Assembly (NCBI RefSeq): GCF_002368415.1
Contig: NZ_AP018290.1
Location: 4,229,614-4,293,613, forward strand
Source of the DNA: Calothrix sp. NIES-4105
Lineage (GTDB): Bacteria > Cyanobacteriota > Cyanobacteriia > Cyanobacteriales > Nostocaceae
Reading direction: 5' to 3'
DNA: 64,000 nt
In this document: positions 1 through 64,000 of the stretch, in pieces
Layout of the letters: the number at the start of each line of letters is the position of its first letter
Position numbering within the stretch: position 1 is the first letter of the stretch
Notes under the pieces: generated by a model
Told to the model about the DNA's origin: nothing
The model's database searches: none
What the model saw: the letters and a program-made list of their open reading frames with translations, nothing else
Position numbers and translations under genes: made by a program

Positions 1-65
1 CACCTTACAAGCAGTAGGTGCAAACGTATGGTGGGCACTGCCCACCTTACAAGGAGAGAAAAATT

Positions 66-1172
66 ATGAAACGTATTCTTGCTCAATGCACAAAAGAACT
101 AGTTCAATTTCGACGCGACCGTTTAACGTTGGCGCTAGCTTTTCTATTACCATTTATAACACTGTTAGTTTTTGGATTTGCGATTCGTCTTGAAAGTAAA
201 GACATTCCTTTAATTGTCCAAGATTTTGACCGTAGTAACTTGAGCCGCAGCTATATAGAGCGGTTATACGCTACTAACCAATTTATACCTAAACAATGGA
301 CAGGCAATGACCCCGTGCGCGATGCCATTGATAAAAGTATTGCAAAAGCTGCGGTAATAATTCCAGCTGACTTTAGTAGTGATCTGAAAGCTGGTAGAAA
401 TACCAAATTACAAGTATTAATAGATGCGACAGATGTAAATAACGCGCGCGTAATTAGAAACAGCATCCAAGCAGTGACTAACTTCTTTATGCAGCAGCAA
501 CAATTAATACCTTCTACAGGCGCCATTACAGCACACATTCGCTTATGGTTTAACCCAGGTAGATTAGAGTCACTTTACATAGTACCAGGTACATACGGTG
601 TAGTTTTGTGGATTTTTCCATCATTACTAAGCGCTATTGCGATGGTACGTGAAAAAGAAAAAGGTACTATTTTACAAGTTTACGCTTCTAGTATCTCAGC
701 AACCGAACTTCTTGCAGGAAAAGCACTGGCTTATTTAATAGTAGCCATTATCGAAGCGTTAGTTGTGATGATATTAGGCGCCTTAATTTTTCAAGTTGGT
801 CTAGCTGGTGATGTTACCACTTTGTTATTAGGTACTCTTATATACCTTACCGATAGTGTTTGTTTTGGCTTATTACTAGGAGTGCGAAGCAGTAACCAAA
901 ACGCAGCGGTTCAAGGAGTTGCCCTAGCTGGCTTTATTACATCGCTATTACTTTCTGGTTTTATTTACCCACTTAATAACATTCCCTTTCCCTTATCACT
1001 AGTACCCAACATAGTACCCGCGCGTTATTACATAGATATAACGCGCGATGCATTTGTTCGAGGTACAGGGTGGGGAGGAGTATGGTTTGATTTTGTCATG
1101 CTGATATTTTTAGGCTTGATATTTTTCAACGTCTCGCGTCGAGTATTAAGCCGAATGCAATTAAAAGCGTAG
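66..1172 (+). CDS. ABC-2 type transporter permease (first of two)
   Basis: Membrane subunit of an ABC-2 exporter (YhhJ/YbhS-like, drug or small-molecule efflux). The 369-residue protein has the family layout: a cytoplasmic start (MKRILAQCTKELVQ), a first membrane span near residues 20-40 (LTLALAFLLPFITLLVFGFA), a large extracytoplasmic loop of about 140 residues, then five hydrophobic spans in the C-terminal half. The loop between the first spans of the C-terminal half carries VREKEKGT, the conserved charged ABC-2 segment. I start at the ATG at 66 because AAGGAG lies just upstream; a longer frame back to 18 reads through repeat DNA. It is co-directional with the paralogous permease at 1480, so the ATPase and an HlyD-type adaptor are probably upstream of the window. 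The substrate is unknown. Confidence 0.88.
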   Translation: MKRILAQCTKELVQFRRDRLTLALAFLLPFITLLVFGFAIRLESKDIPLIVQDFDRSNLSRSYIERLYATNQFIPKQWTGNDPVRDAIDKSIAKAAVIIPADFSSDLKAGRNTKLQVLIDATDVNNARVIRNSIQAVTNFFMQQQQLIPSTGAITAHIRLWFNPGRLESLYIVPGTYGVVLWIFPSLLSAIAMVREKEKGTILQVYASSISATELLAGKALAYLIVAIIEALVVMILGALIFQVGLAGDVTTLLLGTLIYLTDSVCFGLLLGVRSSNQNAAVQGVALAGFITSLLLSGFIYPLNNIPFPLSLVPNIVPARYYIDITRDAFVRGTGWGGVWFDFVMLIFLGLIFFNVSRRVLSRMQLKA

Positions 1173-1295
1173 GGGTGGGGTTCACGAGCATATCGTAGGG
1201 GCGGGGTTCACGAGCATATCGTAGGGGCGGGTTCACGAGCATATCGTAGGGGCGGGTTCACGAGCATATCGTAGGGGCGGGTTCACGAGATATTT
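1169..1295. repeat. Tandem repeat array A, five copies of 25-26 bp
   Basis: The unit starts GTAGGGGCGGGTTCACGAG and continues CATATC. Copies begin at 1169, 1195, 1221, 1246 and 1271, so the spacing is 26, 26, 25, 25. The first copy overlaps the stop codon of the upstream permease. The GC-rich core GGGCGGGTT is the reverse complement of the core of the next array, so the two arrays can pair. There are no variable spacers, so it is not a CRISPR. Confidence 0.9.
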
Positions 1296-1320
1296 AGCAC
1301 CGTTATAGGATATCTGTAAA

Positions 1321-1470
1321 CCCGCCCTTACAAGATATAGGGCATTTATAAACCCGCCCTTACAAGATATAGGGCATTTATAAACCCGCCCTTACAAGAT
1401 ATAGGGCATTTATAAACCCGCCCTTACAAGATGTAGGGCATTTATAAACCCCCCCTTACAAAAGTTAGGA
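1321..1470. repeat. Tandem repeat array B, five copies of 32 bp
   Basis: The unit begins CCCGCCCTTACAAGATATAG and ends with GGCATTTATAAA. Copies start at 1321, 1353, 1385, 1417 and 1449, exactly 32 bp apart. The last copy is diverged and merges with the ribosome binding site of the second permease. The array is inverted relative to array A through the shared AACCCGCCC core. Together they fill the whole 307-bp gap between the two permease genes. Confidence 0.9.
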
Positions 1471-1479
1471 GTTATTTTT

Positions 1480-2598
1480 ATGAAATACCTATTAAAATTA
1501 TTCGACACCTCATTCTTTGCACTAGTTCGCAAAGAAATCAATCAAATATTGCGAAACAAACAATTAATAGTTTTATTAATCGTCCCACCAACCGTACAAC
1601 TATTACTTTATGGCTATGCACTAAATCCAGACGTTCATAACTTGCGACTAGGAGTTATAGACTACGCCAATATAACCGAAAGTCGAGAACTAGTAAAAGC
1701 AATGACATCCAATCGCATTTTTAATCTTGAATCAGTTCCAGCCAGCGAAAAACAATTAAGCCGTCAAGTCGAAGAAGGTAAACTCGATGTAGGGGTAATA
1801 ATTCCACCAGAATTTGGGCGCCGACTGCTACAACAAAAAGCCGAAATTCAAGTATTTATAGATGGGGTAAATGCGAATACCGCAGGTATAGCGAACGGTT
1901 ACATGACTCAAATAGTCCGACAATTTAATCGAACCTTAGCAAATAATCAAACAATACCAATATCTCCAGAAGTAGTTTTTCTTTACAACCCTGGTTTAAC
2001 AAGTAGCTGGTTCTTTGTACCGGGAGTCATGGGATTAGTATTAACGCTAATTGCTACACTGGTTTCAGCAGTTACAGTTGTCAAAGAAAAAGATACAGGC
2101 ACGCTTGAACAATTATTAATGACTCCTGCAGCTAACTGGGAAATTTTACTAGCAAAAATTGTGCCCCTAGCATTTCTACTATTAGGTGATGTAATACTTG
2201 CATTAACGTTAGGTACAGTTGTATTTAATCTACCATTTCGAGGTAGCTTTGCATTATTTTTTATATTATCAAGTATGTATTTATTCGTAGGCATCAGTTT
2301 AGGAATCATGCTAGCAACTGTCGCAGGTTCGCAGCAGCAAGTAGTACTGATGTCATTTTTTATTAATTTGCCAATCGTACAAACATCAGGCGCCATTGCC
2401 CCAATTGAAGCGATGCCACCGTTGTTTCAAACTCTATCATTACTCAATCCGTTACGCCATTATATCACCATCGTTCGCGGTATATTACTTAAAGGTGTAG
2501 GTTTAGAGGTATTGTGGATGCATGTTCTCGCATTAATTGGTTTTGCTGTCGTGCTCATGACTATTAGTATTCGCAAATTCCGCAATCAATTAAGTTAG
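1480..2598 (+). CDS. ABC-2 type transporter permease (second of two)
   Basis: Paralogue of the upstream permease, 372 residues, in the same architecture: an N-terminal span (LIVLLIVPPTVQLLLYGYAL) preceded by a cytoplasmic helix, a large soluble loop to about residue 165, then five spans. VVKEKDTGTLEQLLMTP is the conserved cytoplasmic ABC-2 segment. The start is supported by TTAGGAG about 10 bases upstream. Pairs of such permeases normally form a heterodimer with one ATPase and a membrane-fusion protein. The two genes are separated by 307 bp of tandem repeats instead of the short gap usual in such operons, so read-through may be altered. The exported compound cannot be inferred. Confidence 0.88.
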   Translation: MKYLLKLFDTSFFALVRKEINQILRNKQLIVLLIVPPTVQLLLYGYALNPDVHNLRLGVIDYANITESRELVKAMTSNRIFNLESVPASEKQLSRQVEEGKLDVGVIIPPEFGRRLLQQKAEIQVFIDGVNANTAGIANGYMTQIVRQFNRTLANNQTIPISPEVVFLYNPGLTSSWFFVPGVMGLVLTLIATLVSAVTVVKEKDTGTLEQLLMTPAANWEILLAKIVPLAFLLLGDVILALTLGTVVFNLPFRGSFALFFILSSMYLFVGISLGIMLATVAGSQQQVVLMSFFINLPIVQTSGAIAPIEAMPPLFQTLSLLNPLRHYITIVRGILLKGVGLEVLWMHVLALIGFAVVLMTISIRKFRNQLS

Positions 2599-2629
2599 AT
2601 TTTACTATAGGAATCCGTATGATGGGTTA

Positions 2630-2708
2630 GGTAGGTAGTTGGGCTTTAGCCCTCTAGTTTCCAAAAACTTTCGCGCTCTCCGCGCTACTACGTACCTATC
2701 AAAATTAA
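2630..2708. repeat. MITE-like dispersed repeat, copy 1
   Basis: About 79 bp with imperfect terminal inverted repeats (GGTAGGTAGT at one end, ACTACGTACC at the other) and an internal GGGCTTTAGCCC palindrome. A second copy at 29319-29402 keeps GTAGTTGGGCTTTAGCCC and GCGCTACTACGTACC while the middle differs. It carries no coding sequence and is probably a short non-autonomous element or a transcribed hairpin. Confidence 0.7.
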
Positions 2709-2720
2709 TCACATAAATCA

Positions 2721-3077
2721 CTACCTTGGAAAATATTGCGGGTAAAGATATATATTATTTGTCAAACCACCATTGGCGCCTGGTCTAAGATATGTCCCCG
2801 TTGGATTAGCTTGATTACCCTGTATAGTAATGTTAGTTCCGTTTGGATAATAATAAGTCGTAGTTCCATCACCGCGCGGAACTGTGACACTAGGGTAAGT
2901 TATTCCAGTTGGCGCCGAAATTGTGCCGTTTGGCAGCACGCGCGTTCCAGTTGGATAGTTAAGAGAATTACCTATTCCATTAGAAGCAGGTGGGTTAGTA
3001 ATTAGTTGTGCATTAGCAACTGTTGCAGTGCTAACTCCAGCTAATATTATGCTTAGTAATCCTATAAACAACTTCAT
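2721..3077 (-). CDS. Small secreted protein of unknown function
   Basis: 118 residues with a clear Sec signal peptide: MKLF, a hydrophobic stretch IGLLSIILAGVSTATV, then cleavage probably after ANA. The mature part is rich in Gly, Asn, Pro, Thr and Tyr, with short irregular repeats (PTGTR, PTGITYP, PTGTYLRPG) and no cysteine. A GGGGG ribosome-binding-like stretch lies about 10 bases before the ATG. I do not recognise a family; composition suggests an exported, extended periplasmic or surface protein. It stands alone, upstream of the SDR gene on the same strand but separated from it by dispersed repeats. Confidence 0.7.
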   Translation of the reverse strand: MKLFIGLLSIILAGVSTATVANAQLITNPPASNGIGNSLNYPTGTRVLPNGTISAPTGITYPSVTVPRGDGTTTYYYPNGTNITIQGNQANPTGTYLRPGANGGLTNNIYLYPQYFPR

Positions 3078-3151
3078 AATACAAGCCCCCTAAATAATTC
3101 TTGTGAGAATTGTTCTTGTGGAGTGGGCATCCTTGCCCGCCCATTGATATT

Positions 3152-3183
3152 GTTGGGTTCCGCAAAGCCTCCACCCAACCTAC
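3152..3183. repeat. 32-bp inverted repeat, left copy
   Basis: The sequence starts GTTGGGTTCCGCAAAGCC and is the exact reverse complement of 4281-4312. The two copies bracket the SDR gene. The family (a GGTTGGGTGGAGG-type element) is a dispersed cyanobacterial repeat by resemblance. Confidence 0.85.
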
Positions 3184-3190
3184 GTATATT

Positions 3191-4105
3191 CTACAAGCTC
3201 CAAGAGCGTGACTGATTAGTGAAATCACCCTCAATAGTGTCGTAACCTGTTATGGGTTCAAACAGGTTATCAGGTGTATTTTCTGATTTTGGTTCCTTAG
3301 TATACTGCGAGTTAAAACCAGTACGCAGCAAATAAGCATCTACAAGGCTTGGTGAAATACGTTGTAAGAAAAGAAGTACTTTACCAATATCACCAACAAC
3401 CACATCGCGTTTTGGACGTTCTGCTGCTTCAACAATAGCTTTTGCAACTAAGCTAGGCTGATATATAGGAGGTGTAGGCATTGGTTTAACACCTAGTTTA
3501 GTACGCGCCTTATTAAATAAAGGTGTATTAATACCAGCAGGCATGATGTTTGTAACACTAATATCAAGCTTCTCGTGCTTTAATTCAACGCGCAAAGCTT
3601 CTAAAAAGCCATCAATACCATGTTTTGAAGCAGCATAAGCGGTTTGTAAAGGTATACTACGTTTAGCTTCAATCGAAGAAACGTGAATTAAGGCGCCGCG
3701 TCCAGTACGTTTAAGATGGGGAAGCGCTACCATTGCACCATATGCTTGCCCTAATAAATTAACTTCAATAATGCGCTTAAATTCTTCGGGTGTTGTGACT
3801 TCAAAAGCAGCATATAATTCTACGGCAGCATTATGTACCCAAGTATCAAGGCGCCCATATGTATCAACAGCAGTTTGGGCAATAGCTTTTACTTGTTCAA
3901 AATCAGTAACATCAGCAACAATGTAAGTTGCATCTCCACCCAAAGAACGAATTTCTTCTACTAAAGATTCTAAACCAGGCTGACTACGAGCCGCGACAAC
4001 AACCTTGGCGCCACGACTTCCAAACTGAAGCGCTGCAACCCGTCCAATACCACTTGAGGCGCCGACGACTGCAACAACCTGTTGATTAATAGGCTTTAAC
4101 TGCAT
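3191..4105 (-). CDS. Short-chain dehydrogenase/reductase
   Basis: NAD(P)-dependent oxidoreductase of the SDR family, 304 residues. The Rossmann fold begins at residue 9 with VVAVVGASSGIGR (the TGxxxGIG motif), VADVT marks the adenine-side Asp, HNAAV is the NAG-type motif, and the catalytic set is Ser in HVSSIEAKRS and Tyr/Lys in YAASKHG. The C-terminal 60 residues are longer than a minimal SDR and end in a polar tail, as in the extended DltE/YqjQ-like group. The substrate cannot be told from sequence. The gene is flanked on both sides by perfect 32-bp inverted repeats, with no operon partner. Confidence 0.85.
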   Translation of the reverse strand: MQLKPINQQVVAVVGASSGIGRVAALQFGSRGAKVVVAARSQPGLESLVEEIRSLGGDATYIVADVTDFEQVKAIAQTAVDTYGRLDTWVHNAAVELYAAFEVTTPEEFKRIIEVNLLGQAYGAMVALPHLKRTGRGALIHVSSIEAKRSIPLQTAYAASKHGIDGFLEALRVELKHEKLDISVTNIMPAGINTPLFNKARTKLGVKPMPTPPIYQPSLVAKAIVEAAERPKRDVVVGDIGKVLLFLQRISPSLVDAYLLRTGFNSQYTKEPKSENTPDNLFEPITGYDTIEGDFTNQSRSWSL

Positions 4106-4147
4106 TTACTTTAACCCTTTAAATTAATAGGAGAGACATGAAAATTA

Positions 4148-4181
4148 ATGGTAGAGACGTGATTAATCACGTCTCTACCAT
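4148..4181. repeat. 34-bp perfect palindrome (GTAGAGACG family)
   Basis: A perfect palindrome centred on ATTAAT with outer arms ATGGTAGAGACGTG and its complement. It sits just upstream of the SDR start. A related 28-bp palindrome with arms GTAGAGACGCGACA lies inside the STAND gene at 42138-42165. It can form a long hairpin in RNA or DNA. Confidence 0.9.
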
Positions 4182-4280
4182 CAATGTGAATCAAGCTTAA
4201 TAAAACTTTATCACTCGCAAGTAATAATGACAAATGAATCGGCGTAACCGTAAGGTAGAATGCCACAAACTTTGCGAATT

Positions 4281-4312
4281 GTAGGTTGGGTGGAGGCTTT
4301 GCGGAACCCAAC
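4281..4312. repeat. 32-bp inverted repeat, right copy
   Basis: Exact reverse complement of 3152-3183 (GTAGGTTGGGTGGAGGC and onward). It lies about 175 bp upstream of the SDR start codon. Confidence 0.85.
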
Positions 4313-4447
4313 ATAAATATTCGTCGCAAACCTAAACATTGAATTATATAATACATGTGAAATCTTGAAAAATTCAAAAATTATTTAGTAGAGAATTAAT
4401 AATTCAATAAATTGAATCGTTGTCACCGCAAATGCTAAATGTTTGGA

Positions 4448-4483
4448 TTCCCCCTAGCCCCCCTTAATAAGGGGGGGACAAGA
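4448..4483. repeat. CCCCCTAGCCCCCC-type dispersed repeat
   Basis: A C-run and G-run element (CCCCCTAGCCCCCCTTA followed by AAGGGGGGG) able to form a hairpin. Related copies lie near 45545-45635, 45845-45880, 62670-62700, 62748-62762 and 62945-62970, often touching gene ends. Confidence 0.75.
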
Positions 4484-4518
4484 GTTAACAGTTAAATTAA
4501 AGTACGCTTTGTGAATTG

Positions 4519-4852
4519 TTAAATTCCTGCTTCTGTAAAAGCTTGAGATATACTCTCAACAATATTAAGATGTTCTGCCCAATTGATGAGATAACTATAC
4601 TCAAGAGTATCAGATTGTGCTTTAAGAATTCCCAACACATCACGCCACTGTTTTTCAGATTGTTTACCTTTGCCCCATAGCAATTTTTGTAACACCAAGT
4701 CTTCAGGAGAAATTACCTAGAAATTTGGGCTATCTTCTACATCTAAAAATTTTCTGCGAGACATTTGAGAAACTGCAAATGGTGAATCATCCATCACATA
4801 TAAGTCAGCATTATTAATCGTTTCAGTATGTGTAACATTAAGCATCCTTTCT
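4519..4852 (-). pseudogene. Nucleotidyltransferase gene, 3' fragment split off by an IS
   Basis: Downstream part of a nucleotidyltransferase-fold gene whose 5' part lies at 6755-7280. Reading on the minus strand from the IS edge gives RMLNVTHTETINNADLYVM, then FAVSQMSRRKFLDVEDSPNF. An in-frame TAG follows at 4720-4722, then VISPEDLVLQKLLWGKGK continues in the same frame to FTEAGI and TAA at 4519-4521. Joined across the 8-bp duplication, the two fragments restore GRERMLNVT in frame, so the interruption is unambiguous. The TAG probably replaces a Trp codon (TGG) and is a second lesion, showing decay beyond the insertion. Nucleotidyltransferase-fold genes of this kind often act in toxin-antitoxin or tRNA/protein-modifying roles; the actual role is unknown. 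Confidence 0.85.
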
Positions 4853-5096
4853 GGGAGCATCCAGTTTTGGCAGAAATACCGAAACAAGAGGCGCCAAGAG
4901 ATAAGTACTCTCATTTTAAACATGGTTAATTACAATACTCACTACAAACACTACAAAAAAAGTACAATATTCATTTAACTTTCATCATTTAATTAATAAT
5001 TATTCTCAATACAAAACAAATAAACAATACTAACAAAAACTATATTCAGCACAAGCGGAGGCTACTAGCTTCAGCTAGGAGCGACGCCACGGCGCC
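4853..5096. repeat. 244-bp terminal inverted repeat, left arm
   Basis: Matches the reverse complement of 6511-6754 at 242 of 244 positions by base-by-base reading. It reads from GGGAGCATCCAG at the outer end to GGAGCGACGCCACGGCGCC at the inner end. The outer part supplies the first codons of the reading frame fused to the nucleotidyltransferase 3' fragment. Confidence 0.92.
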
Positions 5097-5678
5097 TAAA
5101 ATCAAGTTCATAAATCTTGATATTATAAAATACTTTGGAAGCTAACACAGAAAAATATCTAAATTATGAGATAATGCTTATTATCAGTAAAAGTGTGCAT
5201 AAACCATTATGAACCAAGATAAACTAGAACGTCTTAATGCTTGTCTAAAAGAAATGGCAGAAATATTGTATGAAGAAGCAGACAAAACTAATTTGACAGA
5301 CCTTGAAGGTATAGAAAAAACTGTACGTAGTCAAGTATTAGAGTATGTAAGTCCAGAAATTGCCCTTTTTTTGTTGAGAAAACAACGGGAACGAAAGTAG
5401 GTAAGAAAAGGAAAATAAAAAGCATTGTTGGGGAATTAAATCTGAAAGCTAAACAATTAGATAAACTAGGTTTGAAGCCCTTTAGTAGATTAAGTCCATT
5501 GCTTCAAAAGTTTTGTTTAAGAATATCAGCGCTCTGTACATATCAGAATGCAGAAATAGAGGTTGAAGCATTAACAGGTATTAAAGTTGGGCATTCAACA
5601 CAACAAAAATTAGTTTTAGAATACGAGTTTCAACTACCACAAGCAAAACAAAGTATTTCAGAAGTAAGTATAGATGGT

Positions 5679-5733
5679 GAGTCCAGTTGGCGGTGTCGGC
5701 TTCCGTCCCGCCAAACTGGCGAACCCGAAGGGG
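5679..5733. repeat. 55-bp palindromic repeat inserted in the transposase gene
   Basis: Contains CCAGTTGGCGG and, 14 bases later, CCGCCAAACTGG, forming a stem. The flanking coding sequence is exactly continuous when these 55 bp are removed (SIDG followed by GKVRLRG). The inserted length shifts the frame by one. Confidence 0.8.
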
Positions 5734-6041
5734 GGTAAAGTAAGACTGCGTGGACAACCAAAAGAAGGCTCTGACTGGAAAGATTATAAAGCGGTTCGCC
5801 TTCAAGGAATTTATTATTGTGCGTTTTTTGATGATAACCAATCGTTAATTGATTATATCAACAGTCAGCCATTAGTAAATCCACTAGTTTGTTTAGGAGA
5901 TGGCCATGATGGGGTTTGGAATTTAGCCAGAGAATTTGGGACACCAGAGTTTCAACAATTAGAAATATTAGATTGGTATCACTTAAAAGAAAATCTTTAT
6001 AAAGTTGGTGGTTCTTTAAAACGTCTAAAAGCTAGCGAAGT

Positions 6042-6068
6042 TGCCGGACAGAGTACTCTGTCCCGGCA
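6042..6068. repeat. 27-bp palindrome inside the transposase frame
   Basis: The core ACAGAGTACTCTGT is a perfect palindrome, extended by TGCCGG and CCCGGCA arms. It encodes part of an extra peptide (AGQSTLSRH) that interrupts the otherwise family-like run from LKRLKA to LLWQG. It is in frame, so it does not by itself abolish translation. Confidence 0.7.
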
Positions 6069-6510
6069 CATTCGCGCTGAGGCTCTTCTATGGCAAGGTT
6101 CGGTAGATGAAACTCAAGCTTTATTTACGGGGTTAAAAGGTAAACAAGCGAAAAAGTTTATTGCGTATCTTGATAAGCATAAATCTAGAATTGTTAATTA
6201 CAGTTATTATCAAGCTGAAGGAATATCCTCTATTGGTTCTGGAGCAGTAGAATCTGCAATCAAGCAGATTGGAAGAAGAATTAAAATTTCCGGGGCAAAG
6301 TGGAATATTGAAAGTGTTAATCAAATTCTAGGTGTTCGTTGCGCTTACCTAAACGGTTTACTTAACGTTTGAATTTGATATCTTTCTAAAAGTTCAAAAA
6401 CACGAACGCTACTACATACTGGTGTCCGTAAAATATAGAAATATTGTAAACAATTTATGATGCTGTATTGTAATTTTACAGTATCAATCAATTCATTTGC
6501 TTTAATTACA

Positions 6511-6754
6511 GGCGCCGTGGCGTCGCTCCTAGCTGAAGCTAGTAGCCTCCGCTTGTGCTGAATATAGTTTTTGTTAGTATTGTTTATTTGTTTTATATTG
6601 AGAATAATTATTAATTAAATGATGAAAGTTAAATGAATATTGTACTTTTTTTGTAGTGTTTATAGTGAGTATTGTAATTAACCATGTTTAAAATGAGAGT
6701 ACTTATCTCTTGGCGCCTCTTGTTTCGGTATTTCTGCCAAAACTGGATGCTCCC
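6511..6754. repeat. 244-bp terminal inverted repeat, right arm
   Basis: Reverse complement of 4853-5096 with two C/T differences. Its outer end abuts the 8-bp target duplication. Translation of the host gene fragment runs into it and ends after about 25 element-derived codons. Confidence 0.92.
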
Positions 6755-7280
6755 TCCTTTCTCGACCTTGCTTAATACCTTCTACAGCACCTTCCGGACA
6801 GTAAAATCTAGCAGCTTGTAATGTAGCTACCAAAAGGTCAATTTGCTCGCTTTGTATCTCAATTACCAAGTCTAAGTCACGAGTTGACCGAGATTCCCCA
6901 TAAATAGAACTAGCAACACCTCCACTAATATAATATGGAATATTTACTGACTCAAGTAATTGATGAATTTCCCCTGCTAAGGCAAAAGAGTCTTGTATCC
7001 ACATTTTTTGATCAATTCCTAATGGCTTAAAACCTGGATGAAACTTCTCAGCTAAAACAGCGCGCGCGAACCGTTCTCTAATCTCTTCTACAGAAGCATC
7101 TTTATGTCTCCACTTTATACCAGTGAGACACAATTTCCGTACACTACGGTCATGAGCAGAAGCTTGCGCTATTCGTTCCTGTAAAGACAACTCTCGCAGC
7201 TTACTAAAAAAGTAAACATCAGCTTCTATAGAAGTATCAGGCGCCTGTGGTCGATAACCTGCTTTTACACCTTGAATCAT
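6755..7280 (-). pseudogene. Nucleotidyltransferase gene, 5' fragment
   Basis: N-terminal two thirds of the interrupted gene, starting at the ATG at 7280 (MIQGVKAGYRPQAPD). I reject an earlier in-frame start at 7328 because those codons lie in a dispersed repeat. About 120 helical residues (KLRELSLQERIAQASAHD and RERFARAVLAEKFHPGF) precede the nucleotidyltransferase core: IPYYISGGVASSIYGE with the Gly-Gly turn, then STRDLDLVIEI, whose two Asp are the metal ligands of the DNA-polymerase-beta fold. The frame continues to GAVEGIKQGRER, meets the element and stops after element-coded residues at 6678. It lacks the C-terminal 110 residues found at 4519-4852, so it is not functional as a whole. Confidence 0.85.
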
Positions 7281-7571
7281 ACACACTTTCTTGTGTCTTG
7301 TGGAGCAGGCATCCGAAGCTGCCCCCACACATATTTTTATTGCACAATTCTAACTTAGATACACCACTGGTTCATGTCATTAATTCTAGTTGTATATATA
7401 TTTACCACAGAGACGCAGAGGACACAGAGAGAAAGGAAAAGAGATTTGCTGCAAAGGCGCCTCATGTAGATATATTTGTCTTCTGGCTGGGAATAATGAA
7501 AATAAGCTGTAAAAGCTTTCAATAAATCCAACAATATAGTATAAGTATACTAAGTAAATATTTTCACCATT

Positions 7572-10500
7572 ATGCAGCGTCTCCAGTTAGTCAGTGCATC
7601 GGATTTGCAGGCATTTTTAGGCGCCCCCGAACAGTTATTGCAGCAACCAACCCAGTTGCAGTTAGCTGTCGCCAGTTTTGTTGAAACACCTCGCAGTTTA
7701 CTTGAGGTTTTAGTAAATAGCGCTTCAGAAGAGGTAGCCGAAGCTGCTTCTTTGCACGTAAATTGGGCAGGGGAAATAACAGACTGGCAGCGCGCGGTGG
7801 ATGAGATACTTGAATCTCGACAAATGGGGCAAAACGATAGACTTGCTGTAGAACTACTTAAGGTTGGCGCTGTACCTCCTTGTTTTTTGAGCAAATGGGT
7901 TCCACCAGAAAGGTTAATTCAAGGATTGCGTAATCCTTATATGCCGTTGCGCTATCGTTTACAGCTATTGGAAAGACTCGCACAAGAACCAACGTTAGAA
8001 CCACGGTTGCAAGTAGCAGAGGCGCCGGAAACACCTTTATCTGTACTAGAACAATTAGCGGGTGATTTAGAATTGCCTGTGAGGTTAGCAGTAAAATTTA
8101 ATCCCAGTTGTCCACCGCAGTTAATTGAGTTGGTAGAAGGACAGCGTGCGGTTGCATCTAATTGGAACACGGATAAAGAAGAGTTAGCGATGCTTGGGCA
8201 AAGTCGCTGGGCATGGGTACGGTTGGCAGTAGCGCAAAATCCCAACGCATCAGCAGAAACACTTATGGTTCTAGCACAAGATGCGGTATACAAAATTCAA
8301 TTAGCAGTAGCGAAGAATCCAGCAACAAGGGCAAATGTATTAGCAGTCTTGGCAGAACACCCAGATAAAACGATACAAGAAACTGTAGCAGAACATCCGA
8401 ATGCATCCGAAGAACTGCTGCATCAACTATTCCCAACGCAAAAGCATATTTTGAATCGACGAAAAAATCTGCCTGCAAGTATTTTAGAACGATATTTTAA
8501 TGAGGCGCCTTCTGAGCAGCCAATTTGGAAAAATAATGAGCTTCGGTATTTGTTCTTGAGACAGCCAAATACACCAACATGGATTTTAGCTGAGTTGGCA
8601 AACGTTGATATAGAAGCATTAAAAGTAGATATATTAGCGAATCAAAGTTCACGACCATCTCCTGAAGTTTTTAATCAATGGATTCAGGATAATATTAGGT
8701 TCTTAGTAGATGTTGCTGAACATCCACAAGTTTCTGTAGAGATTTTATATAAACTGGCACAATGTCCAAGTCTACACGTACAATTAGCAGTTGCCCAAAA
8801 TGTATTAGCACCAGAAGCACTCAAACTTAGATTACTAACAAATTTAGCGACTCATTCTGAAGAAGGTATTAAAGTTAAAATTGCCAAAAGTCTTGATACA
8901 CCAGTGCAAATTTTAGAGGTGATGGCAGGTAGAGAGTCAAGAAATATAAAGCTTTTACTAGAAATAAGACGTGTTTTAACTTCTGAATATGCAGTAAACG
9001 CTAACTCATTTAAATCAGTTGCAGATAAACTTCTATCTGATCTTAAACATGAGATATTATATCCTGCTGGTGTATCCGTTGATGTTGAAAGGTGGATAAA
9101 TCTTATTCAAACTTCAGGTTTGTTTGAAGTAATGATAAGAAATTCAACTTATGATGATACAAGTATCGAGCTAGAGCCATTGATGAATCAATTGTTGCCG
9201 CAATGGGCAGAATTACTTCCTGGCTTATCAAATAAACAGTTGGAACAAATCCTCAGAAATATCCCAGACCTTTTAGCATTTATTAACGACGAGGTTAAAA
9301 ATAATGCAAGCTCAAGGTCGGTGGCTGTTGCATTAGTGGGCAATCCAAATACTCCTGAATTGTTAAGAGAACAGTTAAAAAATAAGCTTCTTAGACCATC
9401 AATTCCACTCACTTCTCACGATAGCGATTGTGATTTATTTTTAGCGCTTGCTTATAATGAACAAATTCCACAAGCTGAACGAATGCAATATTTTCAGCAA
9501 CTTCTCTCTACAGGTAGAAACAACATCCAAGAAACAATCGCTCGAAACCCAAATACTCCACCAGAGATAATAGGTCAATTAATGGCTCGCCCTGGCGTTG
9601 GGCGCCAAGCTGTTTCAAGAAATCCAAATGCACCAGCTAGCGCACTATCAGAATTAGCCGAAGACACCAATAGCGCAACTCGTAGCTGGGTGGCTGAAAA
9701 TCCTAGCACTCCAGCTAATATTTTGGTGCAACTAGCAAGACAACCTATAGAGAAAACTATTAATAATGTTTCAACTGTACGTGAGACTGCGCTGAAAAAT
9801 CCTAACTTTCCCCCACAAGAACGCTATCGCTTACAACTATTGATGGAAGAAGAAAATGAAACAGCAAGCGCTCATCAATTAATGGCACGTCGTCCAGATA
9901 GTCCCTACGCATTGTCACAAGTTGTAGAAAAAGGCAACCAGCAAGCCAAACTTACCGCCGCGCGCAGCTACAAAACCCCAATTAACATTCTGGAGCAACT
10001 AGCTAAAGACTCAGATGAAACTGTGCGTCAAGTCGTTTCCCAAAACTCTAACTTACCTCTCGCTACTTTATTAGAGCTTGCACGCGACCCAAGTATTAAC
10101 GTCCGTCTAGGTCTTGTCTACAAAAATCCGCATCAAAAAAGGTCAACACCTGTACAACTTTTAGAAATATTGGCACAAGACCCTTCAGAGCAAGTAAGGG
10201 CAAAGGTTGCAGAACATCCCGATACACCCGTTGAAATCTTAATACGGTTAGCTAACGATACCAGTCGCGAAGTCAAAACGAAATTGACAGGTAATCCTAA
10301 CACACCTGTTACAATTCTTACCCGGTTAGGGTTAGAAGAAAATTTGGTTAATGTACGCAACCCGAATACACCTGGAAGTGTACTTGCCCAAGCAATTAGA
10401 ACTATGAGTAGCAAAAGTATTGCTGAATTTATCAAGCATCCTGTTAAAGGTTCACAGATGCCAGTGGAAACATTAACACAACTGGCAAGCCATACTGATG

Positions 10501-11693
10501 GTTCGGTTCGTTATCGCGTTGCTTGTCACCCAAATACACCAGCTACAGTTTTAAGGCAATTAGCACGAGACTCCTATGTAGCAACTGTTCGTGCTGTTGC
10601 TAGCAATGCCAACACATCTCCCGAAACTTTAGAAGTACTCGCTACTCACCCAGATTTTACAACTTGTTTGGATGTTGTTCGCAATCCAAACACACCACCG
10701 CGCGTGCTTACCCAAATAGTTCTAAGTACCCGAACTTCAGCTAATCTCCCAAATCAAACAGTGGATATGCTCAAAAGTGCATTTCCAGGCAACCACAATG
10801 ACTTACTAAGAGACATCGCTAGTAACCCACGTACTCCTCTTGAGGCACTAGAGATTATTGCACGTAGAGAGTTTGTAAGTGCAACACCTGACCCAAACTC
10901 AATAATTCCACCTCGAACCGATGATGATATTGTACGCGCGCTTGCATATAACCCCAACTTAACACCTGAATTACTGGCAATTCTCACCCAAGACCTTTGT
11001 GTAGATGTGCGTGTATGTCTAATTCGCCATCCTAATTTGACAGAAGCATTGTGGCTACGGTTAACTCAGGATGCAGCAGTATCAGTACGTGAAGCAGTTG
11101 CCAGCAGCGTCCAGGTGCCTGCGAATGTTTTAGAATTACTAGCACAGGATGAACAAGCTCTTGTACGAGCAAAAGTAGCGGCAAACCCAAACACTTTAAT
11201 TACCACTTTAGAACTTTTGGCGGGTGACTCAAACTCCAACGTCCGCACTGCTGTAGCTAGTAACCCTAACCTTCGTGTAACAACTCTTGAACAACTTGCA
11301 AACGACGAAAAAGTTGAAGTACGTCGCACGGTTGCTCAAAATTCTAATACCCCTGCATCCATCCGTGAAACTCTTCGCGATTTGATATTACAACCAACAA
11401 CCCGCCAAACAAGTCCCACTTTAAGAGGACTTAGCCGCATTTACAACCCCAGCACTGATGATTTACCAACCATACTTATAGAATATGCCCAATCAGAGAA
11501 TGCCTTTGTACGGTTTATAACGCTGCTTCACCCTTTAACCCCTCTAAATATTTTAAATGAAGGCGCCCTTAGTGCATCTTGGCTAGAACGTTATGCGGTC
11601 GCTGATAACCCTGCAACTTCGACTCAAATCAAACAGCAGCTAACTAAAGATAGTAATCGAATAGTTAGAGCAGCAGTAATGGCGAACTTATAA
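7572..11693 (+). CDS. Giant leucine-rich-repeat-variant (LRV) protein
   Basis: 1373 residues built almost wholly of about 24-residue helical repeats with consensus VRxxVAxNPNTPxxxLxxLAxD (examples: VRAKVAEHPDTPVEIL, VRRTVAQNSNTPASI). This is the LRV pattern, an alpha/3-10 superhelix related to HEAT/armadillo folds. The first 130 residues are less regular, and a repeat-poor helical stretch sits around residues 460-570. The N-terminal Fe-S cysteine cluster described for Azotobacter LRV protein is absent, as are a signal peptide and membrane spans, so it is probably a cytoplasmic scaffold for protein binding. No ribosome binding site is evident before the ATG. It is directly followed on the same strand by three NuiA-like genes, suggesting a shared role. 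GGCGCC sites within it show it is long resident. Confidence 0.88.
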   Translation: MQRLQLVSASDLQAFLGAPEQLLQQPTQLQLAVASFVETPRSLLEVLVNSASEEVAEAASLHVNWAGEITDWQRAVDEILESRQMGQNDRLAVELLKVGAVPPCFLSKWVPPERLIQGLRNPYMPLRYRLQLLERLAQEPTLEPRLQVAEAPETPLSVLEQLAGDLELPVRLAVKFNPSCPPQLIELVEGQRAVASNWNTDKEELAMLGQSRWAWVRLAVAQNPNASAETLMVLAQDAVYKIQLAVAKNPATRANVLAVLAEHPDKTIQETVAEHPNASEELLHQLFPTQKHILNRRKNLPASILERYFNEAPSEQPIWKNNELRYLFLRQPNTPTWILAELANVDIEALKVDILANQSSRPSPEVFNQWIQDNIRFLVDVAEHPQVSVEILYKLAQCPSLHVQLAVAQNVLAPEALKLRLLTNLATHSEEGIKVKIAKSLDTPVQILEVMAGRESRNIKLLLEIRRVLTSEYAVNANSFKSVADKLLSDLKHEILYPAGVSVDVERWINLIQTSGLFEVMIRNSTYDDTSIELEPLMNQLLPQWAELLPGLSNKQLEQILRNIPDLLAFINDEVKNNASSRSVAVALVGNPNTPELLREQLKNKLLRPSIPLTSHDSDCDLFLALAYNEQIPQAERMQYFQQLLSTGRNNIQETIARNPNTPPEIIGQLMARPGVGRQAVSRNPNAPASALSELAEDTNSATRSWVAENPSTPANILVQLARQPIEKTINNVSTVRETALKNPNFPPQERYRLQLLMEEENETASAHQLMARRPDSPYALSQVVEKGNQQAKLTAARSYKTPINILEQLAKDSDETVRQVVSQNSNLPLATLLELARDPSINVRLGLVYKNPHQKRSTPVQLLEILAQDPSEQVRAKVAEHPDTPVEILIRLANDTSREVKTKLTGNPNTPVTILTRLGLEENLVNVRNPNTPGSVLAQAIRTMSSKSIAEFIKHPVKGSQMPVETLTQLASHTDGSVRYRVACHPNTPATVLRQLARDSYVATVRAVASNANTSPETLEVLATHPDFTTCLDVVRNPNTPPRVLTQIVLSTRTSANLPNQTVDMLKSAFPGNHNDLLRDIASNPRTPLEALEIIARREFVSATPDPNSIIPPRTDDDIVRALAYNPNLTPELLAILTQDLCVDVRVCLIRHPNLTEALWLRLTQDAAVSVREAVASSVQVPANVLELLAQDEQALVRAKVAANPNTLITTLELLAGDSNSNVRTAVASNPNLRVTTLEQLANDEKVEVRRTVAQNSNTPASIRETLRDLILQPTTRQTSPTLRGLSRIYNPSTDDLPTILIEYAQSENAFVRFITLLHPLTPLNILNEGALSASWLERYAVADNPATSTQIKQQLTKDSNRIVRAAVMANL

Positions 11694-11751
11694 TCTCAGG
11701 AGGCACCCTAGACTGCTATGTAGATTTAAAACAACATTAATTGAGGTTTTC

Positions 11752-12729
11752 ATGGATATACAAACAGAACAATTACTTGGAACAATTGAAGTTTTATTAG
11801 AAGAAAGATTAATTTGTAGACTTCCGTGTAATGAAACATCTGAATGGAAACCCTTTGTTTGGGATTCAGATGAAAAAGGCGAGCTAAACACTATTTCGTT
11901 ACTCAAAATTGAAGGGTGGATTAAACCTACAGATATTGAGATTGCTATTCAAAACTGGCAAGACATTGAGCAGTCTGGAGTTCCAACCCCATACGATGAC
12001 TATGCAGAAGACAGATTTGATGACGATGATTATCAAGATAGGGCGGCACCTGAATTTGTAAATAGAAAAGTTATTTATCAACAGTTAGCTGATTACATAA
12101 CAGCAAATCTCAAAAATTTACAAGTTTATCAATTAAGCTCTGACTCTGTATACTCATGTTTTGCAATAGTTGGAGAAATTGAAGAGGATAATTGGATTTG
12201 TATTACTTCAACCGTACCTCAAGAAACACCGAATTTTGAAGATATTTTAGTTGTTGAAGATAAAGATGAGTCTGTATTCGGTATTCTACACAATGAATCA
12301 AAGAGTACTATAGTAAGCCAGATTAAAAAAATACTCAGTTCTCTAACACCAGTAAAGATTTACGGTTTTTACGATGGAGCTTATGAGCATACTTACCAAC
12401 ATCAAATTCTTTATCAAGTTGCATCTACAGAAGAACAGGTATTTGAAAAAGCACTTACCTTATCAAAGTTTTTAGATATTAACAAATTTAAAACTTTTTA
12501 TCCAGACCCCGAAGAATATATTTTTACAGATTATGCTGGTAGAGAAGAAGGAGCCGAATGGTATAGTCAGTATCAACGGTTGAACGAATTTTTAAAGAAT
12601 AACTTTACCCAGCTTATGGTGTATAAATTTAATTTTTGGAAATATACACATGTATTTGTCATTGGTCAATCATCTGGTAATGATTGGGTTGGCTTAAGGC
12701 TAAAGAGCGAGTTTGACTATAATCCTTAA
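11752..12729 (+). CDS. NuiA-like (nuclease A inhibitor family) protein, paralogue 1
   Basis: 325 acidic residues. The N-terminal part (TEQLLGTIEVLLEERL, then PFVWDSDEKGEL) resembles the start of the cyanobacterial nuclease A inhibitor NuiA, whose family opens with a helix followed by SESxYPFExFxW. Two copies of the NuiA-like ending are seen: LKNLQVYQLSSDS then IVGEIEEDNWICI near residues 117-150, and LMVYKFNFWKYTHVFVIGQS then GNDWVGL at the C-terminus. So it is a two-domain protein. It lies 58 bp after the LRV gene and is co-linear over its full length with paralogue 3 at 13720. Binding a nuclease or a polymorphic toxin is plausible by family; the partner is unknown. Confidence 0.68.
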   Translation: MDIQTEQLLGTIEVLLEERLICRLPCNETSEWKPFVWDSDEKGELNTISLLKIEGWIKPTDIEIAIQNWQDIEQSGVPTPYDDYAEDRFDDDDYQDRAAPEFVNRKVIYQQLADYITANLKNLQVYQLSSDSVYSCFAIVGEIEEDNWICITSTVPQETPNFEDILVVEDKDESVFGILHNESKSTIVSQIKKILSSLTPVKIYGFYDGAYEHTYQHQILYQVASTEEQVFEKALTLSKFLDINKFKTFYPDPEEYIFTDYAGREEGAEWYSQYQRLNEFLKNNFTQLMVYKFNFWKYTHVFVIGQSSGNDWVGLRLKSEFDYNP

Positions 12730-12794
12730 TTATTTAAAATATGTATTAGCATTTCAATTAAAAGTCAGTTTTTGTATCATTTATAACTCACACT

Positions 12795-13610
12795 ATGAAA
12801 CCTGAAACAGAAAAACTTTTAGCTAGTTTAGAAGTAGTATCTGAAGGATTATACTACCCTAGCGAATCCCAGTACCCTTATGAACCTTTTGTATGGGACA
12901 GCCAAAGTCAAGGTGAATTTAGTTTCATTCGCGTTTTAGAAGGTATTGGATATATTCAAACGATTGACTATGAATCTTTAATTCAAAACTTACAGAATAA
13001 GCTTGACAAAATCCAAATTCCAACTAATTCAGAAGCTAAATCTTATTCTAAATTAATTGATGAACAAAAAACATATCAGCAAGTTTTACAAATATTAGAA
13101 ATTTTTCAACCTAATGTCAAAGCAATTAAAACTATAAAACTTAATCATCCAATCAGCGATTCAATGTTAATTATTGGTCAAACACAAGAAGACGATTGGG
13201 TTGGTATTTCTACTGCTTTTGAGTACCAAACATGTCGTTTCGGTGAACCTTTTGAATTTGAAAAATACTCGTCAACGGCTGCTGCAAGGAATTTGATAAA
13301 TATATTAGAACCTTTATTGGCAGAACAAAAATATTCATCTTATAATGACTTATCATGCTTAACTTTAGAAACGGCACTAATAAAAGATAAATTGCTTTTA
13401 AAACTACTTGTTACTGCTGGTTATATAGAAATATGGCAACATCAAAGCTTTGAAGAGGAAAAAAACAGTCTTGACCGCTTTCTTTTAGCAAATCTTCAAG
13501 ATGTTCTAACTTACGTTTTCTGTTTTTATGATGGATTTACTATATATACTATTGGTAAAACGCCAGAAAATGATTTTCTCGGTGTTCACACTGTTGGTAT
13601 TTGGACGTAA
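12795..13610 (+). CDS. NuiA-like protein, paralogue 2
   Basis: 271 residues. This is the clearest NuiA match of the three: TEKLLASLEVVSEGLYYPSE, then SQYPYEPFVWDSQSQGE, and SMLIIGQTQEDDWVGIST, corresponding to the canonical NuiA start and its VIGxTxxGxxAGIST ending. A second, shorter unit follows (LDRFLLANLQDVLTYVF, then YTIGKTPENDFLGVHT). It is shorter than its neighbours and lacks the Tyr-rich middle motif (YEHTYQH) present in paralogues 1 and 3. It is same-strand, 65 bp after paralogue 1. NuiA itself blocks the non-specific nuclease NucA in Anabaena; no NucA gene is in the window. Confidence 0.72.
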   Translation: MKPETEKLLASLEVVSEGLYYPSESQYPYEPFVWDSQSQGEFSFIRVLEGIGYIQTIDYESLIQNLQNKLDKIQIPTNSEAKSYSKLIDEQKTYQQVLQILEIFQPNVKAIKTIKLNHPISDSMLIIGQTQEDDWVGISTAFEYQTCRFGEPFEFEKYSSTAAARNLINILEPLLAEQKYSSYNDLSCLTLETALIKDKLLLKLLVTAGYIEIWQHQSFEEEKNSLDRFLLANLQDVLTYVFCFYDGFTIYTIGKTPENDFLGVHTVGIWT

Positions 13611-13719
13611 TTACCGTAGGGAACGGGCGAACAGCCTGACCTACCGCACAAATAAAACTCCTGGTCTACCGCACAGGCATCTCGCCTGTGCTACGAAAAA
13701 TTAATTCTTTTATATAATT

Positions 13720-14634
13720 ATGAGTACATCTACAGAACAACTGCTAGCTACGCTGGAAGTTATTAGCAATTCAAGACGTGCAATTTTATTTGAAACTGCA
13801 AATCAAGGGGAATTTAATCTTTGGAATTTGATGATAACTGAAGGTTTTGTCACTCTTACTGATATAGAACTTGCTTTCGAGCATTGGCAGAATATAGAAC
13901 AATGGGGAACACCAACCGACACAACCAACTACGAATACGCTCCTTCTCGTTCAGAACGCAAAGGTGACAGTTGGAATGATGAAATTGCCAGTGAACGCAA
14001 AGGATATTACCAACAGCTACAGCATATAATTAGTCAAAATCTCCAAAATGTACAAGCTTATAATTTATCTATCCTAAAATCGGTGCCTGAAACTTTTGAG
14101 TGGGATCACCCTGACTTTTATGTTCCTATAATAGTTGGCTCTACTAGTGACAATAACTGGTTGTGTCTTGCTCCTACTGTCCCCGACCAAGTAAGTTACC
14201 GTAATGAGAAATATAAATCTGTGACTAAAATAACGTCAGAAGAACACAGCGAAACTTCCCAAAACCTAATTGCTCAAATTCAACCTCTACTTGATAAACT
14301 AACCCCAATATCCATCTATGGTTACTACTACGGTGGATATAACTATACTTATCAACATCATATAGCAGGCGCCGTAGCTAAAAGTAAAGCAAAAGCAATT
14401 GAGTTAGCTTTACAAAACGCAACAATGGTGATGATACAACCGCTAACGGTAGAATATGTTAACGATGCTCATAACAGTCGCAAACTCAACCAGTTTATGA
14501 ATGAGTGTTTAAATCATCGTACCTTGTACGACTTAAGCTTCTGGGACATTGGTTATACATATAAAGTTGGACAAACTCCAGCAGGTGATTGGATAGGAGT
14601 TTGGTCACAAAGCGAATTTGAGTACAATCCTTAG
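13720..14634 (+). CDS. NuiA-like protein, paralogue 3
   Basis: 304 residues, co-linear with paralogue 1: TEQLLATLEVISNSR, ITEGFVTLTDIELAFEHWQN, the aligned IIVGSTSDNNWLCLAPTVP, then SIYGYYYGGYNYTYQHH and the ending YTYKVGQTPAGDWIGVWSQS. It therefore has two NuiA-like units joined by a Tyr-rich segment. It follows paralogue 2 after 109 bp that hold a CACAGGC/GCCTGTG hairpin of a dispersed repeat, which may attenuate or end transcription. Tandem duplication with strong divergence between copies suggests different binding partners. Confidence 0.68.
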   Translation: MSTSTEQLLATLEVISNSRRAILFETANQGEFNLWNLMITEGFVTLTDIELAFEHWQNIEQWGTPTDTTNYEYAPSRSERKGDSWNDEIASERKGYYQQLQHIISQNLQNVQAYNLSILKSVPETFEWDHPDFYVPIIVGSTSDNNWLCLAPTVPDQVSYRNEKYKSVTKITSEEHSETSQNLIAQIQPLLDKLTPISIYGYYYGGYNYTYQHHIAGAVAKSKAKAIELALQNATMVMIQPLTVEYVNDAHNSRKLNQFMNECLNHRTLYDLSFWDIGYTYKVGQTPAGDWIGVWSQSEFEYNP

Positions 14635-14739
14635 TAAGGCGCCTTTCTCATAGTGAACGCTTGCAAAATGGCGCCGTGCTTACTTGAGTCCATATATTAT
14701 ATAGATACAATTTTACACTATGTTTATGAGAGGCGCCCC

Positions 14740-14958
14740 ATGACAAATCAACCTAAACATATAACAGAAGAAGCATTTGAATTCGGTGAGATTGACGAAG
14801 CACTAAATTTTCAACCGCTTACTGAAGCTGAAATGGTTGAAAAAAGCCTGTCCTCATTTGAAGCATATCGCCGTAAAGGTTCACGTGTGTCGCATGAGCG
14901 TGTGTGCGAATGGGCAGACAGTTTAGGGACTTATGAAGAACGCCCATGCCCCAGATAG
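14740..14958 (+). CDS. Orphan antitoxin-like protein
   Basis: 72 residues from the ATG at 14740 (MTNQPKHITEEAFEFGEIDE). An upstream in-frame ATG at 14653 lies in GGCGCC-rich non-coding DNA and is less likely. The C-terminal half, VSHERVCEWADSLGTYEE followed by PCP, resembles small cyanobacterial antitoxins that end in WxxSLGTxxExPxP and normally precede a RelE/ParE-type toxin gene. No toxin frame follows: the next gene (15057) is a different helical protein. It may be a solitary antitoxin or a remnant. The family assignment is from memory of this motif. Confidence 0.6.
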   Translation: MTNQPKHITEEAFEFGEIDEALNFQPLTEAEMVEKSLSSFEAYRRKGSRVSHERVCEWADSLGTYEERPCPR

Positions 14959-15056
14959 TTTGGACTTTTATAATTCACTATATTGTTTTGGAGAATGATG
15001 TTGTAATTTTAAACGTCTATCATCGGCAAGAAAATTAGTAATATCGGAGCATGAAA

Positions 15057-15263
15057 ATGCACAATAATCAAGAAATAAAAAATTTAGCAAAACTTGCTAG
15101 AGAGTTAAGCCAGAAAGCTGTTGAGGCTAATCAGCAAGGTAAATTGGTTGAAGGACATCGTTTAATGACCCAAGCTGCTGAAGCAGGAAGAAAGTGCCGA
15201 CAGCTTATTCACCAGCCCAAAATAGAAAAAGTCCTAGCTCAGTTTGAGAAAAATCAACAGTAA
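15057..15263 (+). CDS. Small helical protein of unknown function
   Basis: 68-70 residues, highly charged and entirely helical in character (IKNLAKLARELSQKAVEANQ, then EAGRKCRQLIHQPK). No membrane or signal segment. Two ATGs lie two codons apart (15051 and 15057). CGGAG sits only four bases before the first and ten before the second, so I prefer 15057. It follows the antitoxin-like gene on the same strand. I do not recognise the family. Confidence 0.5.
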   Translation: MHNNQEIKNLAKLARELSQKAVEANQQGKLVEGHRLMTQAAEAGRKCRQLIHQPKIEKVLAQFEKNQQ

Positions 15264-15476
15264 GAATTAGCAAATACAATTCGAGGGCGCCTCGAACTAT
15301 TCAGGAACGGCGCCCTCCACTAAAAGGCTGAATAAAATTCTTACATGATAAGACTTTTAAGCGATTCCCCCATAATGTTTGTTCCAATGTCATACCCTAG
15401 GAAGAAAAATTTTCGTTGTTTTAGCGAGCGCGTCAAGGATAAGGATAAAGTAAGTTCCCAGTTTGTTGTTTGAAAT

Positions 15477-16124
15477 TTAAAATTTCTGGTTCCTCAAACC
15501 TTCTATAACTATTTCTTGTGATGCTGCTTCACTATAGCCAAATATAAATTTTATATTACTATCACAAGTCCTAACAGGATAAATTTTAGCTTGTATTATA
15601 TCAAAACCGATTTCTTCAATATTCTTTAAAATCAACTGCTCTAAACACCAAACTTTACCATTAAGGCTTTCAATAACATCTGTAAAACCTGAATTTGTTA
15701 AGGCTTTTAAACAGCGTTTATCGCCTGTTAGTAAGTAATTAGTATTACCCTGCTGATTAAGATAACAAACATGGCTAATTAAAACCGCTTCGCCTTTGTC
15801 GATAGTATTATTATCATTATTATTTTGACTATAGTTTAATAACCTAGTATAAATACTAGTATCAAATTTTTCGGCATCTGATTCAGAAATAGTTGCGATA
15901 CTTTGAGTAATTTCTAAAGCTTTTTGTACATTATATCGAGAATTGCTAGTTGCTCTATTCCCTCTTGTGCGTTGAATCTGTTTTTGAAACTTATATTTAA
16001 ATGTATCAAGTATTTTAACTTGAGATGCGTCGGTGCCCAAGGTTATTAGAGTATCATAAAATACATCAAAAGTAGCGATTTTAAGGATTATATCGTTATC
16101 TAAACAGTAAAATGCCCCTGACAA
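15477..16124 (-). CDS. PIN-like domain protein, partner of the ImmA/IrrE peptidase
   Basis: 215 residues. The first strand YCLDNDIILKIA holds the Asp pair typical of PIN nucleases, ISESDAEKF and IDKGEAVLISH supply central acidic residues, and YLLTGDKRCLKAL matches the late LTGDK motif of the fold. PIN proteins are metal-dependent RNases, often toxins of toxin-antitoxin pairs. The gene starts two bases after the stop of the upstream ImmA/IrrE gene, so the two are translationally linked. The C-terminal 50 residues after the PIN core are unassigned. The PIN call rests on motif order only. Confidence 0.62.
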   Translation of the reverse strand: MSGAFYCLDNDIILKIATFDVFYDTLITLGTDASQVKILDTFKYKFQKQIQRTRGNRATSNSRYNVQKALEITQSIATISESDAEKFDTSIYTRLLNYSQNNNDNNTIDKGEAVLISHVCYLNQQGNTNYLLTGDKRCLKALTNSGFTDVIESLNGKVWCLEQLILKNIEEIGFDIIQAKIYPVRTCDSNIKFIFGYSEAASQEIVIEGLRNQKF

Positions 16125-16126
16125 AA

Positions 16127-16996
16127 TTAAACTCCTAAAGCTCTCTCTAAATACTCATAGCTTTCATCACTAAACTTGTCCCAGTCTAATTTGTCAGCCA
16201 AATATTTGTTAATAACCTGTTGACCATCAACTGCACAACCTAACCTATCTAAAGCTTCGTGAGCAGAACCAAAATCATCACAATCTCCTAATAATAACCG
16301 AATAGCAAACTGCGAAGCTTCATTTTCTTCATCATCGCCATTGCTGTCAGATTCAATTTTCTCATCAATTAGAACGGGTTTTTGTTCTAAATGTCCTAGC
16401 GCTAAGTGAGCTAACTCATGTGCTAAGTCAAAAGTTAACTCAGCAGAATCTTTATGTGTTGAACTAAGAATGATTACAGGGCAAGAAGATTGCAACTGAA
16501 TAAACCCAGTAAATTTCTGTACTGTTTCAGGAAAACGATTAAAATAACCAACAACTATTCCCTTACTCCAACAATAATCAAGCAAAGAAATCAAATTAAC
16601 AGCTGTATGATTAGTTATAATTTCTGCTCTAATTTCTCTAACATCGGTAGGTAACGGTGTAAAATTAACCTCTATGCCATAGGCAATTAACTCAGCTAAC
16701 CGACTACATAAAGCTTGCCCAACCGAAAGGGTGAGATTGTCCTGACTACTACGACGCTTAAACTTAGTAGGAGGGTAAGGATTAAACTTAATTTCTTCTT
16801 CTATCGCCAATAAAGATTTTAAGTCAACGTTAAGATTGTCAGCAATATAACCAGCACCTTCTAATACAGCTTCATGTTTATCGTTAAGGCTATCATCCCA
16901 CCAACTTGGTAAACCATTATCTTTCACGTAGTCTTCGCTTAAACCAAGTCGGGAAAGTTTATCGTAGAGGCAAGACATGGTAAGTATTTTTGTCAT
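16127..16996 (-). CDS. ImmA/IrrE-family metallo-endopeptidase
   Basis: 289 residues with a textbook zinc peptidase motif HELAHLALGH near residue 190 and downstream acidic residues (DDEENEASQFAIRLLLG) where the third zinc ligand lies in ImmA/IrrE proteins. The first 170 residues form a helical domain without an obvious Xre-type helix-turn-helix. The start is fixed by AGGAGGATAAG eight bases before the ATG. Relatives (ImmA of ICEBs1, IrrE/DdrO protease of Deinococcus) cleave repressors to derepress mobile or damage-response genes. Paired with a PIN-like protein two bases downstream, it probably forms a toxin-control or defence module rather than a general stress regulator. Confidence 0.85.
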   Translation of the reverse strand: MTKILTMSCLYDKLSRLGLSEDYVKDNGLPSWWDDSLNDKHEAVLEGAGYIADNLNVDLKSLLAIEEEIKFNPYPPTKFKRRSSQDNLTLSVGQALCSRLAELIAYGIEVNFTPLPTDVREIRAEIITNHTAVNLISLLDYCWSKGIVVGYFNRFPETVQKFTGFIQLQSSCPVIILSSTHKDSAELTFDLAHELAHLALGHLEQKPVLIDEKIESDSNGDDEENEASQFAIRLLLGDCDDFGSAHEALDRLGCAVDGQQVINKYLADKLDWDKFSDESYEYLERALGV

Positions 16997-17314
16997 TGTC
17001 TTATCCTCCTTTTTTATACATAGTGAAAGTTTTATTTTAATCTATATACACAAATTATTCCTTTATTATAAATGCTTTTGGGGCTTTTTGATGTAACGAA
17101 GACCAAACCCTTTAAAGGCGCCTACAATACAAAAGCACTTCGTACTCCTGAGATGATTTATGGAGAGAGCGCGCTCATGAGAGCAACGGTGCCGACTCCC
17201 CATGTATAAGGAAAACCCTAATGTTCCTCTTACCCGTTAAAATGACTGCTTTGAATAGAAATGTTATAATTATAGTTAGGGAATAAACGAACGTAAAATC
17301 TACTATTATTTGTT
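16997..17314. other. Intergenic region between divergent ImmA/IrrE and xisH genes
   Basis: 318 bp containing the start regions of two divergent genes. It holds a 10-bp palindrome GAGCGCGCTC near 17167 and a TATAAT hexamer near 17265, about 50 bases before xisH. No open frame or RNA gene is recognisable. Confidence 0.4.
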
Positions 17315-17729
17315 GTGTCAGCTAAAGATATATTCCACAACGCCGCAAAGGCTGCATTACAAAACGATGGCACTCACGTTACAGAGCCATTATATTTAAG
17401 GTTAGGAGACGACCAGTTACGAATCGATCTAGCTGCTGAACGTTTAATAGCAGCTGAACGTGAGCAGGAAAAAATAGCAGCTTTATGTAAAAAGTTTTAT
17501 TGGAGCGTCGGCAATTACAGATTTTCATACCGCGTTGGGGCAATTTCTCAACTATAGAGCAGTGTTACAGATAAAGCAACCGGAGTGTCAATTATATTTG
17601 GCTGTGACAACAGAAATATACCGAACTTTTTTTCGTAGAGATTTACCAAAATTAAGTGTTCAAACTTACCAAATAAAATTATTGATATTTGACCCAGTAA
17701 CTGAGGTGATTGAACAATGGATAAATTAA
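17315..17729 (+). pseudogene. xisH: xisH, frameshifted and lacking its nuclease-like motif
   Basis: XisH-family gene (fdxN element excision controlling factor). Starting from GTG at 17315 it gives MSAKDIFHNAAKAALQNDG, then LRIDLAAERLIAAE, matching the family N-terminus. In relatives the next segment is IAVEIKSF, the ExK of a PD-(D/E)XK-like core. Here it reads IAALCKKF with one extra A in a run of five near 17490, and the frame ends at 17557. The other frame resumes SAITDFHTALGQFLNYR and continues to QWIN at 17729, a complete C-terminus. Because the Glu is lost as well as the frame, this looks like true decay rather than a simple sequencing slip. The end overlaps the xisI start by 13 bp, the usual arrangement. 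Confidence 0.85.
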
Positions 17730-18052
17730 ATTATTACCGTCAGCTAATTCGTCGATGCTTGATGCCATATTTGGAAATGAAACCATCAGGTGGAGAAATA
17801 GAAGTTTATAAAATGTTTGATATTGAAGACGACCATTATCAAATATTTCATGCTGGTTGGGATGGTTTCACGCGAATATACGGCGCCTTGATACACATCG
17901 ATTTAATCGGTGATAAAATTTGGATTCAATATGACGGTACAGAAGATGGTGTTGCGAATACTTTGGTAGAATTAGGCGTGCCCAAACAAGATATTGTATT
18001 AGCTTATCATTCAACATTTTTGCGCCAATATGATGGATTTGCTGTTGGGTAA
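17717..18052 (+). CDS. xisI: XisI-family protein
   Basis: 111 residues, full length for the family: MDKLNYYRQLIRRCLMPYLE, then HAGWDGFTRIYGALIHIDL and KIWIQYDGTEDGVANTLVE, ending VLAYHSTFLRQYDGFAVG, all characteristic of XisI. XisI acts with XisH in control of fdxN-element excision in Anabaena, and both exist as many paralogous pairs in Nostocales where their role is uncertain. The frame is intact although its partner xisH is degenerate. No nif genes or recombinase occur in the window, so a role in element excision here is not supported. Confidence 0.9.
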   Translation: MDKLNYYRQLIRRCLMPYLEMKPSGGEIEVYKMFDIEDDHYQIFHAGWDGFTRIYGALIHIDLIGDKIWIQYDGTEDGVANTLVELGVPKQDIVLAYHSTFLRQYDGFAVG

Positions 18053-18118
18053 ATATTACAAAACATCACAGATTTAATAAAAACCTGCTGAAATATACAC
18101 GTAACATTCTTTACTCTC

Positions 18119-18148
18119 CCAACAATTCGTAGGGGTACAAATTGTTGG
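18119..18148. terminator. Hairpin between convergent genes
   Basis: The stem is CCAACAATT (18119-18127) with AATTGTTGG (18140-18148) and an inner GTA/TAC pairing. It lies between xisI on the plus strand and the convergent gene ending at 18223, so it could end transcription from both sides. There is no long T-run, so it is a weak call. Confidence 0.4.
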
Positions 18149-18222
18149 TAGCTGATACCAAAATTCCGAACAAATTTGTCTAAGCTTTTTCTAAATCTGA
18201 GGTTTCTGTAATCAATAAATAA

Positions 18223-18600
18223 CTACCTACCATATACCTGCATTTGGGTTTTGTTAATGGATGTCATGTTATCGATGCCATTTTCATTTAAACTTGTATC
18301 TCGGCTTTTAAATTCTTCTAACAATTTATAGAAAACGTTTAAACCTTCTTGCTCAGAAGCACAATGGAGCATAATTATTTTTGCCCAAGAATTAGATGTT
18401 GATACATGATACTTTTTTTGTACCCAAGGCTGAAATTCTCGGTAGAAGTCCATTTCTTCATCTGTAGCTTTAATTCCTAATTCTCTTAAAGCTGTTTTAA
18501 AGCCAACTAGAAAATGGAATAAATCACTTACTGAAGGACTTCCAATATACATTCCAGGTTTAGTTTTTATCTTTTCTAAAATTTCAAAGAATTTACTCAT
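18223..18600 (-). CDS. Probable immunity protein for the adjacent papain-fold toxin
   Basis: 125 residues: FFEILEKIKTKPGMYIGSPS, then LFHFLVGFKTALRELGI, FYREFQPWVQKKYHVST and a helical WAKIIMLHCASEQEGLNVFY. The KPGMYxGSPS opening is shared by a group of small proteins that sit next to polymorphic-toxin genes, to my recollection as immunity proteins. It lies 35 bp downstream of the papain-like toxin on the same strand, which is the expected toxin-then-immunity order. There is no signal peptide, so it is cytoplasmic. The function is inferred mainly from context. Confidence 0.55.
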   Translation of the reverse strand: MSKFFEILEKIKTKPGMYIGSPSVSDLFHFLVGFKTALRELGIKATDEEMDFYREFQPWVQKKYHVSTSNSWAKIIMLHCASEQEGLNVFYKLLEEFKSRDTSLNENGIDNMTSINKTQMQVYGR

Positions 18601-18635
18601 ATTTTGACACCTCTATATGTATGTAATATTGTTGC

Positions 18636-18998
18636 CTATATAAAATCATTTGCATAATCAATTATAAATTCTCCACTTGGAGAATCAAAATCATTTTTCC
18701 AATCTTCATATGTCAATCCCTCTGTAGATAGGTTGTCAAATACTTTACCTCTAACCTCCACTGCGTAGTGAATTCCATTAAGTGTAATCGAACTATTTAT
18801 ACCCTGATTTATGAGACGTGTACTCAGTATATAATCTTCTCCATAAGCCGTTTGAAGTTTAATAACTCGTCCCTCTATATTATTGTCTTGTAACCATCGC
18901 ATTACTGCAACAGCGCATTCGTCACATTTATATAGTTCAAAATTTGTAACTATATTACCTAGTTGCTGAAAAATCTCCTCATCCGATAACCGACTCAC
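18636..18998 (-). CDS. Papain-fold toxin domain protein (Tox-PL-2-like)
   Basis: About 120 residues. FELYKCDECAVAVMRWLQ holds the candidate nucleophile Cys in a helix, NGIHYAVEVRGKVFDN holds the His and following Asp, and TEGLTYEDWKNDF is the usual end of the fold. This order matches papain fold toxin 2 domains of bacterial polymorphic toxins. I place the start at the GTG giving MSRLSDEEIF (18998); an upstream TTG at 19025 would add nine residues. The protein is only the toxin domain, with no delivery region or signal peptide, so it may be a free-standing intracellular toxin or a detached C-terminal cassette. The predicted immunity gene follows immediately. Confidence 0.65.
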   Translation of the reverse strand: MSRLSDEEIFQQLGNIVTNFELYKCDECAVAVMRWLQDNNIEGRVIKLQTAYGEDYILSTRLINQGINSSITLNGIHYAVEVRGKVFDNLSTEGLTYEDWKNDFDSPSGEFIIDYANDFI

Positions 18999-19143
18999 CC
19001 ACACACCCCGCGCAGTAAAAAACAAAAACTTTTATTGATTAATTTTACATCCAATCAAAGGGCATCAACTAGTATAGAAGCAACAATTAATCAAAGTGGC
19101 ACTATCAAGATTGGCACCACTCATTAGGGGGATCAAGGGGAGG

Positions 19144-21618
19144 TTAATCAACTTTACGAATTTGCACGGCAGCATATTTGAGGTGAGGTTGTTTGCTAAC
19201 AGGGTCAATAACAGTTAAAGTTAACTCATTCGCCGCGCGCATTCTATTAGATTTATCCCAGTAACCATAATGAAACGGAATAAATACTAATCCTGGTTCA
19301 ATATCGCCTATTTGAGCAGGTGCAATAACTTTACCTCGGCGCGATGTAACTTCTACTTTATCTCCTTTAGAAATGCCATACTGTTTCGCATCTTCTTGAG
19401 AAATTTGTACAAAAGCATCCGGCGCCGCATTATTAAGTTCTTTGGAGCGTCCTGTTTTTGTGCGGGTATGCCAATGATAAACAACTCGACCAGTGGTAAG
19501 CATCAAGGGATATTGAGCGTCTGGCGCCTCACTTGGTGGTTGGTAATCTCCGGCTTTGATTAATGCTTTTCCTTTAGGGTCGTTTGCACGATATGATGAA
19601 GGCGAAATCATCTGACCTGTTTGAATGTTATGACCGTAGGTTTGGCAGTAGTCAGCGCTGGTATTGAAAACGCCGTTGGTGTACACGCGCGGTGTTCCTT
19701 CTGGGTTTTGAGCATTGCAGGGAATTTGAATGCCTGAATTACCTGTTAGTTTTGCATAGCTAAGTCCACTGTAGTCACACGGGCGCCCACGCGAGCATTC
19801 TTTCCACGCTTCAAATGCTTGTTCTGATGTTCGCCACTTAATTAAAGGGGCGCCATCTTTATCCCGAAAATCCATGCGTCGTGCATAATCAAGAAAGATA
19901 TCAAAGTCAGCGCGCGCTTCACCAGGTGGTTTAATTGCTTGATAGGAAATATGAACGGTGCGGTCTGCGTTGGTAAATGTTCCTGTTTTTTCGCCCCAAA
20001 TTGCCGCTGGTAATACGACATCAGCTAATTGAGCGGTTTCTGTCATGAATGCGTCTTGCACGACTACTAATAAATCTTCCTTTTGAAGGATGCGGCGCAT
20101 ACGTTCTATGTTCGGTAGAGAAACCGCTGGATTTGTGCCGCTTATCCAAAGCATTTTAATTAAACCTTGTTCTGCTTGCTCAAATATCTGTAAAGCGTGG
20201 GGTGGTGGTGACTTTTTCGGAATGATAGCTTCTTCAACATTCCAAATACGCGCGAGTTGAGCAATATGTTGTGGATTTTCTCGATTGCGGAAACCTGGCA
20301 AATCAGCTTCGGCGCCACATTCGCGTGTATTTTGAGCAGTGGGTTGACCGTTCATTTGAAAAACTGTACAACCCGGACGACCAAGTAAACCGCGAATTAG
20401 ATGTAAGTTGTTGATTTGAACTGCGGCAATAGTTGCTTGATTTGATTGATATACTCCTTGTAAAGCAGTTGATACTAAAGTTTTGCTCGAACCTAGAATG
20501 GAGGCAGCAGCGCGCAACCGTTCTGCTGGCACCCCTGTAACTGCTTCTACTCGTTCTGGCGCCCATTTACTTACTGTTTGTTTAAGATTTTCAAAACCTA
20601 TAGTGTGAGCGTTAATATATTCGGCGTCAATTTGTCCTGCTTGAATAATTAAGTTTAAAAGTCCGTTGAGAACAGCTACATTAGTCCCAACTCGCGGTGC
20701 TAGATGAATATCAGCTTCCTTTGCAGTTGTCGTTAAACGTGGGTCAATTACTATTAACTTAGGTGGATTTTCACCGCGACGACGGTCAAGAATTCGCATC
20801 CATAAAACAGTTTGTACTTGTGCCACATTATGTCCAACCAGTAAAATGGCGCCTGTAGTATCAAAGTCAGTGTAAGAACCTGGTTGTCCGTCTGTACCAA
20901 ATGATTCGCGTAAAGCGAATGATGCGGTTGCAGTGCAAAGTCGGGTATTGGCATCCATGTTAGGTGTCCCTAATCCTGCTTTACCAATTACCCCAAGCGT
21001 GTAATATTCCTCTAAAAATAGCTGACCTGTAGTGTAAAAACCAATTGCACTGCTAGTATACTTCGCTTGAATTTCTTTAGAGCGACGTACAATCAAATTC
21101 ATTGCTTCATCCCAAGAAGCTTGCTCAAGTTTGCCATTTTTACGAATGAGCGGTTTGGTAATACGGTCGCGACTATTATTAGCAACCCAACCATGTAAAC
21201 CTTTCGGCCCTAACCTTCCCTGGTTTACTCGGTCAACTTCTCGACCACGCACACCAACTATTTTGCCTCCCCGCACACCAATATCTAATGCACAACCGTA
21301 AGAACAGAGAACGCAAGCAGACTGTACCCATCCTTCAGGTTCTTCTGTAATTCTTTGGTCTACACGAGATAACCACTGATTTATGTAAGGAGTTCGCTTG
21401 CCCCAAATATCTTTTATACTATCGCGCGTTTGTATTGCTACATTCGCGCGTTTGGTTGGAAGCTTGGCAATTACCTTTTTATTTCTACCACCCAGCAATG
21501 TTTCTACAATAGCCGTTACTACCCCTAATGTTATCAAACTTACGTTTCTAAGGAATCGGCGCCGTCCTAAATTGAAGGGTAGAATAATTTTTTTAATTTT
21601 AGAGTACTTATCTAGCAT
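19144..21618 (-). CDS. Tat-exported molybdopterin oxidoreductase (nitrate reductase-like)
   Basis: 824-residue catalytic subunit of the Mo-bisMGD family. GRRRFLRNVSLITLG near residue 18 is a twin-arginine signal followed by a hydrophobic stretch, so the protein is probably exported or thylakoid-lumenal. CVLCSYGC gives the first three cysteines of the N-terminal Fe-S site, but the usual fourth Cys is replaced by Gly in RLGPKGLHGW. NTRLCTATASFALRESFGTD carries the Cys expected to bind Mo, as in Nap/Nas enzymes. The C-terminal domain (LMLTTGRVVYHWHTRT onward to SKQPHLKYAAVQIRKVD) binds the pterin. It is related to NarB/NasA and NapA, but the substrate is not proven. It is monocistronic, with no NirA, NrtA or cofactor genes nearby. 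Confidence 0.85.
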   Translation of the reverse strand: MLDKYSKIKKIILPFNLGRRRFLRNVSLITLGVVTAIVETLLGGRNKKVIAKLPTKRANVAIQTRDSIKDIWGKRTPYINQWLSRVDQRITEEPEGWVQSACVLCSYGCALDIGVRGGKIVGVRGREVDRVNQGRLGPKGLHGWVANNSRDRITKPLIRKNGKLEQASWDEAMNLIVRRSKEIQAKYTSSAIGFYTTGQLFLEEYYTLGVIGKAGLGTPNMDANTRLCTATASFALRESFGTDGQPGSYTDFDTTGAILLVGHNVAQVQTVLWMRILDRRRGENPPKLIVIDPRLTTTAKEADIHLAPRVGTNVAVLNGLLNLIIQAGQIDAEYINAHTIGFENLKQTVSKWAPERVEAVTGVPAERLRAAASILGSSKTLVSTALQGVYQSNQATIAAVQINNLHLIRGLLGRPGCTVFQMNGQPTAQNTRECGAEADLPGFRNRENPQHIAQLARIWNVEEAIIPKKSPPPHALQIFEQAEQGLIKMLWISGTNPAVSLPNIERMRRILQKEDLLVVVQDAFMTETAQLADVVLPAAIWGEKTGTFTNADRTVHISYQAIKPPGEARADFDIFLDYARRMDFRDKDGAPLIKWRTSEQAFEAWKECSRGRPCDYSGLSYAKLTGNSGIQIPCNAQNPEGTPRVYTNGVFNTSADYCQTYGHNIQTGQMISPSSYRANDPKGKALIKAGDYQPPSEAPDAQYPLMLTTGRVVYHWHTRTKTGRSKELNNAAPDAFVQISQEDAKQYGISKGDKVEVTSRRGKVIAPAQIGDIEPGLVFIPFHYGYWDKSNRMRAANELTLTVIDPVSKQPHLKYAAVQIRKVD

Positions 21619-22240
21619 ATTTTTTATAATTTTTTATTTATGAGCTATTAATAACTGGGGTGATGTACTTATAGCAATCACCCCAACGGTTTTAACAATC
21701 AGGACTTACGATATTGTCACAATTACTCCTTCTGTGCGTGAAGGCTACAAGTCTTATCATTACATTAAAATTTTTTCGTAGCGTCACACATCTACGGTTT
21801 TTATGTGCTAATCGCGTAAGTCCTAAACAATCAGTACTAAAATGAAAATATTTCGTTATTCAAACCTTTTGCTTCTATCTAGAGAGAGGGTTTATGACAA
21901 AATTTTAGAGATTGCAAAAAAAAAGTAAAATAGCCTTTTTTAATAAGCAAATGTAAGGATTCAGGCGCCTCTTAAAGTCTCCTTCCGAAAACTTTAAGCT
22001 CGTGACCCTCGCAGGGTACGGCGCCATAAAAATTAAATAAAAAAATTGTCAGCTACGACCTGAGCGAGCCAGCCACAATTCCCAGGTAATTATCGGCATT
22101 AAATCGCTCCAAGGGTAAAATGTACGCTAAGAGATTATACTAATCGCCAAAAGTGTTAATACTGAGGTTGCGAATAACTGTTTTTTGATCTTAATGTATT
22201 CGCAAAGCTTGCTCTTAAAATGCTCTTACAGTCGCTACTA
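21619..22240. other. Non-coding gap with a possible MITE remnant
   Basis: 622 bp without a credible gene. At 21705-21826, GGACTTACG and CGTAAGTCC form inverted ends of a roughly 120-bp unit flanked by AACAATCAG direct repeats, suggesting a small non-autonomous element. GTAAGGATTCAGG at 21953-21965 recurs inverted at 27818-27830, on the far side of the sensor-kinase cluster. Two GGCGCC sites occur. Confidence 0.4.
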
Positions 22241-24514
22241 CTACTTGAGAACCTTTTGTAAGGTGTACAATAAATCTCTGACAGTGTAAGGCTTCGACAA
22301 AAATGTTTTTACACCCATGCTAGTCAATTCTAAAAGCTTATTGCTAGACATCAGACCACTAGTGGCAATAACTTTTATCTGTGGATTGATTTTTTGTAAA
22401 GTACGGATGGCAGTTAAACCATCCATTGTAGGTAACATTATATCAATTAATGCGGCGCTAATTTCTGTTTTATGTTGGGCATATAAAGCGATCGCCTCAA
22501 TCCCATCACTAGCAATCATAGTTTTATAGTTGTGAAGTGTTAATGAGGTTTTAATTGTATCTTGAATAAACTGTTCGTCATCTACAACTAAAATCAATTC
22601 TCCACTTCCGCCGAGCGATCCCAAATCTTCTTCAGTTGGCGCCTCCACATCTTGCACTGCTTTTAAATACACTTGAAAGCGCGTACCATTGTGCAACTCA
22701 CTATCCACAGTCACAAAACCACCGTGCTTTTTAATAATCCCAATTACAGTCGAAAGCCCCAGACCCGTACCTTTGCCTACTTCCTTTGTGGTGAAAAAAG
22801 GCTCGAAAATTCTATCTATAATATCTCTAGGAATGCCAACTCCCGTATCTGCAACTGTAATTACAGTGTATAGTCCCTCTTCGGCTTCCAGGTTCATGCG
22901 GCTATAATTTTTATCAATAAATAAATTTTTTCCTAAGATAGTTAAAGTACCGCCATCGGGCATAGCATCGCGGGCATTGACACAAAGATTCATTAACACT
23001 TGGTGGAGTTGCGTACTATCTCCAAAAACCGTCCAGAGATTTTGAGGTACATCAATGCTGACTTCGATGGATTTAGGAAATGTTTCTTTGATAATCTTGG
23101 CAAGTTCCAGAATTATATGTCTAAGTTGCAAAGTCATATGCTTGCCTTCAATACCCCGTGCAAACGATAAAATTTGTTTTACTAAATTAGCTCCACGTTT
23201 GGCACTATCTTCTAGAATTGCTAGCAAGCGGTCGTTTTCTTCGTAAATATTGGAGTATTTGAGTGGTAGCAGTTGAGCTACCGCTAATATCGGTGTCAAA
23301 ATATTGTTTAAATCGTGGGCAATACCGCTAGCTAATGTACCGATACTTTCGAGGCGTTGGGCGCGAAATAGTTGCGCTTCAAGATGTTTTTTATCGGTAA
23401 TATCTGTGTCAACGGTAAGAATTGATTTGGGCTTCCCGTTTTCATCGCACACCAAAGTCCACCGACTTTCAACTAAAATTTCCTTACCAGTTTTGGTAAT
23501 CTTCGATAATTCACCCTGCCACTTGCCTTCGGCAATAACCGTTAAAATCGCTGTTTCGATTTCAATTGGATTTTGATTGTGCAAAAGTTCGCTAGCAATT
23601 TTTTGAAGAACTTCTTCTTTGCGCCACCCATAAATATGCTCCGCGCCTCTGTTCCAAAAAAGAATGCGGTTCTCTAAATCTCGAACCATAATTGCATCTG
23701 TTGTAATGTCAAGCAATGCTGCCTGTTCGCGGATTTTTTCTTCAGCAAGCTGACGTTCGCTAATATCTTCGGCAATGCCAACAACGCGGCGAACTTCTCC
23801 AGTGCTTTTGACGATGGGGAAGCCACGGTCCCAAATCCAACGAATTGACCCGTCCGGTCGAATAATACGATACTTTTGCTCGTACTGTCCCTGAAGCGCT
23901 TTCTCAAAGTAGGCTGTCTCCACGCGCTGGCGATCGCTTGGATGAATTGTCTCCATCCAACTTTGTTTCGCGTACAAGCTTGACAATGAGCGTCCCCAGA
24001 CTTTTTCGTAAGCGGGACTAACATAAAGTAGCTGATGCTCGTTAGCATTTGACATCCAAAAGACTTCTTGGATGTTCTCGGCTAGCTGGCGAAATGTCGC
24101 TTCACTTTGCCGTAGTGCCTCCTCCGCACGTTGACGCTCAATTGCATAGCGCATCGAACGCACTAGCAAGTTACCGCTAACTTGTCCCTTGAGTAAATAA
24201 TCCTGCGCTCCATGTTGTACTGCTGTAGTGGCGATAGTTTCATCGTCTAAACCTGTCAGCACAATGATGGGAATAGCGGGAAAACAAGCATGAATTTTGT
24301 CAAAAGTTTCCAGCCCTTGGCTATCTGGCAGCGACAAATCGAGCAAAATTGCATCAAAACTTTCTTTCCCCAAGTAATTTAGTGCATCCCAAAGCCGCTC
24401 AACAGGTATTAAGTTTACCTTAGCAGCAGGGACATCTAATAAAAATTCCTCCAACAAGAGGACATCACCAGGGTTGTCTTCAACCAATAGGACTTTGAGC
24501 GGTTGGTCTGCCAT
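22241..24514 (-). CDS. Hybrid sensor histidine kinase, REC-PAS-PAS-HisKA-HATPase-REC
   Basis: 757 residues from the ATG at 24514 ([17 protein letters not shown]), preceded by GGAG nine bases upstream; an earlier in-frame start overlaps the previous gene. Domains: receiver (phospho-Asp in AILLDLSLPDSQG, residues 1-125), PAS/PAC (FRQLAENIQEVFWMSN to GIAEDISERQ), PAS (ALLDITTDAIMVRD to TDITDKKH), HisKA with His in GIAHDLNNILTP, HATPase with NLCVNARDAM, DTGVGIP and GTGLGLS, and a C-terminal receiver (ALIDIMLPTMDG). It is fully cytoplasmic. It is the last gene of a three-gene two-component operon, five bases after the CheY-like gene. HIP1 sites and higher GC set the operon apart from its neighbours. 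Confidence 0.93.
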   Translation of the reverse strand: MADQPLKVLLVEDNPGDVLLLEEFLLDVPAAKVNLIPVERLWDALNYLGKESFDAILLDLSLPDSQGLETFDKIHACFPAIPIIVLTGLDDETIATTAVQHGAQDYLLKGQVSGNLLVRSMRYAIERQRAEEALRQSEATFRQLAENIQEVFWMSNANEHQLLYVSPAYEKVWGRSLSSLYAKQSWMETIHPSDRQRVETAYFEKALQGQYEQKYRIIRPDGSIRWIWDRGFPIVKSTGEVRRVVGIAEDISERQLAEEKIREQAALLDITTDAIMVRDLENRILFWNRGAEHIYGWRKEEVLQKIASELLHNQNPIEIETAILTVIAEGKWQGELSKITKTGKEILVESRWTLVCDENGKPKSILTVDTDITDKKHLEAQLFRAQRLESIGTLASGIAHDLNNILTPILAVAQLLPLKYSNIYEENDRLLAILEDSAKRGANLVKQILSFARGIEGKHMTLQLRHIILELAKIIKETFPKSIEVSIDVPQNLWTVFGDSTQLHQVLMNLCVNARDAMPDGGTLTILGKNLFIDKNYSRMNLEAEEGLYTVITVADTGVGIPRDIIDRIFEPFFTTKEVGKGTGLGLSTVIGIIKKHGGFVTVDSELHNGTRFQVYLKAVQDVEAPTEEDLGSLGGSGELILVVDDEQFIQDTIKTSLTLHNYKTMIASDGIEAIALYAQHKTEISAALIDIMLPTMDGLTAIRTLQKINPQIKVIATSGLMSSNKLLELTSMGVKTFLSKPYTVRDLLYTLQKVLK

Positions 24515-24519
24515 ATTCT

Positions 24520-24945
24520 TCACTCCGGTGGCAGTTTTACCACGGTAAACCAAAAGTTCTCTATTGATTGTACTATCTTGACAAATTGATCGAAATCGAC
24601 TGGTTTACTAATGTAACAATTGGCGGCGAGGTTATAAGCCTTAAGGATATCTTCTTCGGCTTGAGAGGTAGTCAAAACAACTACAGGAATGCGCTTGAGA
24701 TTTTTGTCAGCTTTAACTTCTGCAAGTACCTCACGCCCGTCTTTTCTGGGCAAGTTAAAATCCAGTAAAATTATATCTGGATGCGGCATATTAATATATT
24801 TTCCTTGTTTTCGCAAGAATGCCATTGCCTCAACTCCATCCTCAACTACATTCAAGTTCACAGAGATTTTGCTGTCTTCAAGCGCTATCTTGGTGAGCAG
24901 TACATCGCCAGGATTGTCTTCCACTAGCAAAACCTCTATCGGCAT
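24520..24945 (-). CDS. CheY-like response regulator (Rcp1 type)
   Basis: Stand-alone receiver of about 141 residues: [20 protein letters not shown], phospho-Asp in [14 protein letters not shown], Thr in [12 protein letters not shown] and Lys in CYISKPVDF. This is the Rcp1 layout of cyanobacteria, where the gene follows a phytochrome or GAF kinase and the regulator has no output domain. The ATG at 24945 is preferred; an upstream GTG at 24963 overlaps the stop of the sensor kinase, so translational coupling is likely. It probably takes phosphate from the GAF-PAS kinase immediately upstream. Confidence 0.92.
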
Positions 24946-24955
24946 AATTGTTAGT

Positions 24956-27493
24956 TTAATCACGAGCGCTTACATTAGCAGCAGTATTAGGAATAGTAAA
25001 GCAGAAAATCGAGCCTTTGCCCGGTTCCGACTCAACCCAGATACTTCCGCCGTGACGTTCGATAATTTTCTTACAAACTGCTAACCCAATACCTGTACCT
25101 GGATACATACTTCTACCGTGTAAGCGTTGAAATATTACAAAGATGCGATCGCAATACTGCGGCTCGATGCCGATACCATTATCACTGACTGAGAATTGCC
25201 ATTCATTTTCCGTCCTCGCTACCCCAACATGAATTTGCAAAGGAAGTTCGCTGCGGAATTTTATTGCATTACCGATCAGGTTTTGAAATACTTGTGTTAG
25301 CTGGCTAGCATCAGCCATCAGTTCGGGTAGAAAATCGTGCGTTATTATAGCACCACTCTCCTCAATCGCAATTTTGAGATTAGCTTGAGCGACTTTGAAA
25401 ATAGCATTACAATCAACTGACACTAAAGGTTGACCGCGAGTATTGACACGGGAAAAGCTCAGTAGATCGTTGATTAACGCTTGCATCCGTACTGCCCCAT
25501 CTACAGCGTAATCGATAAACTCATCTGCTTTAGCATCAAGCGAACCTTTGTATCGTCGCTGTAGCAGTTGTAAATAACTCGTTACCATACGCAGGGGTTC
25601 TTGCAAATCGTGAGAAGCTACATAAGCAAACTGTTCCAATTCGCCATTAGAACGAGCTAATTCTTCACGTTGGCGGGTTTCTTGTGACAACAATTGCGCT
25701 TGAGCTAAAGCGATACCAATTTGGTTTGCCAACTGTTGCAATAATTCAATTTCTGTGCTGTGCCACTGACGCGGGCGGTCGCATTGATGGGCAACTAGCA
25801 AGCCCCAAAGGTCATCTCTAAGTAAAATCGGTACTGTAATGTTCGCCCTTACACCATACTGTAAAAGAAATTCGTGATGACAATTTTGAATATTTGCCTT
25901 TGTAATATCAGCGATCGTACCCACTCTTCCCTGACGATACGCCTCTTGATACTCTTGTGGAAAGCAGGAGTCGAGAATTTTTTGTCCCAAAATTACTGAA
26001 TAACCAGGCTTTACTGCCTCTTGTACAACGGTTCCCGAACCATCAGCCCACAGGCGGAAAATGAGAACACGGTCGGCGTGCAACAATTTTATGACTTCGG
26101 TTACTGTAGTTTGGAGAATTTCCTCAAGTTGCAAAGATTGACGAATTTTCAAGGTAATTTCGGCAAACAATTGCGATCGCTCGTTTTGGCGCTTGAGTTC
26201 CTCTTCGGCTAGCTTGCGTTCAGTAATATCGAGTGTGACACCAATCATTTTTGTCGGATTATCATCAGCCTCGTAGCTGCCACGTCCTCGCGCTAATACC
26301 CAGTGAACGCTGCCATCGAGCCAGATATTTCGATACTCAGCTTCATAATCTTTTCGCTGTTCGAGAGATTGGCTTATACGCTCCTTGACGTAAGCGCGAT
26401 CGCCGGGATGGATACGTTCGAGTAAAGTACTATAAGAAAGCTGAGTTTCGGGAGGTAAACCAAAGTTTGCCTTACATTGGTTAGATGCAGATAACTCTTC
26501 GGTGTTCAAATCTAGCTCCCAAGAGCCAAGTTTAGCCGCTTTTAATGCCAACGTCAGGCGTTGTTCGCTCTCGCGCAAGCTGATTTCCGCTTGCTTACGT
26601 TTGGTAACGTCCCGCGTAATCGATAGCAGGGCAATGATTTCGTCGTGAGCGTCGTGCAGGGGAACAGCGTGAGTTTCTAGCCAGCAACGGTTGCCCTTAA
26701 GCCCAGTAATTTCAAACTCCAAAATTCCTGATTCGCCTTTAAAAACCCTCTCCGTCAGGGCGATAAAAGCTTGACGATGTTCGGGAAGGATTATAGGATA
26801 AATGCATTGTCCCTGTACTCGGTCGAGGGAATCAGCTTCAATCATCCTCAGTCCTGCCGGGTTCATCTTAAGCAATGTACCGTCTTTGGCAATTAATTTC
26901 ACGCACTCCGGTTCTGACTCGATAATTGTACGGAGCATATTTTCGCTTTGCACGAGTTTTTCTTGAGTACGTTTTAGTTCCTTGGCAACAAGCGACACCT
27001 CGGCTAAATTACGCCTTAACTCCAGTTGGTCAATAACTTGACGACTTAAAGCCTCAAGCGCTTCTATTTGTTTTTGGCTTATTTCCCGCGGTTCGTTATC
27101 AATTACACAAAGGGTTCCGACCATATCTCCCTTTGGGGTAATCAAGGGAACACCGGCATAAAACCGGACAAAAGGATAACTTTTTACAACTGAATTATTG
27201 GCAAACTGTTCATCAGCTAAAGTATCGGGAATTACTACAGCCTTACGTCGCTCTTGGCAAAGGTAAGATAAACCAACACAACGAGGCATTTGTTTACAAT
27301 CAAGACCGAGTTTTGCCTTAAACCACTGACGGTTTTCATCAATAAAATTAACTAAAACGATAGGAGCGTTACAAATAAAGCTAGCTAGCTGGGCAATACT
27401 ATCGTAAGCTTCTTCTGGTTCGGTGTCTAAAATTTGATATTGGCGCAGCGCTTCCAGCCTTGCTGCTTCGTTGTTATTGTGTAAAGCTTTCAT
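24956..27493 (-). CDS. GAF-PAS-PAS-GAF sensor histidine kinase, possible bilin photoreceptor
   Basis: 845 residues. Domains: GAF 1 ([20 protein letters not shown] to about 165), PAS ([18 protein letters not shown]), PAS ([15 protein letters not shown] to [10 protein letters not shown]), GAF 2 (about 445-600), HisKA (His628 in [14 protein letters not shown]) and HATPase ([27 protein letters not shown]). GAF 2 contains [20 protein letters not shown] followed by the WGLLVAHQC strand. The Cys538-His539 pair sits where cyanobacteriochromes and phytochromes attach bilin, so light sensing is possible but unproven. It is the first gene of the operon, soluble, and its stop overlaps the upstream start option of the response regulator. 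HIP1 occurs three times within it. Confidence 0.92.
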
Positions 27494-27945
27494 TATTAAT
27501 TTTATGTAATTTTATGTTTAAATTATACTAAAAATAAAATACGTAAAGGCGTTACATGTAACGTCTACCCCTATTAAAGTGAAGTTTTTCCCAACGTCTT
27601 AACAAGGGTTCCAGCCTTCACCAATTAAAATCTGAAACCAAAAAAATAATATTTACACTCAATTCGCAAAGTTGCTTGACCAAAACGCTACAGACCAAAA
27701 CGATGTTTTGCAGTTTTAAACCAACCCTCAAGAAAGCCATCTACGTTTTCCTCACCATTTGATGGTGCTAGCCTTTAGGCGCCCTTTTAGTCGGCGCGTG
27801 ATTAAATTCGCGCCCTCCCTGAATCCTTACAGGGTTTCGTATGGTAAAGATTCCGATAACTTCTACGAAACCGAAATAATATAGTAATCCGTTCAGGATT
27901 CATGGAAAAATTTACCACTCCAGACGTAGAAAACATAGAGCAAAT
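27494..27945. other. Non-coding gap upstream of the sensor-kinase operon
   Basis: 452 bp with no supported gene. It contains the 13-bp inverted partner (27818-27830) of 21953-21965 and a GGCGCC at about 27778, so the host-type signature resumes here. The operon promoter must lie in the first part; no clear -10/-35 pair stands out. Confidence 0.4.
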
Positions 27946-28905
27946 TTATTTTCTATAGTTTAATTGAGGAAATAATTTCAGTGCATTTTGCCGCTCAATA
28001 AATGCTAACTCATTTTCACTAAAACCTTCGTATCCAGTCAAAGCTGAAATACTGTTTTCAATCAAAGATTGCTCCATGTAAGGGTAATCACTGCCAAACA
28101 AAATTTGTGTTGTTCCAACTAATTCTTGTAGCGCGCGTAAAGTTGGGGTACTGGTAGATATAGCAGTGTCATAATAAAGACGTTTCAAATAAGTAATCGC
28201 AGATTGTGGTGCTTTTTCTCCTAATTGTGGCATAATTTCTGTCGCTATCGTAAACCGTTGGACTAAATAAGGCACTGTTCCGCCAGCGTGCGACACAATT
28301 ATAGAAATGTCTGGATAACGTTCTAAGGCGCCACTATAAATTAAATTTGCTACCGCGCGCGTGGTATCAAAAACAAACTCAACTATAAACCCTGGTAAAT
28401 TAAGTTTAGCTACGTCACTTCCTGGTGGTGTAGTAGGGTGAAGTAATACAGTTGCTTTCCTGCGGTTGAGTTCGGCAAAAACTTCTTCAAATAATGGGTT
28501 GCCTAAATATTCGTTGCCATAACTAGCAAGTAAAATCACACCATCTAATTTTAAAGTAGAGAGCGCATAATCAATCTCTACTAACGCCGCTTCCACATCT
28601 GGCAATGGTAACACAGCTAAAGCTCCAAACCGCTGCGGATATTTATCTATTAAACTGGCAGAAATTTCATTACACCGTCGTGCCAAGTCACGCGCAAAAT
28701 TAATATCACCAAAATAAACACCAGGAGAAGAAATAGAGGTGACAGCAGTCGCAATACCTTGACTATCCATCATCGAGAGCGCTGCTTCTACATTCCACTC
28801 AGGTAAAGCAGAACCACCAGACTCGCTCTTCCCAATACTTTCCAACGCCTGCACATACTCCCGTGGCAGGATATGATGGTGAACGTCTACACGATAAGCT
28901 TCCAT
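27946..28905 (-). CDS. Amidohydrolase of the ACMSD-like family (COG2159)
   Basis: 319-residue TIM-barrel metal-dependent hydrolase or decarboxylase. VDVHHHILP at residues 7-15 is the first metal site, VLLHPTTPPG and IIVSHAGGTVPYL give the two later His, and ILFGSDYPYME carries the catalytic Asp. This order is that of aminocarboxymuconate-semialdehyde decarboxylase-like proteins, which are widespread in cyanobacteria with unknown substrates. The length is normal for the family and the protein is soluble. It stands alone on the minus strand, followed by an IS630 remnant further upstream. Confidence 0.87.
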   Translation of the reverse strand: MEAYRVDVHHHILPREYVQALESIGKSESGGSALPEWNVEAALSMMDSQGIATAVTSISSPGVYFGDINFARDLARRCNEISASLIDKYPQRFGALAVLPLPDVEAALVEIDYALSTLKLDGVILLASYGNEYLGNPLFEEVFAELNRRKATVLLHPTTPPGSDVAKLNLPGFIVEFVFDTTRAVANLIYSGALERYPDISIIVSHAGGTVPYLVQRFTIATEIMPQLGEKAPQSAITYLKRLYYDTAISTSTPTLRALQELVGTTQILFGSDYPYMEQSLIENSISALTGYEGFSENELAFIERQNALKLFPQLNYRK

Positions 28906-29004
28906 TAATAAAGTTATAACTCCTGCACTCTCGCTTCAGGATAATAATTCAACGTCGAGTATTTCCTCTAGCTTAAGTGTGAGCTAGGTTTTTGAAGATA
29001 AAAT

Positions 29005-29283
29005 TTAAACATTTGATTTAACACGCCGTGGTTTTCCAGAACGTGGACGTTCAGATAGTGTTGCCTCTAAATTTTCTTCACAAAACTGTTTACGAGTCCG
29101 CTCGACTGTTGTTACCGATGTGTGTAAGATTTTTGCAATTGCCTCATCTGTACTACCATCTGAAGCCATAAGTAGGGTGTGCGCGCGGCGAATAGTTCTA
29201 GCACTAGCTTTTCCTTTCTTGACTAAATCAAGTAGTTGCGCGCGTTCCGAGTCACTTAGATTAACTTTGTGCTTTTTATTCAT
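29005..29283 (-). pseudogene. IS630-type transposase remnant, N-terminal DNA-binding part only
   Basis: 92 residues: LSDSERAQLLDLVKKGKASA, then TIRRAHTLLMASDGSTDEAI and SVTTVERTRKQFCEENLEAT, followed by RPRSGKPRRV. This is the paired helix-turn-helix of IS630-family transposases. It stops after VKSNV, and no DDE catalytic domain follows in any frame downstream (28906-29004). Two readings are possible: a decayed IS, or a short DNA-binding protein left over and perhaps retained. No terminal repeats were found. Confidence 0.75.
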
Positions 29284-29318
29284 AGCTATTACTCAATTTC
29301 ATTAAATTTGGGGAGTTG

Positions 29319-29402
29319 GGTATGTATGTAGTTGGGCTTTAGCCCTCTAATTATTTTTAATCTTTTTTGCGCTAAAGCGCTACTACGTACCCATCAAAAT
29401 TA
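29319..29402. repeat. MITE-like dispersed repeat, copy 2
   Basis: Shares its ends with 2630-2708: GTAGTTGGGCTTTAGCCC at one side and GCGCTACTACGTACC at the other, followed by ATCAAAATTA in both. The central 30 bp differ and here contain GCGCTAAAGCGC, a further palindrome. It lies between the IS630 remnant and the next gene, both pointing away. Confidence 0.7.
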
Positions 29403-29482
29403 AATTAGCAATCCATATAGGGGGAAGTCAAAATTTCTAATAAAGTAGATAATCGGAAAACCTATAATATATTTCTACTTTT

Positions 29483-30925
29483 ATGAACCGTAAGCGTATA
29501 CTCACGTTAATTATCGCACTTTTAGTAATCGCCGCTTCCTGGTGGAATGTCATCACAGCGCAAACTTCTCTAACAATTCGCCATATCCAACGCGCGGGTG
29601 TACCCTTACTATATATGGCGCCGCAACAAAATCAAAAAGTACCTGGTGTTCTTATCGCGCATGGTTATGCTGGTTCAAAGCAATTAATGCTGGGTTACGC
29701 TTACACATTCGCACATGCTGGCTATGCTGTAATGTTATGGGATTTTGATAGTCATGCAGCTAATACGCAGCCATTACAATCAGATTCATTATCTTCAAAT
29801 TTGAATGTTGCTTATAGTGTATTAATTGAACAACCAGAAGTAGATAGATCACGTTTGGCAACTTTAGGTCATTCGATGGGAAGCGGCGCCGTAATGTCTG
29901 CTGCTATAAATAATGTTAATACCTACGCTGCAACTATTGCAGTATCACCAACAGGTGCCAGACTAACACCAAATTCTCCTCGTAATCTTCAACTGCAAGC
30001 GGGTAGTTGGGAAAGTAGATTTATTGCGAATGCACAACGCTTATTGCGAGCCGCAGGGGGAGAAAATCGGAATTTTGCAGATGGAAAAGCAAGGAATTTA
30101 GTAATTATTCCCAATGCTGAACATATTACAATATTGTTTCGTGCGCGTAGTCATGAAGCTGCGAAAAATTGGCTTGATGCTACCTTTGGTGTGCAGCGTC
30201 AAAGTAATTATATAGATAATCGCATTCTTTGGTATTTTGTACAGTTACTAGCTTGGTTGGTTGCACTCGGCGCCATTGCTCCTATTTTTAATGTTAACTT
30301 GAATCAGAAAAGTCCAAAAATAGTAAATTGGGCAGGTTTATTAGCCGCACCGTTTTTTGCCAGTGGTGCGCTGATGCTGTTTAATAACGTTGGTAATATC
30401 GATGGTTTAGGTGGAGTATTAGTAGGTGGAGCAGTCAGCATTTGGTATGGTGTAGCAGGTATAACTTGGTTGGCTATTATGGCACGCTTACCAAGACTCT
30501 CAATAAAAGCCTTTTTTGCTGGACTTTTTGTATTCGCACTGCTATGGATTGGGTTTGGGGCAATGGCGCAGGTCGTATGGTTACAATGGTTGTTGGCGCC
30601 TGTTAGGTTACAGCTATTTCCAATTTTAGCAATTACTTGTTTTCCTTGGTTTTTGGCATCGGGAGTAGCGCAGCAAAATATCACATTTGGAAAACGAGTT
30701 TTATGGTGGTTGGGACAAAGTGTGGTATTGATAGGTGGGTTTATTTTAGTGCTTTACTTACTGCCGCAACTTGGTTTTATTGCGTTATTGTTACCTGTTT
30801 TCCCTGTGTTAGTAGCTATTTTTTCGTATACTGCTAGTGTATTGAATGAGCCTTGGAGTTATGCTATCGGTAACGCCTTATTTTTTGGATGGGCACTTGC
30901 TGCCACTTTTCCTTTAGCAACTTGA
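29483..30925 (+). CDS. Membrane-anchored alpha/beta hydrolase
   Basis: 480 residues. The N-terminal span (LTLIIALLVIAASWW, residues 6-20) anchors an alpha/beta hydrolase domain of about 210 residues: VLIAHGYAGSKQ is the oxyanion-hole strand, TLGHSMGSGAV the nucleophile elbow with Ser, and VIIPNAEHITILF supplies the His. From about residue 235 to the end there are six to seven hydrophobic segments (for example ILWYFVQLLAWLVALGAIAP and VVLIGGFILVLYLLPQLGF). So it is a serine hydrolase domain fused to a polytopic membrane domain. The substrate is unknown; lipid or peptidoglycan-linked esters are possible. It is monocistronic or first of a loose plus-strand group. Confidence 0.82.
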   Translation: MNRKRILTLIIALLVIAASWWNVITAQTSLTIRHIQRAGVPLLYMAPQQNQKVPGVLIAHGYAGSKQLMLGYAYTFAHAGYAVMLWDFDSHAANTQPLQSDSLSSNLNVAYSVLIEQPEVDRSRLATLGHSMGSGAVMSAAINNVNTYAATIAVSPTGARLTPNSPRNLQLQAGSWESRFIANAQRLLRAAGGENRNFADGKARNLVIIPNAEHITILFRARSHEAAKNWLDATFGVQRQSNYIDNRILWYFVQLLAWLVALGAIAPIFNVNLNQKSPKIVNWAGLLAAPFFASGALMLFNNVGNIDGLGGVLVGGAVSIWYGVAGITWLAIMARLPRLSIKAFFAGLFVFALLWIGFGAMAQVVWLQWLLAPVRLQLFPILAITCFPWFLASGVAQQNITFGKRVLWWLGQSVVLIGGFILVLYLLPQLGFIALLLPVFPVLVAIFSYTASVLNEPWSYAIGNALFFGWALAATFPLAT

Positions 30926-30989
30926 CAATAATCTGGCAACAGATTAGAACGAATGTAACAAGTCTTAATTTAATTAGCTGGGTTAACAA

Positions 30990-31232
30990 ATGATACCAGC
31001 TCCGGAACCAATCCCCCCTATTTGTGAAACCAAAGTGACACCAGAATGGCTGACTCCAGAGTCAATACAATATGTCGCTGGATGTATGAATGACTGTGAA
31101 AATGCGGCTATGCTCGCTGACTTAAGACACATCTTCCCTCGTGAAGTATTAACCGAGGCATCAAAATACATCAAACCACATCAACGGCAAAACATAAAAC
31201 TTTGGCTTTCAGAACTCAATAACTTAAAATAA
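30990..31232 (+). CDS. Small conserved-looking protein of unknown function
   Basis: 80 residues: ICETKVTPEWLTPESIQYVA, then DCENAAMLADLRHIFPREVL and KYIKPHQRQNIKLWLSELN. It is soluble and mostly helical with two cysteines in the first half. It lies 64 bp after the hydrolase gene in the same direction. The ATG is followed by a Pro-rich opening typical of a genuine short protein rather than a shadow frame. The family is not recognised. Confidence 0.5.
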   Translation: MIPAPEPIPPICETKVTPEWLTPESIQYVAGCMNDCENAAMLADLRHIFPREVLTEASKYIKPHQRQNIKLWLSELNNLK

Positions 31233-31240
31233 CTTAAAAT

Positions 31241-31304
31241 AACAAAAGATTATTATAAAAATAACTAAAGATTATTATAAAAATAACTAAAGATTATTAT
31301 AACC
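31241..31304. repeat. AT-rich tandem repeat, three 22-bp copies
   Basis: The unit AACTAAAGATTATTATAAAA plus AT is repeated at 22-bp spacing right after the small gene. Pure A/T with one G and one C per unit, it may be a variable-number repeat or an easily melted upstream element for the following operon. Confidence 0.8.
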
Positions 31305-31396
31305 CTGCCGTCAGTTAGAGTTGTAAATCACGCAGTAGGTAGATGTATCGGGCGCCAGTATTTATTTATTCTCAGCAATATACTACTAACCGTCCC

Positions 31397-32614
31397 ATGA
31401 ATAAGGCTACTATTACTACTCAACCACTAGAAGATTTCGCCCTGACTCAATGGCAAAGTCCTAACATTGCTCAAACTCTCGCGCACGCTGTAGAAATTGC
31501 TGACTTTTGTGCAGCAAACGCAGTTAATGTAGATGTAAACGGCGCCTTTCCTCAACGTGAGTTTGAATTAATAGCGAATAGGGGTTTACTAGTTGCACCG
31601 TTGCAGCGAGAATTGGGAGGGTGGGGTGCTGGCTTTGATGCTTCTGTAACTCATGAAACGTTAATGTTACTCAAGCATATCGGACGTGGTAATCTGGCAG
31701 TCGGACGAGTTTATGAAGGACACGTCAATTCACTGCAACTCATTCAAACTTTGGGCAATGAAGAACAAATACAAATGTATGCTTCAGATGCCCGCAATGG
31801 TAAGATATTTGGTGTTTGGAACGCTGAAGCAAACGATGGTGTAAAAGTAATTCCGCTTGATAACGGTAAATATAGACTGTATGGTTCTAAAACATTTTGT
31901 TCAGGCGCCGGTTTTGTAGAAAGACCGTTTGTAAATGGCGCCTTACCAGATGGAACTTGGCAGATGTGCATTGTGCCAATGGAAGAAGTGGCCACTGTTA
32001 GTGACCCTAGTTGGTGGCAACCTCTGGGAATGCGCGCAACTGCAAGTTATAAAATAGATTTTACTGGCGTTGAATTAGAACAAAGTTCATTAATTGGCAA
32101 CCCAGGAGACTATTATCGTCAACCTTGGCTATCTGCGGGAGTAGTACGTTTTGCCGCTGTTCAGCTAGGTGGCGCCGAAGCGTTATTCAACTTAACGCGC
32201 GAATATCTCCAAAAATTAGACTACACAAACGACCCATATCAAAGAGAACGTATCGGTAAAATGGCAATGGCTGTTGAAAGCGGTAATCTATGGTTGAAAG
32301 GCGCCGCTGATGTAGTAAATAACTATGCTCCGATTTTTGGTGGCTATCCAACACAACCACATCCGAAAGTGGATCAATTGGTCGCCTACGCCAACATGGT
32401 AAGAACTACAATTGAGCAAGTCTGTATTGATGTAATTCAGATGTGTGAACGTTCGGTTGGTACTCGTGGTTTACTGCCACCGCACCAAATGGAACGGGTA
32501 ATAAGAGATTTAACGTTGTACCTGCGTCAACCAGCTTTTGATGCGGCACTTTCCAGCGTTGGACAATACTCATTAAGCCAAAACAATCCTGCTCACTCAT
32601 TGTGGTATGAATAA
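31397..32614 (+). CDS. Acyl-CoA dehydrogenase-like flavoprotein
   Basis: 405 residues from the ATG at 31397 (MNKATITTQPLEDFALTQW). The in-frame ATG at 31343 is poorer because its first residues do not resemble the family. The acyl-CoA dehydrogenase layout is visible: a helical N-domain with LLVAPLQRELGGWG, a middle beta domain (FGVWNAEANDG, YRLYGSKTFCSGAGF, and ATASYKIDFTGVEL) and a helical C-domain (GGAEALFNLTREYLQKL). It probably oxidises a carrier-bound or unusual acyl substrate, since the genome context is not beta-oxidation. Its stop overlaps the PIG-L start by eight bases, marking a tight operon with the deacetylase and the HAD/methyltransferase. Confidence 0.85.
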   Translation: MNKATITTQPLEDFALTQWQSPNIAQTLAHAVEIADFCAANAVNVDVNGAFPQREFELIANRGLLVAPLQRELGGWGAGFDASVTHETLMLLKHIGRGNLAVGRVYEGHVNSLQLIQTLGNEEQIQMYASDARNGKIFGVWNAEANDGVKVIPLDNGKYRLYGSKTFCSGAGFVERPFVNGALPDGTWQMCIVPMEEVATVSDPSWWQPLGMRATASYKIDFTGVELEQSSLIGNPGDYYRQPWLSAGVVRFAAVQLGGAEALFNLTREYLQKLDYTNDPYQRERIGKMAMAVESGNLWLKGAADVVNNYAPIFGGYPTQPHPKVDQLVAYANMVRTTIEQVCIDVIQMCERSVGTRGLLPPHQMERVIRDLTLYLRQPAFDAALSSVGQYSLSQNNPAHSLWYE

Positions 32615-33344
32615 CCAGGTTATAGAGATATCACCTATGGCAAATCCTTATGTCTTACCCATAAAGACAATAGAGGAAATAGCCGCAAGTCCTGCCTTAA
32701 TTGTTGCACCTCATCCCGACGATGAGACATTAGGTTGTGGAGGTGCCATTGCATTATTACGAGCGTTGAACTGTGACGTGCGCGTGCTAATAGTCAGCGA
32801 TGGAACTTTATCGCATCCTAATTCAAAAAAATATCCGGCGCCATCCCTCAAAGCATTACGCGAAAGCGAAACACTTGCTGCTTTAAAGAAGCTAGGAGTC
32901 GAAAAGAAATCTGTAACTTTCTTAGGTTTACAAGATGGCTCAATTGGGCTTCAATATGCAAATGCAGTAGATAATTGTCGCGCTTATATAGCCCAATTAA
33001 AACCGCAAATGATATTTGTACCGTGGCGCCAAGACCCCCATCCAGACCATCGCGCGACTTGGAATTTAATTCATGAAGCATTAAATAACAATTACGAACC
33101 ACGTATAATTGAATACCCTATTTGGGACTGGGATGCATCTCAACGGGGAGATTTTCACCAAGAAATACAGTGCTGGCGCCTGGATATAAGTAAAATGCTG
33201 GAATTAAAAGAAAAAGCAATCTTGACTTACCGTTCCCAAACCACAAACTTAATAGACGACGACCCCGAAGCATTTATTCTCACACCTGAAATGCTATCAA
33301 ACTTCACCCACCCTTGGGAAATGTATTTAGAAGTAAAAAGTTAG
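32607..33344 (+). CDS. PIG-L family deacetylase
   Basis: 245 residues of the LmbE/PIG-L zinc N-deacetylase family. IVAPHPDDETLGCGG at residues 32-46 is the zinc motif AHPDDE, and QDPHPDHRATW the second (HPDH). The family removes acetyl groups from GlcNAc-linked compounds such as mycothiol, bacillithiol and GPI precursors, or from sugar antibiotics. It overlaps the acyl-CoA dehydrogenase-like gene by eight bases, so the two are coupled. The length is usual and there is no signal peptide. Together with the neighbouring methyltransferase it suggests tailoring of a sugar or glycoconjugate. Confidence 0.88.
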   Translation: MNNQVIEISPMANPYVLPIKTIEEIAASPALIVAPHPDDETLGCGGAIALLRALNCDVRVLIVSDGTLSHPNSKKYPAPSLKALRESETLAALKKLGVEKKSVTFLGLQDGSIGLQYANAVDNCRAYIAQLKPQMIFVPWRQDPHPDHRATWNLIHEALNNNYEPRIIEYPIWDWDASQRGDFHQEIQCWRLDISKMLELKEKAILTYRSQTTNLIDDDPEAFILTPEMLSNFTHPWEMYLEVKS

Positions 33345-33438
33345 CCTGTTTCTTGTGGAACAGGCATCCAAGGAGCCTGTTCTTATATATCCAAGGGGGC
33401 AGGCAGGGATGCCCACTCCACAAGAGATTTCAAAAAAT

Positions 33439-34728
33439 ATGAAACTAGTAATATTCGATATTGACGGGACGCTGACCAAAACTAACGATGTAGATACAGA
33501 GTGCTTTGTTCAAGCCTTTGCAGATGTATTTGAGATTACACAAATAAATACAGACTGGAGTAAGTATGGACATACCACAGACTCTGGTATCACCTTACAA
33601 ATATTCCATGAACAATTTGAACGCGCGCCATCTGAAGACGAATTATCAAAGCTCCAGCATCGTTTTGTCGAGTTATTACAGCAGAGCTATTCAGCAAACC
33701 CAGAATTGTTTGCAGAAATACCTGGAGCTTCTGTAATATTACATAAAATATCATTATTACCAGATTGGAAAATAGCATTTGCAACCGGAGGATGGCGCCG
33801 TTCTGCTTTAATGAAACTACAAGCAGCTTCTTTAGATATTACATTACCAATTGCCACTGCAGATGATAGTTACTCACGCGAAGTCATTGTCACAACAGCA
33901 ATAGAAAAAGCAAAAAAAGCATATAATCAAGAATTCGAGCGAATCGTTTGTGTAGGTGATGGTATTTGGGATATACTCACAGCCATACAACTTCAACTAC
34001 CTTTCATTGGCGCCGCTACAAATACACAACACCAAGAATTACAACAAGCAGGGGTAGAATATATTATTACAGATTTTACAGATATCGATTTATTCTTCAA
34101 AGCCTTAAATACAGCAACCGTCCCCAAACCACATAAACCAGAACAGATACAAAAAAATTCCCTGCCACCAAGTTACTTTGAAACCCTATATACCAATAAC
34201 CCAGACCCTTGGCAATTTGAAACAAGCGAATACGAAGCCAAAAAATATACCAACACAATTAAAGCTTTAGCAAAACCCCATTACCAATCAGCATTGGAAA
34301 TAGGCGGTTCTATAGGCATCTTAACAGAAAAACTGGCGCCATATTGTGAGACATTACTATCAGTAGAAGTATCAAAAATAGCACAAGAACAAGCACGCGC
34401 GCGTTGTAACTCCTTGCCTCAAGTCCGCTTTGAACTCATGCGTATACCAGAACAGTTTCCCCAAGAAACATTTGACCTAGTTTTAATCTCAGAAGTAGGT
34501 TACTACTGGTGTCGTGAAGACTTACGGAAAGCACAAACCGCAATTTTAGAAAATCTGGCGCCAGGAGGACATCTGCTACTAGTACACTGGACAGAATACG
34601 CGCGTGACTATCCTCTTACTGGAGATGAAGTACATGATTCATTTTTAGAACTGGTGCCAACCCAATTAAAACACCTCAAAAGTCAACGCGAACAACAATA
34701 TCGATTAGACTTATTTGAAAAAGTCTGA
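33439..34728 (+). CDS. HAD hydrolase / NodS-like methyltransferase fusion
   Basis: 429 residues from the ATG at 33439 (MKLVIFDIDGTLTKTN); longer frames start inside a dispersed repeat. The N-terminal half is a HAD phosphatase: DIDGT nucleophile motif, ATGGWRRSA with the Thr region, and CVGDGIWDILTA with the last acidic motif. After a linker near residue 240 comes a class I SAM methyltransferase of the NodS type: PPSYFETLYTNNPDPWQFET, then SALEIGGSIGILTEKLAPY (SAM-binding motif) and FDLVLISEVGYYW. NodS methylates a deacetylated glucosamine in Nod factors, which fits well after a PIG-L deacetylase. Fusion of a phosphatase and a methyltransferase suggests consecutive steps on one substrate. Confidence 0.88.
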   Translation: MKLVIFDIDGTLTKTNDVDTECFVQAFADVFEITQINTDWSKYGHTTDSGITLQIFHEQFERAPSEDELSKLQHRFVELLQQSYSANPELFAEIPGASVILHKISLLPDWKIAFATGGWRRSALMKLQAASLDITLPIATADDSYSREVIVTTAIEKAKKAYNQEFERIVCVGDGIWDILTAIQLQLPFIGAATNTQHQELQQAGVEYIITDFTDIDLFFKALNTATVPKPHKPEQIQKNSLPPSYFETLYTNNPDPWQFETSEYEAKKYTNTIKALAKPHYQSALEIGGSIGILTEKLAPYCETLLSVEVSKIAQEQARARCNSLPQVRFELMRIPEQFPQETFDLVLISEVGYYWCREDLRKAQTAILENLAPGGHLLLVHWTEYARDYPLTGDEVHDSFLELVPTQLKHLKSQREQQYRLDLFEKV

Positions 34729-34873
34729 TTTGAATGGCGCCATTTTACGCTCCTTGGCTGATTACCTGTGTTTTACTAAACCAAATATTAATGGTGCATT
34801 ACTAAAACTTAATTTCTGCTTAAAATTTAGGTTGCTTTACACAGTAACACACCCTATAATGGCGCCACCAAGT

Positions 34874-35821
34874 TTACTGATTTTGCTGTAACCAACGTAA
34901 TAAATCGTCAGTAGAGCTAAAATCTAATAAAGCTTCACCCAGTGCATCAAGTTTTTCAAGCGTTAGAAACTCAATAGTCGCACGGTTTTGTTCTGACACT
35001 TCTCCTAGAAGCCTAGTTAGCTGTCGCAGGACAAGTGACTTTGCGTGGTTGAGTTGACCGCGCTTTTCGCCAATACGTTCACCTGTGGTCATGTAAGTCA
35101 TTTTCCGCTCCTGTTCAAATTTCTTAAAATCTTCCCAAAATTCGTTTTCCAAACCTTCTGGCAATATCATAACCCAATCTATGAATTTATAGAGGTTACG
35201 AATATCTTGCTCGCTTAATCCTTGGTCATAAAGCTCGCGAATTAAACTCAATTTCCACCGCTTGCGCTCACTAGGTTTTGAGCGCGTTTGCTGCGTTCTA
35301 AGGTGCGCCATTACCACAGTTGCAAACACATTATTACTTGCTTGTAATTGTTTAAAACGTCTCTGATATTTGAGCAGCTTCACAGAACCGAATTTGAAGT
35401 AAAGAGTTGTGTCTTCAGATGTGAAACAGAAAGTACTAGGATGCCAGTTCTTATCAGAATCACATAAAATTGCTAGGCTAATTGCTGACGTTTTATAACG
35501 ATCAAGAATTCGGAAGTTATAGGTGTATATCCGAAGGGGAAATTCATCTTCTTTTTCTCCCTGTATTTCTATATGTATCAATAACCACGCATCTTTTCCA
35601 GAAAGATAGCGAACTTTAACTAGTTTATCGGCATATCTTCTACCTTGTTCGGCATCATATGATATTGCTTGAAATTCTTTATCCAAAAATACGTAAGGAA
35701 CTGACCAGTCAATAAGCGCAGCAGTTTTCGGAAAGAAAAACTCCATTGCTTGCTGGAAATATGTTTCTAAAATATCCTTCCACGGGCTATCATAGTCCGC
35801 GCGCTGAATTTCGTCGTTCAT
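34874..35821 (-). CDS. Rpn-family PD-(D/E)XK nuclease/transposase-like protein with DUF4351
   Basis: 315 residues. DSPWKDILETYFQQAMEFFF and the following AALIDWSVPYVFLDKEF open an Rpn/YhgA-like nuclease domain, with the acidic IHIEIQGEKEDEF strand as the D/ExK-type core (E-x-Q variant common in cyanobacterial members). The C-terminus LVLRQLTRLLGEVSEQNR to STDDLLRWLQ is the DUF4351 helical tail. Rpn proteins are recombination-promoting nucleases derived from transposases and are abundant in cyanobacteria. It is a single gene with no terminal repeats around it, so it is not an active IS. Confidence 0.87.
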   Translation of the reverse strand: MNDEIQRADYDSPWKDILETYFQQAMEFFFPKTAALIDWSVPYVFLDKEFQAISYDAEQGRRYADKLVKVRYLSGKDAWLLIHIEIQGEKEDEFPLRIYTYNFRILDRYKTSAISLAILCDSDKNWHPSTFCFTSEDTTLYFKFGSVKLLKYQRRFKQLQASNNVFATVVMAHLRTQQTRSKPSERKRWKLSLIRELYDQGLSEQDIRNLYKFIDWVMILPEGLENEFWEDFKKFEQERKMTYMTTGERIGEKRGQLNHAKSLVLRQLTRLLGEVSEQNRATIEFLTLEKLDALGEALLDFSSTDDLLRWLQQNQ

Positions 35822-36203
35822 AAATTAGTAGATAGTTCTGGTGTTCTTGATTCTAGAACATATATTTCTTGTTAGAAATATGTTTATGTATTGATTTATA
35901 AATGACTGTATGTATTATTTACTACATGCTATGATTGCTGATAAGTGCGCTTCGTTTATACCTGTAAGAGATTGGAAATCCCTATGCTAATAGTCTAATT
36001 GCATTAAAATGAAGTTTGATAATGTTAATCATTTTTATCTTTATGTGATATGAGGAGTGTAATTACTAAAACTAGCTGACATACAAAACGAAACATTACT
36101 TTATAATCGACTTTGCCTTAGAACAAAATTATTTGGCGCCGATAAATAAAAAATAAAAATATAAAAATTTTGTTTTGATGTCCGTAGAAATAATAGATTG
36201 GTA
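35822..36203. other. AT-rich non-coding gap
   Basis: 382 bp between two minus-strand genes. It holds one GGCGCC (about 36136) and no open frame, hairpin or repeat that I can support. It should include the promoter of the Rpn gene. Confidence 0.4.
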
Positions 36204-38048
36204 TTAATTTGATTTAATTCTTATAAATTTCCACTTTTGTGTTTGGTTATCCCAGGACAATGTGTAGCTTAAAGAAACAGGCTTAGTGTTACCTGCCTTC
36301 ATGTTATAAACAAGACGAGTATTCACTATGGCATTATTAGAATTGGTTTGTATTACATCTACCTGCTGCACATCAATTGATTTAACTGTTTCCCACCAAC
36401 TTACGAATGATGCATAACCATTTGGATGTAGGTTTGTATTTTCCTGTAACGTCCTAGGTAATCTATCCCATGCGGATTGATAGCGACCACTGTTAATATT
36501 ATTATAGTAATTTACTACTTCTGTGTTTGGAGATGGTAAGGAAGTATTGGGACTTGTTTGATTGCTATCAACGCGCGTTTGCTGCTGTACAGAAGTTGGT
36601 AGGGGTGATGGTGCTATTGCTGTTTGATTAGTCGTAGTACTTTGTTGATAAGATTGAGTTTCATTAGTAGTTTTTGGAGATGGTAAGGAAGTATTAGGAC
36701 TTGTTTGATTGCTATCAACGTGCGTTTGCTGCTGTACAGAAGTTGGTAGGGGTGATGGTGCTATTGCTGTTTGATTAGTCGTAGTACTTTGAGAAGCGAA
36801 AGTTTCATCAGTAGTTTTTGGAGATAGTAAGGAAGTATTGGGACTTGTTTGATTGCTATTAACGCGCGTTTGCTGCTGTACAGAAGTTGGTAGGGATGAT
36901 GATGTTATTGCTGTTTGATTAGTCGTAGTACTTTGTTGATAAGCTTGAGTTTTATCAGTAGTTTTTGGAGTATTTAATGCTGGTAATTGGGTATCTTTAG
37001 GGGGTTGTGGGTTTATTGTTGGTTCAAATTGGCTTGGTGATTGTTGTACTGCTGTTTGTGGCGTTTTTGTTAACATCATGCTAGCGATAACAGAACCACT
37101 AGTTAAAACGCCTATAATCAAGCTACCTACGATGATAGGATTTATTCCATTTGATTTATTGATAGAAGCATAAATAGTCTTTTTTGGTTGAACTACTACT
37201 GTTAGTGGCGTTGTTTGCCTAGGTAATTGTGTGTAACCATTTTGTAACGCTTCAAGCATTTCTTTTGCAGTAGTAAAGCGCTCCCGTGGATTATAAGATA
37301 TTGCTTTATCAACTACGAATTTAAGTGTAGGGCTAACATTAAAAGCATGATGATGCCAAATAATTTCGCCTGTGCGAGAATCCGTTTCTAATTCTTCTGG
37401 TTGTTTACCTGTTAGTAAATGAATTGCAGTAATACCCAAACTATATAAGTCGCTAGAAAAAACTGGTCTACCCATTGCCTGTTCACTTGACATATATCCA
37501 GGAGTACCAATCACAATTGTACTTGTTGGTTTACCTTGAGAATTAACTGCTGTTCCCATAATTTCCCTAACCGCACCAAAATCAATCAGCACAGGTAAAC
37601 CATCTTGATAGCGCAAAATAATATTATCTGGTTTAATATCTCGGTGAATAATTCGCTGTAAATGAATATAATCAAGTAATTGTAATAAACTCACTAATAT
37701 TTCTCGAACAATGCTTTCACTTATAGCTCCTTGTTTTGAGACTTTATGCGCTAGAGTTTCGCCTTCAATATATTCTTGAACTAAATAAAATAACCCATTA
37801 GATTGAAAGTAAGCGTATAAAGAAGGAATTTGATTATGCTTATCGCCTAGCTCCTCCAATGTTGCTGCTTCGCGTTGAAAGCGTTCTTTGACTAACTGAT
37901 AAATTTGAGGATTATTTTGAATAGGTTTTAATTGTTTAATTACACAAAAGCGCTTTGAAGGCATTTGGATATCTTCTGCTAGGAAAGTTTCACCAAATCC
38001 TCCACTTCCTAATGTTTTTTTTATTTGATAGCGGTTGTTAAGTAACAT
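36204..38048 (-). CDS. Membrane Ser/Thr protein kinase with repeat linker and NTF2-like tail
   Basis: 614 residues. The kinase domain covers residues 6-270: GSGGFGETF loop, Lys in FCVIKQL, HRDIKPDNIIL catalytic loop, VLIDFGAVRE for DFG, and GTPGYMSSEQ. A membrane span follows (IIVGSLIIGVLTSGSVIA, about 306-325). Then comes a low-complexity linker with three near-identical 48-49-residue repeats (QTAIAPSPLPTSVQQQT, then SNQTSPNTSLPSPKTT). The last 105 residues (VVNYYNNINSGRYQSAWDRL to KWKFIRI) resemble an NTF2/SnoaL-like sensor fold. The tail would lie outside the cytoplasm and may detect a ligand. It lies next to the STAND gene, on the same strand. Confidence 0.88.
   Translation of the reverse strand: MLLNNRYQIKKTLGSGGFGETFLAEDIQMPSKRFCVIKQLKPIQNNPQIYQLVKERFQREAATLEELGDKHNQIPSLYAYFQSNGLFYLVQEYIEGETLAHKVSKQGAISESIVREILVSLLQLLDYIHLQRIIHRDIKPDNIILRYQDGLPVLIDFGAVREIMGTAVNSQGKPTSTIVIGTPGYMSSEQAMGRPVFSSDLYSLGITAIHLLTGKQPEELETDSRTGEIIWHHHAFNVSPTLKFVVDKAISYNPRERFTTAKEMLEALQNGYTQLPRQTTPLTVVVQPKKTIYASINKSNGINPIIVGSLIIGVLTSGSVIASMMLTKTPQTAVQQSPSQFEPTINPQPPKDTQLPALNTPKTTDKTQAYQQSTTTNQTAITSSSLPTSVQQQTRVNSNQTSPNTSLLSPKTTDETFASQSTTTNQTAIAPSPLPTSVQQQTHVDSNQTSPNTSLPSPKTTNETQSYQQSTTTNQTAIAPSPLPTSVQQQTRVDSNQTSPNTSLPSPNTEVVNYYNNINSGRYQSAWDRLPRTLQENTNLHPNGYASFVSWWETVKSIDVQQVDVIQTNSNNAIVNTRLVYNMKAGNTKPVSLSYTLSWDNQTQKWKFIRIKSN
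36530..36975. repeat. In-gene tandem repeats of 144-147 bp in the kinase linker
   Basis: Three units at 147 and 144 bp spacing, judged from GCTATCAAC at 36564 and 36711 and GCTATTAAC at 36855. Unit lengths are multiples of three, so copy number can change without breaking the frame. Units 1 and 2 are nearly identical, indicating recent duplication or gene conversion. Confidence 0.88.
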
Positions 38049-38274
38049 ATTTTACTTGCTGTAACACTCGTACAATTTTAGTAGTATTCTAACTTATATA
38101 ACTACCGTATGACACTCATTATTAATACACAAATATTAACTATTTACCGCCTTATTTTCAAATGTTAAGTATAAATTTAACCTATGTGCTTGTCAAGCTA
38201 ATAAGCTGGTAATTTAATTTACAATTATTACCACGTAAATAATTTTATACATTCAGTCAGTTATTGCTTATCAT

Positions 38275-41200
38275 CTAGCCTTGATTGTAATTTACGGCGC
38301 CTAATACTTTAAGATTTGATTTTTGAATGTTGCTTAAGCCTTTAACATCTGTAATATTCATATATTCTAATGGTCTATCTTTCAAGGTGTTTAAGCATTC
38401 ACCTGTACGAATGTCCCAAATTTTAATAGTCTCATCGTAGCTACCACTAAATATTAGACTACTCGTAGAATCAATAGCTACTGAGGAAATTCTATTGGTA
38501 TGACCATTTAATGTTTTAAGACATTCTCCTGTATTAACATCCCATATTTTTACTGTTTTATCGCTACTGCCACTAACTAAAATTTGGCCGTTAGCACTAA
38601 AGACAATACTGTCTACTATGCTATTGTGACCTTGTAAAGTTCTAAGACATGCTCCTGTATTAATATCCCATAATTTTATAACTTTATCGGTATCACCGCT
38701 AGCAATAGTTTTACTATCAGGACTGATAGCTATTGACCATAATGACCCAGTATGATCTGAGTAATTATGTAAACATTCTCCGGTGTTAAAATTCCAAATT
38801 TTTAAGGTTTTATCATCACCACCACTGGCAATAATATTACCATCTGGACTAACTGCTATCGACCATAACCAATTAGTATGACCTTGCAATGTTTTAAGAC
38901 AGTTTCCTGTTTCCACATCCCATAACTTTGCTTTCTGGTCACCACTCGCACTTAATATGATATCACCTTTGGGATTAAAGGTTAACGAGTTGGCGCCTCC
39001 ATAATGTCCGAAAAAGGTTTGCAAGCATTCTCCTGTTTCAACATTCCATAACTTAATTGTTCGGTCATAACTACCACTAGCTAAGGTTTTACCGTCAGGA
39101 CTAAAAGCAACACAGTTTACTCTGCTCTTGTGTCCTTTTAATTTATTTTTCTGACATATTCCACTATTGATATTCCAAAGCTTAATTGTTTCTTCTTCGC
39201 TACCAGACGCTAAAGTTATATTATCAGGGCTAATTGCAACAGACCTGATGCCACCACTATGACCTTGTAAAATATTTAGACATTCACTGGTGGTAATACT
39301 CCATTGACGTATAGTTTGGTCGTCCCCACCACTGATTAGAATTTTGCTATCAGGACTAACAGCTACACATCTAACCCAGTTTGTATGTCCTTGCAAAGTT
39401 TGTAGGCATTCTCCAGTAAAAACATCCCATATTTTAATAGTTTTATCATAGCTACAACTAACTAAAATTTTGTTATCGTTGCTGAAAACAACTTTTCTAA
39501 CTTCATCAGTATGTCCTTGTAAAGTTCTAAGACATTCTCCTGTGTCAATATTCCATATTTTTATGCTTCTATCGATGCTGCCACTAGCTATAATTGTACT
39601 ATCTGAACTTATGGCTACTGAGTATATTGTACGACTGTGCCCTTCTAAAGTTCTAAAGCATTCTCCAGTGTCCATACTCCAGAGTTTAATAGTGGTATCA
39701 CTACTACCACTTGCTAAAATTTTACCATCGGCACTTATTGTTACTGATTGAACTTTACTACTATGTCCCTCTAAGTTTTTATAACATTCTCCATTAGATA
39801 CATTCCATAACTTGATTGCTTTATCTCGGTCGCAACTAGCTAAAACTTTACCGTCAGGACTAAATGCTATACAATATACTCGACTTTTATGGTCTGGCAA
39901 ACTATGAAGACAATTACCAGTTTGAATATCCCATAACTTAACTGTTTGGTCAAAACCAGCGCTAGCTAAAATTTTATTATCCGGACTAAATGCTACTGAA
40001 CGTATCCAGTCTCTATGACCTTGCAAAACTGCTACTACTTGGTTTGTTTGTAGTGACCATATTAGAACTTCACAGTTTGAATCTCCTGTAGCCAATAGCT
40101 TACCATCAGGACTAATGGCTATTGTAAAAACTGTACCAAACACTTTCGGAAAAACTGTGTTCTTCAAATTTGAGCTAGCAAGGTTAGTATGTTGCAAGCT
40201 AGCATTAGAAAAATCACCATTTACAATTACTGTATTGCTTAAATCTCTTGCCTCCAATGCTGAAGAATTAACTTTTACCGCTAGTGTTGCTGCATTGCCT
40301 CCAACATAACCAACTTCATCCTCGCTTTTACCGCGCGTTCCTTCAATAACTTTAATAATTAGCTCTATATCATCAACCATCGGCGCCAATAAATCCAACA
40401 CAGCTTTCGTTAAAGGCGCCTTTCCAATTGTCTCTCTCAATTTCTCCAACGACTCACTCACAAATTTATTCAACGGAGCCGTCACATCCCTACCAAAATA
40501 AGATGACCAAGTATAATTCTGTGGTGCCTGACTATATATATATGATGTAGAACGCGCTAATTCGGTAAAATCGTTAGAAGCGGCGCCTAACTCAGCAGCA
40601 AATTTATATGCCACAAAAAACTCTAACAGCGAACGATGCGCTGGAGTATAATCTCCCGAAGCATTACGAATAAGCATCGTTTGCCCCATCATATCAAAAT
40701 GCCAGTGGTCTAAATCTTTCTCTTCCTGCACTATTTCACCAAATAGGTACCTAATTCTATAAGGGAAAAGCCTATAGTTAAGACTCATTTGGTCGGTTGA
40801 TAGCATTTCCCAAGATAATTCGCACAAGAAATAAAGTTTGTCAGCAAGCGAAGTAAATGTACGTTCGGTCTTAATATCATTCTCCATCTTTCGACGCACT
40901 GCATACAAATAAACCCGTGACATATCTACAGGTTTACCCGCTTCGATATCTGGTAATGCTTCTAATATTAACTCCGTCATCACCGGGCGCCTAGCTAAGT
41001 CCAATAATTCCGGGTTTTCCATCACCGAGTCAACTGTTGTAGAACAAGCTTGATGCGATAATACCTGTCTAATTTGAGCGTCGTTAAATTTTTCTAGTTC
41101 CAACACTTCAAACTGTGGTGTTTCCCCAGTTAAGTTTGCCGTTGAAGCTTGCAACTCGGCATTTAACAAAGCACGTCCTTCTCTGGCTTCAGGAAAATGT

Positions 41201-42717
41201 TCGGTACGACAAGTTAAAATAACTTTGGCGCCTGGTACTACAACTTTCGCTAATTCCCAAAAGTTGTTTATCATCTCTTGTCTGTCAACTCTTGCTGCCA
41301 TCTCATCAAAACCGTCAAAAATTAACAGCAGCTTACCCATACGGTTAAGTTGTTCAAACGCAGGATAATGTAACTTACGCATTTTGTGCTTACGGAAGAA
41401 AAACTCCGAAAACAGCGATTCGACACTTACCGCCTTCGCATAATCACGTAGAGGAATTAGCAACGGTAAGCGAGGACGTTCTACACCGCGATTTTTGGCT
41501 TCTTGATATTTTTGCAACGCAACCCAAGCATAATGCAAAGCAAACCAAGTTTTACCAGTACCAAACTCTCCTAATATAGATATATGTTCCCGTACTGGGT
41601 CATCAAGCCAAAGGTCGATACACCCGTCAATCCAACCTTCTTCTTCTGTATATCTACTGACCGCTATACGACGTTTACTAACAGGGTCAATTTCCTCTTT
41701 TATACAAGCAAGCGGGACATATTTAGTATCAACTAGGCGCCGTTTTATCTCTCCTTCCAACCAATTTAGATACTCACTAAAGTCAGCATCTTGGTCTAGA
41801 AGCTCATCAAACGTGTAGCAAAAAACACTATTATATTCATCTTTCTTAACTTCATTTCGTGTTGCTGGTGAAATTCTTCTAGCACTAACTAACCATCCCT
41901 CATCAACACCCTGCTTTTCTACCGAAGCAAGTATTGCAGAAACATCTTTTACACCTGCCTCACCTTCAATACCACGCACCAAAATGCGGTCATACCCACG
42001 TCTACCCTGAATATTTATAATCCACTCAAAATAATTATTTTCCCAAACTTCGTATTTTTCAAAAACATAACCCAACGTTTCAAACCAACCGCGCATCCGC
42101 TGCGAAACAGCAATATTTTGACGTTGATTTTCACGTTGTAGAGACGCGACATGTCGCGTCTCTACATTATTACCCGGTAACGCGGGATAACCTTCTCCCA
42201 CTAACTGCGCTATCTCTGTGCGAACAGCTTCCAATGTAGGTAGTCTATCAAAGCGCTCCTGAATCTCTTTTAACTTTTTGTGCAAAGAGCTAACTTGGTT
42301 ACTTATTAACACCTCTGCTGGTGTACGACTGCGTTTAGCAACTTCAATAAACACCGACGCAAAAGTGGCAATTTCACGTCTTACATCAATACCTAAATTA
42401 CGAATCTCATCACCAAGTTCATAACTACTAAGAAACGTGTCAACCTCAGAAAGGACAATCGAAGGATTATTATGGTCAAAAGCCTTACGAAATGCTAGCC
42501 TTATTTCCTCGTGGCGGAACAATTCCAAAAATACCCCAGGCTTACCCACCCCATATTCTACCAGCGCATAAGCATAAACCCCAGAAAAATCACTTGGAGG
42601 ATGCTCCGGCGCCAGATTAAACCTTTGTAATAATTTTATTACAGTTTCGTTACGTTCCAGCACCGGAGTCACGGCGCCTGCAATAGCCTGAATTACGTCT
42701 TTAAGTTCAAATATCAC
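38275..42717 (-). CDS. STAND protein: nuclease-like domain, NACHT NTPase, 14 WD40 repeats
   Basis: 1480 residues. Residues 1-180 are helical and unassigned. Residues 205-310 (MRGWFETLGYVFEKYEVW, then RILVRGIEGEAGVKDVSAIL) look like an Mrr/PD-(D/E)XK restriction fold in which the usual QxK core is VRG, so probably inactive or a sensor version. The NACHT domain has Walker A GEFGTGKT (383-390) and Walker B LLLIFDGFDE (463-472), followed by helical domains to about 800. A pentapeptide-like stretch (LEARDLSNTVIVNGDFSNAS) leads into 14 WD40 repeats of 42 residues (about 862-1450), ending in two seven-bladed propellers. This is the plan of signal-sensing NLR-like proteins, many of which act in antiphage defence. 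A palindromic repeat encodes residues 184-193. Confidence 0.9.
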   Translation of the reverse strand: MIFELKDVIQAIAGAVTPVLERNETVIKLLQRFNLAPEHPPSDFSGVYAYALVEYGVGKPGVFLELFRHEEIRLAFRKAFDHNNPSIVLSEVDTFLSSYELGDEIRNLGIDVRREIATFASVFIEVAKRSRTPAEVLISNQVSSLHKKLKEIQERFDRLPTLEAVRTEIAQLVGEGYPALPGNNVETRHVASLQRENQRQNIAVSQRMRGWFETLGYVFEKYEVWENNYFEWIINIQGRRGYDRILVRGIEGEAGVKDVSAILASVEKQGVDEGWLVSARRISPATRNEVKKDEYNSVFCYTFDELLDQDADFSEYLNWLEGEIKRRLVDTKYVPLACIKEEIDPVSKRRIAVSRYTEEEGWIDGCIDLWLDDPVREHISILGEFGTGKTWFALHYAWVALQKYQEAKNRGVERPRLPLLIPLRDYAKAVSVESLFSEFFFRKHKMRKLHYPAFEQLNRMGKLLLIFDGFDEMAARVDRQEMINNFWELAKVVVPGAKVILTCRTEHFPEAREGRALLNAELQASTANLTGETPQFEVLELEKFNDAQIRQVLSHQACSTTVDSVMENPELLDLARRPVMTELILEALPDIEAGKPVDMSRVYLYAVRRKMENDIKTERTFTSLADKLYFLCELSWEMLSTDQMSLNYRLFPYRIRYLFGEIVQEEKDLDHWHFDMMGQTMLIRNASGDYTPAHRSLLEFFVAYKFAAELGAASNDFTELARSTSYIYSQAPQNYTWSSYFGRDVTAPLNKFVSESLEKLRETIGKAPLTKAVLDLLAPMVDDIELIIKVIEGTRGKSEDEVGYVGGNAATLAVKVNSSALEARDLSNTVIVNGDFSNASLQHTNLASSNLKNTVFPKVFGTVFTIAISPDGKLLATGDSNCEVLIWSLQTNQVVAVLQGHRDWIRSVAFSPDNKILASAGFDQTVKLWDIQTGNCLHSLPDHKSRVYCIAFSPDGKVLASCDRDKAIKLWNVSNGECYKNLEGHSSKVQSVTISADGKILASGSSDTTIKLWSMDTGECFRTLEGHSRTIYSVAISSDSTIIASGSIDRSIKIWNIDTGECLRTLQGHTDEVRKVVFSNDNKILVSCSYDKTIKIWDVFTGECLQTLQGHTNWVRCVAVSPDSKILISGGDDQTIRQWSITTSECLNILQGHSGGIRSVAISPDNITLASGSEEETIKLWNINSGICQKNKLKGHKSRVNCVAFSPDGKTLASGSYDRTIKLWNVETGECLQTFFGHYGGANSLTFNPKGDIILSASGDQKAKLWDVETGNCLKTLQGHTNWLWSIAVSPDGNIIASGGDDKTLKIWNFNTGECLHNYSDHTGSLWSIAISPDSKTIASGDTDKVIKLWDINTGACLRTLQGHNSIVDSIVFSANGQILVSGSSDKTVKIWDVNTGECLKTLNGHTNRISSVAIDSTSSLIFSGSYDETIKIWDIRTGECLNTLKDRPLEYMNITDVKGLSNIQKSNLKVLGAVNYNQG
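42138..42165. repeat. 28-bp perfect palindrome inside the STAND reading frame
   Basis: Arms GTAGAGACGCGACA and complement, centred on CATG. It belongs to the same family as 4148-4181. In the minus-strand frame it encodes NVETRHVASLQ, inserted between helical segments ahead of the nuclease-like domain. It is in frame, so the protein tolerates it. Confidence 0.88.
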
Positions 42718-42920
42718 GACAGCTTGTATTAAAAAATTTCAATAAACTAGTAATCATACACATACTACCGCATAGTTCTTGAGCAAGCCAGTCCCATATG
42801 AGGAAATAACTGAAAAACGCAGTACCAGTATTATGGCAATCAACATTATTCGTAAAATTATACATCTATATTTTTATTATCACTTATAATATATTATATT
42901 TTGAGAGATTATTTAAATCT

Positions 42921-43598
42921 ATGAATATTGAAGAAATATTACAACGTTATACAGCAGGAGAAAGAGATTTCTCAAAATGCAGGTTTGAGAAAATCAATAT
43001 GTACCAAACCGACCTCACGAATGCTAACTTAAGCAATTCACAATGGTCTTACTGTAATATAAAGGATTGTAATTTTTATAAAATCAACCTTAGTAAAGCT
43101 AAAATTGGTGATAGTCACATCATAAATGTAGATTTCAGTCGTGCGAATTTAAGTCAAGCTCATTTATATAGAACTTGCGTTGAGTATAGTAATTTAAGCA
43201 AAGCAAATCTTAGTGATGCTCAACTAAATATTATCATTAACTCTAACCTATGGAATGCTAATTTAACTAATACCACTATTGAAAGGTTACAAAATTCAAA
43301 TCTTAAAAATGCTAATTTAACGAATTCAAAAATCAAGATTTTTATAAATACAGATTTAACTGGCGCCAATTTAGCTGGTGTAGACTTAAATGGATTTGAT
43401 TTAGGCTTTTCAAAACTAAGTGGTAGCAATCTATCGGGAGCTAATTTAAGTCAAGCAAACTTAGAGGGTGCAGATTTAAGCTGTGCGTGCTTGACCAATG
43501 CGAATCTCAAGTCCGCTGTAACTAAAAATGTGAATTTTACTGATACTATTTTTTGCCAAACAATTATGCCTGATGGAAGTATAATAAATTCAGAATAG
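42921..43598 (+). CDS. Pentapeptide repeat protein
   Basis: 225 residues of nearly continuous A(D/N)LxX pentapeptides (TDLTNANLSNSQ, VDFSRANLSQAHL, SNLSKANLSDAQ, and GANLSQANLEGADLSCACLT), which fold as a right-handed quadrilateral beta helix. The first 20 residues (MNIEEILQRYTAGERDFSKC) are the usual short cap seen in cyanobacterial members. There is no signal peptide, so it is cytoplasmic. Pentapeptide proteins mimic DNA or bind partners; a specific role is unknown. It is divergent from the STAND gene, which itself has a pentapeptide-like stretch, with a 203-bp AT-rich shared upstream region. Confidence 0.9.
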   Translation: MNIEEILQRYTAGERDFSKCRFEKINMYQTDLTNANLSNSQWSYCNIKDCNFYKINLSKAKIGDSHIINVDFSRANLSQAHLYRTCVEYSNLSKANLSDAQLNIIINSNLWNANLTNTTIERLQNSNLKNANLTNSKIKIFINTDLTGANLAGVDLNGFDLGFSKLSGSNLSGANLSQANLEGADLSCACLTNANLKSAVTKNVNFTDTIFCQTIMPDGSIINSE

Positions 43599-43758
43599 TA
43601 ATGATGAGAAAAGTTTCAGCTATAAACTAAAAACTAAAACACATTTAAATTCCACATCTGAAAAATATAAAAATCCTCTTGTGGGATGTAAGTCTCTTAC
43701 GTCCTTATTATACAAGTTAATTATAAGAACAGCTTAATTAAATCGTACTACTGGTTCC

Positions 43759-43933
43759 TGTCATTAATTGTGGTGTGTTCTCTCTTCTTAGCTCTTTCTT
43801 TGTGTCCTTTGTGCCCTTTGTGGTTCATTCCTCTTACTCTCTGTGTACTCTGTGCCTCTGTGGTAAAAAAATACATGGATTGCACATTTGGGACTTTATG
43901 CCACAAGACCATAACTCCCCAAAATTAATGACA
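43759..43933. mobile_element. MITE-like element with TGTCATTAATT ends and CTTTGTG core
   Basis: 175 bp bounded by TGTCATTAATT (43759-43769) and AATTAATGACA (43923-43933), an 11-bp perfect inverted pair. The interior has CTTTGTGTCCTTTGTGCCC and CTCTGTGCCTCTGTGG, the same G/T-rich core as the 45.6- and 62.8-kb elements but with different ends. A partial copy with TGTCATTAATTCT lies near 7374. No coding capacity. Confidence 0.6.
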
Positions 43934-43940
43934 TAGACTA

Positions 43941-44793
43941 CTATTCAAAGACTACAGTTCTATCACTATAAACCAATACTCGGTTTTGTAAATGCGCGCG
44001 CACTGCTCTTGATAGTACCATTCGTTCTAAGTCTTTGCCTTTACGAATTAAATCTTCGACATCATCACGATGACTAATTCTTACAACTTCTTGCTCTATA
44101 ATTGGCCCTTGGTCTAAATCTGCTGTAACATAGTGAGCAGTGGCGCCAATAATTTTAACTCCCCGTTGATACGCGCGTTGATATGGATTGGCACCAACAA
44201 AAGCAGGTAAAAATGAATGGTGGATATTTATAACTTGCGGAAATTTAGTAATAAACTCTGAACTTAAAATTCGCATATACTTAGCTAAAACCACTAAGTC
44301 AATATTATATTGTTGTAAAAGTTCTAACTGTTTAGCTTCCTGTTCAAGTTTATTTTCGTTATTGATTGGAATATATTCATAATCAATACCAAACTGGTTT
44401 GCAATAACTTGTAAATTAGAGTGATTACTAATAATCAAAGGAATTTCAGCTGCTAACTCTCCCGCGCGCTGTCTCCAAATTAAATCTAACAAACAATGGT
44501 CTTGACGACTTACCCAAATTGCTATTCGTGGTACTGTGTCAGAAAAATGAAGCTCCCCTAAACGCATTTAATGGTTGAGCGATAGCGTTGAAAGCTGGAC
44601 TGATTAATTCGCGTGGCAAATGAAACCCGTCTAGCTGCCACTCTATCCTTGTCAAAAACAACCCAACGGCAAAATCGGTGTGCTGGTCGGCATGGACAAT
44701 ATTACCACCGTTGGCATAAATAAAGTTAGCAAATTTTGCAACTAATCCTCGTTGGTCGGGACAAGAGATTAATAGAGTGGCAGTAGGGAACAT
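43941..44793 (-). pseudogene. purU: Formyltetrahydrofolate deformylase, single-base frameshift
   Basis: PurU hydrolyses 10-formyl-tetrahydrofolate to formate and tetrahydrofolate. The N-terminal ACT domain is in one frame (ATLLISCPDQRGLVAKFANF to NAIAQPLNA). The catalytic formyltransferase-fold domain is in the next frame (ELHFSDTVPRIAIWVSRQDH, then MRILSSEFITKFPQVINIHH and TADLDQGPIIEQE). The switch lies at AAA (44560-44562, plus strand), where one base too many separates PLNA from LGELHFSDT. Together they make a 284-residue protein, the normal length, with every catalytic motif present. Either a very recent pseudogene or a sequence error; all else is intact. It lies nine bases after the upstream SDR gene, so the two form an operon. 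Confidence 0.9.
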
Positions 44794-44802
44794 AAAATTG
44801 GA

Positions 44803-45522
44803 TTAGGTTTTCAGAAAAGGACGAATGTTAATATCTGTGACTTCGGCGGTGCGGGGTAATTGAAGGGCGCCGATAATTGTATTGGCAACATCTTCGGGTT
44901 GTAGTAACCGTGCGGGGTTGTATTCTCTTCCTTCGGTTTCCCGTATTGAAGCTTGCATAGGACCAGCAGTACTTCCTGGGTAGATGCTAATAACACGTAC
45001 ACCGTCTGAATTAACTTCCGCTCGTAAACTATCTGCTATTGCTTTGAGTGCTTGTTTTGTTGCTGTATACTGTCCGAAGCAAGCTTTAATAGTGTGAATA
45101 GTGATCGAGTTGATGAAGACAATTTGCCCTTGACGTTTTATAAGTGAAGGTAGCAATGTTTGGGTAAGCAGATAAGGCGCGCGCACGTTGGTACGATATT
45201 GTTCATCTAGTAATGCTACGGGTGTAGTTTGAATTTCTCCAAAGGATATAATTCCTGCACTGTGAATTAGTATATCTACTTCGCCAAAATCTTTTTCTAT
45301 ATACGTCTTTAAATAACCTATATCTTCGTCTTGGGTGATATCAAGTTGGTAAGTACAAACTTGCGGTGACGTTTTTCGTGCAATACTTGCTACTTCGTCT
45401 AGTTTATTTAGATGGCGCCCGATAAGGCAAAGTTTTACTGACTGGTTCGCTAGTTCTAGTGCTATTGCTTTACCTATACCACTACTGGCGCCTGTTATTA
45501 CAGCTACTTGGTTTTTGAGCAT
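44803..45522 (-). CDS. Short-chain dehydrogenase/reductase
   Basis: 239 residues from the ATG at 45522 (MLKNQVAVITGASSGIGKAI); a TTG seven codons earlier is less likely. VITGASSGIG is the cofactor loop, QLDIT the acidic strand, HSAGIISFGE the NAG motif, Ser in VFINSITIH and YTATKQALKA the Tyr/Lys pair; the sequence continues with SIYPGSTAGPM. This is a classical NAD(P)-dependent SDR, close to the 3-ketoacyl-reductase-like group. Its stop is nine bases before purU. The function is not deducible further. Confidence 0.87.
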   Translation of the reverse strand: MLKNQVAVITGASSGIGKAIALELANQSVKLCLIGRHLNKLDEVASIARKTSPQVCTYQLDITQDEDIGYLKTYIEKDFGEVDILIHSAGIISFGEIQTTPVALLDEQYRTNVRAPYLLTQTLLPSLIKRQGQIVFINSITIHTIKACFGQYTATKQALKAIADSLRAEVNSDGVRVISIYPGSTAGPMQASIRETEGREYNPARLLQPEDVANTIIGALQLPRTAEVTDINIRPFLKT

Positions 45523-45636
45523 TTTTAAGTTTGTGTGTATCAAATTTTATCCCCCTAACCCCCGCGTGTAAGGGGGGAACCGGAGTGATGTGCATGAATA
45601 TTTGAAATTTTGATCCCCCCTAGCCCCCCTTGATAA

Positions 45637-45813
45637 GCTACCGTGTACACACAACTTTATAACCCTTCTTATATTCCCCCCTTTGTGCCCTTTGTGACCT
45701 TTGTGGTTTATCTCTTTAAGGAACCACGCTCGTGACAAAGGACACAAAGAAAGAGAAGAAAGAGAAGAAAGGGAAGAAAAGTAACTTTCAAAAACTTGTG
45801 TGTACACGGTAGC
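45637..45813. mobile_element. MITE with GCTACCGTGTACACACAA ends, copy 1
   Basis: 177 bp with 18-bp perfect terminal inverted repeats (45637-45654 and 45796-45813). The inside holds CTTTGTGCCCTTTGTGACC followed by its inverted relative (GGACACAAAG), so most of the element folds back. It is nested in the CCCCCCTAGCCCCCC-type repeat. No target duplication is evident. A second copy is at 62765-62944. Confidence 0.8.
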
Positions 45814-45851
45814 CGCTCAGGAGGGGAAAAGAAGAGTGCTTTTAGCCGCCC

Positions 45852-47174
45852 TTACACGCGGGGGTTTGGGGGGATTTTTAGCAAATCAAACTTTTCTAAT
45901 GTATCCGCAGTTTCCTTAATTAAATCGAATTCTAAACCAGACTTCTCAGCGATATCCAACAAAGAATTTTCACCATCTGACATATTCAAAACCCACAACA
46001 TCGCCAACTCGCGCTTTTTCGTGTCAGTTTGCCCACCAATGGCGCCGTAAAGTCCACGTTTACCAAGCTGCGGTTCACACTTCGGATTCTGATTAATATA
46101 CTTATTATTATTATCAATAATATTCAAAACAGCCAAAAACTTAGTCAGTGAATCAGCTAAATATTCAGGCTTGACTAAATCCAAATTATCAGCTGAAGTA
46201 TGATATTCAGGATAAGTACCATGAGGCGACCTCATAAAACAACCAACAGGTAAATTAAAGCCAGGAGAGCAGTACTGACGTTCATCGTATCCGTAAGGTG
46301 AAAATTCTTGAATTACATAATCCTGTCCTGAGCGCTGTAAAACGTGAATAGCAGCTTTATCAATATCAGCATTGCCACGACGACTTTTTTTGTAGTGTGA
46401 CTTGCCAGGGTCGCCGATACAAGTTACAACTAAACCATGTTGAATTTTATTGACATTTACCTCATTTTGTGCGAGCCAAGTAATCGAACCAATAGTGCCA
46501 GGAAGAAAAACAAACCTGTAGGAATATTTAAGTTTTAATTGGCTGAGGTATTGTGCTAAGAACGCTGTTAAAGCTATACCCGCTAAATTATCGTTGGCAA
46601 GTGAAGGGTGACAGGTATGGCAGGAAATAAGTACTTCTTCTTCAGTGTCACCTTTAATGAAGTATTCACCATAAGTTAAGCTGCCATCTTCTAAAGTCGA
46701 GTCTATACAAACTTCGTATTCTGGGTCTTGCATTTCCATCATTTGATTATGGCTCATACAAAAACCCCATGTTTCTTTGTAATATGAAGTGCGATACGGT
46801 ACCCAGTCAGGTTTATCAGGGATAGTTATTATATGTTGCTTTAATTCTTCGAGCTTAACATTCTGGCGAACAGGGATACTATAATTAAGTACATGTAAAT
46901 TTAGTTTCTGAAAATCAATTATCTTTTCGCCTTGACAATTTTTAATATAAGCATCTCGAATATTCCATTCTTTCGGAACCGTCCAGTCGAACACCTGAGT
47001 GCCACTTTTTACTTCATGTATCGAGAGTGGAATATGCTGCTGCACGTAATAAAGCGTTTTCCGAACACCGTCGCCAGTAATACTGCGACAGATAGGATAT
47101 AATTCAGATATCAAATCATACATTTTATGACTGATAGCTTTTACGTCAATTTCTGCCCCTATTTTTATAGACAC
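45852..47174 (-). CDS. DUF4910 aminopeptidase-like protein
   Basis: 440 residues starting at GTG (MSIKIGAEIDVKAISHKMYD). The M28-like peptidase core is visible: VLISCHTCHPSLANDNLAGI with the His/Asp metal ligands, FLPGTIGSITWLAQN, and TYPEYHTSADNLDLV with the late His. A C-terminal winged-helix part (KRELAMLWVLNMSDGENSLL onwards) completes the DUF4910 architecture found in polysaccharide gene clusters. The last residues (IPPNPRV) and the stop codon are encoded by a dispersed G/C-run repeat, so the original C-terminus was replaced or extended. The substrate is unknown. Confidence 0.85.
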   Translation of the reverse strand: MSIKIGAEIDVKAISHKMYDLISELYPICRSITGDGVRKTLYYVQQHIPLSIHEVKSGTQVFDWTVPKEWNIRDAYIKNCQGEKIIDFQKLNLHVLNYSIPVRQNVKLEELKQHIITIPDKPDWVPYRTSYYKETWGFCMSHNQMMEMQDPEYEVCIDSTLEDGSLTYGEYFIKGDTEEEVLISCHTCHPSLANDNLAGIALTAFLAQYLSQLKLKYSYRFVFLPGTIGSITWLAQNEVNVNKIQHGLVVTCIGDPGKSHYKKSRRGNADIDKAAIHVLQRSGQDYVIQEFSPYGYDERQYCSPGFNLPVGCFMRSPHGTYPEYHTSADNLDLVKPEYLADSLTKFLAVLNIIDNNNKYINQNPKCEPQLGKRGLYGAIGGQTDTKKRELAMLWVLNMSDGENSLLDIAEKSGLEFDLIKETADTLEKFDLLKIPPNPRV

Positions 47175-47320
47175 GGTGATTACCCTACATGATTACAATA
47201 AACTTTTCCCAATTATATATCTTGGTAATTACGTAGGTTTTCCGTTTATCCAATCTTCACAATTTTATTAAGATAAGGGCGCCCCCTGAACGGTTACTTT
47301 GCTCCCGGTCTATTAAAAGT

Positions 47321-47842
47321 TTACCACTCCACTTGGCTGAAGCAAAACGTAGACAAAATTAAGAAAGGAGTCCCAGGAAGAAGGGGGAGGATGACACCTA
47401 TAACCCCGATGACTAAGCTCATTGACCCTACTATTATTAGCACTACATTTTTAATGTTTGTCAATACGGCGCCAATTTTATTCTCCTCTAAAAAGTGAGT
47501 TGATTCTTCATATAAGGTTATCGCTCGCGTCACAGGAACATATGCTGGAGCATTCTTATCAATCAAATTTACTAAGTGCGTGCGTATTTGATCACCAGTA
47601 TTCAAATCTGATTGATAACTAATAGCAATTGAGCCTGCTTTTTGGTTTAGGCGTACATCTGTAACTTTTGAATCCGATTCTATTAACGCTTTAAGTTTAT
47701 CGGCATAATCAGAATCGGTTGCTAGTTTAGGAATTGAAAAACGGATACGACCAGGAATTTCATGGGCAATGCGATATGATTTTTCCAGACTTATCGCTGT
47801 ATCATTAACTTGGTTTAGAGTCGTTTCTTTTAAATCAAACAT
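47321..47842 (-). CDS. HMA-like domain protein with a partial DUF454-like membrane end
   Basis: 173 residues. Residues 20-95 (YRIAHEIPGRIRFSIPKLAT, then VTDVRLNQKAGSIAISYQ) resemble the heavy-metal-associated-like ferredoxin fold, without a CxxC metal motif. Residues 127-165 (VVLIIVGSMSLVIGVIGVIL, then PLLPGTPFLILSTFCF) match the opening of DUF454/YbaN membrane proteins, but the frame ends at SQVEW where that family goes on for about 70 residues. So it is a fusion that is probably truncated at its 3' end, next to repeat DNA. It may relate to metal-transport ATPases. The domain calls are from motif resemblance. Confidence 0.6.
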   Translation of the reverse strand: MFDLKETTLNQVNDTAISLEKSYRIAHEIPGRIRFSIPKLATDSDYADKLKALIESDSKVTDVRLNQKAGSIAISYQSDLNTGDQIRTHLVNLIDKNAPAYVPVTRAITLYEESTHFLEENKIGAVLTNIKNVVLIIVGSMSLVIGVIGVILPLLPGTPFLILSTFCFSQVEW

Positions 47843-48282
47843 ACTTTTAGCTTTTAGAATTAATGTTTTATCTATCTGATTTATATTTTTACTATTTGTT
47901 TTTTTAATACTTATTAATTTATTGAATATATTTGTAATTTATGTTTCTACCTGAAGAAGTAAACATTATCTATCTAAAGTAACATTGTAAAGTTGCTTAT
48001 GTCAACCTAAATATATTTTAAAAATAAAATATAATTTCTATATGGTAAGATTTAGTTTTGCTTATATTATTTGTGAATATATAAATTTTTGGATTAAAGA
48101 ACAAGACTTTCTCTTACCTCTAACTAATGAGAGTGAAAATTTATTGGCTACTCTAACTTTATGAAAGTTTTGATGTCAAGTAGAAATGTGACTAAAACTA
48201 CAAATTATTTCCGAAGTGCGTTAATACAACAAGGGATAGAATTTAAATTCCCCCAACCGCTTAAATAATTACTATAATTGGC
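47843..48282. other. AT-rich non-coding gap
   Basis: 440 very AT-rich bases between divergent genes, with no repeat or frame of note. The M28 gene downstream appears to lack its usual signal-anchor start, and a stop codon lies about seven codons upstream of its first possible codon. Confidence 0.4.
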
Positions 48283-49200
48283 TTGATTACTTGGACTGTT
48301 TTTACCATGATTCGGATGCCAGGGGAAAGCTTTAGGGGCAATTTACCACCGTTGACTCAATTTGAAGCCACCTTACGGGATTCTTTGAGGCGCCACGTTG
48401 AAAAGCTTGCCAATGATATTGGAGAACGTAACTATCTGCACTATAAAGGTTTAGTTAGAGCGGCAGATTTTCTTGATACTTCTTTTGCTGAAGCTGGTTA
48501 TTCAGTTAAACAACAGGGATACACAATTGATAATAAAACTTACTATAATCTTGAAGTCGAAATTCCCGGTACTGAGCGACCAGATGAAATAGTAATTATT
48601 GGCGGACATTATGATTCGGTGTATAACAGCCCTGGAGCAAATGATAATGGTACTGGCGCCGCTGCCACTCTAGAAGTTGCTCGTTTGTTTGCTGGTAAAA
48701 AACCTGCCCGGACGCTACGTTTTGTCGAGTTTGTTAATGAAGAGCCACCTTTTTTCTTTTCAGAAAATATGGGAAGTCTGGTTTATGCCAAAAGCTGCAA
48801 AAAGCGCAATGAAAAAATTGTTGCTATGCTCAGTCTTGAAACAATGGGCTACTACTCTGATCAAATTGGCTCTCAAAAATATCCCGCTCCCCTCGATGCT
48901 GTCTACCCGTTACAAGGTAATTTCATCGCGTTCATTGGTAATGTCGCTTCCTCTTCCCTCGTTAGAGATGTTGTTGCTTCATTCCGCAGCCATACCCAAT
49001 TTCCCTCAGAAGCTGCTGCTCTCCCTGGTGAGATATCTGGTGTTAGCTGGTCTGACCAATGGTCATTCTGGCAGCAAGGATATCCAGGTATCATGGTTAC
49101 AGACACCGCCCCCTTCCGCTACCCTTACTATCATACCCAGCAAGATACTGCTGATAAGGTTGACTACGAACGTTTCGCACGAGTTGTTGCTGGCGAGTGA
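48283..49200 (+). CDS. M28-family metallopeptidase with frayed ends
   Basis: 305 residues from TTG at 48283. The zinc aminopeptidase core is complete: VIIGGHYDSVYNSPGANDNG (first His/Asp pair), FVEFVNEEPPFFFSE (Glu-Glu), and RYPYYHTQQDTADKVDYERF (late His). The start is weak: TWTVFTMIRMPG looks like the end of a membrane anchor whose beginning is blocked by an upstream stop. At the 3' end, VVAGE-stop is followed in the next frame by ERVITNLSG, so one base has been added near 49190 and about 13 residues are lost. It may still be active, but decay at both ends is likely. Confidence 0.72.
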   Translation: MITWTVFTMIRMPGESFRGNLPPLTQFEATLRDSLRRHVEKLANDIGERNYLHYKGLVRAADFLDTSFAEAGYSVKQQGYTIDNKTYYNLEVEIPGTERPDEIVIIGGHYDSVYNSPGANDNGTGAAATLEVARLFAGKKPARTLRFVEFVNEEPPFFFSENMGSLVYAKSCKKRNEKIVAMLSLETMGYYSDQIGSQKYPAPLDAVYPLQGNFIAFIGNVASSSLVRDVVASFRSHTQFPSEAAALPGEISGVSWSDQWSFWQQGYPGIMVTDTAPFRYPYYHTQQDTADKVDYERFARVVAGE

Positions 49201-49807
49201 GCGTGTAATTACCAACCTTAGTGGAGTAGCTAACAATTAATAATCAGTAAACCGAAAACTTTCGCCCTTACGGCAAAGCACGGATTTCTGGTACTAGGGC
49301 AGGCTGATAACCTGACCGCTCATCCTCAAAGTTCGCTTTTCACACCTGTTAAGCTACGCGCGAGAGTTTTTACAAAAGCGCCCGATGCCCATCAAAATTC
49401 ACACTTGTTATCGATTGCCTTTTGTTGATGAAGGCGCCTTCCCTGAGCTTGAATGTATACTATTTATCCAAACGTTTGATCCAACTGTTACAAATGATAC
49501 TAATTTAAATTTGACAAGAATAACTCTTAAGTAAGATTATTTTGATCTGTGTTTTCATTACAATATATTATTAGATTGGGTGTGAAAAAGTAATAAATAT
49601 GCTTATTATAATAGTTAGTACAGGAATTGTAAAAAATTCCCAAATGTAGATATCTGTTTATTTGGTGTTCTATGTTTGGGAATTTTACATAGAAATCTGC
49701 TGATTGTTATACAACTTCAAGACATCAAAAAGTTGATTTATAATATCAACTTTATTTTTTTGTGCCTATCAAATGATTCCTTAATATACAATATTGAGTT
49801 GCTTAAT
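49201..49807. other. Non-coding gap before the MFS gene
   Basis: 607 bp. An in-frame extension of the MFS gene back to 49676 is AT-rich and not protein-like. One GGCGCC at 49434. No RNA gene or repeat can be supported. Confidence 0.4.
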
Positions 49808-51262
49808 ATGTCTAGTAACCAGGGCGATGATTATTTGACAGAAATAACTTCTGTTCCCATTCAAGAGAGATCGGAAGATATGGTAGTGATGGAGACGATG
49901 GTTCCTGTAACGTCAAAATCACCTTTGAAAGTTTCTAAGCCAGAAATTCGCATTTCGCTCAAAGCGTTAACTGTTGAAAGTATCTTTGCTACGGTTTTTT
50001 ACAGTATTATCGGCGGCGCCTTGCTGACTAATTTCTTGTTAGAGCAAGGTGCTGATTGTGTACAAATTGGTCTGCTTGCTTCTATTCCTCAACTGGTGAA
50101 TCTACTCCAACCGTTGGGAGCATACTTGTTAGAGCGATTTACAAGCTTCCGCTGGTATACTTTAGTCATTTTCGCTTCGTCGCGATTAACGTGGCTGAGT
50201 GTTTTACCACTGATTTGGTTAGCTAGTTCGTCTCGAATTACAGGTTGTCAAGTAGTACAGTGGACGTTGGCAGTTGTCTGGGTAACTAATATCATTGAAG
50301 CTTTTGGTCGCGCTCCTTGGTCAGGTTGGACGGCTATATTAGTACCACAACGACTGCGGGGACGGTATTTTGGTTTTCGCAACAGTCTCTTAAGCTTAAC
50401 AGGTCTGCTAAGTGTGCCATTGTTAGGTTTTACTGTATCATCTTGGCCTGGTGGAACAGCTAAAGGTTTCGGCGTTATATTGACATTAGGAATTGTGCTT
50501 GGTGTTGTCAGTCTGGCGAGTCAGTTCTGGATGAAAGATGTTAACCCACAGCTATTAAGAGCCAAACATGACGATACTTCATCGCAATCCAAGGGAATAG
50601 ATACTACCGTTTTTAAAGATGGTAATTTTTTGAAGTTTGTCTTCTACCTGGCTATATGGTGTTTTGCTGTTAATGTCAGCGGTCCCTTCTTTAACCTCTA
50701 TATGCTTGATAACTTACATATAGATATTAGTGTAGTTACAATTTATAACGCTATAGCAGGGGCTGCTAACATGCTGATGCTGCCACTTTGGGGCAAAATA
50801 GCCGACCGCACTGGTAACCGTCCGCTCCTATTATTAGTAGGAATTTTGGTAGCAGTGACACCTCTATTGTGGCTCTTTACTGGAAAGCATGAAATGACTA
50901 TGTGGGTATTGTTTCCTTTGTTGCATGTGCTTCATGGTGCAACCTGGGCGGCAATTGATTTATGTACTAACAATCTCATTATGGGAGTGGCGCCGTTACA
51001 GCATCAATCCTCTTATTTCGGGCTTTCAGGCGCCGTTGCTGGTTTAACTGGAGCAGCGGGAATTACTGCAGGCAGTTTTCTTGCAACAGGAGTTGGTGCT
51101 GGTGGTTTATTAGTGCTATTCGCTCTCTCCGGGGTTTTACGAGTAGTTGCACTCCTGCCCTTAATGTTTGTTAAGGAACAGCGTTCTATGTCTTTAGGTC
51201 ACCTCATAGAACTTTTGTTTCCTTATACAAGAAGAACAGAGCAGTTGCTAGCAAATGATTAA
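49808..51262 (+). CDS. Major facilitator superfamily transporter
   Basis: 484 residues from the ATG at 49808 (MSSNQGDDYLTEITSVPIQE). After a 60-residue cytoplasmic N-terminus there are about 12 hydrophobic spans, starting with TVESIFATVFYSIIGGALLT and IGLLASIPQLVNLLQPLGAY, with a long loop in the middle (MKDVNPQLLRAKHDDTSSQS). GKIADRTGNRPLLLL is the MFS signature between spans in the second half. The subgroup resembles uncharacterised cyanobacterial carriers; the substrate is unknown. It is monocistronic, convergent with the aldo/keto reductase gene only 19 bp away. Confidence 0.87.
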   Translation: MSSNQGDDYLTEITSVPIQERSEDMVVMETMVPVTSKSPLKVSKPEIRISLKALTVESIFATVFYSIIGGALLTNFLLEQGADCVQIGLLASIPQLVNLLQPLGAYLLERFTSFRWYTLVIFASSRLTWLSVLPLIWLASSSRITGCQVVQWTLAVVWVTNIIEAFGRAPWSGWTAILVPQRLRGRYFGFRNSLLSLTGLLSVPLLGFTVSSWPGGTAKGFGVILTLGIVLGVVSLASQFWMKDVNPQLLRAKHDDTSSQSKGIDTTVFKDGNFLKFVFYLAIWCFAVNVSGPFFNLYMLDNLHIDISVVTIYNAIAGAANMLMLPLWGKIADRTGNRPLLLLVGILVAVTPLLWLFTGKHEMTMWVLFPLLHVLHGATWAAIDLCTNNLIMGVAPLQHQSSYFGLSGAVAGLTGAAGITAGSFLATGVGAGGLLVLFALSGVLRVVALLPLMFVKEQRSMSLGHLIELLFPYTRRTEQLLAND

Positions 51263-51281
51263 CTAGTAATCTATGTCATCA

Positions 51282-52409
51282 TTAACCCCAAAGTCTTCTG
51301 CCTGCTTTGCCTTTGAGTTGTTCGTGAGTATTGAATAGCAGGGTAGGAATATCTAAATTCTCTGGACACTTGGGTAAACATTCCCCACATTCGGTACATT
51401 TGTTTGCTTTCATTCCTGGAAACCAGTGACCAGCGTTTTCAAACATGCCGTAGCGATACTGTCCGTAATCGGTCATATCATATGCTACGGCTAAATTTCT
51501 TAATCGCAATACTTCAGGAATATTAATGTTTTCAGGACACGGTAAACAAGCATAGCATTGACTGCACTTGTCAGCCCCTAAACTTATATTAAGTTGGTTT
51601 TCCAAACGCTGTAAAATATCGATTTCTGCTTGTGTAAGTTTATCTACACTATCAGCGATACGCAACGGTTCGATTAACTCTTCTGGGGTTGCTGGTCCTA
51701 CACTTAATGTCGTAATCCGAGCATCGCTAAGTAAAAAACGATAGGTTAATTCTAAGGGTGTAAAGGGATGACAAATATCTTGGAGTTTTTGCGGCGCCGT
51801 GTATAGTTTTCCGCCTTTGTCTGCTGGTGAGATTATAAATATACCTATGTCTTTTGAGAACGTGCGCTCTATTGCTGCTGCATGACGTTGAAAAAAATAG
51901 TAATAATGCAGATTGACAAATTCAAATAAGTCTGTATTTATAGCAGCAAGAATTAATTCAAGCGTACCGTGGGTGGAAAAGCCAACATGTCGAACCCGAC
52001 CCTCTGCTTTTGCTTGTTGTACCGCGCGCATACAACCGTCAGAAGCTCTCACCCAGTCAAGGTGTTCCCAAGTATTTAAACCATGAATTCCTAAGCAGTC
52101 TATATAATCAACATTTAAACGTTCTAATGATTCGTTGATGTACCGACGCATCGAAGTCGCATCTTTAGTGGGTGGGATTTTGGTGGTGATATAAACTTGG
52201 TCGCGCGATACTGACCCAGAAGCAATAACACCACCGAGAAGTTCCTCACTGTTACCGTAACCCCTGGCTGTTTCAATATGATTTATTCCCAACTCCACCG
52301 CTTGTGAGATAGTTTGCCGCGCGACTTCTAATGAACTTAAGTAGCGCATAGTCCCTAAAGAAAAAACTGACAAACTTAGATTAGTCTTCCCAAAGCGTCG
52401 GTATCGCAT
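51282..52409 (-). CDS. Aldo/keto reductase with two C-terminal 4Fe-4S clusters
   Basis: 375 residues. The N-terminal 260 are an AKR TIM barrel (FSLGTMRY, NHIETARGYGNSEELLGG, and KIPPTKDATSMRRYINESLE, DYIDCLGIHGLN). The active-site Tyr, Lys and His are present, while the usual Asp of DTA reads Glu (IETA). The C-terminus carries CSQCYACLPCPENINIPE and CTECGECLPKCPENLDIPTL, two ferredoxin-type Cys clusters. This fusion is widespread in cyanobacteria and likely takes electrons from ferredoxin rather than NADPH alone. It is same-strand with the bifunctional nuclease gene upstream, with an 86-bp repeat-rich gap. Confidence 0.9.
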   Translation of the reverse strand: MRYRRFGKTNLSLSVFSLGTMRYLSSLEVARQTISQAVELGINHIETARGYGNSEELLGGVIASGSVSRDQVYITTKIPPTKDATSMRRYINESLERLNVDYIDCLGIHGLNTWEHLDWVRASDGCMRAVQQAKAEGRVRHVGFSTHGTLELILAAINTDLFEFVNLHYYYFFQRHAAAIERTFSKDIGIFIISPADKGGKLYTAPQKLQDICHPFTPLELTYRFLLSDARITTLSVGPATPEELIEPLRIADSVDKLTQAEIDILQRLENQLNISLGADKCSQCYACLPCPENINIPEVLRLRNLAVAYDMTDYGQYRYGMFENAGHWFPGMKANKCTECGECLPKCPENLDIPTLLFNTHEQLKGKAGRRLWG

Positions 52410-52439
52410 TTTTAAAAGTTATGAGTTAGGAGTTATGAG

Positions 52440-52497
52440 TTACTAATTATAACTTTTCTTCTTACTCAGCACTCAGCACTCAGCACTCATCACTCTT
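52440..52497. repeat. ACTCAGCACTCAGCACTC-type repeat
   Basis: Near-tandem 10-mers (CAGCACTCAG) preceded by GTTATGAGTTAGGAGTTATGAG, partly complementary, so a hairpin is possible. It is the same family as 54011-54131 and 60115-60175, and it overlaps the stop codon of the nuclease gene. Confidence 0.75.
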
Positions 52498-52990
52498 AAC
52501 TGTTACTTCCAAAGCGTTTGATTAAATCTTCGGGTCGGAGATTAGAAACAAAATCGCGGAAAGCTTGCTGCTCTGCTTCGTCTGCATCGCGGTCTACGGG
52601 TATTGATGCATCAGCGACTACTTCCTCCATTACCCAAATAGGCGCATTTGTACGGAGAGCTACTGCAATTGCATCACTAGGTCGGGCATCAATTTCTTTT
52701 CGGTTTTCCCCTTGTTGCAAGATTAGAGACGCAAAAAAAGTGTCTTTTTGCAGCGAGTGAATAATAACCTTCTCTAAGGTCATATTCAACGATTCAATAA
52801 TATTAACTATTAAATCGTGCGTTAAGGGTCGAGGAGGCTTCTGATTCTCCAACGGCGCCATTATTGCTCGCGCTTGTTCCTGACCAATATAAATGGGCAA
52901 AGCACGACGGTCTGTACTATCCTTGAGAAGTACAATCGGGCTGCGGGTGATGGCATCTAATGCTATACCAGCGACTTTCATTTCAATCAT
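52496..52990 (-). CDS. Bifunctional nuclease family protein (BFN, DUF151)
   Basis: 164 residues: MKVAGIALDAITRSPIVLLK, LPIYIGQEQARAIMAPLEN, IDARPSDAIAVALRTNAPIW and the acidic tail. These are the hallmarks of the BFN/DUF151 family, whose plant and archaeal members have DNase and RNase activity. It is full length and soluble. It is divergent from riboflavin synthase, a neighbourhood I recall as conserved in cyanobacteria. Confidence 0.92.
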   Translation of the reverse strand: MIEMKVAGIALDAITRSPIVLLKDSTDRRALPIYIGQEQARAIMAPLENQKPPRPLTHDLIVNIIESLNMTLEKVIIHSLQKDTFFASLILQQGENRKEIDARPSDAIAVALRTNAPIWVMEEVVADASIPVDRDADEAEQQAFRDFVSNLRPEDLIKRFGSNS

Positions 52991-53327
52991 CTGTCAAGCC
53001 TCTACAACTCTTTGAGCGCTTTTTGGAGTTTGTAACAAATCATACCTATTCAAAGGAATGATTAAGATCGATGTAAACATAGTCTTTACTCGCTATAATT
53101 GCTTCTATTAAACTCCCTATTCGATGTAAACACCAGAGTAAGTCTAATTAGTTCTGTTTTACAATAATCTACTTACCCAAGTATGCCTTGAATTAACTAT
53201 TAATGTATTGATAACCGTATACCAAATCGCGTCAGAAATTATACTGGAATAATTGAGCGCAACGCGATATTTACTAGTTTATAACAGCTGAAATTCATAG
53301 TAAATCAAGTAAGGTTGAAAAAAAGCA
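52991..53327. other. Divergent promoter region of the BFN and riboflavin synthase genes
   Basis: 337 bp without an open frame. It must serve both genes. No FMN-riboswitch-like conserved boxes were recognised. Confidence 0.4.
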
Positions 53328-54008
53328 GTGTTTACAGGATTAATTCAAGCATTAGGAACAATTAAGCCCCTAGGGGGGGATTTTTGGAAGATTACATTTA
53401 TCACCCATTCGCTAGATGTTATTTTACAAGATTTAGCATATGGCGATAGTGTAGCAGTTGATGGGGTCTGTTTGACAGTAGAGAAAATATCAAATGATGG
53501 ATTTGTGGCAACTGCTTCTCCTGAGACGTTAAGAAGAACTACTTTGGGTGCTGCGTCAACGCAAACGCGATACGTTAACCTTGAAGCTTCGTTAAAAGTT
53601 GGCAGTAAAATTGGCGGTCACTTTGTAATGGGACATGTGGATGGGGTCGGGCAATTGTTAGAAGCACGGCAAACTGCTACTTCTTGGGAAATGACTTTTA
53701 AGGCACCGAGTTCAATTGCCAAGTATATAGTCCCGAAAGGAAGTATTGCTGTAAATGGTATTAGCTTGACTGTTGCTGAGTATGACAGTGAGGCAATGCA
53801 GTTTAAAGTCGCGGTTATTCCATTAACCTACCAAGAAACTAATCTAAGTCAGTTGGCGCCGGGTAGTTTAGTAAATCTCGAAGGTGATATTCTAGGCAAA
53901 TACGTGGAAAAGTTGCTGATTTCAGGCAGAAGTAGCTATGATACGACTGAAAACGCCGACGATAGTAGTTTAACGTCAGCGTTTTTAGCAGAACATGGAT
54001 ATTTGTAA
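53328..54008 (+). CDS. ribE: Riboflavin synthase alpha subunit
   Basis: 226 residues starting at GTG with the diagnostic MFTGLIQALGTI. Two homologous beta-barrel halves are visible: GDSVAVDGVCLTVEKISNDG with ASPETLRRTTLG and KIGGHFVMGHVDGVGQLLEA, then GSIAVNGISLTVAEYD with IPLTYQETNLSQL and VNLEGDILGKYVEKLL. It condenses two 6,7-dimethyl-8-ribityllumazine to riboflavin and 5-amino-6-ribitylaminouracil as a homotrimer. A short C-terminal tail (SSLTSAFLAEHGYL) is usual for cyanobacterial enzymes. It stands alone, with the gene end next to a repeat-hairpin. Confidence 0.96.
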   Translation: MFTGLIQALGTIKPLGGDFWKITFITHSLDVILQDLAYGDSVAVDGVCLTVEKISNDGFVATASPETLRRTTLGAASTQTRYVNLEASLKVGSKIGGHFVMGHVDGVGQLLEARQTATSWEMTFKAPSSIAKYIVPKGSIAVNGISLTVAEYDSEAMQFKVAVIPLTYQETNLSQLAPGSLVNLEGDILGKYVEKLLISGRSSYDTTENADDSSLTSAFLAEHGYL

Positions 54009-54010
54009 TA

Positions 54011-54131
54011 GTGCTGAGTGGAAAGTGCTGAGTGCTGAGTAGAGTGAGGAGTGAGGAGTTAGAATTTAAAACTCAGCACTCATAACTCAGCACTCATAAC
54101 TTAGCACTCATAACTCAGCACTCAGCACTTT
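54011..54131. terminator. Repeat-derived hairpin between convergent genes
   Basis: GTGCTGAGT units on the left (54011-54045) pair with ACTCAGCAC units on the right (54070-54131), and the right arm ends in TTTTTA. It lies exactly between the ends of riboflavin synthase and the M23 peptidase gene. It is probably a two-way terminator built from the dispersed ACTCAGCAC repeat. Confidence 0.55.
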
Positions 54132-55895
54132 TTACTGTCGATTTTGAGGTACTTGTGCGGTTTGTATAGACTGCATTAACTGTGAAAGAGCGTATTGTAA
54201 ATGTACACCTGGGTCTATTGCTACCCAACCTTCGGGTGTTAGCTGACGGACTTCAAAGTGTAGGTGGGGGCCTGTGGAGTTTCCTGTGCTGCCAACTAAA
54301 CCAATGACTGTTCCTTGCTGTACCCATTGACCTGGTTGAACGTAGAGTTGCGACATGTGTCCGTAAAGCGTTTGGACGGCGCCGTTATGGTTGAGAACGG
54401 CTGTTAAACCGTAACCACCAATAAAGTCAGCAACTTCGACTTGACCTGTGAATGCGGCAATAACTGGTGTACCCATTGCTGCACCTAAGTCTGTACCGGA
54501 GTGGAATCTCGTCTCACCTGTAATTGGATGATTTCGCCAACCAAATATGGAAGTGATTGATGCTGGTATTGATAGAGGGAATATTAATCCGTTGGGGTTG
54601 TAAGCAATTGTAGGGCCTGAATAAGCTACGCGCGGCAATGTTGATTCTAATGGTATGTTATATGCCACTCTACTATCGCGCGGCGCCACGTTTACTGCGT
54701 TTACAGGTGGTGGTAGTGCTACTCCATCTGTTGTGCTAGTACCTAGTGGTATGGGTGATGACGCAAAATTACTCGGAGAAGGAATAAATCGATTAGGGTG
54801 ATAGGTGTTTTTGTTCGATGATGCAGTTGCTATAGATAATGGCGCGCGGGGTATACTGCGAGTTACATTAACAGTATTTTGATTATCTACATCACTGGTG
54901 CTGCGATTGGTTGCTGCAATTCGAGTACGCCAACTAGCTTGACCACTGGTTTTGTCGGTGTTTGTTGAGTTTGTTGTACTAGTTATAGCAGGGCGCCTTA
55001 CATTTACTGCACTTGCTACGCTAATATTTTGACTCTTTCTAATCCAGCTTGGCTTACTTGCTCGTGCGGTATTATTATCGTTGTCCCCGTTAGAAGCTGT
55101 TAAACGTCTTCTTAGCGAAGCAGTAATAGGTGTCTTGAAACAATCGGCACGTACTCCTCCCGCAGCTAAAATGGCACGGCAACCGCTTGAACGCTCGGTT
55201 AAAATTACTGCGTTTGGTGATTCGTATTTGGCTGTGTTTCCTCCACTATAGTCTGTAGGGTCAATATAAGCGTTGTTGTAATCTTTAACTGGCTTATCTG
55301 TATCAGTTGTATTGACTGGTTGACTATTTTGTGATACTTCAGGTAACTTATCTGGTACTTGAGTGTTTTGTTCGCGCTTAGATTCTCTAGGTTGTGATGT
55401 CGCCTCAATACTTCTACGAATACGCACAGAAGGCGTTTCAATACGTGTAGACTCAGCAATTTTAGGTCTTAACTTTCTTATTGGTGGAATTTCTTGTGCT
55501 GACTCGTTTTGATTTTTTTTCCGAGCTTGGCGCAAACGTTGTATTGCTTCTGATGTTTGATTTGAAGTACGTATTCTTGGAGAGTTCTCCGATTGCGCTT
55601 GCACATTTCTTTTTAATCTCTCACGCAGCCTAGCACGACGCGATGAAAATTCGTTTTGATTTGATGATTGTTTTGACGGGGTGGTGTTCCGCTCTATGGT
55701 AATATTTGGTGCTGAGTCTCTGGAAGATTGCGTATTTTCCGTAGTTGGCACAATATTATCAATTGCTGATTCTGTTTGAGCTAGTACAAAACCACTGCTC
55801 ATTAGACTAATACTACTTAGCCAACAGAGACTTTGGGCGCCTAGAGAGCGATACCATAAGGCTTTGGAGTTACGGGCGTTTTTGCGCTGCGTCAT
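54132..55895 (-). CDS. Secreted M23 (LytM-type) peptidase with long disordered region
   Basis: 587 residues. A signal peptide at residues 20-40 (SLCWLSSISLMSSGFVLAQ) is followed by about 400 residues of Ser/Thr/Asn/Arg-rich low complexity (RRARLRERLKRNVQAQSEN and similar), then an M23 domain. RFHSGTDLGAAMGTPVIAAF holds the first zinc His and Asp, TLYGHMSQL a catalytic His and GPHLHFEVR the last. All M23 zinc and catalytic residues are present, so it can act as a peptidoglycan endopeptidase in cell-wall remodelling or cell separation. It is monocistronic. The basic disordered region may bind the wall. Confidence 0.9.
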   Translation of the reverse strand: MTQRKNARNSKALWYRSLGAQSLCWLSSISLMSSGFVLAQTESAIDNIVPTTENTQSSRDSAPNITIERNTTPSKQSSNQNEFSSRRARLRERLKRNVQAQSENSPRIRTSNQTSEAIQRLRQARKKNQNESAQEIPPIRKLRPKIAESTRIETPSVRIRRSIEATSQPRESKREQNTQVPDKLPEVSQNSQPVNTTDTDKPVKDYNNAYIDPTDYSGGNTAKYESPNAVILTERSSGCRAILAAGGVRADCFKTPITASLRRRLTASNGDNDNNTARASKPSWIRKSQNISVASAVNVRRPAITSTTNSTNTDKTSGQASWRTRIAATNRSTSDVDNQNTVNVTRSIPRAPLSIATASSNKNTYHPNRFIPSPSNFASSPIPLGTSTTDGVALPPPVNAVNVAPRDSRVAYNIPLESTLPRVAYSGPTIAYNPNGLIFPLSIPASITSIFGWRNHPITGETRFHSGTDLGAAMGTPVIAAFTGQVEVADFIGGYGLTAVLNHNGAVQTLYGHMSQLYVQPGQWVQQGTVIGLVGSTGNSTGPHLHFEVRQLTPEGWVAIDPGVHLQYALSQLMQSIQTAQVPQNRQ

Positions 55896-56030
55896 GTGTT
55901 CTACTAGTATACTTGGGGTGATTAGTTGTCAAAAGGATTGATTTTGTGGTTGACCTTCAGTTGATAGTTTAGAAGCTTAAATTATATTCATATATTACAT
56001 TTAATTTGATTTAAATTTGATTCATTTTGC

Positions 56031-56828
56031 TCAAGAATTGCCATAGCCCAAACTGATTGTACCTGGAGATAAGAATAAATCTGGTGTATCTACTGATTTT
56101 GAATCAAAAGTTTCCATGCGAACATGAAGACAGCCTGTAGATGTTACCCCGACTACAGTACCCGAAAGATCTTCCAGGCAAACTCCTTCTCCAATATTTG
56201 TCAGCAAACTAGTGTATTTAGGCAAGAGTACATCTACTCCATCTTGGTCAAGGCATTCAATACCGGATTCTATACCAAGTAGAACCTTGGTGGCGAGCAT
56301 TTCAATATTAAGTATTTCTTTAATCCCTTGCTGTTGCCATGATTGCAAATTAATGCCCGTTTTGGGAACTTGGTTTGTAAAGTTTATACCTACACCTATC
56401 ACACAAGAGCTAATTTTGCCATGATTTATTTTTGTTTCAGTCAAAATACCTCCCAGTTTCAATTTATTTAAGACTAAATCATTAGGCCATTTAATCTCAA
56501 CAGGGATGTTACTATTTCGCAATTGTTTAGTAATTCCCCATGCAGTGGCAAAAGTTAATTGGTAACTATCGCGCGCTTCAATGTTCGGTGCAATTGCTAC
56601 TGATATATATAAACCACCTTTAGATGATACCCACTGGCGCCCCCATTGTCCGCGTCCTGCTGTTTGTTGCTCGGCAATAACTACACATCCATGTTCGTTA
56701 CCTTGTTGCATTAATTCCCATAGCACTTGGTTTGTAGAGGTGACGCAAGAGTACAAATGTAGCGAAAAGGGTAAGTAATGACTTTGACGCGCGTCTAAAG
56801 CTGCTTCTATTGTTTGTTTATCAAGCAC
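56031..56828 (-). CDS. birA: Biotin--[acetyl-CoA-carboxylase] ligase
   Basis: 265 residues starting at GTG (MLDKQTIEAALDARQSHYLP). TAGRGQWGRQWVSSKGGLYI is the biotin/ATP signature (GRGRxGRxW), IKWPNDLVLNKLKLGGIL the core Lys motif and VIGVGINFTNQVP the family strand. The helix-turn-helix repressor domain of E. coli BirA is missing, so it is a single-function group I ligase that loads biotin on acetyl-CoA carboxylase and does not regulate transcription. It is monocistronic with normal length. Confidence 0.94.
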   Translation of the reverse strand: MLDKQTIEAALDARQSHYLPFSLHLYSCVTSTNQVLWELMQQGNEHGCVVIAEQQTAGRGQWGRQWVSSKGGLYISVAIAPNIEARDSYQLTFATAWGITKQLRNSNIPVEIKWPNDLVLNKLKLGGILTETKINHGKISSCVIGVGINFTNQVPKTGINLQSWQQQGIKEILNIEMLATKVLLGIESGIECLDQDGVDVLLPKYTSLLTNIGEGVCLEDLSGTVVGVTSTGCLHVRMETFDSKSVDTPDLFLSPGTISLGYGNS

Positions 56829-57098
56829 AGCAGTTAATACAATTAGGACGCTTGCTAAATTAACACATAAATTCGTGATTAAAGACTATTGGTTCAATAT
56901 AGGTTTGATATTTATATATTTTTTCAGGATAGGCACCATCATTGCATAAGTGATTTTGATTGGCTCCTAATTGTATGTGTATGGATAGAGACGCTCTGAT
57001 GAACATGGCGCCTTGGAGGACAACTCTCACCGAATAACAAGACGAATAATTATTTGTTCAATACATCTTTGATAACTTAGAAGTTATACAGGTTAAAT

Positions 57099-59183
57099 AT
57101 GCTACTTGACACACAACTTCAACAAAAACAAGACATGGTAAAGAGCTTAGATTTACTGGAACGCAAGTCAACCCACTTTGTCTTATGGCGACCTGGTGTT
57201 ACTAATCCAGCACCCAAACTCTTTATTGGACTTACTACCCAACCGATATCTCAATTCAAAGAAATTCCTCTCGTTCATGCGGCTGAATTCCCTGATTTAT
57301 GGCAAATACCTGCTGCTGATTGTGATTTAAAAGATGGTCAGGTCTATTATTACTGGTTTAAAGTCCGTAACACCGAACCTTATGATGCAGGTAATACCAA
57401 CCAGGTTCTTTACTGCACCGACCCTATGGCATATACTATTGACCGCCGTGCTATAGCTCCTGTACCCCAAGATGTGCCTCCTGGCTTGACAGGCGCCTCT
57501 AATAATGACCCAGCGGGTGTTATTCTATACCAAGATGTCAAGTTAGTTCCTTGTGACCCAGATGGGCGAACGGCAAATTGGAGTAATGACCCTGACCCAA
57601 GCTCTTTACCTGCAAACAACAAGCTGGTTATTTATGAACTACCCACTCGCTGGACTCGCATTACCTCTCGCAATAGTATCGCAATTGGAAATGGTACTTT
57701 TCAAGATGTCTTAGCCCTTCTCGTTTCGGAACAAAAAGCCCCAACATTCGCTACAGTCGCTGCTTTGAATAACCGTGCCCATCTGGTAGAGTTGGGTATT
57801 AACGCTTTAGAATTGTTACCTCCAGCTGACAGCAACCAGCAGGAAACATGGGGTTACGGAACTGCAAACTTTTTTGCTGCTAGTTATTACCTTGGTTTAC
57901 CGGATGGAAAGACGGAACCAACAGCATCTTTTGATTTTAGTTTACTAATTAATACTTGTCATCAAAACGGGATACGCTTTTTTAAAGATGCGGTTATGGC
58001 GTTTTGTACAGATATGCCTTATCGCGATATTAACTACGTCGATTTTCTGATTAAGTATACCCGTTCAGACGACCCTAATCATGACCCAGAACAGGGAGGA
58101 CGCGATGGTTTTGGCGGAGATTTAATTAAGTACCGCTATCAAGTTGAAGGTTACAATCCAATTACGGGTGAGAAATCGAAAATTTTTCCTTCGCGGGAGT
58201 TTATGAAGGCGTATATTTATCATTGGATGGATTACTTCCGTATCGATGGTCTGCGTCTTGATAGTGTTAATAACATCGATAATTACGATTTCTTACAAGA
58301 ATTGAAAGATTTCTCAAGGACTTTCTGGAAGCATCGGGGTGGACGGGATGATAATTTCCTTGTAGTTGGCGAAGAATTGAGCGTACCCTTAGCTCTTATC
58401 GAGCAAAATCGTCTTGATGGAATGTGGAACGAGAAGTTTAAACATATTATCCGCTCCGTGATACTTGGGCGCAATTGGTCGTCAGAAGCAAGTTTTGAGT
58501 GGAGCGTTCGCAAGATGATTGATTGCCGACTTTTGGGCTTCCGCGATGGCTCTCAGTGTGTAAATTATATAACTTCCCATGATGTTGGTGGTCAAGGGAA
58601 TGAACGCCTTTATAATTGGTTAGATTTTGCAGGTGTGTATGAAAAGGAACAACGCGCGAAGTTGGCTTTTGTTTGCTTAATAACTGCTGTTGGTATTCCT
58701 ATGATTCTTGCAGGTGATGAGTTTGTAGACCAAATGGATCTCGATATCTTTAGTGGTAATGTAAGTCAAGGCGATCGTGATTTTAGAAAACAAGTAGACC
58801 CAGTTAACTTTAGCCGTTTGGACGATGCTTGGCGAAGACGGGTATTTAATTATGTAGCTCGATTGGTTAAATTCCGAACTACCTCTAATGCACTTTCTAC
58901 GAATGACACTAATTTTATCCATATTGACTTTGAACAAGGCAAGCGTGTATTAGTTTGGCAACGGGGTACGGGGGACAATATAGTTGTTGTGGTAGCCAAT
59001 TTTTCTGATTGGGGTGTTGCAGATGCGGGAAATCCAAATGCACAGTATGTAATCCCTAACTTTCCTATGCTTCCCCAAGGTAAAAAGTGGCGCGAAATTA
59101 CACAAGACCGAGATGTACCTTGGGAATGGGCTGGTAAGGAGCCTCTATTTCCTTGGGAAGCAAAAGTGTATGCCACTATTTAG
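57099..59183 (+). CDS. GH13 alpha-amylase-family glycosidase
   Basis: 694 residues. An N-terminal beta domain (about 1-110, including YYYWFKVRNTEPYDAGNTNQ) is followed by the GH13 barrel: LVELGINALELLPPADSN for region near beta 2, YFRIDGLRLDSVNNID with the nucleophile Asp, FLVVGEELSVP with the acid/base Glu, and CVNYITSHDVGGQG with the third catalytic Asp. A C-terminal beta domain ends near VVVVANFSDWG. All three carboxylates are present. The N-terminal domain suggests pullulanase/branching-like action on alpha-glucans, but the subfamily is uncertain. No signal peptide, so it is probably for glycogen turnover. It stands alone. Confidence 0.9.
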   Translation: MLLDTQLQQKQDMVKSLDLLERKSTHFVLWRPGVTNPAPKLFIGLTTQPISQFKEIPLVHAAEFPDLWQIPAADCDLKDGQVYYYWFKVRNTEPYDAGNTNQVLYCTDPMAYTIDRRAIAPVPQDVPPGLTGASNNDPAGVILYQDVKLVPCDPDGRTANWSNDPDPSSLPANNKLVIYELPTRWTRITSRNSIAIGNGTFQDVLALLVSEQKAPTFATVAALNNRAHLVELGINALELLPPADSNQQETWGYGTANFFAASYYLGLPDGKTEPTASFDFSLLINTCHQNGIRFFKDAVMAFCTDMPYRDINYVDFLIKYTRSDDPNHDPEQGGRDGFGGDLIKYRYQVEGYNPITGEKSKIFPSREFMKAYIYHWMDYFRIDGLRLDSVNNIDNYDFLQELKDFSRTFWKHRGGRDDNFLVVGEELSVPLALIEQNRLDGMWNEKFKHIIRSVILGRNWSSEASFEWSVRKMIDCRLLGFRDGSQCVNYITSHDVGGQGNERLYNWLDFAGVYEKEQRAKLAFVCLITAVGIPMILAGDEFVDQMDLDIFSGNVSQGDRDFRKQVDPVNFSRLDDAWRRRVFNYVARLVKFRTTSNALSTNDTNFIHIDFEQGKRVLVWQRGTGDNIVVVVANFSDWGVADAGNPNAQYVIPNFPMLPQGKKWREITQDRDVPWEWAGKEPLFPWEAKVYATI

Positions 59184-59323
59184 TAATTAGTTTGAGAATA
59201 ATTTTTTAATAAGGGCTAGAGCAACAACTACGAACTTACCTATTGAGGTAGTGTAAAATTTACGACTATCAAGATAAACTTGTTTGGCGCGGTTATACTT
59301 TATTTTTTGGGGTTAAGTTAACG

Positions 59324-60124
59324 ATGCATGAATGGCAGTGGAGTACTTGGCAAGAATTGCCGTATTTAACTTGTAGTTTGCTTGATGGGTTTCCACACGG
59401 ATTTTTTACTCAACAGTTTGTAGGAAGACCACCGTTAGAGTTAACGCATGTACTACATAGTGAAGCTTCAGGATATCGCCTTAAGCAGGTACATGGTAAT
59501 GTTGTTTTAACGCCAGAAGAGATTATTAATAAGTTAGCAACAGGTGGCGATGATGTTGAGGCAGGTTCTGATTCGGCGCTTGTACATGGTGATGGTATAG
59601 CTAGTGATAAGTCTAATCAAGCTGTATGGGTAGCGAGTGCAGATTGTACACCTGCATTAATTGCTGATATTAAAACTGGCGCCGTTGCTGCTGTACATGC
59701 GGGATGGCGTGGCACTGCACAAAAAATTATACCTATGGCTATTGGGCGCCTGGTTTCTCAAGGCAGTAGGTTGGAAGATTTACGTATTGCACTTGGGCCA
59801 GCTATAGCGGGTGAAGTCTATCAAGTTTCAAGACAAACTGCTGCTCTTGTTGGCGCCACAATATTATCAGGTGATGAAGATTATATTGTAGAAACTTTAT
59901 TAGAACAACAGAACTCACCAATACTCAATGACCCTGAACCAGATAAAGTCCGCTTAGATGTACGAAGAGTAAACGTACTACAAATGGAAAATATGGGAAT
60001 TAGTGCCGAACAAATAGCCGTCGCTCCCTACTGCACTTTTCAAACTCCTGAATACTTCTTCTCCTACCGTCGCGAAAAAGAAAAGAAAATCCAATGGTCA
60101 GGAATAGTGAGTAGAAAGTGCTGA
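59324..60124 (+). CDS. pgeF: Peptidoglycan editing factor PgeF (YfiH/laccase-domain family)
   Basis: 266 residues. YRLKQVHGNVVL gives the first zinc His, WVASADCTPALIAD the Cys, AAVHAGWRGTAQ the second His, and the family strand ALGPAIAGEVYQVS follows, with PYCTFQTPEYFFSYRRE near the end. PgeF cleaves wrongly amidated or Ser-containing peptidoglycan precursors; older annotations call it multicopper polyphenol oxidase. It is full length. The last few codons (SRKC) are encoded by the adjoining GTGCTGAG repeat. It is convergent with the decayed kinase gene. Confidence 0.93.
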   Translation: MHEWQWSTWQELPYLTCSLLDGFPHGFFTQQFVGRPPLELTHVLHSEASGYRLKQVHGNVVLTPEEIINKLATGGDDVEAGSDSALVHGDGIASDKSNQAVWVASADCTPALIADIKTGAVAAVHAGWRGTAQKIIPMAIGRLVSQGSRLEDLRIALGPAIAGEVYQVSRQTAALVGATILSGDEDYIVETLLEQQNSPILNDPEPDKVRLDVRRVNVLQMENMGISAEQIAVAPYCTFQTPEYFFSYRREKEKKIQWSGIVSRKC

Positions 60125-60175
60125 GTACTGAGTGCTGAGTATTAGTTACTCAGCACTCAGCACTTTTAACTCAGC
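60115..60175. terminator. Repeat-derived hairpin between convergent genes
   Basis: AAAGTGCTGAGTACTGAGTG on the left pairs with ACTCAGCACTCAGCACTTTT on the right around an ATTAGTT loop. Convergent with pgeF (plus) and the kinase remnant (minus), both of whose stop codons lie in or next to it. The A-run/T-run flanks make it a fair two-way terminator candidate. Confidence 0.55.
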
Positions 60176-61613
60176 ACTCTTTTTTAACCAATTTTCTATT
60201 TCTTGCGCTAACCATCTGCGTTCAGGCTCGGTTAAATTAGTATACTGGTTAAAATTCAGTAGAGTAATGCCAGACGCTATTAACAATAGTTATGGTCTAG
60301 GTTCTTTATACTTTAAATTTAATTCAATTTTGACCGGAGATATTGTACTTCTATCTACGAAATATTTACGGTGCCATTTTAACCAAAGTATTTGATGAAT
60401 TATAGTTATATATTGTGCTGTCATTAATATGTGTGTTTGCTTGAATAAACCCCATGCAATTAAATAAAATAGAATTGCAAAAGCAGATATTTGAAAAATT
60501 GAGTAAAATCAAGTTCCAGTTGGTGGCAATATGTTAAATGAATATATAAAACCAATCTCCGAAAAAGGAATCCCTAAAGTTAAAGGTGTGAGTATGGAAA
60601 TAATAGCGATTAAGCCAACACCAAAGCCTTTTGGGGGCATAATAATTTCTAACTTATCGTCTGTTTTACTCAAAGCGATTTGTGTGCTAGATGGTTTATC
60701 TAATAATTGCTGTTTACTAATTGCTTTCGTTCTCGGTGGGGAATTATCGATAGCTGCAAGAGCTAAATGTGCCGACGAAAATCTTTGGTTTAAGCTTGGT
60801 TCTGTCATCCATTCTAACCAGTCGGCTAATTCTGGAGTAATATCAGCGAGTTGTCTAAATTGAATTTGCAAGTCCTGCTGAGGTAGCTCGGTTGGATGCA
60901 TCCCAGTTACTAAATATATTAAAGTGGCGCCAAAACTATATAAATCTGATGCTGGTTTAGTTCTACCACCAAATTGTTCAGGTGGCATGTATCCATAAGT
61001 TCCTACTACTGTAATTGTGCCACCTTCTTGCGCTGCTATATTTTGCACTGAGCCAAAGTCTACTAAATATACTGGACCAATGCTGTTACCTGAACGGTTT
61101 GTAAGTAGTATATTACTTGGTTTGATATCACGGTGAATTATACGCGGTTCTTGGTTATGTAGATAAGTTAGTATTTCTAATACAGCGCACGCAAATTCCT
61201 TTACTTCAGTTGAACTAAATCTTCTCCCTGCTTCTACATGTTGTTCTAGCGATTTTGCGTCAACATAAGTTTGGACTAAACCAAAACCTTTATCATTAGC
61301 TGTATCAAACTCAAAATAATCTAGATATTGAGGAATTGCTGGAGGTTTGTACGAGCGCGCAACTTCGATTTCCTTCTTCAATCTCAAAGTAGTCAATATA
61401 ACTAGGAATTGCGGGATGTGCAAGTGATTTGAGCGTTTCTGCTTCCCGTTCAAATAATTTTAAATCTTCCCAAACGAAATCGCTGCTGAAACTTAGCAAC
61501 TTGATAATGACCATCTGCCCGGTTTGAATGTCCCTTGCTAGTACAGTTTTTCTACCAGCTTTTTTACTTAGTTGCTTGTGTATCTCGTAGCGTTGCAAAA
61601 TTCGCTCGCTCAT
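60146..61613 (-). pseudogene. Ser/Thr protein kinase gene, decayed
   Basis: The ATG at 61613 (MSERILQRYEIHKQLSKKAG) opens a kinase frame that reaches HPAIPSYIDYFEIE and then drops out of frame. The next frame restarts with PAIPQYLDYFEFD, a second version of the same segment 73 bp away, so an imperfect duplication breaks the gene. The rest of the kinase is intact: HRDIKPSNILL, VYLVDFGSVQN, and VVGTYGYMPPEQFGG. After a membrane span (GVGLIAIISILTPLTLG) come in-frame stops TGA (60509) and TAA (60290). Between and after them the same frame still encodes family-like sequence, ending ERRWLAQEIENWLKK and TAA at 60146. At least three lesions, so a true pseudogene. Confidence 0.87.
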
Positions 61614-61825
61614 TTGCCTTCCTGTGATCAGGTTATACATTAGTTGTATTGCAGTTTATGTGTAGCTACTAAGTGGCGCCTGTATATTGTATGTAAAGTT
61701 ATTTTGAAGTTTTGAAAAATACTGAGGTAGTAGATTAAAACTCAGTCATGTTAGTATTGCAGATTGCCGTAACTAAGGTTTAAAGCTTTAAATATAATAA
61801 ATGCCCTTATTGCAATGGAGCTTGA

Positions 61826-62680
61826 ATGTCGCAACAGCAACAAAATACCCAATCTCGGTTGGGATGGTCATTACAGGAACGAAATCCTACGTTTATCAAT
61901 TTCTTGATGCCAATTTGGGAGTTGCTGTATCGCTATTACTTTCGTGTACAAACCAGTGGTTGGGAAAATATACCTAGTCAAGGTAATGTTTTGCTCGTCG
62001 GTTCGCATAATGGTGGTATTGCGGCGCCTGATATGCATATGATGATGTACGACTGGTTTCGTCGCTTTGGTGCGGAACGTCCGGTTTATGGGTTGATGCA
62101 TCCCAAAGCTTGGCAAGTTAGTCCTGAGACAGGTCAAATAGCTGCGAAAGTAGGTGCTATTATCGCACGTCCACGTATTGCTGCTGCTGCACTGCGTAGT
62201 GGCGCCAGTTTATTAGTATACCCTGGTGGTCCTCAAGATTTATTTCGACTGCATTCACTGCGTCATCAAATATATTTTGCCGGAAGACAAGGTTTTATTA
62301 AGCTAGCACTGCGTGAAAATGTACCTATTGTTCCCGTTATTTCTACTGGCGCCCATGATACATTAATTATTCTTTCAGATATATATCCCTTTGTTGAGCA
62401 AATACATAAAATGGGAATACCTTGGCTGTTTAATGTAGACCCTGAAGTTTTTCCTGTATATTTAGGCTTACCGTGGCTATTAGGAATTGGACCTTTACCA
62501 AATATCCCGTTACCCGTACAAATTCATACTAGAGTATGTCCACCTATTGTGTTTGAACGGTATGGTGCGGAAGCAGTGTTGGATAAAGTTTATGTTAATG
62601 ATTGTTATGAAATGGTTGTTAGTAAAATGCAGTATGAATTGGATATATTGGTGAAGGAAAGTCAATTAAATCCCCCCTAG
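61826..62680 (+). CDS. PlsC/DGAT-like acyltransferase
   Basis: 284 residues. GNVLLVGSHNGGIAAPDMHM is the acyltransferase motif I in the hemolysin/DGAT-like variant (HNGGxAAPD in place of HX4D), SLLVYPGGPQDLFR is motif III and VPIVPVISTG motif IV. There are no clear membrane spans except near the N-terminus (FINFLMPIWELLYRYYF). It probably acylates lysophosphatidate or another lipid acceptor. The last residues (LNPP) and the stop come from a CCCCCCTAG repeat. It is divergent from the kinase remnant. Confidence 0.87.
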   Translation: MSQQQQNTQSRLGWSLQERNPTFINFLMPIWELLYRYYFRVQTSGWENIPSQGNVLLVGSHNGGIAAPDMHMMMYDWFRRFGAERPVYGLMHPKAWQVSPETGQIAAKVGAIIARPRIAAAALRSGASLLVYPGGPQDLFRLHSLRHQIYFAGRQGFIKLALRENVPIVPVISTGAHDTLIILSDIYPFVEQIHKMGIPWLFNVDPEVFPVYLGLPWLLGIGPLPNIPLPVQIHTRVCPPIVFERYGAEAVLDKVYVNDCYEMVVSKMQYELDILVKESQLNPP

Positions 62681-62764
62681 CTTGATAAGGGGGGGACAAG
62701 AAGGGTCAGAGTCACTTTTTTACAACTAGTTACAAATGTCCTCTTAAGCCCCCCCTTCCACGCG

Positions 62765-62944
62765 GCTACCGTGTACACACATTTTTAAGAATCGCCTTAT
62801 TTACCCTCCTTTGTGACCTTTGTGTCTTTGTGGTTCCTTAAAAAATAAACCACGTAATCCGGACGATTTCCCGCAGGGAAGGCACAAAGAACACAAAGAA
62901 AGAAAAGAAAAGTAACGTATGAGAACTTGTGTGTACACCGTAGC
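62765..62944. mobile_element. MITE with GCTACCGTGTACACACA ends, copy 2
   Basis: 180 bp, the second copy of the element at 45637-45813, with one mismatch between its ends (GCTACCG against CGGTAGC written as CCGTAGC). The interior again has CTTTGTGACCTTTGTGTCTT and an inverted CACAAAGAACACAAAG. It is nested between two halves of CCCCCC/GGGGGG repeats, which may be the preferred target. Confidence 0.8.
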
Positions 62945-62973
62945 CTTATTAAGGGGGGGTTGGGGGGATCAAA

Positions 62974-63882
62974 TCATGATTTTAAACGTTTCTGTGCTGA
63001 TACAAGTAACCTTTGTGCATCTGTATAAGCAGTAGTACCAGGTTTAATAGTTTTTAACTGTTTAATCATATCTTGCAGTTGTAATACATATGATTCTCGA
63101 TTTGTTGGCGGGGATTGTGCTAAAAATTCAGCGCGGTTATAAATATCATCTAATGTTTCTGCGGCCGATGCCTCAAGTTGGATTCGGAATTTAATAACTT
63201 TAAGATTATTTTGATAAGTTTTAAGCAACTTCTGTGCTTCTCCATAACCAGGTTCGCCATTATCAATTGTTTCTAATTCATTTATTGCTTTATACCAAAA
63301 CTGTTCTATCTCTTGCCAAGTTTCAAGCGGATGCGGTGGTTTCTGCGAAGCTTTAGCAGCAGCAAATGCATATTGCTTCGCTTGCCCAATACGCGCGACA
63401 TTTTGCGTGAACCATTCTTTTTTATTTTCAAGCTGTTGATTTAAATCTTCCGCTTTCGCACGTAAGTGAGCATATTTATCATCATGAACCGTTTCAGTCT
63501 CAACATCCACATCGTAATGCTTGCTTCTTGCGCGCGAACGTTTTGACGAAGAACGCCTTCGCGATGATTTTCTCTCAACTTCTACACTAGTTTTAGTATA
63601 TGTAGTTGGTAGATACTCCAAATGCGCTTTAACTTCATTTAACTTAGTTTCGCTTAACTGCAAATGCTGTGGACTTGTAGCGTTTACAATTAATTGCTCT
63701 GCTTCTTTTAGTAATGCAGTAACTATTGCTTTGCGTTCGTCTACACTCAAGGCGCCGGACTGTTCGCTCGAAGTACTGTTGACAACAGAAGCATTAAGCA
63801 GCGAACAACCACTACCTAGCAAAGTCATAGACAATAAAGGAATTATTCCTGCGGTTGATATAAGCTTTTTAAAATTGAACAT
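62974..63882 (-). CDS. Lipoprotein with helical repeats, unknown function
   Basis: 302 residues. MFNFKKLISTAGIIPLLS then TLLGSGC is a lipobox signal (LGSGC), so the mature protein is lipid-anchored at Cys26. A basic Ser/Arg-rich stretch (KSSRRRSSSKRSRARSKHYD, about 108-127) interrupts long amphipathic helices before and after it (QLIVNATSPQHLQLSETKLN, and EPGYGEAQKLLKTYQNNLKV). It probably sits in the periplasm on the plasma or outer membrane. I do not recognise the family. Upstream sequence to the window end would hold its promoter. Confidence 0.75.
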   Translation of the reverse strand: MFNFKKLISTAGIIPLLSMTLLGSGCSLLNASVVNSTSSEQSGALSVDERKAIVTALLKEAEQLIVNATSPQHLQLSETKLNEVKAHLEYLPTTYTKTSVEVERKSSRRRSSSKRSRARSKHYDVDVETETVHDDKYAHLRAKAEDLNQQLENKKEWFTQNVARIGQAKQYAFAAAKASQKPPHPLETWQEIEQFWYKAINELETIDNGEPGYGEAQKLLKTYQNNLKVIKFRIQLEASAAETLDDIYNRAEFLAQSPPTNRESYVLQLQDMIKQLKTIKPGTTAYTDAQRLLVSAQKRLKS

Positions 63883-64000
63883 ACACCCAACTGGTATCTG
63901 GTTAACCTCAGTATTCCCAGATAACGCCAGAGCAGTTATAGTAAGATATACGGATTTTTATTTGTAAAGATTATATTTCTGATATAATTATTATGATTAC

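Follow-up and report, generated by a model that had tools for sequence, protein, structure and literature searches.

How an insertion sequence (IS) of a family with short ends comes to carry very long ones, and what keeps the two ends alike, is the question raised by an element in a 64,000-nucleotide stretch of the Calothrix sp. NIES-4105 genome (the window). A preliminary description of this DNA had noted that ISKra4-family elements usually have inverted repeats of tens of bases. This agrees with most of the relatives that we measured and with the 18–39 bp stated for prokaryotic Mutator-like elements in the available text of Guerillot et al. (2014, PMC3942029). The inverted repeats of the element in the window, here called arms, are 244 bp long. 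The best overall explanation, which we consider very probable, is that the element, which inserted with an 8-bp duplication, belongs to a small ISKra4-family clade with arms of ~245–295 bp instead of ends of ~25 bp, and that these long arms evolve in concert via gene conversion.

Limits, target site and transposase of the element

Realignment confirmed the 1.9-kb element with 244-bp arms that had been described. It occupies positions 4853–6754 of the window (1902 bp), with the tips GGGAGCATCC...GGATGCTCCC. The left arm (4853–5096, plus strand, GGGAGCATCC...GGCGCC) and its inverted version, the right arm (6511–6754, minus strand), match at 242 of 244 positions, and at both mismatches (arm positions 93 and 160) the left arm has C and the right arm T. 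A repeat of such length and identity is hardly due to chance, judging from the length. Agreement between the arms falls away just past the inner GGCGCC, where the left inner zone begins (5097–5208, plus strand); the first ~45 bp of this zone are side-specific and are not kept like the right side. An Rfam search of 4700–6900 gave no match up to E 0.5, and in a scan of 4800–6800 promoter and terminator sites were no commoner than in shuffled sequences.

The 8-bp duplication TCCTTTCT was found on both sides of the element (4845–4852 and 6755–6762, plus strand). To locate the empty site that the preliminary description had proposed seeking in close relatives, the element with 700-bp flanks was used as a query against seven genomes of the genus, and such a site was found in two, G006 and G003 (loci L212 and L213). 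The left and right flanks meet at one 8-bp copy in each, TTCTTTCT in G006 (flanks 91% identical) and TTCTCTCA in G003 (flanks 81–83% identical), and it is because of this single copy that the element plus 8 bp must have been added in the window. In both relatives the empty site lies within a minus-strand reading frame that is open for 309 or 286 codons between stops. The element therefore interrupted a gene, which from its motifs looks like that of a nucleotidyltransferase. At 4717–4719 (minus strand) the window has an in-frame stop in this gene where both relatives read on, so the target gene looks decayed besides the insertion.

The core of the element encodes a two-frame transposase on the plus strand. 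It starts with orfA (5209–5400, 63 aa, from the list of open reading frames), in which a T7 run within CCCTTTTTTTG (5366–5372) is where a −1 frameshift probably links orfA with orfB. The T run at this overlap is conserved, with 7 or 8 T in all five long-arm elements and 7 T in the six short-arm elements that were checked. Two parts of orfB were recognized with the NCBIfam ISKra4 profile NF033572, the first at 5331–5738 (frame open from 5331, first start at 5472; 4.6e-11) and the second at 5674–6372 (232 aa; 9.1e-53). These pieces score 42.5 and 179.8 bits, each under the profile's cut-off of 205 bits; the orfB products of two relatives described below, E3 (262.3 bits) and E5 (243.9 bits), are both above it. 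The parts are set in different frames by a 53-bp dispersed repeat (5678–5730, plus strand; limits by comparison with E3), which has nine more matches elsewhere in the genome (82–100% identical over 24–64 bp) and matches of up to 58/58 in relatives. By eye, the orfB of E5 contains a similar ~54-bp repeat, in frame and at another site, and in this genus short repeats may often enter genes, at times without breaking the frame. There is also an in-frame insert of ~42 bp in the window's orfB (6037–6078, plus strand; approximate limits judged by eye from translations) that is common to E5, and E3 is without it.

Judged by these features, the element is an ISKra4-family insertion sequence with a transposase of the prokaryotic Mutator-like type, ISMich2-like by the published group description. 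The ISMich2 group (p-MULT 4), whose hosts include cyanobacteria according to the available text of PMC3942029, is described there with two frames for which a −1 shift is proposed; here the two frames and the T run predict such a shift from the sequence alone. The element likewise has the terminal cytosine, and its 8-bp duplication is one of the two lengths, 8 or 9 bp, given for the direct repeats of ISMich2 and prokaryotic Mutator-like elements. It differs from the group as described there in having repeats of 244 bp rather than 18–39 bp and a tip of the right-end type at either end, and in the concerted evolution of its arms. Repeat length is a reported common feature in that text, in which the groups are named from the transposase tree, and we therefore take the long arms as a variation within the family. 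The element is thus a real IS, a variant member of the ISKra4 family whose ends are ~10 times the usual length.

Long-armed relatives

The host genome (12.04 Mb, 8 contigs) was searched for other copies of the arms, as had been proposed, and both an identical twin and a diverged relative were found. The twin, at C1:4692021–4693922 and 458 kb away, differs at 0 of 1902 positions and has different flanks; both C/T arm differences and the frame-breaking 53-bp insert are common to the two copies. The twin is without an 8-bp target duplication (ATATCTAC and AACAGGTT at its edges), and when its empty site was sought in relatives the flanks matched too weakly to call. The diverged element, E3 (C1:3665077–3666893, 1817 bp), has an open orfB of 314 codons and the same outer 24 bp as the window element; no 8-bp duplication was seen around it.

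The window element (E1 in the comparisons below) was probably mobile recently. Because the 53-bp insert splits the twins' own transposase gene, they probably moved with transposase supplied in trans, and E3, with its open gene and matching outer 24 bp, is a candidate source. The identical twins, the split frame and the open gene of E3 thus lend indirect support to recent mobility by another copy's transposase, one of three explanations that had been offered for the arms. The insert could, however, have passed from one twin to the other by conversion, which would mimic movement after the insertion, and the missing target duplication of the twin also speaks against such movement; frameshifting across the insert may occur.

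Three further full elements were found in two other genomes. Dulcicalothrix desertica PCC 7102 (G001) has E4 (2037 bp) and E6 (2209 bp), flanked by the duplications GGAAAAAG and ACGACGTG, respectively, and Calothrix sp. HK-06 (G003) has E5 (2113 bp, without a duplication and close to a contig end). By BLAST, the arms of E3–E6 are 239–296 bp long. Two shorter copies were also observed. L053:2449–2865 appears to be a coreless derivative (417 bp, 58-bp repeats, 7/8 duplication) that retains one whole arm with its inner zone and just 58 bp of the second arm. L054:2625–3824 is a decayed derivative (1200 bp, 8/8 duplication GATTATTA) that still carries core remnants.

Five contigs of G003 (L058–L062) stop 51–54 bp into arm-like tips, and the three that were viewed differ in their flanks, which suggests that this genome holds several near-identical long-armed elements that were left unassembled. 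Since long inverted repeats break assemblies in this way, the possibility that an assembly artefact made the inverted arm, which the preliminary description had named as a potential refutation, was considered. We regard it as extremely unlikely, because the identical twin has other flanks and four diverged elements have the same plan; the five full elements come from three genomes, the records of D. desertica PCC 7102 and Calothrix sp. HK-06 among them.

Repeat lengths were surveyed in 60 of 80 related loci (the remaining 20 were mostly partial): repeats of at least 200 bp occurred in three (E4, E5 and E6), of 69–81 bp in six and of 22–59 bp in 33, and 18 had no BLAST repeat. An 8/8 duplication flanks 25 of these 60 loci, including E4 and E6. 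In a transposase tree of 41 rows (the five full elements and 39 of the 60 loci, minus L077, L083 and L142, whose matches were short), onto which the surveyed repeat lengths were placed after rounding by hand, the five long-arm elements form a single clade (support 100/99). In the searches made, this clade was seen only in this genus. With a 292-bp arm as the DNA query, matches were obtained in 55 of 192 genomes of the family, the genus included; outside the genus, among the best three candidates per genome, those listed were 22–36-bp tips or short mid-arm stretches, and weak copies may have been missed. No arm match was found among 72,556 plasmid records, and viral contigs yielded two loci at 42% identity, both on the same contig.

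The sister group of the clade (99/91) consists of ten ~1.17-kb elements of Nostoc, Calothrix and their kin, such as L067 of Calothrix brevissima NIES-22 and L100 of Calothrix sp. NIES-4101, which also occur as ISKra4-annotated copies on Nostoc plasmids. They resemble the long-armed elements in their transposase (~70–75% identical), in the tip GGGAGCATCCA(C/G)TTTTGG and in their 8-bp duplications. Unlike the long-armed elements, eight of the ten have BLAST repeats of 22–29 bp (L072 has 47 bp at 81%, and L073 none), and their two ends are distinct past ~18 bp.

Origin of the long arms

Past ~18 bp the ends of the short relatives differ, the left continuing as ...GGAAGATTT and the right as ...GGCAGAAAG. 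When the arms of the six two-armed elements (E1, E3–E6 and L054) were scored against these two types, all 12 were nearer to the right-end type (20–36 vs 10–14). The best match of L054 is the right end of L077, via the stop-codon region. The inner ~90 bp of the arm, within which the inner GGCGCC sits, is a hairpin unit that is dispersed in the genus and occurs elsewhere without an IS (L023, L057 and the pair L214/L215). Right-end tips on both sides together with a dispersed inner unit make it probable that the clade originated when each side acquired extra DNA along with a tip of the right-end type. We had also considered the transposase gene or the 5′ end of the short relatives as the source of the arm body; this was rejected, as 29–298 of 300 shuffles were as good over 30 comparisons, and no signal stood above them.

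Two minor observations concern the hairpin unit. By eye, the hairpin close to the inner arm end retains its pairing in some copies in which the stem sequence has changed (GTTATAAGC/GCTTATAAC in the left arm of E4, GTTACAGGC/GCCTGTAAC in L053). In G006, a stretch of at least 2224 bp that contains the hairpin unit occurs at both L214 and L215, with 99.9% identity and in opposite orientation; the distance between the two loci is 2.85 Mb.

Arms far longer than those of the relatives, with both tips of one type as in a symmetric MITE, could also be expected if a 1.4-kb IS had landed at the central GGCGCC of a large palindromic MITE and the composite had then moved as a unit, as the preliminary description had suggested, and the solo arm-like pieces L022, L050 and L056 might be read in the same way. 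Such an event should have left old IS ends inside the arms, and these were sought on the left at TTTTGGAAG and on the right after the stop codon. A few of the single-element tests with dinucleotide shuffles were low (right end of E1, 16 of 2000 shuffles; left end of E6, 67 of 2000), but the consensus tests were weak, with 211 of 5000 shuffles on the left and 1773 of 5000 on the right. The remaining counts per 2000 were 473 (E1), 854 (E3), 1157 (E4) and 963 (E5) on the left, and 73 (E3), 912 (E4), 111 (E5) and 1081 (E6) on the right; simple shuffles gave 353 (E1), 936 (E3), 566 (E4) and 530 (E5) on the left and 230 (E1) and 5 (E3) on the right. The old left end was dropped because in L023 and L214 this stretch belongs to a dispersed repeat and no IS is present; the old right end is unproven. 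Moreover, each of the five full elements combines the arms with a related core, the copies in which the core is missing or decayed (L053 and L054) look like deletion derivatives or fragments, and no separate palindromic MITE was found among the best 40 candidates per genome in the genus or the best three per genome in the family. The MITE origin is thus not supported and seems to us improbable, also since it leaves the likeness of the arms in separate lineages unexplained.

Concerted change of the two arms

That likeness was analyzed in the six two-armed elements, which come from three genomes; lacking a second full arm, L053 and the solo arms did not enter these counts. The arms of E6 were pieced together around non-coding insertions. 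Left and right arms are identical at 242/244 positions in E1, 228/244 in E3, 228/255 in E4, 242/256 in E5, 233/253 in E6 and 153/171 in L054. For each pair of elements, informative sites were sorted into those joining the two arms within an element, those joining arms by side and those joining them crosswise. The arms gave 507/7/7 sites in these three classes (15 pairs, which share sites, so that the counts are not independent). In the ~45 bp just inside GGCGCC, which is a short zone, the counts were 7/31/8 (10 pairs, five elements), and the left and right inner zones of these elements are identical at only 18–25 of 36–40 positions.

The arm tree joins left with right in E1 (99/99), E3 (100/100), E6 (99/99), L054 (100/100) and E5 (81/89), whereas the inner-zone tree sets the lefts apart from the rights (85/99), being weakly resolved within each side; the one inner zone of L054 is of the right type. 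Since the inner zones sort by side across elements, the two sides existed in the common ancestor, and since the arms nevertheless pair within elements, they have been rewritten inside each one. The exception is E4, whose left arm groups with E5 and whose right arm is unplaced; its right arm is 89% like the right arm of E6 and 86% like its own left arm. Either elements also exchange sequence with one another, or E4 ceased to undergo conversion. With this exception, the site patterns make it likely that the long arms undergo repeated arm-to-arm gene conversion. Conversion between arms, the remaining explanation in the preliminary description, is in this way strongly supported as a repeated process in the clade by the site counts and the arm tree.

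Element-specific arms would also be produced without conversion if the arms were young and one end had been duplicated independently and recently in each element. We consider this very improbable, as the arm plan, the right-end tips and the side-sorted inner zones are common to the elements, and the inner-zone tree contradicts it. In addition, the arms of E1 are 76–82% like those of E3–E6, against 80–90% for mostly-core stretches; the arms are therefore not younger than the cores.

How conversion is brought about is a separate matter. The arms could exchange sequence by homologous gene conversion, with RecA-type pairing between inverted copies 1.4 kb apart, a process that would be efficient only once the arms are long enough. 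Such ordinary homologous conversion is the most likely route, although its trigger is less sure than arm-to-arm conversion itself. Alternatively, the arms could be equalized during transposition: in the circular intermediate of copy-out/paste-in elements the ends are 6–10 bp apart, and the arms joined there would form a ~490-bp near-perfect palindrome. Its replication or hairpin repair would overwrite one arm with the other, starting at the tips, so that every jump resets the ends. If true, this would make the element a bacterial Mutator-type transposon with symmetric, self-copying ends, although the first strand transfer of the route it uses is asymmetric. Circular forms with ends a few bases apart are reported for the superfamily (PMC3942029, available text), and circles have been studied for an IS256-family member (PMC7780238, available text). 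It is also consistent with copying from the tips that the zone farthest from them is not homogenized, that in six of six elements the mismatches are on average farther inward than the variable positions, and that arm likeness is highest in the lone element for which an identical twin was seen (242/244, vs 89–95% in the other five). This polarity is weak, however, with a Fisher p of 0.057 at the first cut (column 85) and 0.03–0.44 at three others, and P values of 0.04–0.42 for single elements, and end-to-end junctions were found in none of the 192 genomes by a test that requires exact matches and stable junctions. We therefore regard a link to transposition as possible but doubtful. In five elements the edge of the homogenized region coincides with one and the same GGCGCC. 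Randomly placed tract ends do not explain this, and it counts against the conversion reading.

ISWpi1 of Wolbachia provides a precedent for recombination, with gene conversion, between the two terminal repeats of a single IS copy (Ling and Cordaux 2010, PMC3004938). In the available text of that study the repeats are short (marker mismatch at position 17) and inversions occurred at 2 of 22 loci, whereas here lasting concerted evolution over ~245 bp is seen in a clade. Neither long-armed ISKra4-family elements nor concerted arms in an IS clade were found in the titles and abstract beginnings of open PMC articles, so their novelty is provisional.

Terminal repeats of a few hundred base pairs are a feature of eukaryotic MULEs. 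The available text of PMC3942029 describes a related transposase superfamily and similar duplications for these elements. The window element differs from them in its prokaryotic genome and ISKra4-type transposase, and does not qualify as a MULE. The likeness in arm length is probably convergence, because the long repeats sit in one clade among short-repeat bacterial relatives. The clade may therefore offer a testable bacterial case for the origin and persistence of long, MULE-like terminal repeats, and a natural experiment on how an IS lengthens its ends tenfold and what follows.

What follows can be seen by comparing repeats of ~25, ~75 and ~250 bp, over which evolution shifts from side-specific to element-specific. 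Repeats of roughly 20–30 bp gave 14/538/2 informative sites (10 elements), the opposite of the long arms and a sign that the ends of the ~1.17-kb elements are stable by side; repeats of 69–81 bp gave 27/56/14 (five elements). As judged from these site patterns, the homogenizing effect grows with arm length, and the graded shift over the three groups suggests that conversion within an element sets in above a threshold length. The ~1.77-kb relatives with 69–81-bp repeats (L101, L102, L104, L105 and L106) were observed to form a clade of their own. In two of them, L101 and L104, a second open frame of ~160 codons lies downstream of the transposase; according to the available text of PMC3942029, all the ISMich2 elements found in that study were simple IS.
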